Of a stretch of 64,000 nt of DNA, positions 1 to 64,000 are shown piece after piece; within the stretch, counting starts at the first letter, position 1, and each line of letters opens with the position of its first letter. This stretch comes from an uncultured Rhizobiaceae group bacterium (GTDB taxonomy: Bacteria > Pseudomonadota > Alphaproteobacteria > Rhizobiales > Rhizobiaceae): NCBI GenBank assembly GCA_947501445.1, contig CANMVS010000019.1:1-64000 (forward strand), read 5' to 3'. The translations under genes and the position numbers were made by a program. The notes below the pieces were generated by a model, which had not been told where the DNA came from, ran no database searches, and saw only the letters and a list, made by a program, of their open reading frames with translations.

Positions 1-395
1 TTGAGCAGATAGACCGAGCCGGTTGCCGACAACAGGCCATTGATATTGGACACGGAGCCACCGGTGACACGGTTGAGGGTTGCGCCATTGCCATTGGCAA
101 AATTGACTGTATTGCCCGAACCGATGGAGAAGGAATTCCAGTTGATGATGGCAGCGCTTGAGGATTGGTCAATGAGCATTTTGCCAGTGCCGGTGCCTGA
201 AATACGGGCAATGCCGGCAGCGACATTGCCACCGGTTGGCAGGGCATCCTGCGCATGGGCAGAGCCCGGACCAAAGTAAAAAGAGGCGGATAGCGCCAGA
301 CAGGCAGCGGTCACCGAAACAATATTGCGACGCCGTTTGCCGGCAACCTTTAAATTGCTGTTCGAAATATAATTTATATGGAAGCGCGTATTCAT
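1..395 (-). CDS. Filamentous haemagglutinin N-terminal (TPS) domain protein, partial
   Basis: This is the first ~131 codons of a secreted two-partner-secretion exoprotein; the rest lies beyond the left edge. Reading the minus strand from the ATG at 395 gives MNTRFHINYIS, a basic stretch, a hydrophobic signal core (ACLALSASFYFGPGSAHAQ) and then DALPTGGNVAAGIARISG, the start of a TPS domain. An in-frame TGA lies directly before this ATG, so no longer start exists in this frame, and GGCGGA about 10 bases upstream can act as ribosome binding site. The DNA of 1-289 matches 8177-8465, inside the next gene upstream, with about nine bases in ten identical by eye. The two genes are therefore recent tandem paralogues that diverge mainly in the first ~35 codons. 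The family normally needs a TpsB outer-membrane partner, which is not in this window. Recognition of the domain is firm; the full length and C-terminal repeats are unknown. Confidence 0.85.
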   Translation of the reverse strand, partial: MNTRFHINYISNSNLKVAGKRRRNIVSVTAACLALSASFYFGPGSAHAQDALPTGGNVAAGIARISGTGTGKMLIDQSSSAAIINWNSFSIGSGNTVNFANGNGATLNRVTGGSVSNINGLLSATGSVYLL

Positions 396-780
396 TCATT
401 CATCCGCCTATGTCGCCATATATTTACTTTATAAGGGCACCTACAACAATATCTCTCACTGTATATTAATATTGTCAACAATATAATGCTGCTTATTACT
501 TATTTATACTGTAGCTTGACATCAATACAGATAATGCACCCGGTCTTTAATCCCCTGCAGGGGCTGCCACTTTGGACAAGCAATCGAATTGGAAGCGCTT
601 TGAGGACTCATCCAAACCCGGTGACCCCGTCATTGGTCACAGTTGATGGATTGCGGAAACCATGGCACCGGGTTTCCCATGCGTTGGCTGATGATGCTGC
701 AGCGCATGGAAACGGGTTTGCCGGTTTTGATGTGATCTCCCGGCCAGTGACAATTGCAGACCCGCCAGGTACCGGTCGTA
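396..780. other. Intergenic region between the two TPS paralogues
   Basis: This holds the promoter region of the left gene (AT-rich, about 420-500) and a GC-richer stretch next to the stop of the 2596-residue gene. Two short inverted repeats are visible: CCCCTGCAGGGG near 552-563, and GTGACC(N8)GGTCAC at 621-640. Neither is followed by a T-run on either strand, so no intrinsic terminator is called. No convincing coding sequence is seen on the minus strand; the long plus-strand frame here runs antisense into the neighbouring gene. Confidence 0.5.
449..478 (-). promoter_or_regulatory. Putative sigma-70 promoter of the partial TPS gene
   Basis: On the minus strand TTGACA (478-473) is followed after 18 bases by AGATAT (454-449), about 55 bases before the ATG at 395. 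The surrounding 420-500 is very AT-rich. The upstream TPS paralogue has a similarly spaced TTGACA. The -10 element is imperfect, so this is a prediction only. Confidence 0.4.
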
Positions 781-3700
781 TCAGCGTCCGGCGGCTGAGC
801 CTGTCACAAATCGAATATTGCGAAGCGCGGCCTGATTGTCAGAATGGGGCAGCCGCAGGCAATTTGCCTGCTCCCGGGACAGCGGGTCACATTCGGCTGT
901 TTCAGCCGCATAACCATCCGTATTCACCGCAACACCGGTACCATCACCTGAACCCGGACCAACGTCACCGGGGCCATTGCCACAATTTGCAGTGCTGGTG
1001 CAATTGCCGTTCGGTGGCAATGGAGTGTCTGTTGATTTGACCGGTAGAACAGTGAATTGGCCATCGACATAGGTGATGGTGTAGTTGGAAAGACCAACAC
1101 CTGCTGCATCTGAGCTTTGAATGACATGTGTGCCCTCATTGGCACTGGCGGCGGCTCCACTGCTGGTGACTCTAAAGGTATTTACCAGATCACCGTTCAC
1201 CAGACCGCTGATGTTTGCATCAACACCTTCTACGGAGCCGAATACCACTGTTTCACCGAGAAACTTGGTCCGGCCCAGTGCGGTAATCGTCAGTTCGGCC
1301 TTGTCAACTGTCAAACCACCGTTCCGGTAGGTCACTATGTAGTTGTCAAAGCCGGTGCCACCCTGCACCGCAATATCATAGGCTGCTGGTGACGCATTGG
1401 CAGCCGCATCGGCACCAGCGCTGAAGAGCGCGATACCGGCAAACTGGTCATTGTTGCGGCGACCGTTGATTTCATAATCAACACCTTCGCCCTGGTCGAA
1501 TATCAGCGTCTGGCCATAGGTCTTGGTACGATCGATGGCCCTGATATTCAAGGCAGCCCTGTTGACGGTAAAAATGCCGGCGTTGGTGCTAATGTCGTAA
1601 TTGCTCAATCCGGTTCCCGCTATTGAACCATCAACGTCAATTCTATAACTGCCAATATCGGCCGCTGTAGCAGCACCCGCGCTGGCAAGTGTCAGTCCGG
1701 TGATGGTGTCGTTATTGACCAATCCGTCAACGATGTAGTCCACGCCCGCAGCATTGGCAAAGGTGTGCTGATCACCATAGGTTTTGCTTTGATCTATTAT
1801 GGAAACCTCCAACTGCGCCCTGTGGACGAGTAGGTTTCCGTTGGACATGACCACATCATAATTGTCAAAATCAGCATTCGAGGTAAGGTCAGCGATGGTG
1901 ATATCATAGGGTGTGTTCGACGCACCGGCTGTCATATCAGCCCCCGCACTGGAAAGCATGACACCGGTAAACTGGTCATTATTGCGGCGACCGCTGATTT
2001 CATAATCAACGTCCTCACCGCCGTCAAAGACCAATGTTTCGCCATAAATCTTGCTGCGATCGAGTGCCTTGATTGCCAAGGTGGCCGGATTGACTGTCAG
2101 GGTACCGCTAACATAGGTGGTGTTGTAGTTATCGAGTCCCTGTCCCGTGGCAGCGCGGACATCTATTGCATAATCTCCAATACCCGTAGCCTGGCCATTG
2201 CCGGCGCTGATAAAGGTCATGCCGGTGATAGTATCCGTGTTGACGAGACCGTCGACTGAATAGTCAACGCCTGCGACAGCACCAAAAATCAACAGATCGC
2301 CATAGGTCTTGTTGCGATCAAGCACAGTGATCGTCATATCGGCTGGGTTAACCGTCAGCTTGCCATCTGATACGAATTCAAATGCATAGCCCTGATCGGA
2401 CAGCAAAGTACCGGCGGATACCGAAATGCCGTATGGGCCACCTGCAACGTTTGCGGTGGCGACTGAACCCGGTGAGGTGAGCACCGGCGCACCGGTATAG
2501 GCGGTATTGATATTGCCAGCAGTAAAGGCACCGGACACACCTCGCAACAAGCCGCTAACTTCAAAATTACCCGAAAGGTCAACTGTTTCACCATAGGTCT
2601 TGGTGGCATCGGTTGAGGTAAATGTCAGCGTCGGCTGCTGGCTGAAAATATAGCGATTGCCAACAGCCGTCACATCTTCTGGTCGCAAACTGTCAAATGT
2701 TGCATTCCACAGCGCGTCATTGCCGCTGTCGAGGTTACCGAAGGTGCTGCCTTCCGGCTTATCCGCGTAGACCAGCCAGCGGCCATTGGGTGCGGATAAC
2801 GCATCTGCACCGGCATTGTTGATGAAACTGTCTGCAGCGGCCACGACCAAACCCGTTCCAGCCGACAAAGATTCAAGCGATCCAGCCGAGCTGATGGTCA
2901 GATTACCGGCTCCAACAACCCGGATACTGGCATCCAATGAGAGATTTCTGTCAATTATGAAATTGCCGGCTGTGGCGTCAACGCGATATCCAACACCACT
3001 GTTTAATGCAAACTCTCCTTCTGGATATGAATAGAGTATTTTGTCATTACTCAGGTTACCCCTGGCTGCTGGCAGCAATCCATCGTGTACACTTGTAAGG
3101 TTCGATGCATCCGTGTTGATCCGCAGCCACCCGGCATCAAAGTCCAGACTGGTTGCATGACCACCCGCTGTCATGGCTACCGCATTGCCACGTTCGGTTA
3201 TATCTGCGCTGGCATGCCGTGTGCCGTTCAACCACCCCAGCACCGGCCCGTCCAGCGGATCAAGCGCCAGATAGTGATAGCCATTGGCACCGGTGTAGGT
3301 GGAGCCTGCAAATTCTCCATTGACGGCCACATCCACACCAAGGGCCCCATTGCCCCCTGCGACACCGGAGACCGTGCCGGAGATGACACTGGGGCCATTG
3401 GCAAAACGCCAGTTGAAATAGGGATTGGAAATGCCGGGGATAATGCCCCACACATCACTGTCCCAACCAGATGGCAGGGCTGTCTGAAGCTGTGTTGTTG
3501 TTACACCCGTCATGCCAGATGCATCTCCCGCACCGACACCGGAAGCATGGCCAGTCGTTTCAATATTCCAGTAATTATCGACAGATGTACCAAAATTTCC
3601 CCCGATAAACCCGCCAACATTCTCAGATCCAATCACGTACCCGCTGAAATAGGAGGACTGCACGGTCCCGTTCACATTTTCACCAACAAGTCCGCCAACA

Positions 3701-6700
3701 CCACCCCGACCGGACACCGCACCGGTCGCATAGGAGTTTGCAACTTCGCTGCCCGACCACATATTGCCAACCAGGCCGCCGACCAAGGAACCTCCTTCAA
3801 TATTACCTTGAAAATAGGAGTTGTTGATCACGCCGGCACTTGTAGTGCCCATAAAGCCAACCAGACCGCCCACCCCATTGAAACCGGTTACAGTGCCACC
3901 TGATACAGCAACGTTATTCAGTTGACCGCCGCTGACAACGCCAAAAAGACCGGTATTATGAGTCGACAGTCGCTCAATCTGCAAACCTGCCAAAACATGT
4001 CCGGCACCATCCAACGTGCCTGTAAATGAATTGTGTGCATCGCCAATCGGCACAAAACCAAACTGGCTATCACCGGCATTGGCGGTCTTCCACATATCCG
4101 ACGGGTTATTCAATGCCGATCCTAAATCAATATCATTGGCCAGAAGGTAATCCTGCGCCAGTGTGCCCTGATTCATACCGATCAGTTGAAGCTGATGGGC
4201 ATTGGTAATCGTTGTGGTATGTTCCCATCGCCCAAAGGGACGGGTTTCACCGTCAATCATGGTCCAGTCGTTCGCAAGATTCCAACCCTGGTCTGAATAG
4301 GACGCGGCATTGAAAGCAAAGTTTGTGGCTGAAGGATCTGTGCTTTGTAGCGCTGTAACTCCGCTGACCGTAGCATCAATATTACCCACAGCATGCAGTT
4401 GCCCGGTCGTATCCTTGTCAAAGAATGTATTGAGGAAGAAATTATCGTCATTCACGATTTCACCAACAAGACCGCCTGCAGTGCCTGTTGCCGTTACCAG
4501 TCCGGTCGCATAGCTGTATTGAATTTTATGCGCACCGCTACCGGCCGAGCCGACCAGACCACCAACAGCATTAATTCCGCTTACCGAACCGATGGAATAA
4601 CTGCGGTCAATCACACCACTGTCGAAGTCGACCCCAACCAGTCCACCAACGCCATACATGCCATCCACCACACTGGTAGAATGGGATAGGCTGATCTGGC
4701 CGGAATTTTCACCGACCAGGCCGCCCACACGGGCATTGCCGATCACATGACCACTGGCGTGTGACGTAGCAATGCTGCCAAATGACACACTGCTTTGAGA
4801 GGCCAGATTGGCACCAACCAGGCCGCCTACATATTCAAAGCCAGACACCTGACCGGCATAGGATGTGTCAGTGATTATGCCTGAGAAGGAATTTTGACTG
4901 ACCTTGGAGTTCTTACCGGCCACGCCACCTATGTATGTGCTGAACTCGGTTCTACCGACGACCCCACCCATGGCATGGGATTGTATGATCCGCCCCTGAT
5001 TGTCGCCAACCAGTCCGCCAACGGTATGATTGCCAAGCACCTCACCTGAATATTGCGAATTTTCAATCCAACCGGTATTCCTGCCCGCCAATCCACCAAC
5101 CTGATTGCCCCCTGTGACTGTACCAGTAACATGGGAATAGGAGATACGACCATTATTGATGCCTGCAAGTCCGCCAACGTTATTCAAGCCGACTTTGGCA
5201 AAGGCAACAGCATTCGAATTTGTTATACTGCCACCAACATCGTTAACTCCAACCAACCCGCCGAGGTTGCCAACAGTTCTAACCAAAGTAGACTCAGCGT
5301 GGGAATGAATAACAAAACCCCGGTTTATTCCCACCAAACCACCTATACCCGGATTACTGAAAGTACCCGAAACTAGATTTACCGTCGAATTTGAATGCTC
5401 TATCGTTCCACCGTTCGCAGAACCCTGGTTGGTTCCGACAAGGCCACCGGCCGAACCGGAAAACGTTCCAACCTTGCCAGTTGTGTAGGCATTTTCTATG
5501 TTACCCTCATTCAGACCAACCAATCCACCGACAGACGCCTTTCCTGTCACATCAACGTTCAACAATCCCAGATTGCGGATTGTACCAATGTTATATCCAA
5601 ACAGTCCGATATTGGGCAAAACCGGGAAATTAACCTTCAGGCCGGAGATTGTATGACCATCGCCATCAAAGCTGCCACTGAACGCAACACTGCCACCGGA
5701 ATGGTTAAAGCCCAAAGGTACAAAACCGTTGATATTCCACATGCCGTTGCTGACTCTTTCCGGGCCGAAATCTATGTCATTGGCCAGTGTGTAATCCGCG
5801 CTCAGGTCAATTGTAACCAATTGCAGCTGATGCGTCGTGCTGATTGACGTTGAATACTCCCAACTGCCCATCGGGCGAAAAAAACCATCAATCATAAACC
5901 AGTCGCCGCCAAAATTGAAACCGGCATAGTTGGTAGAGAAATAGGCATCCATATCCACCAATACACCAATGTTGCTGATCGGTGTGTCATCACCTGCCGC
6001 AGTCTGCTGTCCCGTAGATAGCCGATCCCAGTAAACCCCAACAAGTGTTCCCGATGTGTAGTTGCCAAACAGGGCACCCGTGTTCACGCCAGCCGAAACA
6101 GCACCCGCCGCATAGGAATACGAGACATTTCCCGAGTTCGTGCCCGCCAATCCACCTAGTCTTTCATCTCCTGTGATAGAGGCGGTGGAATATGAATTCA
6201 ATATGATGGAATTGTTGTATCCGGCAAGACCGCCTACAGAGTTCGACCCATTGACCGTCCCACTGCTATAGCTCTTTTCTATGACACTAATGTGGGCTTT
6301 GCCAATAAGCCCCCCCACACCATCTGTGCCAGTCGTCGTACCATTGAAATAGGATTGCAACAGCCAACCATTGTCAAGATAGCCTATCAAACCACCTACA
6401 TCTGTCTTCCCGGTGACACTGCCATTGATAACACCAACCTTTTGAATGGTTCCACCATTGGCATAACCAAATAGACCAACGTGATTTTCAGCCGGTCGAT
6501 TAACGGTGAGGCCGGAGATCGCATATCCTGCGCCGTCAAAGCCGCCGGTGAACGGTTGTGCTGCTGTGCCGACAGGTGCAAAACCTTTGCCATCGTTCCA
6601 GCCTACAGTGCCGGAAGCATCAATGTGACCGGCAAGCCTGTACTGCAGTGGCAGGCTAATCTGATTGCCATTGATCCCCTGCAAGCCATAAACGTCGCTT

Positions 6701-8571
6701 ATGAGAAACGGGACTGCGGTTGTTCCTTCCCCTGATGTGGCTCGAAGAAAGCTGCCGTTGTTTATGCGGAAATCGGTTGCACTGAACGTAGGCAATGATC
6801 CTTCCTGCATTTCGGTTCCGACCTGAACCCACACGCCCTGATCAAGGTCAAATCTGGCAACATCAATTGCGGCTCTGGTAATAATATTGTCGCCAGCGTT
6901 TATGGTGAGGCCACCTGCCGTAGCACTGATGGCTCCATTGATGAAAATGTCCTCTGCTGCCATCAGGGTCAGAGTGCTGTTGTTCGTCCAGGTCAGTTCG
7001 TTTTCAATGACTATGTTTCCACTTTGACTACCTGATGCGGCTGTCTGGATAATGTAATTGGCCGTTGCAAGATGACTTTCCAAATCAGCGATGGATATCG
7101 CCGACCGGCCTCCCGGCGCTGTGCCTGTTGTATTAATGTAATAGTCCGTCGGATCGAGCAATACGGTGCCGAATTCACCCACCGTTGCCCGCATATCCGC
7201 CGTACCTTTGTAATCCAGCGTCAGCTTGCCGGAGACCTCGGCAAAGCCGCCATCACCGCTGGTCGGGCCACCACGGGCGGTGATCAGTCCGGCAAACCGG
7301 GTGTGGGTGTCCGACCACAAAACCAGATTGCCGCCATCACCGGCCAGTCCGTCCGCCAATCCATCCGCATGCAATGCTGCCCCGGTTTCAACCGTCAGGC
7401 TCGTTGCCGTCCGGATGCTGTCCGTATGGAAGTTGTTGTCCGCATTGATGCCACCCTGATAGTCGCCACCGATCAAAATGGTGCCACCATTGGCACCGGA
7501 GGCATCAATGATGGAACCGGTGGCAAGGGCAATATCCCTGCCTTCAAGAAGAGCCAGACCGCCGTCGCCATCGATGCCGGTTATGTCAATCTCACCCGCA
7601 TGGCGGATGAAATCGGCATTGATGTAAACTGCGCCACCGGCCGAACCGGCTGATGCGCTGCGCCTTGCCCGGACCTTACTGGTAACATTGACCCTGCCGC
7701 CCGGTGCAGTCAAAAACACCCGGCCACCCGTATTGGCAACGCCCGTTGCACGGATGGAACCACCCGCATTGCCTGCCAGTGCCAGCACATTGCCACCATT
7801 GGCACGCAATTCTGCCTCTGCGGCAGCGATGGCACCGGTGTTTGTCACCGATGTGCCATCCCCGCCCACACGCACCATGAATTTGCCATCGGCAAGCGCT
7901 GCATCGCGCATCAGCACATCATAGCCGGCCACGAGCGCTGCCGTGCCACCGGGTGCATCAATGGACCCGTGGTTTTCCACTTTTGCAGCAACCAGTGCCA
8001 CATCACCGCCCAGCGCACCGATCCGGCCATAGTTGACAATGCTGGCGGCACTGGAACCGGCAAAACCGGTATCACCGCCATTTAGAAAATCATCATCGGT
8101 AATATTCAATGTGGTGCCGACAAAGGAACCACCGACATTGACCACGCCGTCTTTGCCAATGATCACTCCGTTGGGATTAAGCAGATAGACCGAGCCGGTT
8201 GCCGACAGCAGACCATTGATATTGGAAATGGAGCCACCGGTAACCCGGTTGAGGGTTGCGCCATTGCCATTGGCGAAATTGACCTCATTACCCGAACCGA
8301 TGGAGAAGGAATGCCAGTTGATGATGGCAGCGCTTGAGGATTGATCAATCAGCATGCTGCCACTGCCGGTGCCTGAAATACGGGCAATGCCGGCAGCGAC
8401 ATTGCCACCGGTTGGCAGGGCATCCTGCGCACGGGCGGCACCGGGGCCAAAGTAGAAGGCAACCGAAAGCGCCAGACAGGCTATCCGCCACGCAATCGGA
8501 CCTGCCAGTCGTTTGGCTTTTAAGTATTGAAGTTCATTGCATTTATTATCGCAATTCTTTCCTAAAGCCAC
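781..8571 (-). CDS. Large TPS-type filamentous haemagglutinin-like exoprotein with GLUG and MBG repeats (2596 aa)
   Basis: This is a giant secreted adhesin-like protein. A long signal sequence (about 1-48, ending FGPGAARAQ) is followed by the TPS/haemagglutination-activity domain (about 50-165) with the hallmark NPNGV at 132-136. A beta-helical region comes next, then roughly residues 700-1670 filled with GLUG-type repeats of the form VGGLVG-N-G-I-S-S-A-G-V-G. Six MBG-like domains follow, each opening with a K-T-Y-G-type motif near residues 1991, 2091, 2177, 2265, 2354 and 2439. The tail is Gly/Cys-containing and there is no C-terminal autotransporter barrel, so export should need a separate TpsB pore. 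The start is a GTG at 8571, chosen because it lies about 47 bases after a good promoter and precedes the only signal peptide; the ribosome site (GGTGG) is weak. A truncated paralogue lies directly downstream. The ligand and any role in adhesion or biofilm formation are inferred from the family, not visible here. Confidence 0.9.
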   Translation of the reverse strand: MALGKNCDNKCNELQYLKAKRLAGPIAWRIACLALSVAFYFGPGAARAQDALPTGGNVAAGIARISGTGSGSMLIDQSSSAAIINWHSFSIGSGNEVNFANGNGATLNRVTGGSISNINGLLSATGSVYLLNPNGVIIGKDGVVNVGGSFVGTTLNITDDDFLNGGDTGFAGSSAASIVNYGRIGALGGDVALVAAKVENHGSIDAPGGTAALVAGYDVLMRDAALADGKFMVRVGGDGTSVTNTGAIAAAEAELRANGGNVLALAGNAGGSIRATGVANTGGRVFLTAPGGRVNVTSKVRARRSASAGSAGGAVYINADFIRHAGEIDITGIDGDGGLALLEGRDIALATGSIIDASGANGGTILIGGDYQGGINADNNFHTDSIRTATSLTVETGAALHADGLADGLAGDGGNLVLWSDTHTRFAGLITARGGPTSGDGGFAEVSGKLTLDYKGTADMRATVGEFGTVLLDPTDYYINTTGTAPGGRSAISIADLESHLATANYIIQTAASGSQSGNIVIENELTWTNNSTLTLMAAEDIFINGAISATAGGLTINAGDNIITRAAIDVARFDLDQGVWVQVGTEMQEGSLPTFSATDFRINNGSFLRATSGEGTTAVPFLISDVYGLQGINGNQISLPLQYRLAGHIDASGTVGWNDGKGFAPVGTAAQPFTGGFDGAGYAISGLTVNRPAENHVGLFGYANGGTIQKVGVINGSVTGKTDVGGLIGYLDNGWLLQSYFNGTTTGTDGVGGLIGKAHISVIEKSYSSGTVNGSNSVGGLAGYNNSIILNSYSTASITGDERLGGLAGTNSGNVSYSYAAGAVSAGVNTGALFGNYTSGTLVGVYWDRLSTGQQTAAGDDTPISNIGVLVDMDAYFSTNYAGFNFGGDWFMIDGFFRPMGSWEYSTSISTTHQLQLVTIDLSADYTLANDIDFGPERVSNGMWNINGFVPLGFNHSGGSVAFSGSFDGDGHTISGLKVNFPVLPNIGLFGYNIGTIRNLGLLNVDVTGKASVGGLVGLNEGNIENAYTTGKVGTFSGSAGGLVGTNQGSANGGTIEHSNSTVNLVSGTFSNPGIGGLVGINRGFVIHSHAESTLVRTVGNLGGLVGVNDVGGSITNSNAVAFAKVGLNNVGGLAGINNGRISYSHVTGTVTGGNQVGGLAGRNTGWIENSQYSGEVLGNHTVGGLVGDNQGRIIQSHAMGGVVGRTEFSTYIGGVAGKNSKVSQNSFSGIITDTSYAGQVSGFEYVGGLVGANLASQSSVSFGSIATSHASGHVIGNARVGGLVGENSGQISLSHSTSVVDGMYGVGGLVGVDFDSGVIDRSYSIGSVSGINAVGGLVGSAGSGAHKIQYSYATGLVTATGTAGGLVGEIVNDDNFFLNTFFDKDTTGQLHAVGNIDATVSGVTALQSTDPSATNFAFNAASYSDQGWNLANDWTMIDGETRPFGRWEHTTTITNAHQLQLIGMNQGTLAQDYLLANDIDLGSALNNPSDMWKTANAGDSQFGFVPIGDAHNSFTGTLDGAGHVLAGLQIERLSTHNTGLFGVVSGGQLNNVAVSGGTVTGFNGVGGLVGFMGTTSAGVINNSYFQGNIEGGSLVGGLVGNMWSGSEVANSYATGAVSGRGGVGGLVGENVNGTVQSSYFSGYVIGSENVGGFIGGNFGTSVDNYWNIETTGHASGVGAGDASGMTGVTTTQLQTALPSGWDSDVWGIIPGISNPYFNWRFANGPSVISGTVSGVAGGNGALGVDVAVNGEFAGSTYTGANGYHYLALDPLDGPVLGWLNGTRHASADITERGNAVAMTAGGHATSLDFDAGWLRINTDASNLTSVHDGLLPAARGNLSNDKILYSYPEGEFALNSGVGYRVDATAGNFIIDRNLSLDASIRVVGAGNLTISSAGSLESLSAGTGLVVAAADSFINNAGADALSAPNGRWLVYADKPEGSTFGNLDSGNDALWNATFDSLRPEDVTAVGNRYIFSQQPTLTFTSTDATKTYGETVDLSGNFEVSGLLRGVSGAFTAGNINTAYTGAPVLTSPGSVATANVAGGPYGISVSAGTLLSDQGYAFEFVSDGKLTVNPADMTITVLDRNKTYGDLLIFGAVAGVDYSVDGLVNTDTITGMTFISAGNGQATGIGDYAIDVRAATGQGLDNYNTTYVSGTLTVNPATLAIKALDRSKIYGETLVFDGGEDVDYEISGRRNNDQFTGVMLSSAGADMTAGASNTPYDITIADLTSNADFDNYDVVMSNGNLLVHRAQLEVSIIDQSKTYGDQHTFANAAGVDYIVDGLVNNDTITGLTLASAGAATAADIGSYRIDVDGSIAGTGLSNYDISTNAGIFTVNRAALNIRAIDRTKTYGQTLIFDQGEGVDYEINGRRNNDQFAGIALFSAGADAAANASPAAYDIAVQGGTGFDNYIVTYRNGGLTVDKAELTITALGRTKFLGETVVFGSVEGVDANISGLVNGDLVNTFRVTSSGAAASANEGTHVIQSSDAAGVGLSNYTITYVDGQFTVLPVKSTDTPLPPNGNCTSTANCGNGPGDVGPGSGDGTGVAVNTDGYAAETAECDPLSREQANCLRLPHSDNQAALRNIRFVTGSAAGR

Positions 8572-9200
8572 TTTTTACACCACCATCTTCATATAATAAA
8601 GCGTCATAATAAATACAATGACTTCATTATCTTCATTAATAGTGTATTTTGTCAAGTAACACTCTATTTTATGCGTATATTTGTCAGTATTATTAGCTTT
8701 ACATACGTTCGTTCCATATATTATATCATTTTGTTCACTCGTATTTTACTAAATTATCTTGCATTAACGCGACTGTGTGCTGCCTATCGCGCAATTTTTA
8801 GTTGATACTGAGTTTTGAAAATTATTTAATACTAACAGCCTGTATTATTTCCTCATATTTCTTAGCTGTGTAGGCCAGTATTTCCAGTGATGGCTACTCA
8901 ACAGTTTTGAAATTTTGAAAACTGTGCCGGCCATTGATTTTGTTATGGCAGGAAGAGACGGTGACGGTGGAGGTATCACAGGCACTTGCACCCACCGATG
9001 GAGGCGCCCATGTATCTTTCAAGGCTGCGCCTGATGCTTCAGGCAAAGCAAGGCAACATGAACTAACACTTGGCTTCACAGTCAGTTTCTTATTGGGAGC
9101 GTTGCGCAATAAGGTACCTGCCTGAATTCACTTGAGTTACTCAGGCAATCATACTGATCGATCACGCTGCACTTGCATGCCCACAGCGTCGAAAGTACAA
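8572..9200. other. AT-rich upstream region of the TPS gene
   Basis: From 8580 to about 8880 the sequence is strikingly AT-rich compared with the window and holds the promoter described at 8626-8655. From 8890 to 9200 the composition returns to normal. A 63-codon frame from a TTG at 8934 reads as protein-like sequence but has no ribosome binding site and no recognisable family, so it is not called. No terminator was found downstream of the IalB-like gene. Confidence 0.5.
8626..8655 (-). promoter_or_regulatory. Sigma-70-like promoter of the large TPS gene
   Basis: On the minus strand a perfect TTGACA (8655-8650) is followed after 18 bases by GATAAT (8631-8626), which matches TATAAT at five of six positions. 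This predicts a transcript start near 8618 and a leader of about 47 bases before the GTG start. Confidence 0.6.
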
Positions 9201-9776
9201 TCAGTCCTGCGTTTTCAGTGCTTTCAATCCTGCCGAAATGCCCATGAGTGATAAGGGTGTTTTTGTAATGGCGCCGTCGCGCTGCTGAATCACCAGTTCC
9301 GCCCGGCCCCCTGCACGCATCGCTCTGCCAAGCCGACCGGAAAGTGGTACAGGTGCAACACATCCATTGACATCACAGGCCTGAAAGGCGAGCCGACCGT
9401 ATTTTCGCCCGTCAACGCTTACCTGAATGCCGCCCGGCAGGTGTACAGCCAAGGGTGTTCGTAGAATCAGGACGTTCGCGTCTTTTTGTGCAGCAGCTGG
9501 CACAATTATTGTGGTCACCGCGGGCGTACCTTCCGGCGTAACCGGTTGCAATTGGCATCGCCTCTGATCTTCTTTCGCGACAAGGCAGCTCATGGACCAA
9601 TCACCAAATCGGGTAAGCTCCGGCACCGTCTGAACGCTGTTGTCGATCTGATCAATCAAAAGCGCCTGCACCGAGCCGGTACCAAGCAGGAGAACCAGCG
9701 CACCGAATATTGGGCGAACCATGGCTGAAAAAATGTGTCGTTTGCCGCAGGTTGAAGAACAAAATATCTGACGCAT
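9201..9776 (-). CDS. Invasion-associated locus B (IalB) family protein
   Basis: This is a small secreted protein of the IalB family (Pfam Invas_assoc_IalB), known from Bartonella, Brucella and many free-living alphaproteobacteria. An N-terminal signal segment (VRPIFGALVLLLGTGSVQA) is followed by the family features FGDWSMSC, a second cysteine in RRCQLQ, LRTPLAVHLPGGI, and a CDVNGC pair that probably forms a disulphide. It ends with an ISAGLKAL segment typical of the family. The ATG at 9776 is preferred because a weak GAAAG lies upstream; an internal ATG at 9722 begins directly at the signal peptide and is an alternative. It stands alone between the TPS locus and a divergent thioesterase gene. 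In pathogens IalB affects erythrocyte entry; in most genomes its role is unknown, so no specific function is claimed. Confidence 0.85.
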   Translation of the reverse strand: MRQIFCSSTCGKRHIFSAMVRPIFGALVLLLGTGSVQALLIDQIDNSVQTVPELTRFGDWSMSCLVAKEDQRRCQLQPVTPEGTPAVTTIIVPAAAQKDANVLILRTPLAVHLPGGIQVSVDGRKYGRLAFQACDVNGCVAPVPLSGRLGRAMRAGGRAELVIQQRDGAITKTPLSLMGISAGLKALKTQD

Positions 9777-10061
9777 GTGCAAAATCTTTCGCAGCGTGTG
9801 AAATGAAGCGTTACCATTTATACTTTAAACAATACACTCTACTATTCCCCCTAAACTTCGATTTGGCAAGTTTAATACAATTTTTCTCGCACTCTGTTCA
9901 ATAAAACCATTGCTTATATCTTCGGGCAGAGCGCCAATGGGACTGGTTTTCAACGCAGAAAGTGTCCCCGGAATTCTGACCTGGCGGTTCAGGGAGCTAT
10001 TGACGGATCAAATCGTAAAGAGGGATGATGGTGTTCACATCCCAGGTAACTTTGGACACCC

Positions 10062-10469
10062 ATGAAAATTATCTCGAACAAAACCGGCACGCAGGCACTG
10101 ATTGGCTACCGTGTCGAGATATCTGAAGGCAGCGCCCGTGTCGTACTGGATATCGATCACCGGCACATAAACCGGGGCAATAGCCTGCATGGCGGCATAA
10201 TGGCAACGCTGCTCGACGCAGCGGCCGGCTATACGGCCAGTCTCTCGGTTGATGGTGAGACGCTGATCTACACATCCACCGTTTCAATGACTGTGAATTA
10301 TCTGGCACGCGTTGCAGATGGCCGCGTTGTTGCAACAGGCAGGAAAACCGGTGGTGGAAAGAACATTGTTTTCGTCGACGCCCAACTGACTGATAATGCT
10401 GGAAAATTGATCGCGACGGCCACCTGTACATTTAAACTGTTCACAGAAAGTGGCAAATCCCACACTTAG
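10062..10469 (+). CDS. PaaI-type hotdog-fold thioesterase
   Basis: This 135-residue protein belongs to the PaaI/YbgC-like acyl-CoA thioesterase superfamily, which hydrolyses acyl- or aryl-CoA thioesters as a hotdog-fold oligomer in the cytoplasm. The signature is NSLHGGIMATLLDAAAGY in the central helix region (about 45-62), with the H-G-G motif and the following Asp expected at the active site. SMTVNYLARVADG and the VVATGRKTGGGKNIVFVDA strands match the second half of the fold. The length is normal for a single hotdog domain. The ribosome binding site is weak (CCAGGTAAC upstream). The next gene is 88 bases downstream on the same strand. The substrate cannot be told from sequence. Confidence 0.88.
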   Translation: MKIISNKTGTQALIGYRVEISEGSARVVLDIDHRHINRGNSLHGGIMATLLDAAAGYTASLSVDGETLIYTSTVSMTVNYLARVADGRVVATGRKTGGGKNIVFVDAQLTDNAGKLIATATCTFKLFTESGKSHT

Positions 10470-10557
10470 TGTTCATTTTAATGTGACTGATTATGTCCTT
10501 TTCGAGGCCAGGACGGCGCACTACCTATAGGGATATCCACGGAAGGAGGATAATACC

Positions 10558-10974
10558 ATGCGTAGACTCGCTTTAACCTTGATAGTCGGCTTGCTGATGG
10601 CCTCATCCTCTTTCGCAAAAGATGATCTGGCCACAGCACGCGGCATAATCGAACAGCAAATCGTTGCATTTTTGAATGATGACGTTGAAACCGCCTATTC
10701 ACTGGCAGCTCCCGGCGTCAAATCGGCCTTTCCCGAACCAAAAACCTTCGTTGAAATGGTCAAACGCAACTATCTGCCAGTGTATCGGCCAGGAAACTAT
10801 GCCTTCGGGCGGGCATTAAGTGACACCAGAGGCGATACGATCGCCCAGGAACTGCTCATTACAGGCCCCAACGGCAAGAATTGGCGCGCCGTCTATATTC
10901 TTGAAAAACAGGATGATGGCAATTACCGCATCACCGGTGTGCGCCTATCCACATTGAAGGCACCATCAATCTGA
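10558..10974 (+). CDS. DUF4864 domain-containing secreted protein
   Basis: This 138-residue protein has a clear signal peptide (MRRLALTLIVGLLMASSSFA, cleavage near residue 20) followed by a DUF4864-type domain. Visible family features are ARGIIEQQIVAFLNDDVETAYSLAAP near the start, P-K-T-F-V-E-M-V in the middle, and WRAVYILEKQDDGNYRITG near the end. The fold resembles NTF2-like/SnoaL-like small domains, but that comparison is from memory of the family. A strong ribosome binding site (GGAAGGAGG) precedes the ATG. It probably acts in the periplasm. It is convergent with the Atp12 gene; a 7-bp inverted repeat (10991-10997 with 11017-11023) sits between them but lacks a T-run. Function unknown. 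Confidence 0.85.
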   Translation: MRRLALTLIVGLLMASSSFAKDDLATARGIIEQQIVAFLNDDVETAYSLAAPGVKSAFPEPKTFVEMVKRNYLPVYRPGNYAFGRALSDTRGDTIAQELLITGPNGKNWRAVYILEKQDDGNYRITGVRLSTLKAPSI

Positions 10975-11023
10975 TTGTACCGGTATACATGCAGCCATTG
11001 CGGTATTGAGCCCCGGTGGCTGC

Positions 11024-11812
11024 TTATGCGCCAGCCAATGCCCTGAGAACACGATCTGCGGCCTGCATCTCTCCCCAGCGATAGGTGCGCCTGGCCTCGC
11101 TCTCGCCATCCCTGCCCCATTGCTCGATATTCCAGTCTTCATCAATGTGGGCCGCATGCCACGCCTCATCGGCGCTTATATGTTCCTTGCCGACAGCAAT
11201 GGCCAATAAAGCCGAACCGGACAGGGAAACCATGCTGTGAAGTGCTGCCAGAGCAAACGGGCTCTTGAAGCCGGTGATTTGGATGCCAAGCGCATTGATC
11301 GAACCACGCGGCTGCTCGATATGCATGACGCCCTCGGCCAATAAAAACCGTGCTGACAGGGACGCATGCGCCCAATCAAGTATCGGGTCCCAGGCTTCAC
11401 TTTGCCGATCAACCAGCGCCTGCGGGGTATCGGCGCGGTAGCACAGAAGGTCGGTACCGGCGAAACGCAGAATATCTTCTATAACAGCCTGAGGATCAAC
11501 AGCTATGCCGTCTATCGTGGTGTTCGCCAGCCGTGTAATGGGCATCAGGACCGGATTGATTTCATCGACCTGCGCATTCCATTCGTCACAGATATGGTCG
11601 GCCAATTGTCTTGTCGGCAGGATCAGGAGTGCCCGTGCCGGCGTACGGACAGACTTTCCATCCAGCTGAACACAATAACCACCATCTGTGGCAGCTGCCG
11701 CAGCCGTTTTGTAAAAACGCTTTGGCAATGCCTTCCTGGACTTGATCTGTGCCCGTTTTACCGGATCTTCATGGCTCAGCATGTTTCCCAGATCGTCAAG
11801 AATTTCACGCAT
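11024..11812 (-). CDS. Atp12-family F1-ATPase assembly chaperone
   Basis: Atp12 binds the alpha subunit of F1 ATP synthase during assembly; in bacteria it is mostly restricted to alphaproteobacteria, as in mitochondria. Family features visible are RFYKTAAAAATDGGYCVQLDGKSVRTP near the N-terminus, NPVLMPITRLANTTIDGI, an LRFAGTDLLCYRAD segment and WDPILDWA. The C-terminal half (ALHSMVSLSGSALLAIAVG, then SADEAWHAAHIDEDWNIEQWG) is the most conserved part. The reading frame is open further upstream, but the ATG at 11812 (or 11818) is chosen because AAGGG lies 7 bases before it; this gives 262 residues. It overlaps the 3' end of the HAD gene by 8 bases, so the two are translated from one message. 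The cluster crcB-rluA-HAD-atp12 recurs in related genomes. Confidence 0.92.
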   Translation of the reverse strand: MREILDDLGNMLSHEDPVKRAQIKSRKALPKRFYKTAAAAATDGGYCVQLDGKSVRTPARALLILPTRQLADHICDEWNAQVDEINPVLMPITRLANTTIDGIAVDPQAVIEDILRFAGTDLLCYRADTPQALVDRQSEAWDPILDWAHASLSARFLLAEGVMHIEQPRGSINALGIQITGFKSPFALAALHSMVSLSGSALLAIAVGKEHISADEAWHAAHIDEDWNIEQWGRDGESEARRTYRWGEMQAADRVLRALAGA

Positions 11813-12485
11813 AGACATGCCCTTTTTTCGCATCCACACCAATGATCGGCAAAATATCTTTCGGTTCGTGAACGATATGATCAGCCCCCGCAGCGCGAAG
11901 ACCATTTTCGTCGCAATAGCCCCAGGATACACCAAGCGCCAGAGCCCCGGCTGATTTTGCCATTTGCATATCGTAAATGGCGTCTCCAATTACAATCGTG
12001 TCTGCGGCATCAATGCCGGTAACCTCGCAACATTCCAGCACCATTGCCGGGTGCGGTTTTGATGGACATTCATCGGCGGTACGGCTGGCAGTAACTGTCG
12101 AATTCAGCCCATGTTTGTGCAACAGATTGTCCAGACCACGGCGTGATTTTCCGGTCACCACACCAATCAGAATATCATCGATATTGCTGAGCGTATCGAT
12201 CGTTTCCATAATGCCGTCGTAAAAGGGCTCGTCATGGTCTTCGCCGGCCCGGATCAGAAAGCTGTGATGTTTGTAGCGCTGAACCATATGATTAATCTGA
12301 TCATCGATTTCACGTCCAAGCATTTGCGCAATGGCTGCATCCAGTGTCAGGCCGATAATGGATTTGGTTTTGGCAATCGGCGGACGTTCATATCCGGCTT
12401 CCTCAAATGCCAATTCCATGCAGGTGTGAATGGTTGCAGCACTGTCGATCAAGGTTCCGTCACAATCGAAAAGAACGAGTTTCAT
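11805..12485 (-). CDS. HAD-superfamily hydrolase, phosphoglycolate-phosphatase-like
   Basis: This 226-residue protein is a subfamily IA haloacid-dehalogenase phosphatase. Motif I is FDCDGTLIDSA (about 6-16) with the nucleophile Asp and the general acid Asp. Motif II is the Thr in GVVTGKSRRGL, motif III the Lys in CPSKPHPAMVL, and motif IV the Asp pair region IVIGDAIYDMQMA. A helical cap follows motif I as in phosphoglycolate and pyrophosphate phosphatases. Its start codon shares ATGA with the stop of the upstream RluA gene (4-base overlap), and its end overlaps atp12. The substrate is unknown; a Gph-like assignment is only one possibility. Confidence 0.88.
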   Translation of the reverse strand: MKLVLFDCDGTLIDSAATIHTCMELAFEEAGYERPPIAKTKSIIGLTLDAAIAQMLGREIDDQINHMVQRYKHHSFLIRAGEDHDEPFYDGIMETIDTLSNIDDILIGVVTGKSRRGLDNLLHKHGLNSTVTASRTADECPSKPHPAMVLECCEVTGIDAADTIVIGDAIYDMQMAKSAGALALGVSWGYCDENGLRAAGADHIVHEPKDILPIIGVDAKKGHVYA

Positions 12486-13465
12486 TCTTCATAATCCTTG
12501 TCGTAGCCCAATATGTTCCAGCTTTGAACCATATGAGGCGGCAGCTCGGCAGTCACATCAATGGTGGTTCCATTGTCAGGATGCGGAATGACAATGCGGC
12601 GTGCATGAAGGTGGAGCCGCTTTTGCATGCCGCCGGGAAAATCCCAGTTATGATCGGCTTCAAAATATTTTGAATCCCCCAAAATCGGGCATTCCATATA
12701 GGCGGCATGAACACGCAACTGATGTGTCCTGCCGGTATAGGGTTCCATCTCGAGCCAAGAGAGGTTTTGACCGGCCCGTTCTATGACCCGGTAATTGGAA
12801 ACCGCATGGTCGGCCCCCTTCTCTCCATGTCGGCACACACGCATGCGATCACCATCAGGTGTCTGTTCCTTGACAACCCAGGTCGAAATGCGTCCCTCGT
12901 GACGGGCGGGCACGCCCTTGACCAGCGCCCAATAGGTTTTTTGGGTATCGCGTTTGCGAAAGGATGCAGTGAGTGCCTGCGCAGCACCACGGGTGCGCGC
13001 AACGACCAGAACACCGGAGGTTTCCCGGTCGAGACGATGAACCAGTCTTGGCTTTTCACCCTTCTTGTTACGCCAGGATTCCAGCATCTGGTCAATGTGT
13101 TGAGACAGACCGGAGCCGCCCTGTACGGCAAGCCCGGCCGGTTTGTTGAAAACAAACACCTTGGCGTCCTCGTGGATCAGCATTTTCGACAGCATTTCGT
13201 TGTCCGGCCCACCCTGGGCACCACTGTTTCCCGAGGTGACAGGCGCTGTCTTTTCATCGGTTCCCATTGGGGGGATGCGTATGGTCTGGCCTGGCTGCAC
13301 GCGGGTGTCGGATTTGACCCTGCCGCCATCGACACGAATTTGTCCGGACCGCAGCAATTTTTGCAGTTTTCCAAATGCCAGTCCGGGATAATGGGTTTTG
13401 AACCAGCGGTCCAACCGCATGCCGGTTTCATCCGGATCCACCTTGCGCTGTTCGACACCTGTCAT
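12482..13465 (-). CDS. RluA-family 23S rRNA pseudouridine synthase (RluC-like)
   Basis: The protein converts uridine to pseudouridine in structured RNA, most likely 23S rRNA. The ATG at 13465 gives 327 residues; the frame is open upstream but that part overlaps crcB and lacks homology. An S4 RNA-binding domain covers about 16-60 (RLDRWFKTHYPGL through IRVDGGRV), as in RluC/RluD. The catalytic motif is HRLDRETSG at 143-151 with the essential Asp at 146. GRTHQLRVHAAYMECPILGD in the C-terminal half is the second conserved block. Sequence alone does not decide between RluC and RluD specificity, though alphaproteobacterial neighbours in this cluster are usually called RluC. Its stop overlaps the HAD start by 4 bases. 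Confidence 0.9.
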   Translation of the reverse strand: MTGVEQRKVDPDETGMRLDRWFKTHYPGLAFGKLQKLLRSGQIRVDGGRVKSDTRVQPGQTIRIPPMGTDEKTAPVTSGNSGAQGGPDNEMLSKMLIHEDAKVFVFNKPAGLAVQGGSGLSQHIDQMLESWRNKKGEKPRLVHRLDRETSGVLVVARTRGAAQALTASFRKRDTQKTYWALVKGVPARHEGRISTWVVKEQTPDGDRMRVCRHGEKGADHAVSNYRVIERAGQNLSWLEMEPYTGRTHQLRVHAAYMECPILGDSKYFEADHNWDFPGGMQKRLHLHARRIVIPHPDNGTTIDVTAELPPHMVQSWNILGYDKDYEE

Positions 13466-13496
13466 AGCGGGTACTCTTGTAATTTGATTGGCACGA

Positions 13497-13874
13497 TCAG
13501 GCCAATGATCTGCTGATTGCCAAACCGGCAAACAATGCTGCAATTGATAATATGACACTCGAGACCGCGTAGAGCGACGCCGTGACACCGGCACCGCGTT
13601 CCCACAACAGGGCCACATCGAGCGAGAAAGCCGAGAACGTTGTAAAGCCGCCGAGCAGGCCCGTGGCAATGAAAAGGCGCAGTTCCTGTGAACCGCCCAG
13701 CCGCCGCACGAGAAACTCGACAAACAAGCCCATTACAAATGAGCCGACAACATTGACCGTCATTGTTCCCCACGGGAAACCGGGACCAAACATGCGCAAA
13801 CTTGCAAGATTGACGAGGTGTCGCAGGGAAGCACCGATAGCACCACCAAGCGCGACATATAATATATGGGCCAT
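13497..13874 (-). CDS. crcB: CrcB/FluC fluoride channel
   Basis: This 125-residue membrane protein has four hydrophobic segments and the Fluc signatures: a GAIGASLRH start (11-19), WGTMTVNVVGSFVMG (35-49) with the pore Asn, and the GGFTTFSAFS loop (75-84) with the conserved Phe/Thr/Ser residues. Fluc proteins form dual-topology dimers that let fluoride leave the cytoplasm. The gene is 31 bases upstream of the RluA gene. No fluoride riboswitch was found in the ~85 bases between it and the panE-like gene, only that gene's terminator. Confidence 0.93.
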   Translation of the reverse strand: MAHILYVALGGAIGASLRHLVNLASLRMFGPGFPWGTMTVNVVGSFVMGLFVEFLVRRLGGSQELRLFIATGLLGGFTTFSAFSLDVALLWERGAGVTASLYAVSSVILSIAALFAGLAISRSLA

Positions 13875-13922
13875 ATCAAGAGCGTGTAGTCGTTTTCATC
13901 CGTATAGAAAAGCTCGAATGAC

Positions 13923-13946
13923 AAAAAAATCACCCGCAGGGCGATT
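13923..13946 (-). terminator. Intrinsic terminator after the panE-like gene
   Basis: The minus strand reads AATCGCCC-tgc-GGGTGATT followed by a run of T. The single G-U pair makes the hairpin better on the minus-strand RNA than on the plus strand (where it would be an A-C mismatch), which supports the direction. It lies between the panE-like stop and crcB. Confidence 0.8.
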
Positions 13947-13962
13947 GCAGGCCAACATCGGG

Positions 13963-14997
13963 CTAGTTCTGGTGGGATTCCTGCGACAATTTTGCCAATA
14001 GCGCATCGCCGGTCAAACCGGGCGAGCTTTTTTGCTCAAATGCATCTTTCACCATTCGGGTGATGGCCGAATTAACCGGAGCCTCGGTACCAACGCGTTT
14101 TGCCAGCGCAACAACGGCGCCGTTGAGAAAGTCGATCTCCGGCTGACGCCCTTTGCTCAAATCATCCCACATGGATGATCTGGCCTCGCTGTCCATGGCG
14201 ATCATCGATTTTGCCACCTTGAGAAAAAGCCAGTTGGGTAATCTCAAAATCAGCGGAATGAGCTTGGGTGGTGCGCCGCCGACCGTCGCGGGCTTAATCC
14301 CGGCTTTGTTCGTTGCCCGGAGAGCTTCAGCAATCATATCTGCAAGGACCAACCGGTAGGAGCGGTCAGAAAGCTGCTGGACCAGCGGGACATCTGAAAG
14401 CGCATTCAGCGCATTGTTGAGATTCAGCAGGAGTTTGCCCCAGGCCACCGATTTCATATCCGCGTCAAGGCGGGTTTCGATACCAGCCCGGGATAGAGCC
14501 GCTGCAAGTGCCTGACCAACGGGTGTGTTCTGCAGAATAATCTCACCACCGGTGGCACGATGGAAATGTCCCTTGCCTGCTGACACCACGTTGAAGCCAA
14601 CCATGCCGGCAACAACTGCGTTTGGTGCCAGTTCATCTGTTAACAAAGGTGCATTTTCGACACCATTTTGCAGGGAAACAACAGTGCAATGCGGCGCAAT
14701 CTGCCCGGCAATTGACGCTGCAGCCTGCGGTGTATCCTGTGACTTCACGCACACGAGAACCACATCGCAGCCACTGATTATTGCCGGATCTGACGACACG
14801 ACCAGTTCATTGGGGACGATGGTGCGGTCAATGCCCTCGTGGCTGGTCAGATGAAGGCCGAATTCACCGAAGGTCTGCACTGTTCGTTCCCGACCGAGAA
14901 AACAAACATCATGTCCGTCCGCACGCAGCAAGCCGCCAACGTAGCAACCGATTGAACCGGCACCAAATATTGCAATGCGTCCAAGGTCAGTGGTCAT
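13963..14997 (-). CDS. 2-dehydropantoate 2-reductase-like (ketopantoate reductase family)
   Basis: This 344-residue protein has an N-terminal Rossmann fold with GAGSIGCYVGG at about 12-22 for NADPH. LVCVKSQDTPQAA carries the conserved lysine region, LQNGVENAPLL is present, and the ApbA_C helical domain contains SVAWGKLLLNLNNALNAL. In pantothenate synthesis PanE reduces ketopantoate to pantoate. Many alphaproteobacteria have several paralogues acting on other 2-oxoacids, so the true substrate is uncertain. The ATG at 14997 is chosen because AGGTGAGG stands just upstream; the start overlaps the rarA 3' end by 11 bases. A good terminator closes the unit at 13923-13946. Confidence 0.85.
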   Translation of the reverse strand: MTTDLGRIAIFGAGSIGCYVGGLLRADGHDVCFLGRERTVQTFGEFGLHLTSHEGIDRTIVPNELVVSSDPAIISGCDVVLVCVKSQDTPQAAASIAGQIAPHCTVVSLQNGVENAPLLTDELAPNAVVAGMVGFNVVSAGKGHFHRATGGEIILQNTPVGQALAAALSRAGIETRLDADMKSVAWGKLLLNLNNALNALSDVPLVQQLSDRSYRLVLADMIAEALRATNKAGIKPATVGGAPPKLIPLILRLPNWLFLKVAKSMIAMDSEARSSMWDDLSKGRQPEIDFLNGAVVALAKRVGTEAPVNSAITRMVKDAFEQKSSPGLTGDALLAKLSQESHQN

Positions 14998-16315
14998 TGC
15001 CCTCACCTGCACGTCTTTCCGCTCTAAGCTTGTCCCAGTACTCAAGACGTTTTTTCAATTCGCGCTCAAACCCGCGTTCCACCGGTTTATAAAAATTGTG
15101 ACGCCCCATTTTTTCGGGAAAATAATCCTGCCCCGAAAATGCGTCCGGTGCATCATGATCATATTGATAACCGCTGCCGTAGCCTTCTGTCTTCATCAGT
15201 GTGGTGGGTGCATTCAGAATGTGTTTGGGTGGCAGCAGGGAACCATGTTTGCGGGCAGCGCCCATGGCAGCTTTATAGGCCGTGTAGAGTGCATTGGATT
15301 TGGGCGCTGAGGCGATGTAGACACAGGCCTGCGCAAGTGCAAGTTCACCCTCGGGCGAGCCCAGATAATCATAGGCATCCTTGGCCGAATTGGCGATGGC
15401 AAGCGCCTGTGGATCTGCCAGACCAACATCCTCCGAGGCCATACGTACCAATCGCCGTCCCAGATAAAGCGGGTCTTCACCGGCATCAAACATGCGGCAA
15501 AGATAATAAAGAGCAGCATCCGGATCTGACCCGCGAACCGCCTTATGCAAAGCCGAAATAAGGTTATAGTGACCGTCCTGCCCCTTGTCATAGACCGGCG
15601 CACGGCGCTGAATGACCCGTTGCAACTCATCGGCATCAAAAACCTCGCCCTCACGGGCAGAACGCCAGGTCTCTTCGGCCAATGTCAAAACAGCACGCCC
15701 ATCGCCATCAGCCATGCGCAAAAGGCTCTGACGGGCACTTTCATCAATGGGCAGGGGTTTGTCTTCCATAAGTTCAGCGCGATGCAGCAATTGAGCAAGA
15801 CTGTCTTCATCATGCGATTTGAACGTCAAAACCCGGGCGCGCGATAACAAAGCCGCGTTCAGCTCGAAAGACGGGTTTTCTGTCGTCGCCCCGACCAGAA
15901 TAACGGTCCCGTCCTCCATAACGGGCAGGAAACTATCCTGTTGCGCCCGGTTGAAGCGATGAATTTCATCGACAAACAGCAGTGTCTGTTTACCGGACAT
16001 TCTGCGAGCACGCGCTGTTTCGAAAACACGTTTGAGGTCGGCGACACCGGAAAATATTGCTGAAATCTGTTCAAAAGCAAGTTCGGTCTCGCCGGCAAGC
16101 AATCGTGCTACGGTTGTCTTTCCGGTGCCGGGCGGGCCCCAAAATATCATCGAGCCCAACGTGCCGGTAGCAATCATTCTGCTGAGAATGCCATCTTCAC
16201 CGGTAAGATGATCCTGACCACAGACCTCACCGAGTGCTTTAGGTCGAAGCCGGTCGGCCAGCGGCCGTGCCTTTTGCGCCGCTTCATCTGCCACCGCTGC
16301 GAACAGATCACTCAT
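14987..16315 (-). CDS. rarA: Replication-associated recombination protein A (RarA/MgsA AAA+ ATPase)
   Basis: This 442-residue clamp-loader-like AAA+ ATPase acts at stalled replication forks. It contains RPLADRLRPKALGEVCGQDHL, the Walker A GPPGTGKTT (60-68), the Walker B LLFVDEIHRFN (112-122), sensor 1 VGATTENPSFE, and the C-terminal tetramerisation region with HYNLISALHKAVRGSDPDAALYYLCRM. The WDKLRAERR-type C-terminus is usual. Length is normal. Its ATG shares one base with the stop of the upstream protease gene (TAATG), so the two are coupled. Confidence 0.95.
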   Translation of the reverse strand: MSDLFAAVADEAAQKARPLADRLRPKALGEVCGQDHLTGEDGILSRMIATGTLGSMIFWGPPGTGKTTVARLLAGETELAFEQISAIFSGVADLKRVFETARARRMSGKQTLLFVDEIHRFNRAQQDSFLPVMEDGTVILVGATTENPSFELNAALLSRARVLTFKSHDEDSLAQLLHRAELMEDKPLPIDESARQSLLRMADGDGRAVLTLAEETWRSAREGEVFDADELQRVIQRRAPVYDKGQDGHYNLISALHKAVRGSDPDAALYYLCRMFDAGEDPLYLGRRLVRMASEDVGLADPQALAIANSAKDAYDYLGSPEGELALAQACVYIASAPKSNALYTAYKAAMGAARKHGSLLPPKHILNAPTTLMKTEGYGSGYQYDHDAPDAFSGQDYFPEKMGRHNFYKPVERGFERELKKRLEYWDKLRAERRAGEGNDH

Positions 16316-17802
16316 TATCTGAAAACCTGACGGATGCGGCGTCCATTGCGATTAAGTTCAATGCGCCAGGCGTCGGGTTCTTCATTCACAATTTTCACCA
16401 TTTCGCCCGCAGTTCCAACCTGCTGTCCGTTGATTGCAATGATTATATCGCGCGGGCGAAACCCATATCGGTTGGCCAGTGAGCCACGCTCGACATCGAC
16501 GACCACGACGCCCTTCGCACTGGCACGTATGCGCAGTTCCTCCGCCAAAACGGGGTCCAGACTGGCAACCAGCGCTCCGGCGAATGGATTGCTGCCCGAA
16601 ATGCGCGCCTCTTCATCGGCTGTTTTTTTCCTGGGCGGTGCCAGTTTGATGGTCAGTGTCTTTACACGCGTGCGCGAAATGATTTCAAACACGGCAACAT
16701 TTCCAACGCCCGCTGTTGCCAGCCTGTAGCCCAGCGCATCCGGGTGATTGACGGTAAGACCATTAAGGCTGATGACGAGATCACCGACCTTCAAGCCACC
16801 CGCATGCGCAGGACCACCCTTGACGACCGCGGTGACGATGGCACCCGAAGCCTTATCCAGACCAAGGGCCTCGGCAATATCGGCCGTCACCGTGGAAAAG
16901 GAAGCGCCGATATAGGGTCGGTTGAATTTCTCACTTCCGCTGATTGCGGCGTCGACAACGGCGCGAACCATATTTGCCGGTATGGCAAAGCCAATGCCGT
17001 TTGAGCCGCCGGAACGTGAAAATATGGCAGTATTGATGCCGACCAACCGGCCATCCATATCCAGCAATGCACCACCAGAATTGCCCGGATTAATGGCCGC
17101 ATCCGTTTGAATGAAGAAACCAAAATCCGATACGCCGACCCGGTTGCGTGCCAGGGCTGACACAATACCGCTTGTCACTGTCTGGCCAACGCCGAACGGA
17201 TTACCGATGGCCAGGACGATGTCACCAACCTCGAGTTGGTCTGAATTGCTGTAGTCAAGTGCGGCAAAGGCTTCATCATCGTCAATCTTTAAAATGGCCA
17301 GGTCAACACGCTCGTCTTTCAGCAATAGCCGGCTGGGAAACTCGCGGCCATCCGCCAGTGCCACCTTGATCTCATCGGCGCCATCAATGACGTGATTATT
17401 GGTGACGATGATACCGGATGAATGAACAATGACACCGGAGCCAAGGGAGGATTGCTTGCGCGAGCGCCCCGGCGTGCGCTGACCAAAGAAACGTTCAAAA
17501 AACGGATCATTGCCAAAGGGTGAGCGCTGACGCACCATACGTTCAGCATAAACATTCACCACCGCTGGCGCAGCTGACTTGACCAAGGGTGCATAGGAGT
17601 ATTGTAAAACCGCCTGCGATTTTGGCACAACGCGCTGTTGCTCCACCACCTGCTGTACGGGTGTGCTCTTGCCCAATATGCCAGAAAACAAGTCTCGAAG
17701 GCCACCGGATGATGATTGTTCCTGTGCCACCGTGATACTCACAAGTGATGCCACAAGGACAACCGCAATTACCAACAGGCTTGCCATCTTGTTTCTGCGC
17801 AT
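16315..17802 (-). CDS. Do-family (HtrA/Deg) periplasmic serine protease
   Basis: This 495-residue protein has an N-terminal hydrophobic segment (8-26) that is a signal peptide or anchor. A trypsin-like domain follows with the triad His137 (VTNNHVIDG), Asp167 (VDLAILKI) and Ser242 (NPGNSGGAL), then two PDZ domains at about 280-370 and 405-490. The second PDZ carries RYGFRPRDIIIAINGQ. The protein degrades or holds misfolded envelope proteins. A strong ribosome binding site (GGAGGTCG) precedes the ATG. The stop overlaps the rarA start by one base. DegP, DegQ and DegS cannot be separated by eye; two PDZ domains fit DegP/DegQ. Confidence 0.93.
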   Translation of the reverse strand: MRRNKMASLLVIAVVLVASLVSITVAQEQSSSGGLRDLFSGILGKSTPVQQVVEQQRVVPKSQAVLQYSYAPLVKSAAPAVVNVYAERMVRQRSPFGNDPFFERFFGQRTPGRSRKQSSLGSGVIVHSSGIIVTNNHVIDGADEIKVALADGREFPSRLLLKDERVDLAILKIDDDEAFAALDYSNSDQLEVGDIVLAIGNPFGVGQTVTSGIVSALARNRVGVSDFGFFIQTDAAINPGNSGGALLDMDGRLVGINTAIFSRSGGSNGIGFAIPANMVRAVVDAAISGSEKFNRPYIGASFSTVTADIAEALGLDKASGAIVTAVVKGGPAHAGGLKVGDLVISLNGLTVNHPDALGYRLATAGVGNVAVFEIISRTRVKTLTIKLAPPRKKTADEEARISGSNPFAGALVASLDPVLAEELRIRASAKGVVVVDVERGSLANRYGFRPRDIIIAINGQQVGTAGEMVKIVNEEPDAWRIELNRNGRRIRQVFR

Positions 17803-17965
17803 AAATCGACCTCCATATGAATCACTAATTTACCAGATAGGCGATCAGTTACCGATGAAAAAGGTCAGCTTGTGAATTTAACAGGCTTTAACCGCATCAC
17901 CGGCGTTTTGTGACCGACAGGGCTGATGAACCTACACATGATTGATTGTCGCTCTCATGGCCAGA

Positions 17966-18940
17966 TCAGAATGGACCGATGTTGAGCAATTTTTCGGCAT
18001 TGGCGTGGGCGATCTTGTTTTTTGTCGCTGCAGGCAGATCAACTGCGCGAAACCAGTCAGCGCCGGCCTTGTTGTCCGCTCTGGGATAATCGACGGAAAA
18101 CATGACCCGATCGTCTCCCATGACAGCCAGCGCCAGCGTCAGCAATTCGTTTCGAAAAAAACCACTGGTGGTGATCCAGACATTGTCGTGGAAATACTGC
18201 TGTATCGGTTTTTGTAATTGGTTGCTGGTCGCCGCAGCAAGCCTTTCACCAAAGCGCCAGTAATAGAAAGGCAGTGCCTCGCCCATGTGACCAACCACAA
18301 TCTGCAATTTTGGAAACCGGTCAAACACCCCGCTGGCGATCATGCGAAGGCACTGCAGCGCCACCTCCTGATGCCAACCGTAACCGGGACCGCTCAGGAC
18401 ATCGCTGATATTCTCATCGCCCAGGCCGTCGTAATAGATTTTTCTGACCTGAGGCGAAGCGGCAAAGGGGTGGATATAGATGGGTACACCAAGTGCTTCA
18501 GCACGTGCGAGAACAGGAGCGAAGCTGGCATGATCGAGGAATTTTCCATTCATTGCGCCGTAACTCATGCAACCCAGAAAACCCAGATCGCAAACACAGC
18601 GTTCCAGTTCGTCAGCCGCCTCTTCCGGCCTGTGGAACGGCAATGTGGCAAAGGCGCGAAACCTGTCCGGATAGGCTGCAATGATGTCATCATGAATGTA
18701 TGAATTGATTTTTCTTGCAAGTGCCGTGCCTTCATCAACCGGTGCATTCATGACGCCTGGTGATTGTGGCGACAGAACCTGCATATCAATGCCTGCAGCA
18801 TCCATATCGGCAATGCGGCCCCTGCCGATATCAATATGTGCGTCACGCAGCCTGTTCGACATGGCTAGCCCGTTGATCCTGACAAGTTCCGGCGTTGAAT
18901 AATGTTCCTCCAGCCCGATTAGAAACAGGTCATTTGCCAC
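17966..18940 (-). CDS. Amidohydrolase family protein, ACMSD/resorcylate-decarboxylase type
   Basis: This 324-residue TIM-barrel metalloenzyme is of the Amidohydro_2/ACMSD group. The first metal-ligand motif is EEHY (11-14) rather than D-x-H-x-H, as in gamma-resorcylate and 2,3-dihydroxybenzoate decarboxylases. Further ligand candidates are His157 (YIHPF), His218 (VGHMGE) and Asp284 (FSVDYP), with Glu221 nearby. These patterns point to non-oxidative decarboxylation or hydrolysis of an aromatic or unsaturated acid in the cytoplasm. No ring-cleavage or transport genes lie next to it; it sits alone downstream of rplQ, separated by that operon's terminator. The substrate is not known. Confidence 0.85.
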   Translation of the reverse strand: MANDLFLIGLEEHYSTPELVRINGLAMSNRLRDAHIDIGRGRIADMDAAGIDMQVLSPQSPGVMNAPVDEGTALARKINSYIHDDIIAAYPDRFRAFATLPFHRPEEAADELERCVCDLGFLGCMSYGAMNGKFLDHASFAPVLARAEALGVPIYIHPFAASPQVRKIYYDGLGDENISDVLSGPGYGWHQEVALQCLRMIASGVFDRFPKLQIVVGHMGEALPFYYWRFGERLAAATSNQLQKPIQQYFHDNVWITTSGFFRNELLTLALAVMGDDRVMFSVDYPRADNKAGADWFRAVDLPAATKNKIAHANAEKLLNIGPF

Positions 18941-19114
18941 TGTAAAACCTCTCTCATGCCTTCGGTCAGAACCATTTTCACCTTAGGCGTCAAACTCAAC
19001 AAAAGCCAAGGGGTGTGGCGATTGGTTTCCACGAAAAGGACGTTCGGGAACTGATGGCCAGATTGTCTCGGTTCTCATGGTTCAAAGATAGTTCTGCGGA
19101 AAAGGTTCAGCCAA

Positions 19115-19140
19115 CAAAAAAGCCGGGCAAATTGCCCGGC
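19115..19140 (-). terminator. Intrinsic terminator of the alpha operon (after rplQ)
   Basis: On the minus strand GCCGGGCAA and TTGCCCGGC form a near-perfect stem around a tiny loop (19122-19140), followed by TTTTTTGTT. It lies 25 bases past the rplQ stop and marks the end of the S10-spc-alpha superoperon. Confidence 0.92.
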
Positions 19141-19165
19141 CTGAAAAGTTTAAAGTGCGCAGTTC

Positions 19166-19594
19166 TTATGCTGCTTCTGTTTCTGCCGCTTCTTCAGCTT
19201 CAACGCGGGCGCGATCTTTTGCACCACGTGCGTCAACATCACGATCAACAAATTCGACGACGGCCAATGGTGCATTGTCACCCTTGCGATAGCCGGCTTT
19301 CATGATGCGGATATAGCCGCCATGACGGTCTGCATAACGGGTGGCGATTGTGTCGAACAATTTTGCAACAACAGCCACGTCCTGGATCTTCGAGATCGCC
19401 TGACGACGTGAATGCAGGTCGCCCCGCTTGCCCAGTGTGACCAGTTTCTCAACGATCGGGCGAATTTCCTTTGCCTTTGGCAAAGTCGTCACGATCTGTT
19501 CATGTTCTATCAAGGACGCAGCCATATTGGCAAACATTGCCTTGCGGTGACTGGCAGTCCGGTTAAGCTTGCGGCCTGATTTACCGTGGCGCAT
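19166..19594 (-). CDS. rplQ: 50S ribosomal protein L17
   Basis: L17 (142 residues) lies at the exit-tunnel side of the large subunit. It is recognised by the start [19 protein letters not shown] and the [16 protein letters not shown] segment. A short acidic Glu/Ala-rich tail ([10 protein letters not shown]) follows the core, as in many alphaproteobacteria. It is the last gene of the alpha operon, directly after rpoA and before the terminator. Confidence 0.97.
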
Positions 19595-19636
19595 GAGCCT
19601 TCTCCTTCGTTACGGGTACGTTGCCCGCTGGTTCAG

Positions 19637-20647
19637 TTAATATTGATCTTCGTAGCGTTTTGCCAGATCTTCGATGTTTTCCGGTGGCCATGCAGGCACT
19701 TCCATACCGAGATGGAGCCCCATGGATGCCAGAACTTCCTTGATCTCGTTCAGCGATTTGCGACCGAAATTCGGCGTACGCAGCATTTCTGCCTCTGTCT
19801 TCTGAATCAGATCGCCAATGTAGACGATGTTGTCATTCTTGAGACAATTGGCTGAACGTACTGAAAGTTCCAGTTCATCAACCTTCTTGAGCAATGCAGG
19901 ATTGAATGCAAGCTCAGTTGCCTGAACTTCTTCAACTTCCTTCTGCGGCTCATCAAAGTTGATGAAGACACCAAGTTGGTCCTGAAGGATGCGGGCTGCA
20001 AATGCAATTGCATCTTCACCTGATACCGAGCCATCAGTTTCAAGGCTCATGATCAGTCGATCATAATCCAGAACCTGACCTTCACGGGTATTTTCAACCT
20101 TGTAGGAAACCTTTTTGACCGGTGAATAGAGACTATCAACCGGAATAAGACCAATCGGCGCATCTTCAGCACGGTTGCGGTCAGCAGGAACATAGCCCTT
20201 GCCATTTTGAACCGTGAATTCCATCCGGATTTCAGCACCCTCATCGAGCGTACAAATTACATGTTCCGGATTGAGGATTTCAATATCGCCAACAGTCTGA
20301 ATGTCACCAGCCAGAACCGCACCGGGTCCCTGCTTGCGAACAACCATGCGCTTGGGCTCATCACCCTCCATGCCAATGGCGATTTCCTTGATGTTCAGGA
20401 CAATATCCGTCACATCTTCGCGAACACCGGGGATAGACGAAAATTCGTGAAGAACACCGTCGATCTGAACCGCGGTTACAGCAGCACCACGCAGCGATGA
20501 AAGCAGCACACGCCGCAATGCATTGCCAAGTGTAAGGCCAAATCCGCGCTCAAGTGGCTCGGCGATCAATTTTGCTTTTGTGCGACCTGTCGCAGAAAAA
20601 TCAATCTTATTTGGCTTGATCAATTCCTGCCAGTTTTTCTGAATCAT
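19637..20647 (-). CDS. rpoA: RNA polymerase alpha subunit
   Basis: The 336-residue alpha subunit nucleates assembly of the core enzyme and contacts activators and UP elements. The N-terminal dimerisation domain contains [20 protein letters not shown] (about 31-50) and the C-terminal domain contains [17 protein letters not shown] and [16 protein letters not shown]. Length is standard. It lies between rpsK and rplQ in the usual order. Confidence 0.98.
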
Positions 20648-20743
20648 TTTGCTTTACCTTCCGTTCCTTGCCACCATCCAATCGTGACAACAGAGCTGGA
20701 GAACCAAGAGGAACCTATTGGTTCGTTGGCGTTGAAACGCAAA

Positions 20744-21133
20744 TTAGACGCGACGCTTTTTACGCGGACGACATCCATTATGCGGAATAGGTGTTACATC
20801 ACGAATTGACGTGATGGTGAAACCGGCAGCCTGAAGGGCACGCAGAGCTGATTCACGACCGGAACCTGGACCACATACTTCAACCTCAAGTGACTTCATG
20901 CCATGATCCTGGGCTTTTTTTGCAGCGTCTTCAGCAGCAATCTGCGCCGCGAAAGGCGTTGATTTGCGCGAACCCTTAAAGCCCTTGGCACCTGCCGAAG
21001 ACCAGGCAATCGTGTTGCCCTGTGCATCGGTGATGGTGATCATTGTATTATTGAATGTAGAATTTACGTGAGCAACGCCCGACGAGATATTCTTGCGCTC
21101 GCGACGGCGAACGCGTGTGGCTTCTTTTGCCAT
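20744..21133 (-). CDS. rpsK: 30S ribosomal protein S11
   Basis: S11 (129 residues) forms part of the platform of the small subunit. The ATG at 21133 gives [19 protein letters not shown]; a longer frame exists but is not homologous. [19 protein letters not shown], then [10 protein letters not shown] and the C-terminal [13 protein letters not shown] are diagnostic. An unusually long gap (~140 bases with two inverted repeats) separates it from rpsM. Confidence 0.97.
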
Positions 21134-21218
21134 TTTGACCCTTTCATGATCTCTACACCGCCGTAGCTCCAGCGGCTCCACCGGTCAGGGCAACGCATTG
21201 CCATGACCATTCCTACGC

Positions 21219-21273
21219 AAAAGGCCGGCCTCTTTTACAAAGGAGCCGACCCAAACCGGTAAAAGACCGGTTT
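21219..21273. repeat. Two inverted repeats in the rpsM-rpsK spacer
   Basis: AAACCGGT and ACCGGTTT (21253-21260 and 21266-21273) form a perfect 8-bp stem with a 5-base loop, ending directly at the rpsM stop. A second near-palindrome centred on GGCCGGCC lies at 21219-21236. On the minus-strand RNA neither is followed by a proper T-run, so a role in processing or attenuation within the alpha operon is possible but unproven. Confidence 0.6.
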
Positions 21274-21274
21274 C

Positions 21275-21643
21275 TTACTTCTTCTTACCAGCAATCGCTC
21301 TGGCCGGACCCTTGCGGGTGCGCGCATTTGTATGCGTGCGCTGACCACGAACCGGCAGGTTACGACGATGGCGCAAACCACGGTAGCAACCCAGATCCAT
21401 GAGGCGTTTGATGTTCATCGATGTTTCACGACGAAGATCACCCTCAACCTGGTAATCACGGTCAATGGCTTCACGAATCTGAATGACTTCAGAATCAGAA
21501 AGCTGGTTGACGCGACGCTCAAGCGGAATGCCTGCTTTTGCGACAATTTCCTTAGCAAAGGTTTCACCAATGCCATGGATGTACTGCAACGCGATTACGA
21601 CGCGTTTGTTTGTTGGAATATTGACGCCAGCGATACGGGCCAC
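21275..21643 (-). CDS. rpsM: 30S ribosomal protein S13
   Basis: S13 (122 residues) sits in the head of the 30S subunit and contacts the P-site tRNA and the large subunit. The start is a GTG at 21643, giving (V/M)[19 protein letters not shown], with AAGGAGA 7 bases upstream; the upstream ATG-like extension is not conserved. [20 protein letters not shown] near the C-terminus is diagnostic. It follows adk after a gap of about 250 bases. Confidence 0.96.
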
Positions 21644-21893
21644 GTCTGTTCTCCTTGCCTTCCAAGCCAATGTGGCTTGACTGCTTCATTGCGCAGCCAT
21701 AAAGCCGCATGTTAACTTTTTCCGGGACACGAAAAAACGATCAGCCCCGGTTTACTCTTTCGGAAACCGCGCCAACCGCTCGAAAATCTCGAATTGGCGG
21801 GGTTTTATCGGACTCGGAGCACAATGGTCAACAGTCCGACGGGTTAATTTTCGGCGCAAATGCGATATTTTCCGAAAAAAAACTATGCTGGCC

Positions 21894-22544
21894 TTACAAG
21901 TTGGCCAAAACCTCATCTATCTGCGCGGAAACCGCGTCTATATCAGCCATACCATCAACGGGCCTCAGCAGGCCTTTTGCATAGTAATAGCCCAACAAGG
22001 GAGATGTTTCCTTGTAGTAGGCCTGCAGCCTTGTACGGACTGTTTCAGGCTTGTCATCCGGGCGTCTGTTAAACTCAGTACCGCCGCAATGATCACAAAC
22101 GCCTTCACGCGCAGGCTTGACGTTTTCATCATGATACCCGGCACCACAATTGGCGCAGGTATATCGCCCGCCTATCCGTTCGGCCAGAATTTCATCATCG
22201 ACGCGTATTTCAATGACACAGGATAATTCCATGTCCTTTGAAGCCAGCATCGAATTTGTCGCATCCGCCTGAACCAGGGTCCGCGGAAATCCATCAAGGA
22301 TGAAACCCGCCGCGCAATCAGGTTGATCGAGCCGCTCGGATATGATGGCATTGACGATATCATCTGATACCAGATTACCAGCATCCATGACCGCCTTGGC
22401 GCGCAACCCGACTTCACTCCCTGCCGAAACAGCCGCGCGAAGCATATCGCCGGTTGAAAGCTGAGGGATACCGTGTTGCTCGACCAGACGGTGCGCCTGG
22501 GTCCCCTTGCCCGCCCCCGGCGGTCCAAGCAGTATTAATCTCAT
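21894..22544 (-). CDS. adk: Adenylate kinase with zinc-finger LID
   Basis: Adk (216 residues) interconverts 2 ADP with ATP and AMP in the cytoplasm. The P-loop GPPGAGKGT is at 7-15 and DGFPRTLVQAD at 84-94. The LID domain carries four cysteines, C130-x2-C133 and C150-x2-C153, which form the structural zinc site of long-type enzymes from Gram-positives; most proteobacterial homologues use other residues here, though some alphaproteobacteria have the Cys4 form. The start codon shares ATGA with the secY stop, so translation is coupled. It keeps its usual place between secY and rpsM. Confidence 0.96.
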   Translation of the reverse strand: MRLILLGPPGAGKGTQAHRLVEQHGIPQLSTGDMLRAAVSAGSEVGLRAKAVMDAGNLVSDDIVNAIISERLDQPDCAAGFILDGFPRTLVQADATNSMLASKDMELSCVIEIRVDDEILAERIGGRYTCANCGAGYHDENVKPAREGVCDHCGGTEFNRRPDDKPETVRTRLQAYYKETSPLLGYYYAKGLLRPVDGMADIDAVSAQIDEVLANL

Positions 22545-23881
22545 CGGCCCCTCTTTCCTCCACGAAGTTTCGATTTCTTGATCAAGCCTTCATATTGCTG
22601 CGCAATCAGATGCCCCTGAATCTGCGCCACGGTATCAAGTGTGACACTTACAACAATCAGCAGTGATGTGCCGCCAAGGTAATAGGGAATGCCGGTCTGC
22701 GCTATCAGCACTTCGGGTAATAGACAGACAAACACCAGGTACATCGCACCAACCACAGTGACGCGGGTCAAGACGTAATCTATATACTCCGCGGTGCGTT
22801 CACCCGGACGAATGCCTGGAATAAAACCGCCGTGGTTTTTCAAATTGTCTGCCGTATCCTTCGGATTAAAGACGACAGCGGTATAGAAGAAAGCAAAGAA
22901 TGCAATCATCGAGGCGTAAAATACCATATAGAGCGGCTGGCCGTGGCCAAGTGTCGCCAGTATGGTTGTCGCCCATGCAGGCAGATCAGTCGAGTTTGAA
23001 AAACCAGCCAGTGTTGCCGGCAACAGCAGCAGTGAAGAGGCAAAGATCGGCGGGATAACACCAGCAGTGTTCAGCTTCAAAGGCAGATGCGAAGCATCGC
23101 CCTGGAACATGCGGTTGCCAACCTGCCTTTTCGGATACTGAATGAGCAGCCGTCGCTGCGCACGTTCCACAAACACGATGAATGCAATCACTGCAATGGC
23201 GATAACAATCACCATGATGATCAAGCCGGTTGAAAGCGCGCCGGTACGACCCAACTCGAGGGTTCCGGCCACAGCACCAGGCAGCGCGGCAACAATGCCC
23301 GAGAAGATGATCAGCGAGATACCGTTGCCGATACCGCGGGCGGTAATCTGCTCTCCAAGCCACATCAGGAACATGGTGCCGCCGACGAGGGTTACAACAG
23401 TGGAGATTCTGAAGAACCAGCCCGGATCAGAAACAATGCCGTTGCCTGATTCGAGGCCAACTGAAATACCATAGGCCTGCATGGTGCCGAGAAGCACTGT
23501 GCCGTAACGGGTATATTGGTTGATAACCTTGCGGCCCTGCTCTCCATCCTTCTTCAACTGCTCCAGTGCCGGAACAACCGATGTCATCAACTGCATGATG
23601 ATGGAAGCAGAAATATAGGGCATGATGCCCAGAGCAAAAATGGCCATACGTTCAACAGCGCCACCGGCGAACATGTTGAAGAGACCCAGAATGCCGCCGC
23701 TTTGCTGTTCAAACGCCTGGGCGAATGCTTCAGGGTTCAACCCCGGCAGCGGTATGTAAGTGCCAAGCCGATAGACCAAAAGCGCACCAAGGGTAAACCA
23801 GATGCGCTTTTTAAGATCTTCTGCCTTTGCAAAGGCTGAAAAATTCAAGTTTGATGCGAGTTGCTCGGCTGCAGATGCCAT
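22541..23881 (-). CDS. secY: Protein translocase subunit SecY
   Basis: SecY (446 residues) is the channel of the Sec translocon in the inner membrane, with ten membrane segments. The ATG at 23881 (MASAAEQLASNLNFSAFAKA) follows TTGGAGA and matches the family; an upstream extension is rejected. Recognised segments are YIPLPGLNPEAF (plug side), AGVIPPIFASSLLLLPA, and the C-terminal LRGGKRGR tail. Its stop overlaps the adk start. Confidence 0.97.
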   Translation of the reverse strand: MASAAEQLASNLNFSAFAKAEDLKKRIWFTLGALLVYRLGTYIPLPGLNPEAFAQAFEQQSGGILGLFNMFAGGAVERMAIFALGIMPYISASIIMQLMTSVVPALEQLKKDGEQGRKVINQYTRYGTVLLGTMQAYGISVGLESGNGIVSDPGWFFRISTVVTLVGGTMFLMWLGEQITARGIGNGISLIIFSGIVAALPGAVAGTLELGRTGALSTGLIIMVIVIAIAVIAFIVFVERAQRRLLIQYPKRQVGNRMFQGDASHLPLKLNTAGVIPPIFASSLLLLPATLAGFSNSTDLPAWATTILATLGHGQPLYMVFYASMIAFFAFFYTAVVFNPKDTADNLKNHGGFIPGIRPGERTAEYIDYVLTRVTVVGAMYLVFVCLLPEVLIAQTGIPYYLGGTSLLIVVSVTLDTVAQIQGHLIAQQYEGLIKKSKLRGGKRGR

Positions 23882-24091
23882 ACGAATCTCCAAGAGACCT
23901 ATTTGTAAAATCACGCCTTAACGCCTGATTCCAAAACCAGTCACTATTGCTGTTCAAAGAGCGCCTTACACCAGATTCTGTATGATTGGAAACAGGCGCC
24001 CCGTCTTTTACTCCCTTTCGGGATCACAGTAGTGTGTCATCCATATGGGAACAAAAGGGCCCGTTGCAAATCACAACAGGCCACCAATTGT

Positions 24092-24571
24092 TTATTCAGC
24101 AGCTTCTTTTGCTGCAACCAGAAGCTTGACAGTGCCTCCGGCCTTTTCAATTTTTTCAATTGCTGACTTGGAGGCGCCAGCAACTTCAAGCGTCAGCTTG
24201 GCAGACACTTCGCCGTCAGCAAGAATGCGAACACCATCTTTGACACGGCGCACAACACCAGCTTCAATCAATGCAGCCACATCAACTGTTTTCTTGGCAT
24301 CCAGCTTCTTGGCGTCAACAGCAGCCTGAATACGGCCAACTGATACGACAGTGAAACTTTTGGCAAAAATATTGGTAAATCCACGCTTTGGAAGACGACG
24401 GTAGATTGGCATCTGCCCGCCTTCAAATCCATTGATGGCAACGCCGGAACGTGATTTCTGACCCTTGACACCACGACCACCTGTTTTGCCGGTACCTGAA
24501 CCGATACCACGGCCAACACGCTTGCGATCCTTGATAGCGCCTTCGTTGTCACTAATTTCATTCAGTTTCAT
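24092..24571 (-). CDS. rplO: 50S ribosomal protein L15
   Basis: L15 (159 residues) is a late-assembly large-subunit protein. The Gly/Lys-rich extension [21 protein letters not shown] near residues 18-38 and [18 protein letters not shown] are diagnostic. It lies between rpmD and secY in the spc operon. The ~210-base gap to secY holds no recognisable gene. Confidence 0.97.
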
Positions 24572-24585
24572 GATCTAAACTCCCC

Positions 24586-24786
24586 TCAGCCTTCGTCTAC
24601 GACGCGTACGAGGTGACTTACTTTACGGATCATGCCACGCACAGCTGGAGTATCTTCCAGTGTCCGACGGCGATGCATCTTGTTCAGGCCCAGACCAACC
24701 AGAGTTTGTCTCTGATCTGCAGGGCGGCGAATGGGGCTACCGATTTGTTCAACGGTAACCGTATTGCCTGTTTTCTTCTCAGCCAT
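24586..24786 (-). CDS. rpmD: 50S ribosomal protein L30
   Basis: L30 (66 residues) is a small large-subunit protein. The core [20 protein letters not shown] and [20 protein letters not shown] matches the family. A short N-terminal extension (MAEKKTGN) precedes the core. It is placed 14 bases after rpsE and 14 before rplO, as expected. Confidence 0.96.
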
Positions 24787-24800
24787 GACGGTCCGCTTTC

Positions 24801-25361
24801 CTATTCTTCGGTGCCAACAATGGACGAACGACGCGCCTGAAGCGTGGAATATTTCAAGCCACGCTGAGCTGCGATATCCTTCGGATGCATCTGATGTTTA
24901 AGCGCATCAAATGTCGCACGTACCATGTTGTATGGGTTTGAAGACCCGGTTGATTTGGCAACCACGTCCTGCATGCCCAGGGTTTCAAAAACCGCACGCA
25001 TTGGTCCACCGGCGATAATACCGGTACCTGGTTTGGCGGAACGCAGAAGCACTTTACCAGCGCCGTGGCGACCATGAACATCATGATGCAACGTACGGCC
25101 GGAGCGCAGCGGAACAAAAATAAGTCCGCGCTTGGCAGCTTCTGTCGCCTTGCGAATAGCTTCTGGCACTTCACGGGCCTTGCCATGACCAAAGCCAACA
25201 CGGCCCTTCTGGTCACCAACCACAACCAATGCCGCAAAACCGAAACGGCGTCCGCCCTTTACGACCTTTGCAACACGGTTGATATGGACGAGTTTGTCAA
25301 CAAATTCGCTGTCGCGATCATCGTCCCTGCCGCGATTGTCGCGGCGTTGTTCTCTAGCCAT
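24801..25361 (-). CDS. rpsE: 30S ribosomal protein S5
   Basis: S5 (186 residues) contributes to decoding accuracy. It shows [20 protein letters not shown] and [20 protein letters not shown] (RNA-binding double-stranded fold), then [19 protein letters not shown]. The N-terminal arm is rich in Arg/Asp. It lies between rplR and rpmD. Confidence 0.97.
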
Positions 25362-25404
25362 TGTCCTTGTCCTTTTTCTTTTACGGGTGCAACAGGCAGA
25401 TTGT

Positions 25405-25767
25405 TTAGAATGTCAGGCCGTTTTCACGCGCGGCTTCTGCCAACGCTTTGATACGACCATGGTAAATGAAAGCTCCGCGATCAAAGACAACGTCTTTGAC
25501 ACCAGCTTTCGATGCGCGTTCCGCAACAAGTTTGCCGACAGCAGCAGCAGCATCAATATTTGCTCCTGATGACAGCTCTTTACGCAGATCAGCATCCAGA
25601 GTTGATGCTGCAGCAAGCGTGCTGCCCGCTACATCATCAATAATCTGTGCATATATGTTCTTTGACGAACGGTGAACCGACAAACGCGGACGACCATTTG
25701 CGACAGATTTAACCTGCCGGCGAACACGCGCGGCACGACGCACAAGTACTTCTTTCCTGCTAGCCAT
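25405..25767 (-). CDS. rplR: 50S ribosomal protein L18
   Basis: L18 (120 residues) binds 5S rRNA. The start [20 protein letters not shown] and the C-terminal [20 protein letters not shown] with ARENGLTF match the family. It lies between rplF and rpsE. Confidence 0.97.
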
Positions 25768-25778
25768 TTGCGTGCTCC

Positions 25779-26312
25779 TTACTTCTTCTTGCCTTCTTTG
25801 CGGACAATCCGCTCTTCAGCATATTTTACGCCCTTGCCCTTGTAAGGCTCAGGTTTACGGAAACTACGAATTTCAGAAGCAACCTGACCGACCTTCTGCT
25901 TGTCGATACCCGTGACAACAATCTCTGTTGGCTTGGGACACGCAAGCGTAATGCCTTCGGGTGCCTCATAAACGACGTCATGGCTAAAACCAAGTGCCAA
26001 CTGCAGGTTTTTGCCCTGCATGGATGCACGATAACCAACACCGTTGATTTCGAGACGACGCTCGTAACCACTGCTGACACCACTCAGGATGTTTTCGATC
26101 ATCGTGCGGGTCATGCCCCACTTTGAACGTGCATCCTTGGATTGATCAACCGGCGTGACAACCACGTCGTTCTCTTCCATTTTCACGAGCACTTCGTCAT
26201 TAACGACATAGTGCAGTTCGCCCTTGGGTCCCTTTGCAGTGACCTTGTTTCCCTCAACCGTAGCTGTGACGCCTGCGGGAACTGAAACGGGCTTTTTACC
26301 GATACGAGACAT
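25779..26312 (-). CDS. rplF: 50S ribosomal protein L6
   Basis: L6 (177 residues) lies near the GTPase centre. [20 protein letters not shown] opens the protein; [20 protein letters not shown] and the C-terminal [20 protein letters not shown] are diagnostic. It lies between rpsH and rplR. Confidence 0.97.
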
Positions 26313-26351
26313 TATTTCGTCCTGTCTGTCCGTTATGGAGATCTCGTCACA

Positions 26352-26750
26352 TCAGAAGATGTGACAGAGAATCTCACCACCAACATTCTGTTCGCGCGCT
26401 TCATGGTCGGCCATCACGCCTTTCGGAGTCGAAAGGATCGAGATGCCCAGGCCATTCGCAACCTGAGGAATGGACTTTACCGAGACATAAACTCGGCGGC
26501 CCGGTTTGGAAACGCGTGCAATTTCACGAATTACAGGCGCGCCTTCATAATATTTCAATTCAATATTAATCTCGGCTTTGCCGTTGTCATATGCGACTTC
26601 GGTATACCCGCGAATGTAACCTTCAGACTGAAGTACATCGAGCACGCGTGCCCGAAGCTTCGAAGCCGGTGTTGATACAGACGTCTTACGACGACCGGTT
26701 GCATTACGGATGCGAGTGAGCATATCGCCCAGCGGATCAGTCATTGCCAT
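26352..26750 (-). CDS. rpsH: 30S ribosomal protein S8
   Basis: S8 (132 residues) binds helix 21 of 16S rRNA and in other bacteria represses the spc operon. [20 protein letters not shown] and the C-terminal [20 protein letters not shown] are diagnostic. It lies 12 bases after rpsN. No rpsH-type repressor site was searched for beyond reading. Confidence 0.97.
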
Positions 26751-26762
26751 TTACCCGTCTCC

Positions 26763-27068
26763 TTACCAGCTGGACTTGACGATGCCCGGAACCTTGCCGA
26801 GTGAACCAAGTTCACGCAGCGCGATACGGGACATTTTCAGTTTGCGATAATAGGCACGTGGACGGCCAGACACTTCGCAGCGGTTGCGAATTCTGGTCTT
26901 GGATCCATCACGTGGCAATTCAGCGAGCTTAAGCGTTGCTTTGAAACGCTCTTCGATCGGTGCATCCTGATTTTTGATGATTGCCTTGAGGGCTGCACGT
27001 TTGGACGCATCCTGTGCGACCGTACGACGGCGGCGTTTGTTCTTTTCGACTGAGCTGACCTTAGCCAT
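26763..27068 (-). CDS. rpsN: 30S ribosomal protein S14 (zinc-free type)
   Basis: S14 (101 residues) assembles in the 30S head. The ATG at 27068 gives [20 protein letters not shown]; the upstream extension overlaps rplE and is rejected. This is the long, zinc-independent form, because the CxxC pairs of the short form are absent (only one Cys, in [20 protein letters not shown]). Confidence 0.96.
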
Positions 27069-27094
27069 GTCAAATATCCTTTTTACGCTTGCCG

Positions 27095-27652
27095 TTACTG
27101 GCGGAACGGGAAGTTGAATTCTGCAAGCAGAGCCCGTGCTTCGTCGTCCGAATTTGCAGTCGTGCAAACGATGATATCCATGCCCCACATCTGATCAACC
27201 TGATCGTAGTTGATCTCTGGGAACACAATGTGTTCCTTGATGCCCATGGCAAAATTGCCATTTCCATCAAAGCTTTTGGGGTTCAAGCCCCTAAAGTCAC
27301 GGACGCGTGGCAATGCAACATTGACCAAACGATCCATGAATTCATACATGCGTGCCTGACGCAAAGTCACCTTCGCACCAATTGGCATGCCTTCGCGAAC
27401 CTTGAAACCGGCAATTGACTTGCCTGCGCGCGTAATAATCGGCTTCTGACCGGCGATTGCAGCCAGATCGGCAGCAGCAATCGCAGGCTTCTTTGAGTCT
27501 GCTGTTGCTTCGCCTACACCCATATTGATTACGATTTTATCAACACGGGGAATCTGCATAACATTCGCGTAGGAGAATTTCTCCAGCATTGCAGGTCGGA
27601 TACGTTCGCCGTATTCGGTTTTGAGCCGTGGCTCATATTTTGCCTCAGCCAT
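27095..27652 (-). CDS. rplE: 50S ribosomal protein L5
   Basis: L5 (185 residues) binds 5S rRNA in the central protuberance. Visible are [40 protein letters not shown] and [19 protein letters not shown]. The start overlaps the end of rplX by 8 bases. Confidence 0.97.
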
Positions 27653-27956
27653 TGATCACATCTCCTGAACGCTTCGCTACGCGAACCTTCGTGCCATCTT
27701 CATTGACCCGGAAACCCACACGGGTCGGCTTGCCATCGGTATCGGCAACGGCCAGGTTTGAAAGATGCACGGGTGCTTCCTTGCTGATAATGCCGGCCTG
27801 TTCACTCTGTGTCTGGCGCTGGTGGCGCTTGACAACATTGATCCCACGGACCAGGGCCCGATCCTGCTTGGGCATTACCTGAATTACTTCGCCGGTACGA
27901 CCTTTGTCTTTACCAGCGAGAACAACGACACTGTCGCCTTTACGGATTCTCTGCAT
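27645..27956 (-). CDS. rplX: 50S ribosomal protein L24
   Basis: L24 (103 residues) starts large-subunit assembly. The KOW motif [19 protein letters not shown] lies at 6-24 and [20 protein letters not shown] near the end. It overlaps rplE by 8 bases. Confidence 0.97.
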
Positions 27957-27966
27957 CGTATTCTCC

Positions 27967-28335
27967 TTACAGAACTTCCGGTGCCAATGAAATAATCTTC
28001 ATGTGGCTCTTGGCGCGTAACTCGCGCGGAACCGGTCCGAAGATACGAGTGCCGATCGGCTCTTTTTTATTATCAATCAGAACCGCTGCGTTGCTGTCAA
28101 AGCGAATGACGCTGCCGTCAGCACGGCGAATATCCTTGGCTGTGCGAACAACAACAGCCTTCATGACGTCACCTTTTTTAACGCGGCCGCGCGGGATAGC
28201 TTCCTTGATGGAGACAACGATTACGTCCCCAACGGATGCATATTTCCGCTTCGAGCCGCCCAGCACCTTGATGCACATGACACGACGTGCGCCGGAATTG
28301 TCGGCCACCTCGAGGTTTGTTTGCATCTGAATCAT
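27967..28335 (-). CDS. rplN: 50S ribosomal protein L14
   Basis: L14 (122 residues) forms intersubunit bridges and binds the silencing factor RsfS in other bacteria. [20 protein letters not shown] and [20 protein letters not shown] are diagnostic. It is the first gene of the spc cluster and follows rpsQ after about 80 bases. Confidence 0.97.
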
Positions 28336-28417
28336 GTCAGACCGCCTTCTTTATCTACTCCGGGGTTTTTGATTATCGCCCGGCAATTACAATCTTTCAG
28401 CATTCAAACTGCCAGGC

Positions 28418-28648
28418 CTATTCGGCCAATACAGTCCAACGCTTGTCTTTTGAGATCGGTGCACATTCCTGAATGGATACTGTGTCACCTGTCTTAACAG
28501 TGTTGTTCTCATCGTGTGCTTTGTACTTCTTAGAACGACGCACAGTCTTCTTGAACATTGGGTGGGCAAAACGGCGCTCGACCTTGACTACAACTGTCTT
28601 GTCGCTCTTGTCGCTGACGACGGTGCCCTGCAGAATGCGTTTTGGCAT
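28418..28648 (-). CDS. rpsQ: 30S ribosomal protein S17
   Basis: S17 (76 residues) is an OB-fold early-assembly protein. [20 protein letters not shown] and [20 protein letters not shown] are diagnostic. It ends the S10 cluster. Confidence 0.97.
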
Positions 28649-28660
28649 TTTTTATGGTCC

Positions 28661-28861
28661 TTAGGCCTTGGCTTCTGCCGCCTTCTGGCGGGCAATTGTC
28701 TTGATACGCGCAATATCGCGACGAACTTCTTTGACACGAGATGTCTTCTCGAGCTGACCAGTGGCCCGTTGAAAACGCAGGTTAAACTGCTCTTTCTTCA
28801 ACTTGGCAAGTTCATCACCGAGTTGGTCGACGCTCATGACACGAATATCGACGGCTTTCAT
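28661..28861 (-). CDS. rpmC: 50S ribosomal protein L29
   Basis: L29 (66 residues) is a two-helix protein at the exit tunnel where SRP docks. [20 protein letters not shown] and [20 protein letters not shown] match the family. It lies 12 bases from both neighbours. Confidence 0.96.
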
Positions 28862-28872
28862 GGTTTGTCTTC

Positions 28873-29286
28873 CTACTCTGCAATACGCTGAATAAAGCGT
28901 GTCTTGACCGAGAGCTTCGCTGCGCCAAGGCGCAGGGCTTCACGGGCTATATCTTCGCTAACCCCGTCAATCTCGAACATGATCCGGCCAGGTTTGACCT
29001 TACATGCCCAAAAATCCACAGAACCTTTACCTTTACCCATACGGACTTCGGTTGGCTTTGATGTGACAGGCGTATCTGGGAAGATACGGATCCACACACG
29101 GCCAGCACGTTTCATGTGACGGGTGATCGCACGACGGGCTGCTTCAATCTGGCGCGCGTTTACACGATCTGGTTCCTGTGCCTTAAGGCCATATGAACCA
29201 AACGTCAACGCTGTACCGCCCGGGGCTACACCCTTGATACGACCTTTGTGCTGCTTGCGAAACTTTGTGCGCTTAGGCTGCAACAT
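28873..29286 (-). CDS. rplP: 50S ribosomal protein L16
   Basis: L16 (137 residues) organises the A-site of the large subunit. [20 protein letters not shown] and [20 protein letters not shown] are diagnostic; [20 protein letters not shown] follows. It lies between rpsC and rpmC. Confidence 0.97.
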
Positions 29287-29322
29287 TTTATTATTCTCCG
29301 AACTGACTTACCGCGCAGATAA

Positions 29323-30030
29323 CTACGCGTTTTCGCGGCGGCGATTACTGCTGCCCTGATTGTCATTTTCCGTAGCACGGCGCTCAGAAGCCATTGGATC
29401 ATGCTCAAGGATTTCACCCTTGAAGATCCAGACCTTTATTCCACATACGCCATAGGCAGTATGAGCTTCGGCTGTGCCATAGTCGATATCCGCCCGCAAT
29501 GTATGAAGCGGAACACGACCTTCACGGTACCATTCTGTACGCGCAATTTCTGCGCCACCAAGACGGCCACCGCAGGTAATACGGATACCTTCTGCGCCAA
29601 GGCGCATGGCTGACTGAACAGAACGCTTCATGGCGCGACGAAATGCAACACGACGTTCCAGCTGCTGGGCGATTGACTGAGCAACCAATGTCGCATCAAC
29701 TTCGGGCTTGCGCACTTCAACAATGTTGAGGTGTGTTTCCGAGTTGGTCATTACTGACAGCTTGCGACGCAGTTTTTCAATATCCGCACCTTTTTTACCA
29801 ATGATCAGTCCTGGACGGGCTGAATGAATGGAAACACGGCACTTTTTGTGCGGACGCTCGATAACAACTTTCGAGATCGCAGCCTGTTTCAATTCCTTGG
29901 TCAGGTAATCGCGGATCTTCAGGTCTTCCTGAAGCAGATCACCATATTCACCTTTTTCAGCGAACCAGCGGGAGTCCCATGTACGGTTGATGCCGAGGCG
30001 AAAACCGATTGGATTAATCTTCTGACCCAT
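29323..30030 (-). CDS. rpsC: 30S ribosomal protein S3
   Basis: S3 (235 residues) lines the mRNA entry channel and helps unwind m[23 protein letters not shown], the KH-domain segment [20 protein letters not shown] and [20 protein letters not shown] are diagnostic. A polar, Arg/Asn-rich tail closes the protein. Its ATG shares one base with the rplV stop. Confidence 0.97.
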
Positions 30031-30419
30031 TACGCGGCCTCCTCTGTTTCTGCGACTTCGCGAACAACAATCGTCAGATGAGAAAACGGCTTCTCAATCC
30101 GCGATGCGCGACCACGGCCACGTGCACGAAAACGCTTCATCACCACCGACTTGCCGACATAAGCTTCAGCAACAATCAGAGAGTCCACATCCAGATCGTG
30201 GTTGTTTTCCGCATTTGCAATCGCAGATTCCAACGTCTTCTTGACGGTCTCTGAAATACGCTTGCGCGAGAATTCGAGGTCCGCCAAAGCGCTCTCGACT
30301 TTCTTACCGCGGATCATAGCTGCCACGAGATTGAGCTTCTGCGGACTGACACGGATCGTTTTGGCAACTGCTTTTGCCTCATTATCCTTGAGCCCGCGCT
30401 CGGCCTTAGCCTTGCCCAT
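30030..30419 (-). CDS. rplV: 50S ribosomal protein L22
   Basis: L22 (129 residues) reaches into the exit tunnel. [20 protein letters not shown] and the loop [20 protein letters not shown] are diagnostic. It is coupled to rpsC by TAATG and follows rpsS by 2 bases. Confidence 0.97.
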
Positions 30420-30421
30420 TG

Positions 30422-30700
30422 CTACTTCCTCTTCGCTTTCTTGTCCGCTCCGTGGCCGTAATAGGTCCGGGTCGGTGAAAATTCACCCAATTTATGTCCA
30501 ACCATGTCTTCCGACACGGATACTGGAATATGTTTGCTGCCGTTGTAGACACCGAAGGTCAAACCAACGAACTGAGGCAAAACAGTCGAGCGACGGCTCC
30601 ACGTTTTGATAACCTCATTCCGTCCGCTTTCGCGTACCTTCTCAGCTTTCTTGAGAAGATAACCGTCAACAAACGGGCCTTTCCATACTGAACGAGCCAC
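30422..30700 (-). CDS. rpsS: 30S ribosomal protein S19
   Basis: S19 (92 residues) forms a complex with S13 in the 30S head. [20 protein letters not shown] and [20 protein letters not shown] are diagnostic. Confidence 0.97.
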
Positions 30701-30715
30701 TAGAGACTTCCTCTC

Positions 30716-31552
30716 TTATTTCTTGCGCTGATGACGTGAGCGCATAATGTATTTGTCAGTCGATTTGTTTGTACGTGTGCGCTTGCCCTTGGTTGGTTTG
30801 CCCCAAGGTGTCACTGGATGACGGCCACCGGATGTGCGACCTTCACCACCACCGTGCGGGTGATCAACCGGGTTCATGACAACACCACGAACACTTGGGC
30901 GTTTGCCCAACCAACGCGTACGTCCGGCTTTACCGTCGTTGCGGTTGGAATTGTCCGGGTTTGAAACCGCACCGATTGTTGCAAGACAACTACCTGGAAC
31001 CAGACGCTGTTCACCTGAGTTCAGGCGAAGAATTGCCATGCCCTGATCACGTCCGACAAGCTGCACATATGTGCCTGCTGAGCGGGCGATCTGGCCACCT
31101 TTTGCTGGTTTCATCTCGACATTATGGACAATCGTACCAACCGGGATCGACTGAAGTGGCATCGTATTGCCCGGCTTCACGTCAACCGCTGAATTGGAAG
31201 CGATAACCTTGTCACCAACAGCCAGACGCTGTGGTGCCAGAATATAAGCCAGCTCATCGTCGGTGTAGCGAACAAGAGCAATAAAAGCAGTCCGGTTCGG
31301 ATCGTATTCAATACGCTCGACAGTACCCTGCACGTCAAATTTGCGACGCTTGAAATCGACCATACGGTAGGTCCGCTTGTGGCCGCCACCGCGGTGACGC
31401 ATGGTCATGCGTCCGGTGTTGTTGCGACCACCCTTAGATGTCAGGCCTTCCGTAAGAGCTTTGACAGGCTTGCCCTTGTACAGACCCGAACGATCGACGA
31501 TGACCAGCTGACGCTGGCTCGGTGTCGTTGGTTTGTATGATTTAAGTGCCAT
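30716..31552 (-). CDS. rplB: 50S ribosomal protein L2
   Basis: L2 (278 residues) is needed for subunit joining and peptidyl-transfer. [20 protein letters not shown] and the C-terminal [20 protein letters not shown], with the conserved His region, are diagnostic. It lies between rplW and rpsS. Confidence 0.98.
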
Positions 31553-31580
31553 GTGTCTTCTTCTTCCTCTGGGCTTGCCG

Positions 31581-31874
31581 TCAAAGACCGGTTGTCACAT
31601 CAACGGATTCACCGTCGACCAGTGTTACAATCGCCTTCTTAACGTCATTCTGCTTGCCAATCGTGCCGCGGAAGCGCTTAACCTTGCCCTTGCGAACAAG
31701 CGTATTGACTGCTTTGACCTTGACCCCGAACAAAGCTTCTACTGCAGCTTTGATCTCAGGCTTGGTAGCTGATTTGGCAACATTGAAAACAACCTGGTTC
31801 TGTTCAGATACCATTGTTGATTTTTCAGTGATCACAGGTGCTGTGATCACGTCATAATGGCGAAGGTCTGTCAT
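31581..31874 (-). CDS. rplW: 50S ribosomal protein L23
   Basis: L23 (97 residues) is the exit-site docking protein for trigger factor and [23 protein letters not shown] and the loop [20 protein letters not shown] match the family. Its ATG overlaps the rplD stop by 4 bases. Confidence 0.97.
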
Positions 31875-32491
31875 TTGAACCGCTCCTCGAGAGCTTCGAC
31901 AGCAGACTTGGAAAGGACGAGCTTTCCGCGCCGCAAAATGTCGTAAACATTAATTCCCTGCACCGGCAATACATCCACGTTGGGAATATTCTGTGCAGCA
32001 AGTTTAAAGTTGTTGTCCAGTTCAGCGCCACCGATGAACAGGGCATTTGACAGGCCAAGCTTGTCCAATGAACCGGTCAATGTCTTCGTCTTGGCTTCTT
32101 TGGCGGCCAGATCGTCAATTACAATCAGGCTGTCATCGCGAAGCTTGGAAGACAGTGCATGGCGCAGAGCCAGTGCCCGGACTTTCTTTGGCAAATCATG
32201 TGCATGGCTGCGAACAACCGGCCCATGTGCAATACCACCACCACGAAACTGAGGTGCCTTTGCAGTTGAGTGACGGGCGCGTCCAGTGCCTTTCTGGCGG
32301 AACATCTTTGCGCCGGTACGGGCGATTTCAGAGCGACCCTTGGTCTTATGTGTGCCCTGACGCTTGCGTGCAAGCTGCCAGCGAACCATGCGCTGTAGAA
32401 TGTCGTCGCGTGGCTCAAGACCAAATACGTTGTCAGACAGAGAAACCTTGCCTGCAGCTTTGCCCTCAAGTGTTGTTACCTTAAGATCCAT
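31871..32491 (-). CDS. rplD: 50S ribosomal protein L4
   Basis: L4 (206 residues) has a long loop into the exit tunnel ([20 protein letters not shown]). In enterobacteria it represses the S10 operon; whether it does so here cannot be told. The start shares one base with the rplC stop. Confidence 0.97.
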
Positions 32492-33189
32492 TATTCTGCT
32501 CCCTCAGCGGCGGCGGAAGCGCGCAATCCAGCTGGCTTCGGTGCGTTATCAGGCAATGCAACCTTGATTGCATCCTTGACTGTAATCCAAGCACCCTTGG
32601 AGCCAGGTACGGCGCCCTTGACGAGGATCAGACCGCGATCGCTGTCTGTCGTCACGATTTCAAGGTTCTGCGTGGTAACACGGGTGCTACCCATGTGACC
32701 GGCCATTCTCTTGCCCTTGAAAACCTTACCGGGATCCTGACACTGACCTGTTGAACCATGCGAACGGTGCGAAACTGACACACCGTGCGTTGCCCGCAGA
32801 CCGCGGAAGTTATGGCGTTTCATGGCACCGGCAAAGCCTTTACCAATTGACGTACCGGTTACATCCACCAGCTGACCGGGGACATAATGTTCAGCCGTAA
32901 TCTCGGAGCCGACATCCAGCATGTTGTCTTCCGAAACCCGGAATTCAGCAAGTTTGGCTTTCGGCTCAACCTTGGCAACCGCAAAATGGCCACGCATTGG
33001 CTTTGTGGTGTTCTTGGTCTTGGCAACGCCAACACCCAGTTGAACTGCGGTATAACCGTTTTTATCTTCGGTACGTTGGGCAACGACCTGACAGTTCTGG
33101 AGACGTAAAACCGTAACCGGAACATGCTCACCAGCGTCATTGTAGACGCGGGTCATTCCCACTTTCTGTGCTATCACACCTGAACGCAT
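32491..33189 (-). CDS. rplC: 50S ribosomal protein L3
   Basis: L3 (232 residues) is an early assembly protein whose tip nears the peptidyl-transferase centre. [20 protein letters not shown] and [20 protein letters not shown], which holds the Gln that PrmB methylates in other bacteria, are diagnostic. An Ala/Glu tail ends the protein. Confidence 0.97.
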
Positions 33190-33273
33190 TGGTTCGTCCT
33201 TGTCGTAGTTTGGGCATGGTCTTGCGCGAAGATCCCGTATCGGTTTTTCGCAACCAGTCCCAGAGACCGTTCG

Positions 33274-33582
33274 TTAAAGCTTAATTTCGACGTCCACACC
33301 GGCAGCCAGATCGAGCTTCATGAGTGCATCAACTGTCTGTGGTGTCGGATCGACAATATCCAGCAGACGTTTGTGCGTGCGCATTTCAAATTGCTCGCGA
33401 CTTTTCTTATCGATGTGTGGCGACCGGTTGACCGTAAATTTCTCGATCCGTGTTGGCAACGGAACTGGTCCACGTACACTCGCACCGGTACGCTTGGCCG
33501 TCGAAACGATTTCACGCGTAGAGGCATCGAGAATCCGATGATCAAACGCCTTAAGGCGGATACGGATATTCTGGCCGTTCAT
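33274..33582 (-). CDS. rpsJ: 30S ribosomal protein S10 / NusE
   Basis: S10 (102 residues) works in the 30S head and with NusB in antitermination. [20 protein letters not shown] is the normal start; the ATG at 33582 has AAGG nine bases upstream, whereas the ATG at 33591 overlaps that site. It is the first gene of the S10 cluster, separated from tuf copy 1 by about 130 bases with several hairpins. Confidence 0.97.
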
Positions 33583-33669
33583 TCGACTCATCCTTATTTC
33601 AGAACTGATGGGGCCCGCCCCTTTGTCTCAGTCCTATACTCATTTCGATGCGGCAGTGCCGCTGTTTTG

Positions 33670-33696
33670 CAAAACGCGCCGGACAACCCGGCGCGT
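33670..33696 (-). terminator. Terminator or attenuator between tuf copy 1 and rpsJ
   Basis: On the minus strand ACGCGCCGG and CCGGCGCGT (33674-33682 and 33688-33696) form a perfect 9-bp stem with a 5-base loop, followed by TTTTG. It lies 19 bases past the tuf stop. Two shorter stems follow before rpsJ (GCGGCA/TGCCGC near 33651 and GGGGC/GCCCC near 33610). It may end the str operon or partly attenuate read-through into S10. Confidence 0.65.
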
Positions 33697-33714
33697 TCAA
33701 CGATAATTCCGAAA

Positions 33715-34890
33715 TTACTCGGTAATGCTTGCCACGATGCCGGCGCCGACGGTACGACCGCCTTCACGGATAGCAAAGCGAAGCTTTTCTTCCATCGCGA
33801 TGGGCACGATCAGCTCAACATCGACTGTGACATTGTCGCCAGGCATAACCATTTCCGTGCCTTCAGGAAGGGAAACAACACCCGTCACATCCGTTGTACG
33901 GAAATAGAACTGTGGACGGTAGTTGGTGAAGAATGGTGTGTGACGACCACCCTCTTCCTTCGTCAGGATATAGGCTTCAGCCTTGAACTTCTTATGGGGC
34001 TTAACCGAACCAGGCTTACAAAGAACCTGACCACGCTCAACACCTTCACGGTCAACACCACGAAGCAGTGCGCCGATGTTGTCGCCAGCCTGACCCTGAT
34101 CAAGAAGCTTGCGGAACATTTCAACGCCTGTGCAGGTCGTCTTCGATGTGTCCTTGATGCCAACGATTTCAATTTCGTCGCCAACATTGATAATGCCACG
34201 CTCAACACGGCCAGTCACAACTGTACCACGACCCGAGATCGAGAAAACATCCTCAATCGGCATCAGGAACGGCAGATCAACCGGACGCTCAGGCGTTGGA
34301 ATGTAAGCATCAACTTCAGCCATCAAAGCACGCACAGCGTCTTCACCAATGGTCTTGTCGCTGTCTTCAAGGGCAGCAAGCGCTGAACCCTTGACGATTG
34401 GAATGTCATCGCCTGGATACTCATAGGTGTCCAGAAGCTCACGAACTTCCATTTCAACAAGCTCAAGAAGCTCTTCATCGTCAACCTGATCAACCTTGTT
34501 CAGGAAAACAACAACCGCCGGAACACCAACCTGACGGGCAAGCAGGATGTGCTCGCGGGTCTGAGGCATCGGGCCATCAGCAGCAGACACAACCAGAATG
34601 GCACCATCCATCTGCGCAGCACCGGTGATCATGTTCTTCACATAGTCGGCGTGACCTGGGCAATCAACGTGGGCGTAGTGACGATTTTCGGTCTCATACT
34701 CAACGTGTGCCGTTGAAATCGTGATACCGCGGGCACGCTCTTCCGGTGCACCGTCAATCTCGTCATAGGCCTTGAAGTCACCAAAGTACTTGGTGATCGC
34801 TGCTGTCAGCGATGTCTTGCCGTGGTCAACGTGGCCAATCGTACCGATGTTAACGTGTGGCTTGTTGCGTTCAAATTTGCTCTTCGCCAT
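33715..34890 (-). CDS. tuf: Elongation factor Tu, copy 1
   Basis: EF-Tu (391 residues) delivers aminoacyl-tRNA to the ribosome. [15 protein letters not shown] (G1), [12 protein letters not shown] (switch I/G2), DCPGHADY (G3) and NKVDQVDD (G4) are visible, followed by domains II and III ending [10 protein letters not shown]. The protein is identical residue by residue to copy 2 at 58004-59179, which is typical of gene conversion between tuf copies. This is the str-operon copy, downstream of fusA. Confidence 0.98.
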
Positions 34891-34962
34891 TTTCGGCTCT
34901 CCGTGTTTCTCTACCCTCTAAAAGGGTCAACCTCATTAATTCAATTTCTGTCGTGCCAGGAA

Positions 34963-37053
34963 CTAGGCGTATTTTTCCTGAATTTCCTGGGCAACATTCG
35001 ACGGCACCGGTGCGTAGTGGTCAAAATGCATCGTGTACTGGGCGCGGCCCTGTGACATCGAACGCAGGTTGTCTACGTATTTGAACATATTGGCCAATGG
35101 CACATGTGCGTTGATTACAACGGCAATGCCCCGGCTTTCCTGTCCCTGAATCTGTCCCCGACGTGAGTTCAGATCACCAATTACATCGCCGACGTAATCT
35201 TCAGGTGTTACCACCTCAACACGCATGATCGGCTCAAGAAGCTGTGCCCCGGCCTGTTGCGCGCCTTCGCGGAATGCAGCACGTGCTGCGATTTCAAAGG
35301 CAAGAACAGAAGAGTCAACATCATGGTAGGCACCATCCAAAAGAGTCGCCTTGACACTGAGCATCGGGAAGCCGGCAAGCGGACCGGAAGAAAGAACACT
35401 CTTGATGCCTTTTTGGACACCCGGGATGTATTCCTTCGGCACGTTACCGCCCACAACTTTGGAAACAAACTCGAACTCTTCACTATCAGGGTTCGGTTCG
35501 AAAACAATCTTGATGCGAGCAAACTGACCGGAACCACCAGACTGTTTCTTATGCGTGTAGTCAATTTCCGCCTTACGCGTAATTGTCTCACGATAAGCAA
35601 CCTGTGGTGCACCAACATTTGCCTCGACCTTGAATTCACGCCGCATGCGATCAACAAGGATATCCAGATGAAGCTCACCCATACCGGCGATGATTGTCTG
35701 ACCTGATTCTTCGTCCGATTTAACCCGGAATGAAGGATCTTCAGCAGCAAGACGATTGAGCGCAATGCCCATCTTTTCCTGATCACCCTTGGTCTTTGGC
35801 TCGATGGCGATCTGAATAACCGGATCGGGGAATTCCATACGTTCCAGGATGACCGGCTTCAACGTGTCACAAAGCGTATCACCCGTTGTTGTTTCTTTCA
35901 GACCGGCCAGTGCTACAATGTCACCAGCATATGCAACATCAATATCCTCACGGCTATTGGAGTGCATCTGCAACATGCGGCCGACGCGTTCGCGCTTGTC
36001 CTTGACCGTATTCATGACCGACGAACCCTTGTCGATCTTGCCGGAATAAATCCGGGCGAAGGTCAGTGATCCAACAAACGGGTCGTTCATCACCTTGAAG
36101 GCAAGCATTGACAATGGCGCCTCATCGGAAGCCTCACGTGTCGTCTCTTCTTCTGTCTTGACATCGATGCCTTTCACAGCAGGGATATCAATCGGGCTCG
36201 GCAGATATTCAACCACTGCATCAAGAAGCGGCTGAACACCTTTGTTCTTGAAAGCACTTCCGCAGAACATCGGATAGAAATCAACGTTGATAGTGCCTTT
36301 ACGCACCAGCGCCCGGATCTCGTCATTGGAAGGCATATTGCCTTCCAGATAGGCTTCCATGGCCACTTCGTCGATCTCAACAATCGTTTCGATCATTTTT
36401 TCGCGATATTCCTCAGCCCGTTCTTTCAGGTCTTCCGGAATTTCAACGACATCCCACTGCGCACCAAGTGATTCATCACGCCAAACCAGCGCATTCATCT
36501 CAACCAGGTCAACAACACCCTTGAAGTCATTCTCCGCACCGATAGGCAGCTGCATGACAACAGGAATGGCACCAAGACGTGAGCCGACCATTTCAACTGA
36601 GCGATAGAAGTCAGCGCCGATCTTGTCCATCTTGTTACAGAAGATCATACGCGGAACATTATACTTCTCTGCCTGACGCCAGACAGTTTCAGTTTGAGGC
36701 TCAACACCTGCATTTGCATCAAGAAGAGCAACGGCACCATCAAGTACCCGCAGCGAACGCTCAACTTCAATCGTAAAGTCCACGTGCCCAGGAGTATCAA
36801 TGATGTTAAAACGACGCATCGCGCCATCACGGCCCTTCCAGAACGTGGTTGTTGCAGCAGAGGTGATCGTGATGCCACGCTCCTGCTCCTGCTCCATCCA
36901 GTCCATCGTTGCCGCACCGTCATGCACTTCGCCGATTTTGTGCGACTTTCCTGTGTAGTAAAGGATGCGCTCAGTCGTCGTCGTCTTGCCAGCATCAATA
37001 TGGGCCATGATGCCGAAGTTGCGATAGTCTTCAATTGCGTATTCGCGTGACAT
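34963..37053 (-). CDS. fusA: Elongation factor G
   Basis: EF-G (696 residues) drives translocation with [23 protein letters not shown] (G1, about 16-35), [10 protein letters not shown] and DTPGHVDF are visible, and domain IV contains the PQVAYRETI and [11 protein letters not shown] segments. The ATG at 37053 with GAAAGG upstream gives the usual [14 protein letters not shown]; five residues of upstream frame are rejected. It lies between rpsG and tuf copy 1. Confidence 0.98.
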
Positions 37054-37090
37054 GTTCGTGCCTTTCAATGCAGAACGTTATATTCGGCAA

Positions 37091-37576
<486 letters not shown>

Positions 37577-37626
37577 CTATCGTCAGACTGATGACGCCTG
37601 GGCGCCATCCTCTGATCTATTGCTTC

Positions 37627-37998
<372 letters not shown>

Positions 37999-38569
37999 TC
38001 AAACCTTCCTTTGTAACAAAACCCTGGCGTATGCTCTTTCGAGCGCTCTTGTGTACGTTCAATACATGCGCAAATGGGCAAATCCGCGTTTCAGCGGCTT
38101 ACCCAAAAAAAGCAGAGGACTCGATCAGATCGTGTCATGCGTGCAGCATATTGTATCAACGTGCATTAAGAACCGTGTTTGAGGCGAACTTCAGAACGAG
38201 TCGTTCCGAACCAGCCAGCCTCACATCGGCTCTGGTGGGCGGTAAGTACTGACTTGACGGTTAATCGTCAAGTGCTTGCCGCAAATAATCTGGCTTTCGA
38301 CCCAATTCACTCCCGAATTCGCAATTTTCGGTCCAAAGTGCCCGCGTACGGTACTCATATCATTGCGAAATGGTAATGTTGAAGGCTCAATTGTCGCCTC
38401 ACCTGCCCCAGTATACCCTACAGGCCGGGCTTTGGGGAATCACTTTGTTCAATGGGTCATTTTTTTACCTTTTCATTGAAGCTGGAGACACCGCAGTCGG
38501 CGCAGATTCAATATCTTAATTGTTGCCCTCATTCTCCTTCACAGATATGGCAAAGGCCCCAACGAGAAA
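37999..38569. promoter_or_regulatory. Upstream region of the str operon
   Basis: This 570-base gap separates rpsL from the plus-strand gene at 38570. On the minus strand TTGACG (38271-38266) with TACTTA 17 bases on, and a TACAAT near 38155, are weak promoter candidates. A 22-base near-palindrome lies at 38252-38273. CCGC/GCGG near 38080 forms a small stem. No other gene is seen. Confidence 0.45.
38252..38273. repeat. 22-base near-palindrome, possible operator
   Basis: Arms ACTTGACG and CGTCAAGT are perfect inverted repeats separated by six bases whose middle four (TTAA) are also symmetric, so only one pair breaks the symmetry. It overlaps a TTGACG that could be the -35 element of the str operon promoter. 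Size and symmetry are like a site for a dimeric regulator, but the regulator is unknown. Confidence 0.6.
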
Positions 38570-38872
38570 ATGGACGGAAACGTGATCATGGTTACACCGG
38601 AATTCGAAGACGCTGACGAGAAAACAATATTCATCATTATCGGGCGCGTCTTTCATGAAAAGGGCGATGAGCCCATTGGTGTTCACATCATGTTGTCGGC
38701 ACCGGACGATGATACTGCCGTACGCGAGGCACTCAATGCGCTGGCGCAGGAAGGCTATGAAGAAGCGGAGCTGGATCAGATTGGTGTCATGGAAGGTATG
38801 CCGGACGAAGAACCCCACGCGTCAGCCTATCAGGGGGCCATGGAGGGTGAAGTGGCTATCGTGACGCTGTAG
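38570..38872 (+). CDS. Small acidic hypothetical protein
   Basis: This 100-residue frame is on the plus strand between two minus-strand operons. It starts MDGNVIMVTPEFEDADEKTI and reads IIIGRVFHEKGDEPIGVHIM, PDDDTAVREALNALAQEGYE, EAELDQIGVMEGMPDEEPHA. The alternating beta-alpha pattern and strong acidity suggest a small folded cytoplasmic protein. No Cys, signal or membrane segment is present. An internal ATG at residue 7 is an alternative start; neither has a strong ribosome binding site. I do not recognise a family. It looks real because the composition is protein-like over its full length and the strand change marks a gene boundary. Confidence 0.7.
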   Translation: MDGNVIMVTPEFEDADEKTIFIIIGRVFHEKGDEPIGVHIMLSAPDDDTAVREALNALAQEGYEEAELDQIGVMEGMPDEEPHASAYQGAMEGEVAIVTL

Positions 38873-38962
38873 CGTGCGAATATTGCCACCACGATTTTGA
38901 TTGAAACAATTTCCAACCCGCCAATTGCATGGTTCACAGTTTCATTTGTATGAGTTCTGCCA

Positions 38963-41317
38963 TTAATCCATGCCGGAGTGAACAATTTTCCAGAGGGCCT
39001 CTGGGCTCAATGGAATATCCAGCAATTCTATTCCCCGGGCAGGCAGATCGAGTGCATCTTCAAGTGCCTGGGCAAAAGCTGCGGCGACCGGGATTGCCCC
39101 TGCCTCGCCGACGCCTTTGATGCCAAGTCGATTGGTTGTGGAGGCTGTCACCAAATGTTCAACTTCAATATTGCAAATTTCAAGCGACGTTGGCAGCAGA
39201 TAGTCACTCAAAGTGGCATTCAATATCTGCCCATCGGCACTGAACATAATTTTTTCATAAAAGGCATTGCCAATTCCCTGTGCGACACCGCCATGAATTT
39301 GGCCCGCAACAACCATTGGATTGATGACCGCACCACAGTCATGCAGGACAAAATATCTGAGGATATCGACAAACATGGTTTCCGGATCGACCTCCAAAAT
39401 GACGGCGTGCACGCCATTGGCAGTCGTTCCTCTTTCGGGGCCAAAATAGCTGGTTGATTCCAACCCCGGTTCTGTGCCGGGCCTTACTGCACCACGCAAC
39501 GGATTGGCCAATTGGGCCAGTTTGCCCAATCCTATCCGTCTATGCACATGGTCGCACATGACAACGTGTCCATCTTCAAGCATCACCTCTGATTTCAGAC
39601 ATTCCAGATGATGCGCTCCCAACTCAAGGACCTTATCGCGAACGTTTTGTGCCGCATCATTAATAGCATTTCCTGCCACAACAGCACCCCGGCTGGCAAA
39701 TGTACCAGCCCCCCAATAGAACTGATCGGTGTCACCCGTTACGACGTCGACACAGGCGGGCGTCACGCCCAGCTGGTCTGCAACGATCTGCGCAAAACTG
39801 GTGAAATGGCTTTGGCCCTGCGTGCCAATTCCAGTTGAGACCAAGATCCGGCCATTTGATTCCACGCGAATTCTTGCGCCTTCATAGGGTCCTATCCCGG
39901 TGCCCTCGGTATAGTTGACGATGCCAATGCCAACACAACGTCCCTGGGCTCGCAACTTTGGCTGCTCAACCGAGACAAACGCATGGTAGCCAATTGCCTC
40001 CAACGTTCGGTCCAATGCCGGTTCATAATCGCCGCTGTCGTAGGTAAGTGTCGTAAAATCCTGAAATATGAGACCATTATCATAGGGAAATTCATCCGGT
40101 GCGATGTAGTTGCGACGCCGAATTTCGCTGCGATCGATGCCAGTTTTCCGTGCGGCAATATCCAGCAGCCGTTCGATAACAAATATGCCATGTTGACGAC
40201 CGGCACCACGAAAAGCCCCACCGATAGGCTTGTTGGTGTAAACACAAATCATAGTGCTGTCATAATGAGGCACAACATAATTGCTCAGAACGGAACATTG
40301 ACTATTCAGCGGAACTGTTAATCCATAGGGAGCGTATGCGCCGCTGTCGTGCAAAAACACGTCCTTTATTCCAATAATTCTGCCGTCTTTGGTAAGCGCA
40401 ATCTCGGCATCGTGTATCTGACCCCGCTCCTGCACCGTCGCAACAAAATGTTCACTGCGATCCTCAATCCATTTCACTGCACCGCCGATATGACGTGCGG
40501 CCCAGGGGATCAGCATTTCCTCCGGGTAATAATAAAGGACCTTTACACCAAACCCACCACCAACAAAGGGTGCAATAACCCTGATTTTCCCCTCCGCCAT
40601 ACAAAGCATGCCAGCAAGGGCGTTGCGTAGCGACGTCGGCGCCTGTGTGGACGCCCACAGGGTCAGCTTTTCGGTCTTCTCATCCCACTGTGCAGCAAGT
40701 CCCCTCGTCTCCATCGGCTGGGCCATACCATGTTCATAGGTCAATCGGCGTTTGATAATAATATCGGCATTCTTTGCTGCAGTGTCATAGTCGCCTTTCG
40801 ATTGGCGACCCTTCGCAGCGATGTTCGCGGCGACATCCTCATGGACACGAAAAGCATCAGCGGTTGTGGCACGTTCGAGATCAACGGTTGCCCGCAAAAC
40901 CTCGAATTCCACCGTAACTTTCTCTGCTGCATCCTCCGCCAGTTGGCGGCTTTCAGCAATTACCATTGCCACAGGTTCACCAGCATATCGCACGCGGTCG
41001 CATGCCAGCACCGCCTGCGTGCGTGCATTGAACTCAAGTTCCTTGATGGGTGGCGGAGGGACAACAATTGGTGTTGCCCGACAAAAATCCCCCAAATCTG
41101 CTGCGGTAAGAATGCAAATGACGCCGCCACTGCGCTTTGCGACGGATGTGTCAATCGACTGGATCAGCGCGCTTGCATATGGACTGCGTACAAATGCGGC
41201 AAAACGCATGTCAGGCAGCATTACATCGCCAACAAATAAGCCACGTCCGCAAAGAAGAGCCGGATCCTCGATGCGCATTTGCGACGTTCCAAAGTAACCG
41301 TTGGTCTGATCACCCAT
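38963..41317 (-). CDS. Xanthine dehydrogenase/CoxL-family molybdopterin-binding large subunit
   Basis: The 784-residue molybdenum subunit belongs to the CO dehydrogenase/xanthine oxidase family. The ATG at 41317 follows GGGCGAG and gives MGDQTNGYFGTSQMRIEDPA; a 55-residue upstream extension overlaps the small subunit gene and is rejected. The N-terminal a/b hammerhead region (FVGDVMLPDMRFAAFVRSPY) is followed by FVGGGFG (251-257), the active-site loop AFRGAGR (368-374) and GVGEAGA with the catalytic Glu at 738. AFRGAGR resembles the AYRGAGR of form II CoxL, not the AYRCSFR of true aerobic CO dehydrogenase, so CO is unlikely to be the substrate; an N-heterocycle, purine or aldehyde is more likely. 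The gene is last in a CoxM-CoxS-CoxL operon. No Mo-cofactor maturation genes (CoxD/E/F) are adjacent. Confidence 0.9.
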   Translation of the reverse strand: MGDQTNGYFGTSQMRIEDPALLCGRGLFVGDVMLPDMRFAAFVRSPYASALIQSIDTSVAKRSGGVICILTAADLGDFCRATPIVVPPPPIKELEFNARTQAVLACDRVRYAGEPVAMVIAESRQLAEDAAEKVTVEFEVLRATVDLERATTADAFRVHEDVAANIAAKGRQSKGDYDTAAKNADIIIKRRLTYEHGMAQPMETRGLAAQWDEKTEKLTLWASTQAPTSLRNALAGMLCMAEGKIRVIAPFVGGGFGVKVLYYYPEEMLIPWAARHIGGAVKWIEDRSEHFVATVQERGQIHDAEIALTKDGRIIGIKDVFLHDSGAYAPYGLTVPLNSQCSVLSNYVVPHYDSTMICVYTNKPIGGAFRGAGRQHGIFVIERLLDIAARKTGIDRSEIRRRNYIAPDEFPYDNGLIFQDFTTLTYDSGDYEPALDRTLEAIGYHAFVSVEQPKLRAQGRCVGIGIVNYTEGTGIGPYEGARIRVESNGRILVSTGIGTQGQSHFTSFAQIVADQLGVTPACVDVVTGDTDQFYWGAGTFASRGAVVAGNAINDAAQNVRDKVLELGAHHLECLKSEVMLEDGHVVMCDHVHRRIGLGKLAQLANPLRGAVRPGTEPGLESTSYFGPERGTTANGVHAVILEVDPETMFVDILRYFVLHDCGAVINPMVVAGQIHGGVAQGIGNAFYEKIMFSADGQILNATLSDYLLPTSLEICNIEVEHLVTASTTNRLGIKGVGEAGAIPVAAAFAQALEDALDLPARGIELLDIPLSPEALWKIVHSGMD

Positions 41318-41843
41318 TGCATTCTCGCCCTGATGAATCGATGCATCGAGCGCCGTCGTTCTGTCGCACCTTGTGTGCCGCCAATCTAACCGCATCAACC
41401 ATATGCTGATACCCGGTGCATCGACAGATGTTGCCGGACAGGGCGAGCCGAATTTCCTGCTCATCCGGTTCCGGATTATCATTCAGGAATGCCTTGATCG
41501 TCATCAAGACACCTGGTGTACAAAAACCACATTGTAAACCGTGGCTTTCGCGAAAAGCAGATTGCAACACACTCAATTCACCATTCGGGTGGGCCAATCC
41601 CTCCACTGTCTCGATTTCGACACCGTCAGCCTGGGGCGCAATCATCAGACAGGAACGCACCGGCAGACCATCAACCAGCACGGTGCAGGAGCCGCAAGCG
41701 CCCTGCTCACAACCAACATGTGTGCCTGTAAGATTTAACTCGTCCCGCAAAAAGTCACAGAGTGACCATCGAGGTTCCACGGTGCGGGTGTAATGCTTGC
41801 CGTTGATGATGGTCTTAACCTCAAATTTGTCTGACAACATCAC
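41310..41843 (-). CDS. [2Fe-2S] small subunit of molybdenum hydroxylase (CoxS-like)
   Basis: This 177-residue protein carries two [2Fe-2S] clusters. The N-terminal ferredoxin-type domain has Cys45, 50, 53 and 65 (CEQGACGSCTVLVDG). The helical domain has Cys105, 108, 140 and 142 (CGFCTPG and NICRCTGYQHM). It passes electrons from the molybdenum site to the FAD subunit. Its stop overlaps the start of the large subunit by 8 bases and it follows the FAD subunit by 22 bases, so the three subunits are co-translated. All eight ligands are present. Confidence 0.94.
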   Translation of the reverse strand: MMLSDKFEVKTIINGKHYTRTVEPRWSLCDFLRDELNLTGTHVGCEQGACGSCTVLVDGLPVRSCLMIAPQADGVEIETVEGLAHPNGELSVLQSAFRESHGLQCGFCTPGVLMTIKAFLNDNPEPDEQEIRLALSGNICRCTGYQHMVDAVRLAAHKVRQNDGARCIDSSGRECNG

Positions 41844-41865
41844 AGCTCCCCTTTGCTTCGTGCGT

Positions 41866-42759
41866 TTACTGGATTGACAGTGCAGCCTGGTTTTGTGCTC
41901 GTTGAGCCGCCACCGTCAGCGCACGTCGCGTTAACACGGCAGCCAGATGTCGCTTATACTCAGCAGATGCGACAGAATCAGCGAATGGATGCAGCTCCTC
42001 TTGGGCAATTTGTGCTGCTGCGTGGATGGTGGTTTGGTTCAACAACCTGCCAATCACCGATGTCTGAGCCTCCACGGCCAGCACACAGGTCGATGACATA
42101 TTGCAGAACGCCAATCGGCACCCCGTGCAAACATCATCCTCATTCAGGGAGACAATTGCGGCGACACCAACAATCGCATAGTCGCCCTGACGACGTGACA
42201 GTTCCATAAAACAGGTGCCTGATCGTTCAGGCAGGCGAGGCAGTTCCACCTCGATCAACATTTCCGATCCTGTGATGGCGGTTTCGCAAACACCCAGAAA
42301 AAAGTCGGCAGCATTTATCCACCGGTCAGTTGTCATGGACCTAACGTGTAACCTGCCCTGCTGTGCTAACAGCACCGCCGGCATCTCTGACGCCGGATCT
42401 GCATGAGCCAGATTTCCGCACAAAGTACCCCGATTGCGTATCTGCTGATGGGCGACCTGGGATATGGCTTCTCTTGCGAGTGGTTGATGCTCACCAATGT
42501 GATTGTCAGTTTGAATTTGCCTATGGCGAACCAAAGCACCGATACGAATAGCGCCGCAATCAATTCTAGTAACGTAATCCAGCTCTTTCAAAGCATTCAG
42601 GTCGATCAGTACCCCCGGTTGTGCCAACCTGAAAGACATGATCGACAGCAGGCTTTGCCCGCCTGCCAGATAGCGCGAATTTTCCTGGAGTTCTGCCTTT
42701 AGCGATAGTGCCGCAATGAGAGTATCGGGACGCGCGTATCTGAATGGTGCATGCTTCAT
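41866..42759 (-). CDS. FAD-binding medium subunit of molybdenum hydroxylase (CoxM-like)
   Basis: This 297-residue flavoprotein has the CoxM signatures AGGQSLL (32-38) and TLCGNLAHADP (112-122), which contact the FAD pyrophosphate, followed by the CO-deh_flav_C domain with PERSGTCFMELSRRQGDYAI. It is the first gene of the operon; the ~210-base region upstream separates it from the rpoC terminator and contains an ATACACTGTAT palindrome (42854-42864) that could bind a regulator. Subunit order M-S-L is that of cox operons. Confidence 0.92.
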   Translation of the reverse strand: MKHAPFRYARPDTLIAALSLKAELQENSRYLAGGQSLLSIMSFRLAQPGVLIDLNALKELDYVTRIDCGAIRIGALVRHRQIQTDNHIGEHQPLAREAISQVAHQQIRNRGTLCGNLAHADPASEMPAVLLAQQGRLHVRSMTTDRWINAADFFLGVCETAITGSEMLIEVELPRLPERSGTCFMELSRRQGDYAIVGVAAIVSLNEDDVCTGCRLAFCNMSSTCVLAVEAQTSVIGRLLNQTTIHAAAQIAQEELHPFADSVASAEYKRHLAAVLTRRALTVAAQRAQNQAALSIQ

Positions 42760-42972
42760 CAGGAGCCCCAGGCGGAAACGATTTACAATCTATAATTGAG
42801 TAGAATGGATGTTTTCCTGTAAATATCAACCCCTATAATGTATATTCTTCAAGATACACTGTATAGGTGCATATATTGCGTTGAAAAATTCATCCCTGCA
42901 ATTCCTATTCCCCAAAGGCACTCATACCAAAGGAACGGGGAATTTTTACGGGGTGTAGCTATGTATTCAGAC

Positions 42973-43005
42973 AAAAAAAGCCCCGGCAGTTACCTGCCGG
43001 GGCTT
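42973..43005 (-). terminator. Intrinsic terminator of the rpoBC operon
   Basis: On the minus strand GCCCCGGCAG and CTGCCGGGGC (42994-43003 and 42980-42989) form a perfect 10-bp stem with a 4-base loop followed by TTTTTTT. It lies 24 bases past the rpoC stop, so the cox operon needs its own promoter. Confidence 0.95.
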
Positions 43006-43028
43006 CTTTATTCTAGTGGTTCGATGGC

Positions 43029-46000
43029 CTATTCGCTCAATGGCACTTCGACTTTTTCAGCCGAGAGATCTGCCAGCATTGGACCGGCATCTTCGACACC
43101 GGACGATTTTTTGCGTTCATCCAAAATAAGTTCATCGCGCGATGTTGCGATACGACGAACCTGGCTCATGGCACCACCGGTACCAGCCGGGATCAGACGA
43201 CCAACAATGACGTTTTCCTTAAGTCCCTGCAGCGCATCCATCTTGCCGGCGACGGCAGCCTCGGTGAGCACCTTGGTGGTTTCCTGGAAGGAAGCCGCCG
43301 AGATGAAGGATGGTGTTTGCAGTGACGCTTTGGTGATACCCAGAAGAACCGGATCACCAACGGCCGGTGACTTGCCTTCTTCAGCAAGACGCTCATTGGC
43401 AATTTCAAGTTCAATGCGATCAACATTGTCACCAACGATATAGGCAGAGTCGCCAGAGTCGGTAATCTCAACCTTCTGAAGCATCTGACGAACGATGACT
43501 TCAATGTGCTTGTCGTTGATCAACACGCCCTGAAGCCTGTAGACCTCCTGAATCTCATTCACCAGATAGGAAGCCAGCGCCTCGACACCGCGAATTGCAA
43601 GAATGTCGTGCGGTGCAGGGTTTCCATCAAGAATGTAGTCACCCTTTTCAATGACGTCACCATCCTGAAGATGGAAAGGCTTGCCCTTTGGAATGAGATA
43701 TTCAACGGATTCGGATTCACCTTCATGCGGCTCAATCAGAATACGGCGCTTGTTCTTGTAGTCCCGGCCAAAGCGGATCGTGCCATCGATTTCGGCAATT
43801 ACCGCATGATCTTTCGGACGGCGCGCTTCGAACAGTTCCGCAACCCGTGGCAGACCACCGGTAATGTCCTTGGTCTTGGCGCTTTCCAGTGGAACACGGG
43901 CCAAAACATCACCTTCAGAAATTTTGGTGCCGGGCTCGACTGACAAGATCGCATCCACTGACAGGAAGAAGCGAGCCTCGCCTCCGCGTGCAAGTGTCAG
44001 TATCTTGCCATCCTTGTCCTTGATGACGATGGCAGGTTTCAGATCAATGCCGCGCGGTGTCGAGCGCCAATCAATAACCTGACGTTTGGTGATACCGGTT
44101 GTCTCGTCCGTTGATTCCGTGACTGACAGACCGTCAACAACGTCTTCAAATTCAACAATACCGGCAACCTCAGTCATCATTGGGCGGGTGTATGGATCCC
44201 ACTCCGCAAGACGCTGGCCACGTTTGACCGTGTCCTTGTCGTCAACAAAGATCTTGGAACCATAAGCAACGCGCTGACTGGAACGTTCAACACCCTGCTC
44301 GTCAAGAATCTGAACCGACATGCTACGTCCCATGGCAACAAGATTGCCGCTGGAATTACGCAGGATATTGCGGTTCTTAATTCTGACCGTTCCCTCATAG
44401 GAGGCTTCCAGGAATGATTGGTCAACAACCGTGGCAGTACCACCAAGGTGGAAGGTACGCATGGTAAGCTGGGTACCCGGCTCACCGATTGACTGTGCGG
44501 CAATAACACCAACAGCCTCACCGATGTTTACAGGCGTACCGCGTGCAAGGTCACGTCCATAACATGTGCCACAAATTCCTGTCTGAATTTCACAGGTCAA
44601 TGCGGAACGAATATCAATGGACTGAACATTCGCAGCTTCAATCGCAACCACGTCAGGCTCTTCAATCATACGACCGGCAGCAACCAGAACATCACCGGTT
44701 TGCGGATGAATGATATCATCAAGAGCGGTACGTCCAAGGACACGCTGCCCGATGGAAGCAACAACCTGACCGGCATCAATGATGGCTGTCATGGTCAAAC
44801 CATTGGTGGTGCCGCAATCCACCTGGGTAACGATGCAATCTTGCGCAACGTCAACCAGACGACGTGTCAGGTAACCGGAGTTGGCCGTTTTCAACGCCGT
44901 ATCAGCAAGACCCTTACGTGCGCCGTGAGTCGAGTTGAAGTACTCGTTCACGGTCAGGCCTTCTTTAAAGTTCGACGTGATCGGTGTTTCAATGATTTCA
45001 CCCGATGGCTTGGCCATGAGGCCACGCATTCCACCAAGCTGGCGCATCTGGTTTGGAGAACCACGGGCGCCGGAATGGCTCATCATGTAAATCGAGTTCA
45101 TTGGCTTTTGACGGCCATTGTCATCAAACTCGACAGCCTTAATGCGGCCCATCATTTCATCAGCAACTTTCTCTGTTGCTTTACCCCAGGCGTCGACAAC
45201 CTTGTTGTATTTTTCGCCCTGGGTGATGAGACCATCATTGTACTGCTGCTCGTATTCCTTGACGAGCATTTCAGTCTCATTGACGATTTCAACCTTGGCA
45301 TCCGGAATGACCATGTCGTCCTTGCCGAAGGAAATTCCGGCGCGACAGGCATGACCAAAGCCGAGCTGCATGATCCGGTCACAGAAGATAACCGTCTCTT
45401 TCTGTCCGCAGTGACGATACACCGTATCGATCATCTTGGAGATGTTCTTCTTGGTCATTTCCTGATTGCAGGTATCAAATGGAACCTTGACGTTCTTAGG
45501 CAGCAATTCGCCAATGATCATGCGTCCAGGTGTTGTTTCATGGATCGCTGACACGACATTGCCTTCGGCGTCAACGGTCTTGAACCGACCCTTGATTTTC
45601 GCATGCAATGTTACAATGTCGTTGTCCAATGCATGATGCAATTCACCCATATCGGCGAATATCATGCCCTCACCCGGCTCATTCTCATTCATGATCGAGA
45701 GGTAATAAAGACCCAGGACCATATCCTGTGACGGCACGATGATTGGTGCGCCATTGGCAGGATGCAGAATGTTGTTGGTGGACATCATCAACACGCGTGC
45801 TTCAAGCTGTGCTTCAAGCGAAAGCGGCACGTGAACAGCCATCTGGTCGCCGTCGAAGTCAGCGTTGAAAGCTGTACAGACAAGCGGGTGCAGCTGAATG
45901 GCTTTTCCCTCGACCAGGGTCGGTTCAAAGGCCTGAATACCAAGACGGTGAAGCGTTGGTGCACGGTTCAGCAGGACCGGATGCTCGCGGATGACCTCAT

Positions 46001-47243
46001 CCAGGATATCCCAGACTTCCGGCTTTTCCTTCTCAACAAGCTTTTTGGCCTGTTTGACAGTTGATGAATACCCCTTGGCATCAAGACGGGCATAGATAAA
46101 CGGCTTGAACAGCTCAAGCGCCATTTTCTTTGGCAAACCGCACTGGTGAAGCTTCAGCTCAGGACCAGTCACGATTACCGAGCGACCGGAATAGTCGACG
46201 CGCTTACCAAGAAGGTTCTGACGGAAACGGCCCTGCTTACCCTTCAACATGTCGGACAGTGATTTCAACGGACGTTTGTTGGCGCCGGTGATCACACGGC
46301 CACGACGGCCATTGTCAAACAATGCATCAACAGATTCCTGCAGCATGCGCTTTTCGTTACGCACGATAATGCCCGGTGCCCGCAGTTCGATCAGCCGCTT
46401 CAAACGGTTGTTACGGTTGATTACCCGGCGATACAGATCGTTCAGGTCTGAGGTCGCAAAGCGACCGCCATCCAATGGAACCAATGGACGCAGATCCGGA
46501 GGAATAACCGGAACAACCTTCATGATCATCCACTCGGGGCGGTTGCCGGATTCGATGAAGTTCTCGACCAGCTTCAGTCGCTTCATCAGTTTCTTTGACT
46601 TCAGCTCTGATGTGGTTGTTGCAAGTTCATCGCGCAGATCAACAGCGATCTTCTGCATATCCATACCGGCCAGCAGTTCAAAGATAGCTTCCGCACCGAT
46701 CATCGATGTGAAGGCATCTTCGCCGAACTCGTCAGCTGCCAGCATGTACTCCTCTTCAGAGAGCAGCTGATTTTCCTTCAGATCCGTCAGACCCGGCTCT
46801 GTAACGATGTAGTTTTCAAAATACAGAACACGCTCGATATCCTTGAGCGTCATGTCAAGCAACGTACCGATACGGCTTGGCAGTGATTTCAAAAACCAGA
46901 TATGTGCAACCGGCGCAGCCAGTTCGATATGGCCCATACGCTCACGGCGCACGCGCGACAATGTCACTTCAACACCGCATTTTTCGCAGATAATACCTTT
47001 GTATTTCATCCGCTTATATTTGCCGCACAGGCACTCATAGTCCTTGATTGGACCAAAGATACGCGCGCAGAAAAGGCCGTCACGCTCGGGCTTGAACGTA
47101 CGGTAATTGATTGTTTCCGGCTTCTTGATCTCACCGAACGACCAGGAGAGAATCTTCTCCGGCGACGCAATCGAAATCCGAATGGAATCGAAGGTCTGTA
47201 CCGGCGTTTGCGGGTTGAAAAGGTTCATGACCTCTTGGTTCAT
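43029..47243 (-). CDS. rpoC: RNA polymerase beta' subunit
   Basis: Beta' (1404 residues) carries the catalytic Mg site NADFDGDQM at 460-468. The N-terminal zinc site has C71, C73, C86 and C89, and the second zinc site lies in [13 protein letters not shown]. Other recognised parts are the bridge helix and trigger loop region with [12 protein letters not shown]. The length is normal for alphaproteobacteria. An ATG at 47243 follows GGAGATAGG upstream. The gap to rpoB is about 170 bases and shows no gene. Confidence 0.98.
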
Positions 47244-47411
47244 GCCTATCTCCTTCGTGGGGTTTTACCCCTCTGCCGACCATTGTGGTTTGTTGTCCAA
47301 CCAATCAATTGTCGTCTAAAACCTGTGGCGTCGCTTTGGCGACATTATCTGGTTGTTTTCAGGCAACCGGAAAGCGGCGCGCTCCCATCAAGGAAGCGCG
47401 CTGCGCTGTTT

Positions 47412-50400
47412 TTACTCTGCAGCGTCGGGCAGAACCTCTGCATCCTGAACCAAATCGACCCGGGTGTTTTCCAGCTCAACATTCAGTCCAAGTGAGCGCA
47501 TCTCCTTGACGAGAACGTTGAAGCTTTCCGGAATACCGGCTTCAAACGTATCATCGCCCCGAACGATGGCTTCATACACTTTGGTACGGCCGGCAACGTC
47601 ATCGGATTTGACGGTCAGCATTTCCTGCAAGGTGTATGCAGCGCCATAAGCTTCAAGTGCCCAGACCTCCATCTCACCGAACCTTTGACCACCGAACTGC
47701 GCCTTACCACCCAGCGGCTGCTGTGTAACGAGCGAGTACGGACCGATCGAACGGGCGTGGATCTTGTCATCCACCAGGTGATTGAGCTTGAGCATATAGA
47801 TGTAGCCAACAGTCACCTGACGGTCGAACTGTTCTCCGGTACGCCCGTCATAGAGTGTTGACTGACCGGATTCTTTCAATCCGGCCTTGACCAGCATCTC
47901 ATTGACGTCAGCTTCAACGGCACCATCAAAAACCGGTGTGGCAATTGAAACGCCGCCCTTGTTCTGCTCAGCCAGGCGGATGATGGATTCATCATCATAT
48001 TGCCCAACCGGCTCACCCTTTGGACCCGATCCGATAACATCATCAAGCGTTGCACGCAGCGGCTCAACATTGCCATCCACCTTATAGGCCTCAAGCATAT
48101 CACCAATGCGCTGTCCCATGCCAGAGCATGCCCAACCCAGATGCGTTTCCAGAATCTGACCCACATTCATGCGCGATGGAACACCAAGCGGGTTCAACAC
48201 GATATCAACATGTGTTCCGTCTTCCAGGAATGGCATGTCTTCGATGGGAACAATACGGGAAATAACACCCTTGTTACCATGACGACCGGCCATCTTGTCT
48301 CCGGGCTGTACCTTGCGCTTAACAGCGACAAAGACCTTGACCATTTTCATGACGCCCGGAGGCATCTCATCGCCGCGCTGTACCTTTTCGACCTTGTCCA
48401 TGAAACGCTGTTCAAGGCGTTTTTTGGATTCGTCATACTGAGCACGCAGTGCCTCTATTTCACCCTGAAGCTTTTCGTCTTCAACGGCAAACATCCACCA
48501 CTGCGAACGCGGGTATTCCTGCATGACGTCCGCATCGACCGTCGTACCCTTGCGGAAGCCCTTGGGGCCAGCAACAGCAGATTTGTCGGCCAACATGTCT
48601 GACAGACGGCCATAGACGTTACGGTCCAGAATGGCCTGCTCGTCGTCACGGTCTTTTGCAAGGCGTTCAATTTCCTCGCGTTCGATCGCCATCGCACGTT
48701 CGTCTTTTTCCACACCGTGGCGGTTAAAGACGCGCACTTCGACGACAGTACCGAATGCACCGGGTGGCATGCGCATGGACGTATCACGAACATCCGATGC
48801 CTTCTCACCAAAGATGGCACGCAGAAGCTTTTCTTCCGGTGTCATCGGGCTTTCGCCCTTCGGTGTGATCTTGCCAACAAGAATATCACCAGGTGTTACT
48901 TCCGCACCGATATAGACAATGCCTGCCTCATCGAGGTTCTTCAGCGCCTCTTCAGAAACATTGGGAATGTCCCGGGTGATTTCTTCCGGACCCAGCTTCG
49001 TATCACGCGCCATGACTTCAAACTCATCAATATGGATCGATGTGAAGACATCATCACGCACAATGCGTTCCGACAACAGGATTGAATCTTCGTAGTTGTA
49101 ACCATTCCAGGGCATGAACGCGACGAGCACATTGCGGCCAAGTGCCAGATCACCAAGGTCCGTCGATGGACCATCGGCGATAATGTCACCCTTTTGGATA
49201 CGGTCACCGACATCGACGAGCGGACGCTGATTTATGCAGGTGTTCTGGTTGGAACGCTGGAATTTCTGCAGCGTATAGATATCAACACCAGATCTGGACG
49301 GGTCCAACTCTTCGGTGGCACGGATAACAACACGTGTTGCATCCACCTGATCAACCACACCTGTGCGGTAAGCGGCGATGGCAGCGCCGGAGTCACGGGC
49401 CACGATAGGCTCCATACCGGTACCGACAAACGGTGCTTCAGCACGCACAAGCGGAACAGCCTGACGCTGCATGTTCGAGCCCATCAAGGCGCGGTTGGCG
49501 TCATCGTTTTCAAGGAACGGAATCAGCGCAGCAGCAACGGAAACAAGCTGCTTGGGTGACACGTCCATCAAATCAACGGAGTCGCGTGGTGCAAGCATCA
49601 CGTCGCCTGCGTAACGACAAACAACAAATTCTTCAACGAAGGAACCGTCATCGTTGAGAATGGCGTTGGCCTGAGCAACGTGATATTTGGCCTCTTCCAT
49701 TGCTGAAAGATAAATCACATCGTTCGTCACATTGCCGTCAATGATCCGGCGGTACGGGCTTTCAATGAAGCCATACTTATTGACCCGCGCAAATGTTGCC
49801 AGTGAGTTGATCAGACCAATATTTGGCCCTTCCGGTGTCTCAATGGGACAAATACGACCGTAGTGGGTCGGATGCACGTCACGCACTTCAAAGCCGGCAC
49901 GTTCACGGGTCAGACCACCGGGTCCAAGCGCCGAAAGACGACGTTTGTGGGTGATTTCCGAAAGCGGATTGACCTGGTCCATGAACTGCGAGAGCTGTGA
50001 AGAACCGAAGAACTCACGAACCGCCGCAGCAGCAGGTTTTGCGTTGATCAAATCCTGCGGCATGACAGTGTCGATTTCAATCGATGACATGCGTTCCTTG
50101 ATGGCGCGTTCCATACGCAGCAGGCCAAGCCGGTACTGATTTTCCATCAGTTCGCCGACCGAACGCACACGACGGTTGCCAAGGTTGTCAATATCGTCAA
50201 TTTCGCCTTTGCCATCACGCAATTCTACAAGCGTTTTGACGACGGCAAGAATATCGTCCTTGCGCAGCACACGCACTGTGTCTTCGGCATCCAGATCAAG
50301 ACGCATATTCATTTTCACCCGACCGACGGATGAAAGGTCATAACGCTCTGAATCAAAGAACAGCGAATTGAACATGGCCTCAGCCGAGTCCATTGTCGGA

Positions 50401-51554
50401 GGCTCACCCGGGCGCATAACCCGGTAGATGTCGAACAATGCATCCTGGCGGCTGTCATTCTTGTCTACATTCAATGTGTTACGGATGTATCCGCCGACAT
50501 TGATGTGGTCGATATCAAGAATGGGAAGCTCTTCAAAGCCAGCCTCGATAAGGACAGGCAGGGTTTTCTCATCCAGTTCGTCGCCGGCTTCCAGGTAAAT
50601 TTCACCCGTTTCCATATTGACAACATCACGTGCCAGATAGGTGCCGTAAAGCTCTTCGTCGGTTGACTTGAGGGCCTTAACGCCCTTCTCCGTCAGCTGC
50701 TTGAGGAAGCGTGGTGTCAGTTTTTTGCCGGTTTCGGCAACGACTTCACCACTATCAGCATCAACCAGATCAGAAACAGCCTTTGTGCCTTTCAACGCAT
50801 CCGGATGGAATGGCACGCGCCATCCATCACCTTCACGCGCATAATGCGAGTGGGTGTAGAACGTGTCGAGGATTTCCTCACTGTCCATTCCAAGCGCCAT
50901 CAGCAGTGATGTAGCCGGAATTTTGCGGCGGCGGTCAATACGTGCATGCACGATGTCCTTGGCGTCAAACTCGATATCGAGCCATGACCCGCGGTACGGA
51001 ATAACGCGTGCTGCAAAGAGCAATTTGCCGGAAGAATGGCTCTTACCCTTGTCGTGGTCGAAGAAAACACCTGGCGAACGGTGCATCTGCGAAACGATAA
51101 CACGTTCTGTACCGTTGACGATGAATGTACCATTGTCGGTCATCAGGGGCATATCGCCCATATAGACGTTCTGTTCCTTGATGTCCTTGATGGACTTCGC
51201 GCCGGTATCTTCATCGATATCAAACACGATCAGACGCAGCGTCACCTTGAGCGGCGCTGCGTAGGTCAAATCACGCTGGCGACATTCTTCAACGTCAAAC
51301 TTGGGGGGTTCGAATTCGTATGAAACGAATTCCAACATTGATGAGCCGGAAAAATCCGAAATCGGGAAGACGGACTTGAAGACAGCCTGAAGGCCTTCAT
51401 CCAAGCGCCCGCCTTCGGGCTCATCAACCATAAGAAACTGATCGTAAGACGCCTTTTGTACCTCAATGAGGTTAGGCATCTCAGCGACCTCTGGAATCTT
51501 TCCAAAAATCTTGCGTACGCGCCTGCGACCGTTAAACGATAGGGTCTGAGCCAT
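47412..51554 (-). CDS. rpoB: RNA polymerase beta subunit
   Basis: Beta (1380 residues) binds nascent RNA and rifampicin. The rifampicin-binding region ([20 protein letters not shown] followed by RLSALGP) is wild type at the usual resistance positions. [15 protein letters not shown]-like ([19 protein letters not shown]) and [20 protein letters not shown] near the C-terminus are diagnostic. It lies downstream of rplL after two stem-loops. Confidence 0.98.
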
Positions 51555-51591
51555 CGTCGCTCCTTATATCTTGCATCCGGGCCTGCAATTG

Positions 51592-51675
51592 ACGAAGCCA
51601 CTGGCCAGGGGGGCTTCGTATATGGGTCTTAGAGAACCCATTACCCAAGAGCCGTTTTTTGGGCTCTTGGGTAAT
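51592..51675 (-). promoter_or_regulatory. Two stem-loops between rplL and rpoB
   Basis: A perfect 14-bp inverted repeat (51640-51653 and 51662-51675, arms ATTACCCAAGAGCC) with an 8-base loop is followed, toward rpoB, by an 8-bp stem (51592-51599 and 51612-51619, ACGAAGCC). On the minus-strand RNA no T-run follows either, so they are not typical terminators. In E. coli the same position holds an attenuator and an RNase III processing site; a similar role here is an inference. Confidence 0.7.
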
Positions 51676-51743
51676 GCGTTCAAGTGCAAAACAACGTTTG
51701 AAGCGGGACCAGGGCTGGCCCCGCTTCTAAACGGTATTGCCGC

Positions 51744-52118
51744 TTATTTAAGCTCAACTTTAGCACCGGCTTCTTCAAGCTTGGCTTTAAGTTCTTCTGC
51801 TTCACCTTTGGAAACGCCTTCTTTAACAGCCTTTGGAGCTGCTTCAACGAGGTCTTTTGCTTCCTTCAGGCCGAGACCTGTGATGCCACGGACTTCCTTG
51901 ATGACGTTGATTTTCTTTGCGCCAGCGTCAGCCAGGATAACATCAAATTCAGTCTGTTCTTCTACAGCGGCGGCATCACCACCACCAGCAGCAGCTGCAG
52001 CAGCAACTGGTGCAGCTGCAGAAACGCCCCAATGCTCTTCGAGCATTTTAGAAAGCTCAGCAGCTTCCAGGACAGTCAGTTTTGAAAGGTCTTCTACGAT
52101 CTTTGCCAGATCAGCCAT
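51744..52118 (-). CDS. rplL: 50S ribosomal protein L7/L12
   Basis: L7/L12 (124 residues) forms the stalk that recruits translation factors. The N-terminal dimerisation domain ([20 protein letters not shown]), an Ala/Gly-rich hinge at about 35-50, and the C-terminal domain with [20 protein letters not shown] are visible. It follows rplJ. Confidence 0.98.
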
Positions 52119-52172
52119 GATATAGTTCCTTAAACGTTCGGTTCGAACTGGTTATTTACAGCGAAGTTCCGC

Positions 52173-52691
52173 TCAGGCGGCTTCGTCCTTCTGGGCATAA
52201 GCACTCGTGACACGAGCAAGCTGACTTGCAGGTGCACTGACAACCGTTGCAATGCGGGTTGCTGGTGTTGAAATCATACCAACAATTTTCGCACGCAACT
52301 CATCAATTGACGGCAGTGTGGCAAGCGCCTTCACACCATCAATATTGAGTTCGGTTGCGCCCATCGCTCCACCAAGTACAACGAGTTTTTCGTTGGCCTT
52401 GGCAAAATCGACGACGACTTTAGGAGCAGTAACAGGATCAGCGCTATAAGCGATGACGGTCTGTCCCTCGAAGAGATTTGCAATCCCTTCCGACTCCGTG
52501 CCCTGAAGAGCAATTTTAGCCAGGCGGTTCTTCGCGACTTTGACTGTGCCTCCAGCGTCACGCATTTTTGAACGAAGATCGTTCATCTGCGAGACTGAAA
52601 GTCCAGCATAGTGGGCCACAACAACGGAAGCAGAGGTCTGGAAGACCTCGTTCAGTGATGTGACGAATTCGCGTTTTTCCGCTCTTTCCAC
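52173..52691 (-). CDS. rplJ: 50S ribosomal protein L10
   Basis: L10 (172 residues) anchors L7/L12 dimers. The start is a GTG at 52691 with GGAGAG eight bases upstream, giving (V/M)[16 protein letters not shown] as in other alphaproteobacteria; the 27-residue upstream frame is rejected. [20 protein letters not shown] and [20 protein letters not shown] are diagnostic. The long leader before it may be the site of L10 autoregulation. Confidence 0.96.
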
Positions 52692-53025
52692 TGCCACTCT
52701 CCAGTAGACAGGACCTTCTTGCGATCCTGTCGGGTTTTGCCTTGCCGTCCGGGGGCCAAATTCGACCCACAAACGACGCTTGAGGATCCTGTCCCCCTGA
52801 ACCGGATCAAATGAACCGGATCAAAGGCAATAAAGGCTCGAACCAAAACGTTGGCGCATTGCGCGTTGAATTCTGGATCTCACCCGTCTCATGCGGGCAA
52901 AAGTGATTAAGGATAACCACCCGCAATCTCGGACAGGAGTTCCGGATTTTTACGTCCGGATTTTTCCGGCCCGGGGGCCGGAAAACTTGTCAGATCAGCT
53001 TTCGCCAATCAAATTTCAAATCCAC
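52692..53025 (-). promoter_or_regulatory. rplJ leader with hairpin and tandem repeat
   Basis: This 334-base spacer between rplA and rplJ holds a strong stem-loop (10-bp arms 52962-52971 and 52976-52985, TTTTCCGGCC with a 4-base loop), followed by a TCCGGA pair (52941-52946 and 52955-52960). Closer to the gene is an exact tandem repeat of TGAACCGGATCAAA (52798-52811 and 52812-52825). Position and size fit the L10(L12)4-binding leader that controls rplJL in other bacteria, but the specific binding fold was not modelled. Confidence 0.5.
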
Positions 53026-53724
53026 TCAGGCAGAAGCCAGTGTGGACGGATCGATCTTGATGCCAGCACCCATGGTGGAGGATACAGCGACACGCTTGAC
53101 ATAGTTGCCCTTGGCACCTGCAGGTTTGGCTTTTTGAACGGCATCGGTGAATGCCCGGATGTTTTCTTCAATTGCCTTGGTGTCAAACGAAGCCTTGCCG
53201 ACACCTGCCTGTACGATGCCAGCTTTTTCCACGCGGAATTCAACAGCACCGCCCTTGGAAGCATTAACGGCGGCGGTAACATCAACAGTTACTGTGCCCA
53301 CTTTGGGATTAGGCATCATGCCACGCGGGCCGAGTACTTTACCCAAACGTCCGACCAGCGGCATCATGTCAGGTGTTGCAATGCAACGGTCAAAATCGAT
53401 TTGCCCGCCCTGCACTGCTTCAACCAGCTCTTCAGCACCAACAATATCTGCGCCGGCTGCTTTGGCTTCATCAGCCTTTGCATCCCGGGCAAATACAGCG
53501 ACGCGGACCGAGCGGCCGGTACCATTTGGAAGGTTGACAACACCACGGACCATCTGGTCAGCATGACGTGGATCAACACCCAGGTTCATGGCCACTTCGA
53601 TGGTTTCATCGAACTTGGCTGTGGCGCGTTCCTTGATCATGCCAACAGCTTCGCTCAGATCATAGAGCTTGTTGACATCGAGGCCATCGCGAATTTTTTG
53701 AGTACGTTTTGTTGTTTTGGCCAT
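53026..53724 (-). CDS. rplA: 50S ribosomal protein L1
   Basis: L1 (232 residues) forms the mobile L1 stalk at the E site. [40 protein letters not shown] and [16 protein letters not shown] are diagnostic. It follows rplK by 4 bases. Confidence 0.98.
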
Positions 53725-53728
53725 CGTT

Positions 53729-54157
53729 TTATCCTGTCACTTCCAAACCCATGGAGCGGGCAGAACCCTCAACCATTGCCATTGCACCTTCGATATCAGC
53801 TGCATTCAGGTCTTTCATTTTTGCCTCAGCAATCGTGCGGACCTGATCTTTGGTGAGCGAACCGGCAATGCTGCGCCCTGGCTCCTTCGAGCCGGATTTC
53901 AGCTTTGCTTCCTTCTTGATGAAGTAGCTCACTGGCGGCTGCTTCATGGCGAATGTGAAGGACTTGTCCTGGAAATAGGTAATGACGCACGGGATCGGCG
54001 CACCCTTTTCCATTTCCTGTGTAGCCGCATTAAACGCCTTACAGAATTCCATGATATTAATGCCACGCTGACCAAGCGCCGGTCCGATTGGAGGCGACGG
54101 GTTTGCCGCGCCTGCAGGAACCTGCAGCTTAAGCTGACCTGCAACTTTTTTAGCCAT
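53729..54157 (-). CDS. rplK: 50S ribosomal protein L11
   Basis: L11 (142 residues) lies at the GTPase centre and is needed for the stringent response by RelA-type enzymes. [20 protein letters not shown] at 54157 is the normal start; [20 protein letters not shown] is diagnostic. It follows nusG by about 185 bases. Confidence 0.97.
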
Positions 54158-54341
54158 TTTCTCTCTGCCTTTACAATTGGAACCGCATGACGGTTCCGTT
54201 TTTTGTTTCAGATCCATACCTGCAAGACAGGCAATGAACCCATGCCGGAACTCCGGCGGCTGCGGTTGCGTGGTACGAAAGACAAAACCGGCTTAGCCTT
54301 GCAATCTTCCACGCGCCTGCGGATCGAAACCCGCAATCAGA

Positions 54342-54872
54342 TCAGACCTTTTCAACCTGACCATATTCAAGTTCAACAGGGGTCGCGCGCCCAAATATGG
54401 ACACTTCAACCTTGAGCCTGGAACGCTCTTCATCAACATCCTGCACCGTGCCGGAAAAGGAAGCGAACGGTCCGTCTGAAACCCTGATCTGTTCGCCAAT
54501 CTCGAAGGATACGGACGGCTTGGGACGATCAACACCCTCCTGAACCTGCATCAATATCTGATCGGCCTCGGAATCGGGAATGGGTACGGGGCGGTTTTCC
54601 GAACCCAAAAAGCCGGTAACCTTCGGGGTGTTTTTGATCAGATGATAAGCCTCATCCGTCAAATCGGCACGTACCATCACGTAACCGGGAAAAAACTTGC
54701 GCTCTGAATCAACCTTACGGCCGCGTCGAATCTCGACGACCTTTTCGGTCGGAACGAGAATTTTTTCGAAAAGATGCTCGAGACCTTTCGAGCGCGCCTG
54801 CTCCTCAATGGACTCGGCGACCTTCTTTTCAAAGTTCGAATATGCGTGGACGATGTACCAACGCGCTGCCAT
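54342..54872 (-). CDS. nusG: Transcription termination/antitermination factor NusG
   Basis: NusG (176 residues) couples RNA polymerase to Rho and the ribosome. ARWYIVHAYSNFEKKVAESI opens the NGN domain, KKFFPGYVM-like (ERKFFPGYVMVRADLTDEAY) follows, and the KOW domain has IRVSDGPFASFSGTVQDVDE. It follows secE by 18 bases. Confidence 0.98.
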   Translation of the reverse strand: MAARWYIVHAYSNFEKKVAESIEEQARSKGLEHLFEKILVPTEKVVEIRRGRKVDSERKFFPGYVMVRADLTDEAYHLIKNTPKVTGFLGSENRPVPIPDSEADQILMQVQEGVDRPKPSVSFEIGEQIRVSDGPFASFSGTVQDVDEERSRLKVEVSIFGRATPVELEYGQVEKV

Positions 54873-54890
54873 TATAGTCTCCTGCCCGTA

Positions 54891-55088
54891 CTAACCAACA
54901 TTCAATACCAGCCCAACGAGCCAGCCCAAAAGCTGATCAGCCGCAAAGAAAAACGCTGCTGCCAGGATAACCATGATCAGAACCATCAGCGTGGAAATCA
55001 TTGTTTCCCGCCTTGAAGGCCATGTCACTTTTGACGTTTCAGCGCGCACTTGCTGCAGAAACGTAAAGGGATTTGTTTTGGATGCCAT
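54891..55088 (-). CDS. secE: Preprotein translocase subunit SecE
   Basis: SecE (65 residues, ATG at 55088) has the single-span alphaproteobacterial form: an amphipathic helix (FLQQVRAETSKVTWPSRRET) and one membrane segment (TLMVLIMVILAAAFFFAADQ). A perfect 8-bp inverted repeat (CATTTACG/CGTAAATG, 55101-55119) lies 13 bases upstream of its start and could affect translation. It forms an operon with nusG. Confidence 0.96.
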   Translation of the reverse strand: MASKTNPFTFLQQVRAETSKVTWPSRRETMISTLMVLIMVILAAAFFFAADQLLGWLVGLVLNVG

Positions 55089-55103
55089 AAGCCGCTCACG
55101 CAT

Positions 55104-56081
55104 TTACGGCGCGTAAATGAGGCCCACCAGCCCCACGCGCCGCGTGTCTGTTTTTTTCCTTAATAATCACCGATTCCAAAAACTACAAGGGGTTATCGGT
55201 AAATTATTACACGAAAGTGAAAAGTTCGTCGTTCCGCAATTCAACGTAACGAGACACATAAAGTGCTCATGCCGCATATAAAATTCAAGAGGACCACACT
55301 ACGAGAACTCAAAACACCGCCAGATTTTACACGATCACAGGACATGTTTGTACACCATTGTGACTGCGACATCTGAACCCAGATTGCTTTTTTAGTATAT
55401 TGAGACCCAATACTGTCGTCCCGGGATCAATAGACCAGTTTTGAATATTGTCAAACTGATATTGAAGAATAGGCAAAGCGTCCGTCGCCTGCACAAGATG
55501 GAAGCACGAGAACTGCGGCATCCTGGCGACTGATTGGCAAACTGTGGAGAATGCTGCATGCCGCCACACATGCGGTGCATCATGTCTGCTGTTGAGGCAC
55601 GTGCGAATCGGCTTATCCAACAATTGCAATTGAGTTGTTTTGTATGTCTGCGATCTGTCAGACTGTACTCAAACCAATGCCACATTTGGTCTGCTCTCGG
55701 CAGAACTCCCGACACGCCCCTCCTGGCCGTCTGTTTGCTGGTACAACATCGGCACGGTCAGCAAGGCGCAGCCCCATCACACATCCATGCACCACAAGTA
55801 GCCAAGACGATTGATGCCCGGCACTGCGCTGTCAATGATGTCGCTGTGCCTATTCGCGATGCGCTGAATAGTGAGAAGGCTGGAGGGAAAGTGGCATCAA
55901 GGTAATCACTTTTTTTGGTTCGCCCGAAATAGCGAGATAACCAGTCATACCATATAAGCGATTCATAATTTCTGTTCCTCAGCGCAAGGATTTAAAAGTG
56001 GAACAATACATTTTATTGCTTCCATTTATATATATGTATGTCTATACTTATAAAACACAAAATCTCGGAGGTAATAAAGGC
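55104..56081. other. Upstream region of secE and decayed sequence
   Basis: On the minus strand TTGTAG (55188-55183) and TATTAA (55165-55160), 17 bases apart, form a possible secE promoter. From about 55330 to 55905 no intact gene is visible, but a pseudogene copy of the small secreted protein is present at 55720-55905. From 55990 the sequence becomes very AT-rich ahead of the intact copy. Confidence 0.45.
55720..55905 (+). pseudogene. Decayed copy of the small secreted protein
   Basis: The reading frame here encodes HIHAPQVAKTIDARHCAVND followed by VAVPIRDALNSEKAGGKV, which aligns with HTHAPQAAQTIDATHCSIND and VAVLTQDAPSCEKAGGEV of the intact gene at 56082. The DNA also aligns upstream (around TGGTACAACATCGGCACGGT), but with small deletions, and no signal peptide or start is left. 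Its second Cys position is lost. It stands 0.2 kb upstream of the intact copy, in the same orientation. Confidence 0.7.
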
Positions 56082-56504
56082 ATGGCTTCAAAGTTAGCTA
56101 AAACTGCACTAGCGACTTGTTTGGTGTTCGGGGCATCGGGTGTTGGATCAGTATACGCTGAAGAAACTTGGCACATGAAGGAAGGGGCTGCACAACAAGC
56201 CTTCTTCGCTATCCCAACGGCCCCTCCCGGAATGGTGCCCATGATTGTCTATGTGCCTGCACAACAGATGCATGGCCAACCAATGGCAGCACCGGTGCAG
56301 CCAATCCCACCCCACACACATGCACCACAGGCGGCACAGACAATTGACGCAACGCATTGCTCAATTAATGATGTAGCCGTGCTGACACAGGATGCGCCGA
56401 GCTGTGAAAAGGCTGGCGGGGAGGTTGTGGCTGAGAGGGCTAGTTTTGGTCATTGCAAAAGCCACCCTCTTAACGCAAAATGGCCTATATGCAGCAACTT
56501 ATAA
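56082..56504 (+). CDS. Small secreted protein with C-terminal cysteines, unknown function
   Basis: This 140-residue protein has a clear signal peptide (MASKLAKTALATCLVFGASG, cleaved after VYA at about residue 26). A Pro/His/Met/Gln-rich middle (APPGMVPMIVYVPAQQMHGQ, PVQPIPPHTHAP) follows, then a C-terminal part with four cysteines at 93, 108, 125 and 137. A strong ribosome binding site (GGAGG) stands nine bases before the ATG at 56082, so the longer upstream frame is rejected. I do not recognise the family. The mature protein probably forms two disulphides in the periplasm or outside the cell. Two decayed relatives flank it, which shows that it is a member of a locally duplicated family. It lies on the strand opposite to the operons around it and in DNA that is more AT-rich at its 5' side, which suggests acquisition. 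Confidence 0.78.
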   Translation: MASKLAKTALATCLVFGASGVGSVYAEETWHMKEGAAQQAFFAIPTAPPGMVPMIVYVPAQQMHGQPMAAPVQPIPPHTHAPQAAQTIDATHCSINDVAVLTQDAPSCEKAGGEVVAERASFGHCKSHPLNAKWPICSNL

Positions 56505-56637
56505 GAACCTGTGAGCAAACATGCTGAAATGGGTCGGATGGGTTAATAGCTACTCTTCCGATTGAATATATGAGTGAATTGCCAAGTATAAACTTGCTGT
56601 CAGATTCCCAATCTGATCGTAAAGTGGAAAACCGGAG

Positions 56638-56671
56638 CTGCCGACTTGGCGTAACCACTCTCGGCAGTTTT
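56638..56671 (+). terminator. Weak terminator after the small secreted gene
   Basis: CTGCCGA (56638-56644) and TCGGCAG (56661-56667) pair around a 16-base loop and are followed by TTTTC. It lies about 130 bases past the stop of the secreted protein. Confidence 0.35.
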
Positions 56672-57135
56672 CATTGTTGTTAGAAGGCTTTGAATCCCCT
56701 CAATCCCTATCAGGTATTCACATTCACCGTGTGTCCAGTTTCTTACTAACACTAACCGGCGCCGGAGCGGTTAAGATTGATATCGTGACCGAATTTTGCA
56801 TCTATCCTGGTTAATCAGATGCCCAATGTGCCTCTTTTACCAACCATCGCGGTCATTGAGCGCTTCAATATTGGTATTCAATACAACCGCAATCAGCATC
56901 TTTGATATTGGAGTTTAGTGGGCATCATAACAGATGGAGGTGATCATCAAATCCATTTCGCGTGCGAAAGCTGGATCGAATTCTGACGAAATAAAGTGGA
57001 CACGGTATCGAAAGAGAAGGACCCAATGCCTGGATTCTGTGTCAAAACAACAACGTAGCACCGCATCAAACGCAAATGATTGTCTGCCTCTCAATACCAT
57101 CAATACCACACAGATCACTGGCTAAATGATGCTGT

Positions 57136-57225
57136 ACTATCGACGCCACCCGACAAGTTTCTGTGATCGCCTGTGTGCCACTGATGACACAGGATGCGTC
57201 GAGTTGCTGGAGGGTCTGTTGGAAG
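57136..57225 (+). pseudogene. Second decayed copy of the small secreted protein
   Basis: In frame, the DNA reads TIDATRQVSVIACVPLMTQD then ASSC, matching TIDATHCSINDVAVLTQDAP and SC of the intact protein with a few inserted residues. At DNA level ACACAGGATGCG is shared exactly. The sequence then diverges. It is 0.65 kb downstream of the intact copy, in the same orientation. Confidence 0.6.
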
Positions 57226-57655
57226 ATATTTATGAAGAGAGTAATTCATGTTTGAAGCCCCACCAAAGGAGGTGGCGACGGTTGGCACAGCGCTTCAGAA
57301 AGCAGTCAGTTGCTATGACGGACTGTGTCAAATGGAATTTTCAATCAGCGGCACAATCCGATATCGGGAATACATTATCATAAAGAAGTTCGTTCTCGAA
57401 ACAGCCAGCAGTTACACTTGGCGGCAAACTCGACATAGATATCAGGCAAAGCCGGTTGAAGAAGTGTCATAACCTATCAGTTATGCTGAGCTGAACACGG
57501 AATATGGCTTTTAAACTTCATGCAGTATAGTCTGGAATACATCGACCTGGAGCAAAAAACACTGCAAACTATCGACAACCCGTTAGGCACGTGGGTGTCA
57601 CCCATGTCTTAGGTACAATCTGCTACCTATCTCTCCGGGTCGGACACACTTGACT

Positions 57656-57731
57656 TGGCAGGGGCACACAGACTCGAACTGTGGACCTACGGTTTTGGAG
57701 ACCGTCGCTCTACCAACTGAGCTATACCCCT
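57656..57731 (-). tRNA. tRNA-Trp (CCA anticodon)
   Basis: The minus strand folds as a normal 76-base tRNA with acceptor AGGGGTA/TGCCCCT, D-loop AGCTCAGTTGGTAGAGC, anticodon loop TCTCCAAAA (anticodon CCA), T-loop GTTCGAGTC and genome-encoded CCA end. It keeps its conserved position between tuf and secE, although 2.5 kb of other DNA now separates it from secE. Confidence 0.96.
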
Positions 57732-57853
57732 AAGTCGTGAGGCGGTTTACCCGTATTTGCGGCCCTGTTCAAGCCTCAAAATTCCATTCAACAAACTAAT
57801 TCACCCACCCGCTGAATTCGTGCGGTCAAAAGGCGATTTTACCACTACAAACG

Positions 57854-57884
57854 AAAAACGCGCAGACTGAATCTGCGCGTTTTT
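57854..57884 (-). terminator. Intrinsic terminator downstream of tuf copy 2
   Basis: AAAAACGCGCAGA and TCTGCGCGTTTTT are perfect 13-bp arms around a 5-base loop; on the minus strand the T-run ends the hairpin. It lies about 120 bases past the tuf stop, and just past the duplicate tuf end. Confidence 0.92.
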
Positions 57885-57901
57885 AAGATTATTCTTGCAC
57901 C

Positions 57902-57936
57902 ATCACTCCGTAATGCTTGCCACGATACCGGCGCCG
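57902..57936 (-). repeat. Duplicate of the tuf 3' end
   Basis: This 35-base segment matches 58003-58037, the last codons and stop of tuf copy 2, at 34 of 35 positions. Read on the minus strand it still encodes [10 protein letters not shown] and a stop. The single difference (GTAATGC instead of GTGATGC) agrees with tuf copy 1. The two copies are 101 bases apart, with 66 bases of unrelated sequence between them. Confidence 0.9.
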
Positions 57937-58002
57937 TAACAAAACGCGCTTGCGCGCCTTTTGTCACTTTAGGTGCGTCGGCAGCTTTCGCTATCGCGCA
58001 AG
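57937..58002 (-). other. 66-base sequence separating the two tuf ends
   Basis: The segment contains an inverted repeat (57939-57964: ACAAAA with CGCGC on one side, GCGCG with TTTTGT on the other). On the minus strand it reads as a short GC hairpin followed by TTTTGTT, so it can act as a terminator. It has no coding potential. It may be a small inserted element; the family is not recognised. Confidence 0.55.
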
Positions 58003-58003
58003 A

Positions 58004-59179
58004 TCACTCCGTGATGCTTGCCACGATACCGGCGCCGACGGTACGACCGCCTTCACGGATAGCAAAGCGAAGCTTTTCTTCCATCGCGATAGGCACGATC
58101 AGCTCAACATCAACAGTGACATTGTCGCCAGGCATAACCATTTCCGTGCCTTCAGGAAGAGAAACAACACCCGTCACATCCGTTGTACGGAAATAGAACT
58201 GTGGACGGTAGTTGGTGAAGAATGGTGTGTGACGACCACCCTCTTCCTTCGTCAGGATATAGGCTTCAGCCTTGAACTTCTTATGGGGCTTAACCGAACC
58301 AGGCTTACAAAGAACCTGACCACGCTCAACACCTTCACGATCGACACCACGAAGCAGTGCGCCGATGTTGTCACCAGCCTGACCCTGATCAAGAAGCTTG
58401 CGGAACATTTCAACGCCTGTGCAGGTCGTCTTCGATGTGTCCTTGATGCCAACGATTTCAATTTCGTCGCCAACATTGATAATGCCACGCTCAACACGGC
58501 CAGTCACAACTGTACCACGACCCGAGATCGAGAAAACATCCTCAATCGGCATCAGGAACGGCAGATCAACCGGACGCTCAGGCGTTGGAATGTAAGCATC
58601 AACTTCAGCCATCAATGCTCGCACAGCGTCTTCACCAATGGTCTTGTCGCTGTCTTCAAGGGCAGCAAGCGCTGAACCCTTGACGATTGGAATGTCATCG
58701 CCTGGATACTCATAGGTGTCCAGAAGCTCACGAACTTCCATTTCAACAAGCTCAAGAAGCTCTTCATCGTCAACCTGATCAACTTTGTTCAGGAAAACAA
58801 CAACCGCCGGAACACCAACCTGACGGGCAAGCAGGATGTGCTCGCGGGTCTGAGGCATCGGGCCATCAGCAGCAGACACAACCAGAATGGCACCATCCAT
58901 CTGCGCAGCACCGGTGATCATGTTCTTCACATAGTCGGCGTGACCTGGGCAATCAACGTGGGCGTAGTGACGATTTTCAGTCTCATATTCAACGTGGGCC
59001 GTTGAAATCGTGATACCGCGGGCACGCTCTTCCGGTGCACCGTCAATCTCGTCATAGGCCTTGAAGTCACCAAAGTACTTGGTGATCGCTGCTGTCAGCG
59101 ATGTCTTGCCGTGGTCAACGTGGCCAATCGTACCGATGTTAACGTGTGGCTTGTTGCGTTCAAATTTGCTCTTCGCCAT
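58004..59179 (-). CDS. tuf: Elongation factor Tu, copy 2
   Basis: This 391-residue EF-Tu is identical in protein sequence to copy 1 (33715-34890), with only scattered silent differences in the DNA. GTPase motifs [16 protein letters not shown] and NKVDQVDD are intact. It is the copy that sits upstream of tRNA-Trp and secE in this group of bacteria. The 5' flank differs from copy 1, so it has a separate promoter. The stop at 58004 is followed by the duplicated tuf end. Confidence 0.98.
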
Positions 59180-59513
59180 GATATTCCAGTCCTGTCATAC
59201 TCATAATTTGCGCTAAGTCGCTCAAGATCGGGTGCTCCTGGCGAAGCAAACCCAAGTGATCGAAGGCCAAATAAGCTTTTCAGCGCATTGACGCAAGACC
59301 AAAGTGCACAACTCGGTGAGTTTAACTGTCCCTGAGCGCTGTTGAGGCTGTATTGATGCGCGAAATGCCGTTGTGACACGCACCATTCAGCGCTCATGTT
59401 ATTACACCGTTTCACGTTTTGTCAGAAACGGGAAATCAGTGTTAGCCTTTGAAAGACCTATCCTATTGATCGTACCTGTCACAGCCCCGTGTGACAGGCG
59501 CGCAAATCGGAAT
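59180..59513. promoter_or_regulatory. Upstream region of tuf copy 2
   Basis: This 334-base spacer separates tuf copy 2 from the carbonic anhydrase gene. TTGCGT with TTATTT 16 bases later on the minus strand (near 59294-59267) is a weak promoter candidate. No gene, RNA or strong hairpin was recognised. Confidence 0.3.
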
Positions 59514-60230
59514 TTACAGGAAATCGACCTTGCCTGTCGCAATATCGTAAAAACCGGCAGACGCCTTGAGTTTACCTTCCCTATGGAGCTCAGAGAGTAT
59601 GGGATCAGCGCTCTGCGCGTATTGCGCAACCATCGATGCATTTTTGATCGTTGCCGCCGCTAGCAGGTCTTTTGGCTTGTTGGCTATGGCTGCAGTGACG
59701 GCCGGTCGGATTGCGTTGACCAGACTTGGCAGATGCCCGGGTGGCAGTTCGTCGTCCTGTACCGCCTTGATTGTGGCATCAACGGCACCGCATGAGGAGT
59801 GGCCAAGAACCACAATGGTCTTGATTCCAAGCACCAGTGCGCCATATTCCAGACTCGCCAAACCATCCTCATTGATGAAATTGCCAGCAACACGGATAAC
59901 AAAAAGGTCGCCCGGTCCCTGATCAAAAATCAGTTCCGGCGCAACACGCGAATCCGCACAACTGACAATGGCTGCAAAGGGTGCCTGCCCGCGTGCCCGT
60001 GAAGCACGCCCTACGGAGTGATCCGTATTGACCTCCGAATTGGAAACATATCGCGCATTGCCCTCCTTCAATCGTTGCAACGCCTCATCAGGCGTTACCG
60101 GCATTTTGTCAGACGATTGGGCCGCTGCTGATGCCTGAAATGGCAATATCGAAGCCATCGCCAATCCAGCCATGCCGCCTGCAACCAGGCCTCTTCTTGT
60201 CAAATTTACGCTGATACATTTGTGGCACAT
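59514..60230 (-). CDS. Beta-class carbonic anhydrase with Tat-type signal
   Basis: This 238-residue enzyme interconverts CO2 and bicarbonate. Zinc ligands and the Asp-Arg dyad are visible as CADSR (Cys91, Asp93, Arg95) and GHSSCGAV (His144, Cys147). The N-terminus carries TRRGLVAGG (11-19) followed by a hydrophobic stretch and an Ala-rich cleavage region (PFQASAAA), which resembles a twin-arginine signal peptide, so a periplasmic enzyme is expected. The ATG at 60230 follows GGGGA; an upstream frame of 26 residues is rejected. It stands alone upstream of tuf copy 2. Confidence 0.92.
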   Translation of the reverse strand: MCHKCISVNLTRRGLVAGGMAGLAMASILPFQASAAAQSSDKMPVTPDEALQRLKEGNARYVSNSEVNTDHSVGRASRARGQAPFAAIVSCADSRVAPELIFDQGPGDLFVIRVAGNFINEDGLASLEYGALVLGIKTIVVLGHSSCGAVDATIKAVQDDELPPGHLPSLVNAIRPAVTAAIANKPKDLLAAATIKNASMVAQYAQSADPILSELHREGKLKASAGFYDIATGKVDFL

Positions 60231-60457
60231 GGTTTTCCCCGAAAACAATGGACCGGAATTACACTGGCACGTGCCATACAACCGGAAATCCCGGGGAACC
60301 TGACACAACTAAATTTAGCTGGCAAATGGATGTCACTTTTGCAGGACGGTCATGTTATCGACGTTGACTTTTCTGCCTGGTCAAATTTGGTATCAACACT
60401 ATTTCGCAATTTGACCGGATACCGACAACGCTACATCTGGCACAAGCAGGACAGACG

Positions 60458-61153
60458 CTACCGCACAGGCAGCGTCATTTCAGCCGTTTTCCCCGCTTCG
60501 ATTTTAACGTCAACGGGTGCACGGGCTATCGTTTCACCGTTTTTGTCCTTTGCAACAACAACGTATTTGACCTCATCTGCGGTATCAGAAGATCGTATGC
60601 CGCTTGTTTCGCGCTCAAAGCGCGTGGTGTCAGTGATTTCAATGCGCGTTGTTCGCCCGGTCTTGATTTCGAAAATAACAATTCCGTCTTCATTGGTATT
60701 TTCAACGCCTGCGGACTTGTTGTTTGCCAGCAACTCGACATCAACTCCCTTTATGCCGCGTTCCCCCTTGCGCACATGGACCAGCAGTTTGAAGGGATCC
60801 AGTCTTACCTCTGGCGGTTTTTCGTTTTCCCCTTCCTCCTTTTCCTCACGCACAAGCTCTTCCTCAAGGTTCTTTCTCGACAGGTCCGTCTCGACCCTGA
60901 GTGCTTCGGCGCGCCTGAGATGGGTCTTGGAAAGTTCTTCTGCGGCAATGGCCTGTTCATTGTCCTCCCGCGATTTACCAGCCATGAAACGCAATCTTGC
61001 AGCCTCCAATCTGGCTGAATCTGCCATGGCTTCATCTATGCCGGTCGCCAAATCCAGACCGGCAATGCGGGTGCGGTCGGCAGCATTGGCACTCAGGTTC
61101 TTCATGCGTTTTGCATCTGCCATCGTGGGGATCGTCTTGACGGTATCGCTCAT
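60458..61153 (-). CDS. Charged-helix plus beta-domain protein, partner of the beta-helix protein
   Basis: This 231-residue protein starts at the ATG at 61153 (after AGAGGAAA) and overlaps the stop of the upstream beta-helix gene by 4 bases (ATGA), so the two are translationally coupled. Residues 1-110 are rich in Glu, Arg and Ala with a heptad-like pattern (EEELVREEKEEGENEKPPEV at the end), which suggests a coiled coil. Residues 120-231 alternate hydrophobic and polar residues (LLVHVRKGERGIKGVDVELL, then NEDGIVIFEIKTGRTTRIEI) like an immunoglobulin-like or carboxypeptidase-regulatory domain. There is no signal peptide or Cys. I do not recognise a named family. It probably binds or modifies the beta-helix protein. 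Confidence 0.75.
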   Translation of the reverse strand: MSDTVKTIPTMADAKRMKNLSANAADRTRIAGLDLATGIDEAMADSARLEAARLRFMAGKSREDNEQAIAAEELSKTHLRRAEALRVETDLSRKNLEEELVREEKEEGENEKPPEVRLDPFKLLVHVRKGERGIKGVDVELLANNKSAGVENTNEDGIVIFEIKTGRTTRIEITDTTRFERETSGIRSSDTADEVKYVVVAKDKNGETIARAPVDVKIEAGKTAEMTLPVR

Positions 61154-64000
61154 GATTTCCTCTTTGTGATATAGTTGCCACCGGTGGCGACATTGCCACC
61201 ATCCACTGTCGCCAGTTCCGGTCGACTGGTACACAATCCGGTAACGATTGTGCGTCCTTCACCCCGCAAGACCTCGACACGGGTAATGGCACTGGCATCC
61301 AGTGAGACCGTGGTTTCACGCCCGGCAAGTGCGATGGGTATCTGGCGCACAACATTGCTGCCGGAAAACGCCTGAACCTCAACGGTGATATCCTGCCCAA
61401 ACAGGGTAATCTCCACTTCATCAACGGCCGCCGGCAGGTTCATCGTCAGATTGTGGCCAAACCACAATCCGCGAACACCTTCAAGATACTCCATTCTGGG
61501 GCTTATCGCCTGACCGGTCACATCAATAGCGGTCATCGACAGTCCATCAAACGGCGGCACCAGGCACCCGCCACAGGCCAAGGGGCTGATCGCCTGCATC
61601 AGTGTTCTGTTTGGCGTATCAACCCGCAGCTCGGGCGGACCACCGACCTCGATACAATGGGTACCCTGATTGTGGCTGGTGTCATTGTAAAATCCGAACG
61701 TAATCGCGGAGTTGAGTGTCTTGAAAATGGTTTCCTCAAACCGGTTGCCACAAATGCGCAACGACCAGCCAAGACCAAGCAGATTGGACAGGCAAAAATC
61801 GCTGGCAAAATCTATATGCGACGTCATGGTGTTGTTTTGAACCGACACATCGTCAAAACTCATGAAGAAACTTGCCGAAAGTGTCAGGCTGGGCATACCG
61901 TCCAGGAAATTTTGAATGACCGTATTGTCATTGAACTGAATTTCCCCGCCCTGCAGCAACCGTGCGATGCCCGCCCAGCTGTTGGTTGGCAACCGGGATT
62001 GTGTTGCCTCTTTGCCCGCGATGCGCAATCCAGCGGTGCCACGTCGCAGCAATGACATGAAAAGCAACCCTTCGATCAATTCCGAAGACAACCCCAGATT
62101 AATAACCGTGACAGCCGTTCCGAAGAGACGCTCTATTGCCAGGTACAATATTTCATTGTCTGAAAGGCTGCTTGTGCCATTGCCGACAAATATCTCGTTC
62201 AAAAGAGCTTCGAGCGATCCGGTTACCGTGCCCTGACTTGCCAGATGGTTACCGACGATGGACATCGGCCCGATACCCAGCACCTGCAGCGCCTTGCCCA
62301 ATGGCTGATGAACAATATTGTCGTGGATCATCAATGTGGGTACCGACAGAGAACGTGCCGCCGCATAGCGACTGTCCAGGCGCGCTACAGATTTAACATT
62401 CGACGCACTCGAATGGGCCGAGCTTTGCGGTGCGGCAAGCAGAATGCGAATACCACCGCGCACGCCAATGCGGGGCGGTGCATCGGATTGTGTTCGCGGT
62501 CCGTTATCAACAATTCGGTTATCGGTGATCGACAATCCGACAGCACGCAATATTCCTATTCCGACAATCGCATCAATGTGCCTTTGTCCATTGGCTTCAA
62601 TCAGATTGCCCGAGATGACACCAATATCCACTGATGTCAGCGAAATCCCGCCAAATGCGATATACAACCGGGCGCGCGCGGGCAGTTCAGGTGTCTCAAG
62701 CAAAGCACAGCCGGTAATGACATTGCGATCAACATGCAGGCCATGAACATCCACGATGACCGGCAATTGCCTGCGCGGATCGATTGCAAGCGGTGAACCA
62801 ATGCCGGACAGGCCCATTTGTGAAATTCGGTTGTCGCGCACATAGACTTCCCGCAGGTCACCTCCCGAGATTGGAATTTCGCTCGGCTCACTGTCCGGAT
62901 TGTCAATTGATCCGGGCGGAATATAGATAATACAGCCATTGTCATCGAAGGTAATGTAACCGCCAATATAGGCGGGTTGGGCAACGGCCACAGATGCATA
63001 GTTCTCAAACACCCGTTCAGCGGTTCTGGTCTCCAGCATCACAATGTGGCCGAGTGTGATGCCATTGCCATTGCCACCGGTGATGATATTGCGCTCAATC
63101 ATTACCTGGCCCGAGCCACCACCTATCTGTATGCCACTGGCAGCGCGCAATACTGACCGCTGCGCCTCAACGTTAATGATATTGTCGGCGATGAACATGT
63201 CATTGCCCTGGGCAAAAATTGCCGGCGCCTGCCCGGCAGGCGCAACAGCAACAAAGTCACGGCCCAATGGTGCGATGGAAATGCGACAGTCCTTTATGCC
63301 AAGATTATCCACATACCGCGCAACAATCGCACTGGCGTCCCGTGCCGTAATCGCAAGGCCTGACAGGCCGAGACCCCGAATGGTTTCAACACCATTTTGC
63401 CCAACCAGCCCGCGCGCGACGATGGCAGGACCTTCAGCGGCTTCAAAGGCCAGGTCGTCGATCCTGACGCCACCGCCGCCTTCAATTGTCACCAGCGCCT
63501 GCAGACCATTGTCGGGCGCGATAATACGCGTGCGTCGCCCGCAGCCGCTGATGCGCACGTTGCGCAAACCGATCAGTGAAAAGCGCTCCGGGTAAACGCC
63601 CGGCCGCACACAGATTTCCCCGCCTGATGCCGGCAGCGCGCTGAGGGCCTGCTGTATTGTTGAATAGTCGCCAAAACTTTCGTTGTTGTCACCCACAGTC
63701 CATGTGCAGCATCCACGCAAATGGGTCAGCGGACGAAAACGCGGTCGACAATCATGCAGCACTGCACCCCCGTTGCCATTCCATTCAAGCAGTGCCAGTG
63801 GCGCAACAAAACGCCGAATGCCCATCGGTGGTGTCCCAACCAGCAGTTCCCAGGGCATAACAACATCAGTGGTCGCCGGTCTTGCCGCGACAATCACATG
63901 ATCACCAGGTCGCTGGTCCGCACCTGTTACCGTCAAATTGAGACCGGTCGAGCCCAATACGGCAGGCCCCGGCAAAAGCGGCAAGGTGGGTTGCGGCCCT
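61150..64000 (-). CDS. Large right-handed parallel beta-helix protein, 5' end beyond the window
   Basis: About 950 residues are visible; the frame continues unbroken past the right edge, so the TTG at 63984 is not the start. After an N-terminal part (PWELLVGTPPMGIRRFVAPL) comes a segment TWTVGDNNESFGDYSTIQQA, then SGGEICVRPGVYPERFSLIG. That pattern is typical of pectate-lyase-like repeats in which a timed list of positions opens a beta-helix. Repeats of the form DNRI, GNLI, NNTM and DNTV follow over about 600 residues. The C-terminal third has MNLPAAVDEVEITLFGQDIT and ASAITRVEVLRGEGRTIVTG. No signal peptide is visible in this part. The N-terminal pattern resembles the DUF6519 type, from memory, which I could not verify. 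Its partner gene is directly downstream. Confidence 0.8.
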   Translation of the reverse strand, partial: GPQPTLPLLPGPAVLGSTGLNLTVTGADQRPGDHVIVAARPATTDVVMPWELLVGTPPMGIRRFVAPLALLEWNGNGGAVLHDCRPRFRPLTHLRGCCTWTVGDNNESFGDYSTIQQALSALPASGGEICVRPGVYPERFSLIGLRNVRISGCGRRTRIIAPDNGLQALVTIEGGGGVRIDDLAFEAAEGPAIVARGLVGQNGVETIRGLGLSGLAITARDASAIVARYVDNLGIKDCRISIAPLGRDFVAVAPAGQAPAIFAQGNDMFIADNIINVEAQRSVLRAASGIQIGGGSGQVMIERNIITGGNGNGITLGHIVMLETRTAERVFENYASVAVAQPAYIGGYITFDDNGCIIYIPPGSIDNPDSEPSEIPISGGDLREVYVRDNRISQMGLSGIGSPLAIDPRRQLPVIVDVHGLHVDRNVITGCALLETPELPARARLYIAFGGISLTSVDIGVISGNLIEANGQRHIDAIVGIGILRAVGLSITDNRIVDNGPRTQSDAPPRIGVRGGIRILLAAPQSSAHSSASNVKSVARLDSRYAAARSLSVPTLMIHDNIVHQPLGKALQVLGIGPMSIVGNHLASQGTVTGSLEALLNEIFVGNGTSSLSDNEILYLAIERLFGTAVTVINLGLSSELIEGLLFMSLLRRGTAGLRIAGKEATQSRLPTNSWAGIARLLQGGEIQFNDNTVIQNFLDGMPSLTLSASFFMSFDDVSVQNNTMTSHIDFASDFCLSNLLGLGWSLRICGNRFEETIFKTLNSAITFGFYNDTSHNQGTHCIEVGGPPELRVDTPNRTLMQAISPLACGGCLVPPFDGLSMTAIDVTGQAISPRMEYLEGVRGLWFGHNLTMNLPAAVDEVEITLFGQDITVEVQAFSGSNVVRQIPIALAGRETTVSLDASAITRVEVLRGEGRTIVTGLCTSRPELATVDGGNVATGGNYITKRKS

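What the first reader, a model, noticed from the sequence alone, without database searches (positions are those of the whole stretch)
55330..57655. A decaying family of small secreted proteins inserted between secE and tRNA-Trp
Between secE and tRNA-Trp, normally adjacent in these bacteria, lie about 2.5 kb with one intact 140-residue secreted protein (signal peptide, His/Pro/Met-rich middle, four Cys) and two decayed copies in the same orientation. The shared blocks H-x-HAPQ-A-TIDA-H-C-x-ND-V-V and TQDA-SC are seen directly. The DNA near the intact copy is AT-rich. One intact member beside two relics suggests repeated duplication and loss, as in lineage-specific effector or bacteriocin-like genes. 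The intact member has no family I recognise.
Basis: partly seen in the sequence, partly recalled or inferred. Interest (0 to 1): 0.75.

Follow-up and report, generated by a model that had tools for sequence, protein, structure and literature searches.

The report
Prophage-linked proteins with hypervariable cysteine tails
One bacterial genome carries 26 copies of a small exported protein whose body is well conserved but whose last dozen or so residues, usually a loop pinned by two cysteines, differ completely from copy to copy, as if it were a repertoire of binding or attacking loops.

Summary
The gene at 56082-56504 is real and is one of 26 open copies at 13 places in this genome. No credible homologue appeared in 7 congeners or in 297 sampled family genomes (own included); one distant candidate turned up in the order. 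No Pfam, NCBIfam or PHROG family fits.

Copies share a signal peptide, a variable linker, a conserved core (pN/pS 0.18-0.19) and a short tail. Tails are unrelated, yet 19 of 26 hold exactly two Cys, one holds four, six none, and none an odd number. In 10 close pairs tails changed more than the core's silent sites predict; one excluded pair kept its tail. In 12 of 26 copies homologous DNA resumes right after the tail: the end of a phage lysis-type gene. Three copies lie in, or at the end of, two unlike prophages.

The upstream relic is firm, the downstream one weak. The secE/tRNA-Trp gap is short in 4 of 7 congeners; three carry other inserts.

My reading: an exported disulphide scaffold with a diversified loop, perhaps a receptor-blocking prophage function. 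Function is inferred.

The parts
54891..55103 (-). secE, left flank
   Evidence: Pfam SecE E 3.5e-20; ORF
55741..55902 (+). Relic of a family copy, core only, same orientation
   Evidence: profile E 1.2e-9; tblastn E 1.1e-14 over 55693-55914; DNA score 77 vs 29 for the best shuffle
55982..56081 (+). AT-rich leader with ribosome-binding site GGAGG at 56067-56071
   Evidence: sequence; leaders of the copies compared; mean GC of 26 leaders 31.6%
56082..56504 (+). Intact family gene, 140 aa
   Evidence: core under purifying selection across the family
56082..56159 (+). Sec-type signal peptide, residues 1-26
   Evidence: hydropathy and pattern script, no dedicated predictor
56160..56207 (+). Variable linker, residues 27-42
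   Evidence: pN/pS 0.90 for residues 27-42, 276 pairs of 24 copies
56208..56447 (+). Conserved core, residues 43-122, with the Cys93/Cys108 pair and the HTH and THC motifs
   Evidence: alignment A2; pN/pS 0.19 (residues 48-63) and 0.18 (78-122)
56448..56501 (+). Hypervariable tail, residues 123-140, with Cys125 and Cys137
56652..56757 (.). Faint remnant of element D (antisense end of the phage 89-aa gene)
   Evidence: local alignment 70 of 94 identical, score 56 vs 34 for the best of 30 shuffles; weak
57052..57231 (+). Possible second relic of a family copy
   Evidence: profile E 0.216, one stop; DNA score 36 vs 29 for the best shuffle at 57174-57206; weak
57488..57646 (.). Remnant of a repeated element, transposase-like by eye
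   Evidence: 90% identical over 160 nt to L094:1882-2041
57656..57731 (-). tRNA-Trp; its 3' end faces the insert
   Evidence: ARAGORN

Best explanation
Shown: this is one member of a 26-copy family, each copy an exported small protein with a conserved core and a short C-terminal tail that differs completely between most copies but carries Cys in pairs. Shown: several copies sit in or beside prophage genes, and many are followed by the end of a phage lysis-type gene. Inferred: the protein is exported by Sec, oxidised in the periplasm to two disulphides (one in the core, one closing the tail loop), and uses the loop to bind a partner that differs from copy to copy. Inferred and least certain: it arrived as prophage cargo and acts like the small periplasmic superinfection-exclusion proteins Llp and Cor, each loop blocking a different surface receptor or incoming phage component, so that a collection of variants pays.
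For: 26 open copies at 13 places on 8 contigs. Core pN/pS 0.18-0.19 over 276 pairs. Tail Cys counts 2 (19 copies), 4 (1), 0 (6), never odd; nucleotide-shuffled tails give on average 7.7 odd tails and 2.0 with exactly two, at most 8. Tails rich in C, W, P, G and poor in R, V, L against shuffled tails. In 10 pairs with core pS <= 0.46, tail identity 0.510 against 0.519 shuffled and 0.651 expected at the core's silent rate; 0 of 10 reach the expectation (the pairs share copies and are not independent). Prophage setting: two copies within a prophage with primase, methyltransferase, HNH, terminase, portal and capsid genes; one convergent to a muramidase lysis block of a podovirus-like prophage related to Rhizobium phages; all 12 matches of the 89-aa phage gene in this genome lie directly downstream of family copies. 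Llp is periplasmic, has a disulphide, and lies next to the receptor-binding gene (PMC9586334, passages).
Against: No lipobox at the cleavage site, unlike Llp and Cor. Only 3 of 26 copies are shown to lie in or at the end of a recognisable prophage; others sit between housekeeping genes. No receptor, phage or phenotype was tested. Six of 26 tails have no Cys, and the pair C1_32218/C1_34857 kept similar tails (83% against 54% shuffled). The structure model is of low confidence (pLDDT 60 whole, 72 for the last 55 residues). The silent divergence of the core is large, so part of the tail divergence may be mere relaxed constraint over a long time. HxH and Met-rich motifs in the core could point to metal binding instead.
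Confidence: 0.33

Rival explanations
1. Antagonistic exported peptides: each tail loop is a toxin-like or bacteriocin-like warhead on a common carrier, released from the cell, and the copies form an arsenal against competing bacteria.
For: Short, Cys-looped, W/P/G-rich hypervariable ends; expansion in one species with loss of copies; prophage linkage is common for bacteriocin-like cargo (recalled).
Against: No partner that could be an immunity gene recurs beside the copies among crude ORFs of 70 aa or more; the only recurring neighbours are the phage lysis-type genes and a few small or antisense frames. No export route beyond the periplasm was identified.
Confidence: 0.23
2. Host- or environment-facing effectors or self-recognition ligands: the loop is read by a receptor of a eukaryotic host or of sister cells, and variation evades or encodes recognition.
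For: Restriction to one species and strong diversification fit recognition arms races; the conserved-body, variable-end plan resembles conotoxin precursors (PMC3823881, abstract in listing).
Against: The organism's name and lifestyle are unknown here; many copies are linked to phage genes, which this reading does not need.
Confidence: 0.14
3. Periplasmic metal-binding proteins: the HTH, THC and Met-rich core binds copper or zinc, and the tail is a poorly constrained stabilising disulphide.
For: H78, H80 and H92 nearly invariant, C93, C108 and M54 invariant in 26 members.
Against: Does not explain why tails change more than silent sites predict, why paired Cys persist in otherwise unrelated tails, or 26 copies.
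Confidence: 0.12
4. Processed peptide precursors: signal peptide and core are a leader, and the tail is cut off and released as a small cyclic peptide.
For: Conserved front and hypervariable Cys end, as in prochlorosin precursors (PMC10783134, abstract in listing).
Against: The core is under strong purifying selection and itself holds a Cys pair; no match to leader families in Pfam or NCBIfam; no processing enzyme was found or systematically sought.
Confidence: 0.08
5. Repeated DNA with accidental open frames, not a protein family.
For: The copies are embedded in repeat-rich, decayed intergenic DNA.
Against: Core pN/pS 0.18-0.19, signal peptides in 25 of 26 copies by pattern, Cys parity in tails.
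Confidence: 0.02

Closest known systems
Llp (phage T5) and Cor (phages phi80, N15, T1) superinfection-exclusion proteins
   Same: Small exported phage-encoded proteins with a disulphide and high divergence; Llp is encoded beside phage structural genes and acts from the periplasm (PMC9586334, passages; PMC11436027, passages)
   Different: Llp and Cor are lipoproteins; these copies have no lipobox at the cleavage site. No comparison of sequences with Llp or Cor was run, and no receptor is known.
Conotoxin precursors
   Same: Signal peptide, conserved body, hypervariable Cys-bracketed end, large paralogous family (PMC3823881 and PMC4278219, abstracts in listing)
   Different: Animal toxins; here the conserved body is long and holds its own Cys pair, and cleavage of the end is unknown. 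Likeness of plan only.
Prochlorosin and similar RiPP precursors
   Same: Many paralogous precursors in one bacterium with variable Cys-bearing ends (PMC10783134, abstract in listing)
   Different: These carry a Sec signal peptide and no known leader family; no modifying enzyme identified.
Polymorphic toxin systems
   Same: Conserved front and exchangeable C-terminal end (PMC3482391, abstract in listing)
   Different: Tails here are 2-38 residues, no toxin domain, no trafficking domain known, no recurrent immunity gene seen.
Two exported proteins of a distant relative in the same order (L103:7678-8175 and L103:9447-10334)
   Same: C-terminal C-x-I-x-x-(V/I)-x-x-L-T-x5-C-x-x-x-G-G motif; signal-like starts; neighbouring genes
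   Different: Both end soon after the GG, without the Cys tail. Profile E 8.5e-5 and 2.2e-4 only, and dihydropteroate-synthase-like proteins reached 5e-5 to 1e-3 by chance with a related profile, so the link is tentative.

Membership tests
Llp/Cor superinfection-exclusion lipoproteins | Lipoprotein signal with lipobox at the cleavage site | tested here: not met
   Pattern found in 2 of 25 copies and there at residue 13, inside the hydrophobic stretch
Llp/Cor superinfection-exclusion lipoproteins | Encoded by a phage or prophage | tested here: inconclusive
   3 of 26 copies in or at the end of two prophages; phage-gene ends behind others; many between housekeeping genes
Llp/Cor superinfection-exclusion lipoproteins | Blocks a phage receptor from the periplasm | not testable with these tools
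   needs an infection assay
Diversity-generating retroelement target | Reverse transcriptase and template/variable repeat pair acting on the gene end | tested here: not met
   One RVT_1 match in the genome, on another contig and beside an HTH gene, retron-like by eye; tails differ in length and have no second copy in the 279 kb of own DNA held; a template elsewhere in the genome was not sought
Prochlorosin-type RiPP precursor | Known leader family | tested here: not met
   No Pfam or NCBIfam family matches more than 2 of 26 members, none credibly
Prochlorosin-type RiPP precursor | Modifying enzyme in the genome | not tested
   no search made
Polymorphic toxin | C-terminal toxin domain with an adjacent immunity gene | tested here: not met
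   Tails of 2-38 residues; no recurring neighbour of that kind among crude ORFs
Any curated family | Match to Pfam, NCBIfam, PHROGs or a PDB sequence or fold | tested here: not met
   two members; 26 members; best E 0.32; best E 2.2, low-confidence model

The most novel reading that the evidence does not exclude
A single bacterium keeps a repertoire of about 20 different disulphide loops, all displayed on one exported scaffold and spread by prophages, and exchanges or rewrites the loop segment much faster than its flanks by a process other than a diversity-generating retroelement: a bacterial analogue of a variable binding-loop repertoire.
Probability: 0.22. Interest if true: 0.88.

Novelty: new variant of a known kind. 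Interest (0 to 1): 0.66.

Why it matters
Large paralogous families with a fixed body and a hypervariable Cys-paired end are known from venoms and from some cyanobacterial peptides, but I found no description of an exported, prophage-linked bacterial family of this plan (an open-access library only). If the loops bind phage receptors or competitors, the 26 tails are a ready-made set of natural binding loops, and the question of how the tail changes while both flanks stay homologous can be tested directly by sequencing sister strains.

Tried and rejected
Diversity-generating retroelement: rejected for want of a suitable reverse transcriptase. Homologues in named genomes, phages, plasmids and viral contigs: none (the tools say that records very near the window's genome may be left out). 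Three phylum-level profile hits were dihydropteroate-synthase-like proteins by eye and were dropped. Weak hits in relatives (best 5.5e-4, 24% identity, four stops inside) and one at 0.00545 with a stop were dropped. PDB profile matches to coronavirus spike at E 0.32 or worse were taken as chance. The fold search of a low-confidence 55-residue model gave nothing. I first took the unalignable tails as proof of cassette replacement; the large silent divergence of the core made me weaken that to 'changes more than silent sites predict'. The D comparison used only the 12 copies with strong D out of 26, and its identities count aligned columns only, so it favours high values. pN/pS left out 2 of 26 copies; one search left out 5 of 26 copies (short, Cys-free or read-through tails), among them the one pair with similar tails. 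Searches of relatives scored at most 10-14 candidates per genome in the large samples, so a weak homologue could be missed.

Full report
What is there. The ORF at 56082-56504 encodes 140 residues after a good ribosome-binding site. A search of the window's own genome (6.82 Mb, 110 contigs) found it to be one of many: a profile of the family gives 27 matches, 26 open copies and the upstream relic. I extracted the 26 from the window and 11 fetched stretches. They lie at 13 places on 8 contigs, including arrays of five (contig C2) and six (C8). One (C1_34857) lacks its front; one (C8_216268) starts with GTG.

Anatomy. Aligned, the copies show a signal peptide, a variable linker, a core ending in ...THCSINDVAVLTQDAPSCEKAGGKVVAERASF, and a tail. 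Signal peptides have a charged start and hydrophobic stretch in 25 of 25 copies checked; a strict A-x-A-like cut was found in 18 of 25, and a lipobox pattern in 2 of 25, both too early (a script, not a dedicated predictor). Among 276 pairs of 24 copies pN/pS is 0.19 and 0.18 in the two core blocks, 0.90 in the linker, 0.77 in the tail and 0.72 in the signal peptide. The core is therefore translated and constrained. The tail and linker figures rest on poor alignments.

The tail. Tails run from 2 to 38 residues. Cys counts are 2 in 19 copies, 4 in one, 0 in six; none is odd. Shuffling each tail's nucleotides (2000 rounds) gives 7.7 odd tails and 2.0 tails with exactly two on average, at most 8. 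Loops span 4-12 residues except one of 26. Tails are enriched in C, W, P and G and depleted in R, V and L against shuffled DNA. For the 10 pairs with core pS up to 0.46 (5 of 26 copies excluded), tail identity is 0.510, the same as shuffled (0.519) and below 0.651, the value expected had the tail changed at the core's silent rate; 0 of 10 pairs reach it. These pairs share copies. Against this, the Cys-free pair C1_32218/C1_34857 has similar tails (83% against 54%). One tail (C19_119198) has grown by reading into the DNA behind it.

What follows the tail. In 12 of 26 copies, strongly, the same DNA (element D) resumes within 30 nt of the stop; in 9 more the match is weak but above the best of 30 shuffles; in 5 there is none (D was taken from one of the 12). 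In those 12, core identity averages 0.78, D 0.85, and the interval between 0.72 against 0.70 shuffled. D is the antisense 3' end of an 89-aa gene. That gene has one match in 6 of 7 congeners and four in G003; here it has 12 matches, 2 full-length and 10 partial, and by position all 12 lie directly behind family copies. In a congener it closes a block with an endolysin gene. Its own PHROG matches to spanins and holins are weak (E 0.002 or worse), so 'lysis-type' rests mainly on position.

Prophages. The C16 pair lies some 10 kb from terminase, portal, protease and capsid genes, with primase, methyltransferase and HNH genes on the other side. The C1 copy faces a block with a muramidase (PF11860) at the end of a different, podovirus-like prophage, whose structural protein is 44-48% identical over about half its length to Rhizobium and Sulfitobacter phages. 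One C11 copy lies beside an anti-repressor gene. Other copies stand between housekeeping genes, for example aminotransferase, lipoyl ligase or MatE genes and, in the window, secE and tRNA-Trp.

Spread. With single-sequence and profile searches I found no credible homologue in 60 relatives, 7 congeners, 297 family genomes including the own one or 385 class genomes including the own one. In the order (397 genomes including the own one) one genome, G607, has two neighbouring exported proteins with a similar C-terminal motif and no Cys tail (E 8.5e-5 and 2.2e-4). The much better E-values are circular, since these two were in the profile. Three phylum hits are dihydropteroate-synthase-like by eye, which shows that such E-values can arise by chance. 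Scans of genome contigs and viral contigs and tblastn in phages and plasmids gave nothing. Samples overlap, and only part of the candidates was scored per genome.

The locus. The secE/tRNA-Trp gap varies in the genus: short in G005, G001, G006 and G007, 2.4 kb in G004 and over 5 kb in G002 and G003, where by eye an oxidoreductase remnant and RTX/type-I-secretion genes sit. The 3' end of the tRNA faces the insert. It is an insertion-prone spot, and the family gene is one of several occupants.

Structure. AlphaFold gave a weak model of the whole (pLDDT 60) and a fair one of the last 55 residues (pLDDT 72, pTM 0.39): two strands, a short helix, a third strand, then the tail. Foldseek found nothing in the PDB (best E 2.2).

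Reading. Shown: family, conserved core, paired-Cys hypervariable tail, phage linkage of several copies. Inferred: export, disulphides, loop as binding surface. The best functional guess is exclusion of other phages by blocking receptors, because prophage cargo of small exported disulphide proteins does this in T5 and relatives (passages of PMC9586334). The missing lipobox means it is not a member of that family. Antagonism against bacteria is nearly as likely.

Noticed in passing
L036:9700-9802, L037:3205-3313 and 5245-5356, L040:3491-3592, L044:985-1089 and 4559-4667, and others: An interspersed intergenic repeat of about 100-120 bp with up to 15-18 matches among the fetched stretches of this genome; nature unknown.
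   Followed up: no
L084:1964-6851 and L089:559-5471: In two congeners the secE/tRNA-Trp gap holds an RTX-like protein with HlyD-like and ABC-transporter-like genes, by eye; in a third an oxidoreductase remnant (L083). An insertion hot spot in the genus.
   Followed up: partly
window 57901-58037: A stretch resembling the 3' end of tuf is repeated just downstream of tuf; double matches at this place also appear in all 7 congeners.
   Followed up: no
window 33714-33911: A second stretch 96% identical to the tuf region 58003-58200, probably another tuf copy.
   Followed up: no
L046:1336-2518: The only RVT_1 match in the genome: a 299-aa reverse transcriptase ORF overlapping an HTH gene, retron-like by eye.
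   Followed up: partly
L038:7641-8030: Another small exported Cys-rich ORF, on the opposite strand beside the C16 pair in the prophage.
   Followed up: no
L103:8265-9143 and L103:9447-10337: Exported proteins made of GISTPFGG-like repeats in a distant relative, one ending in the family's Cys-x-GG motif.
   Followed up: partly
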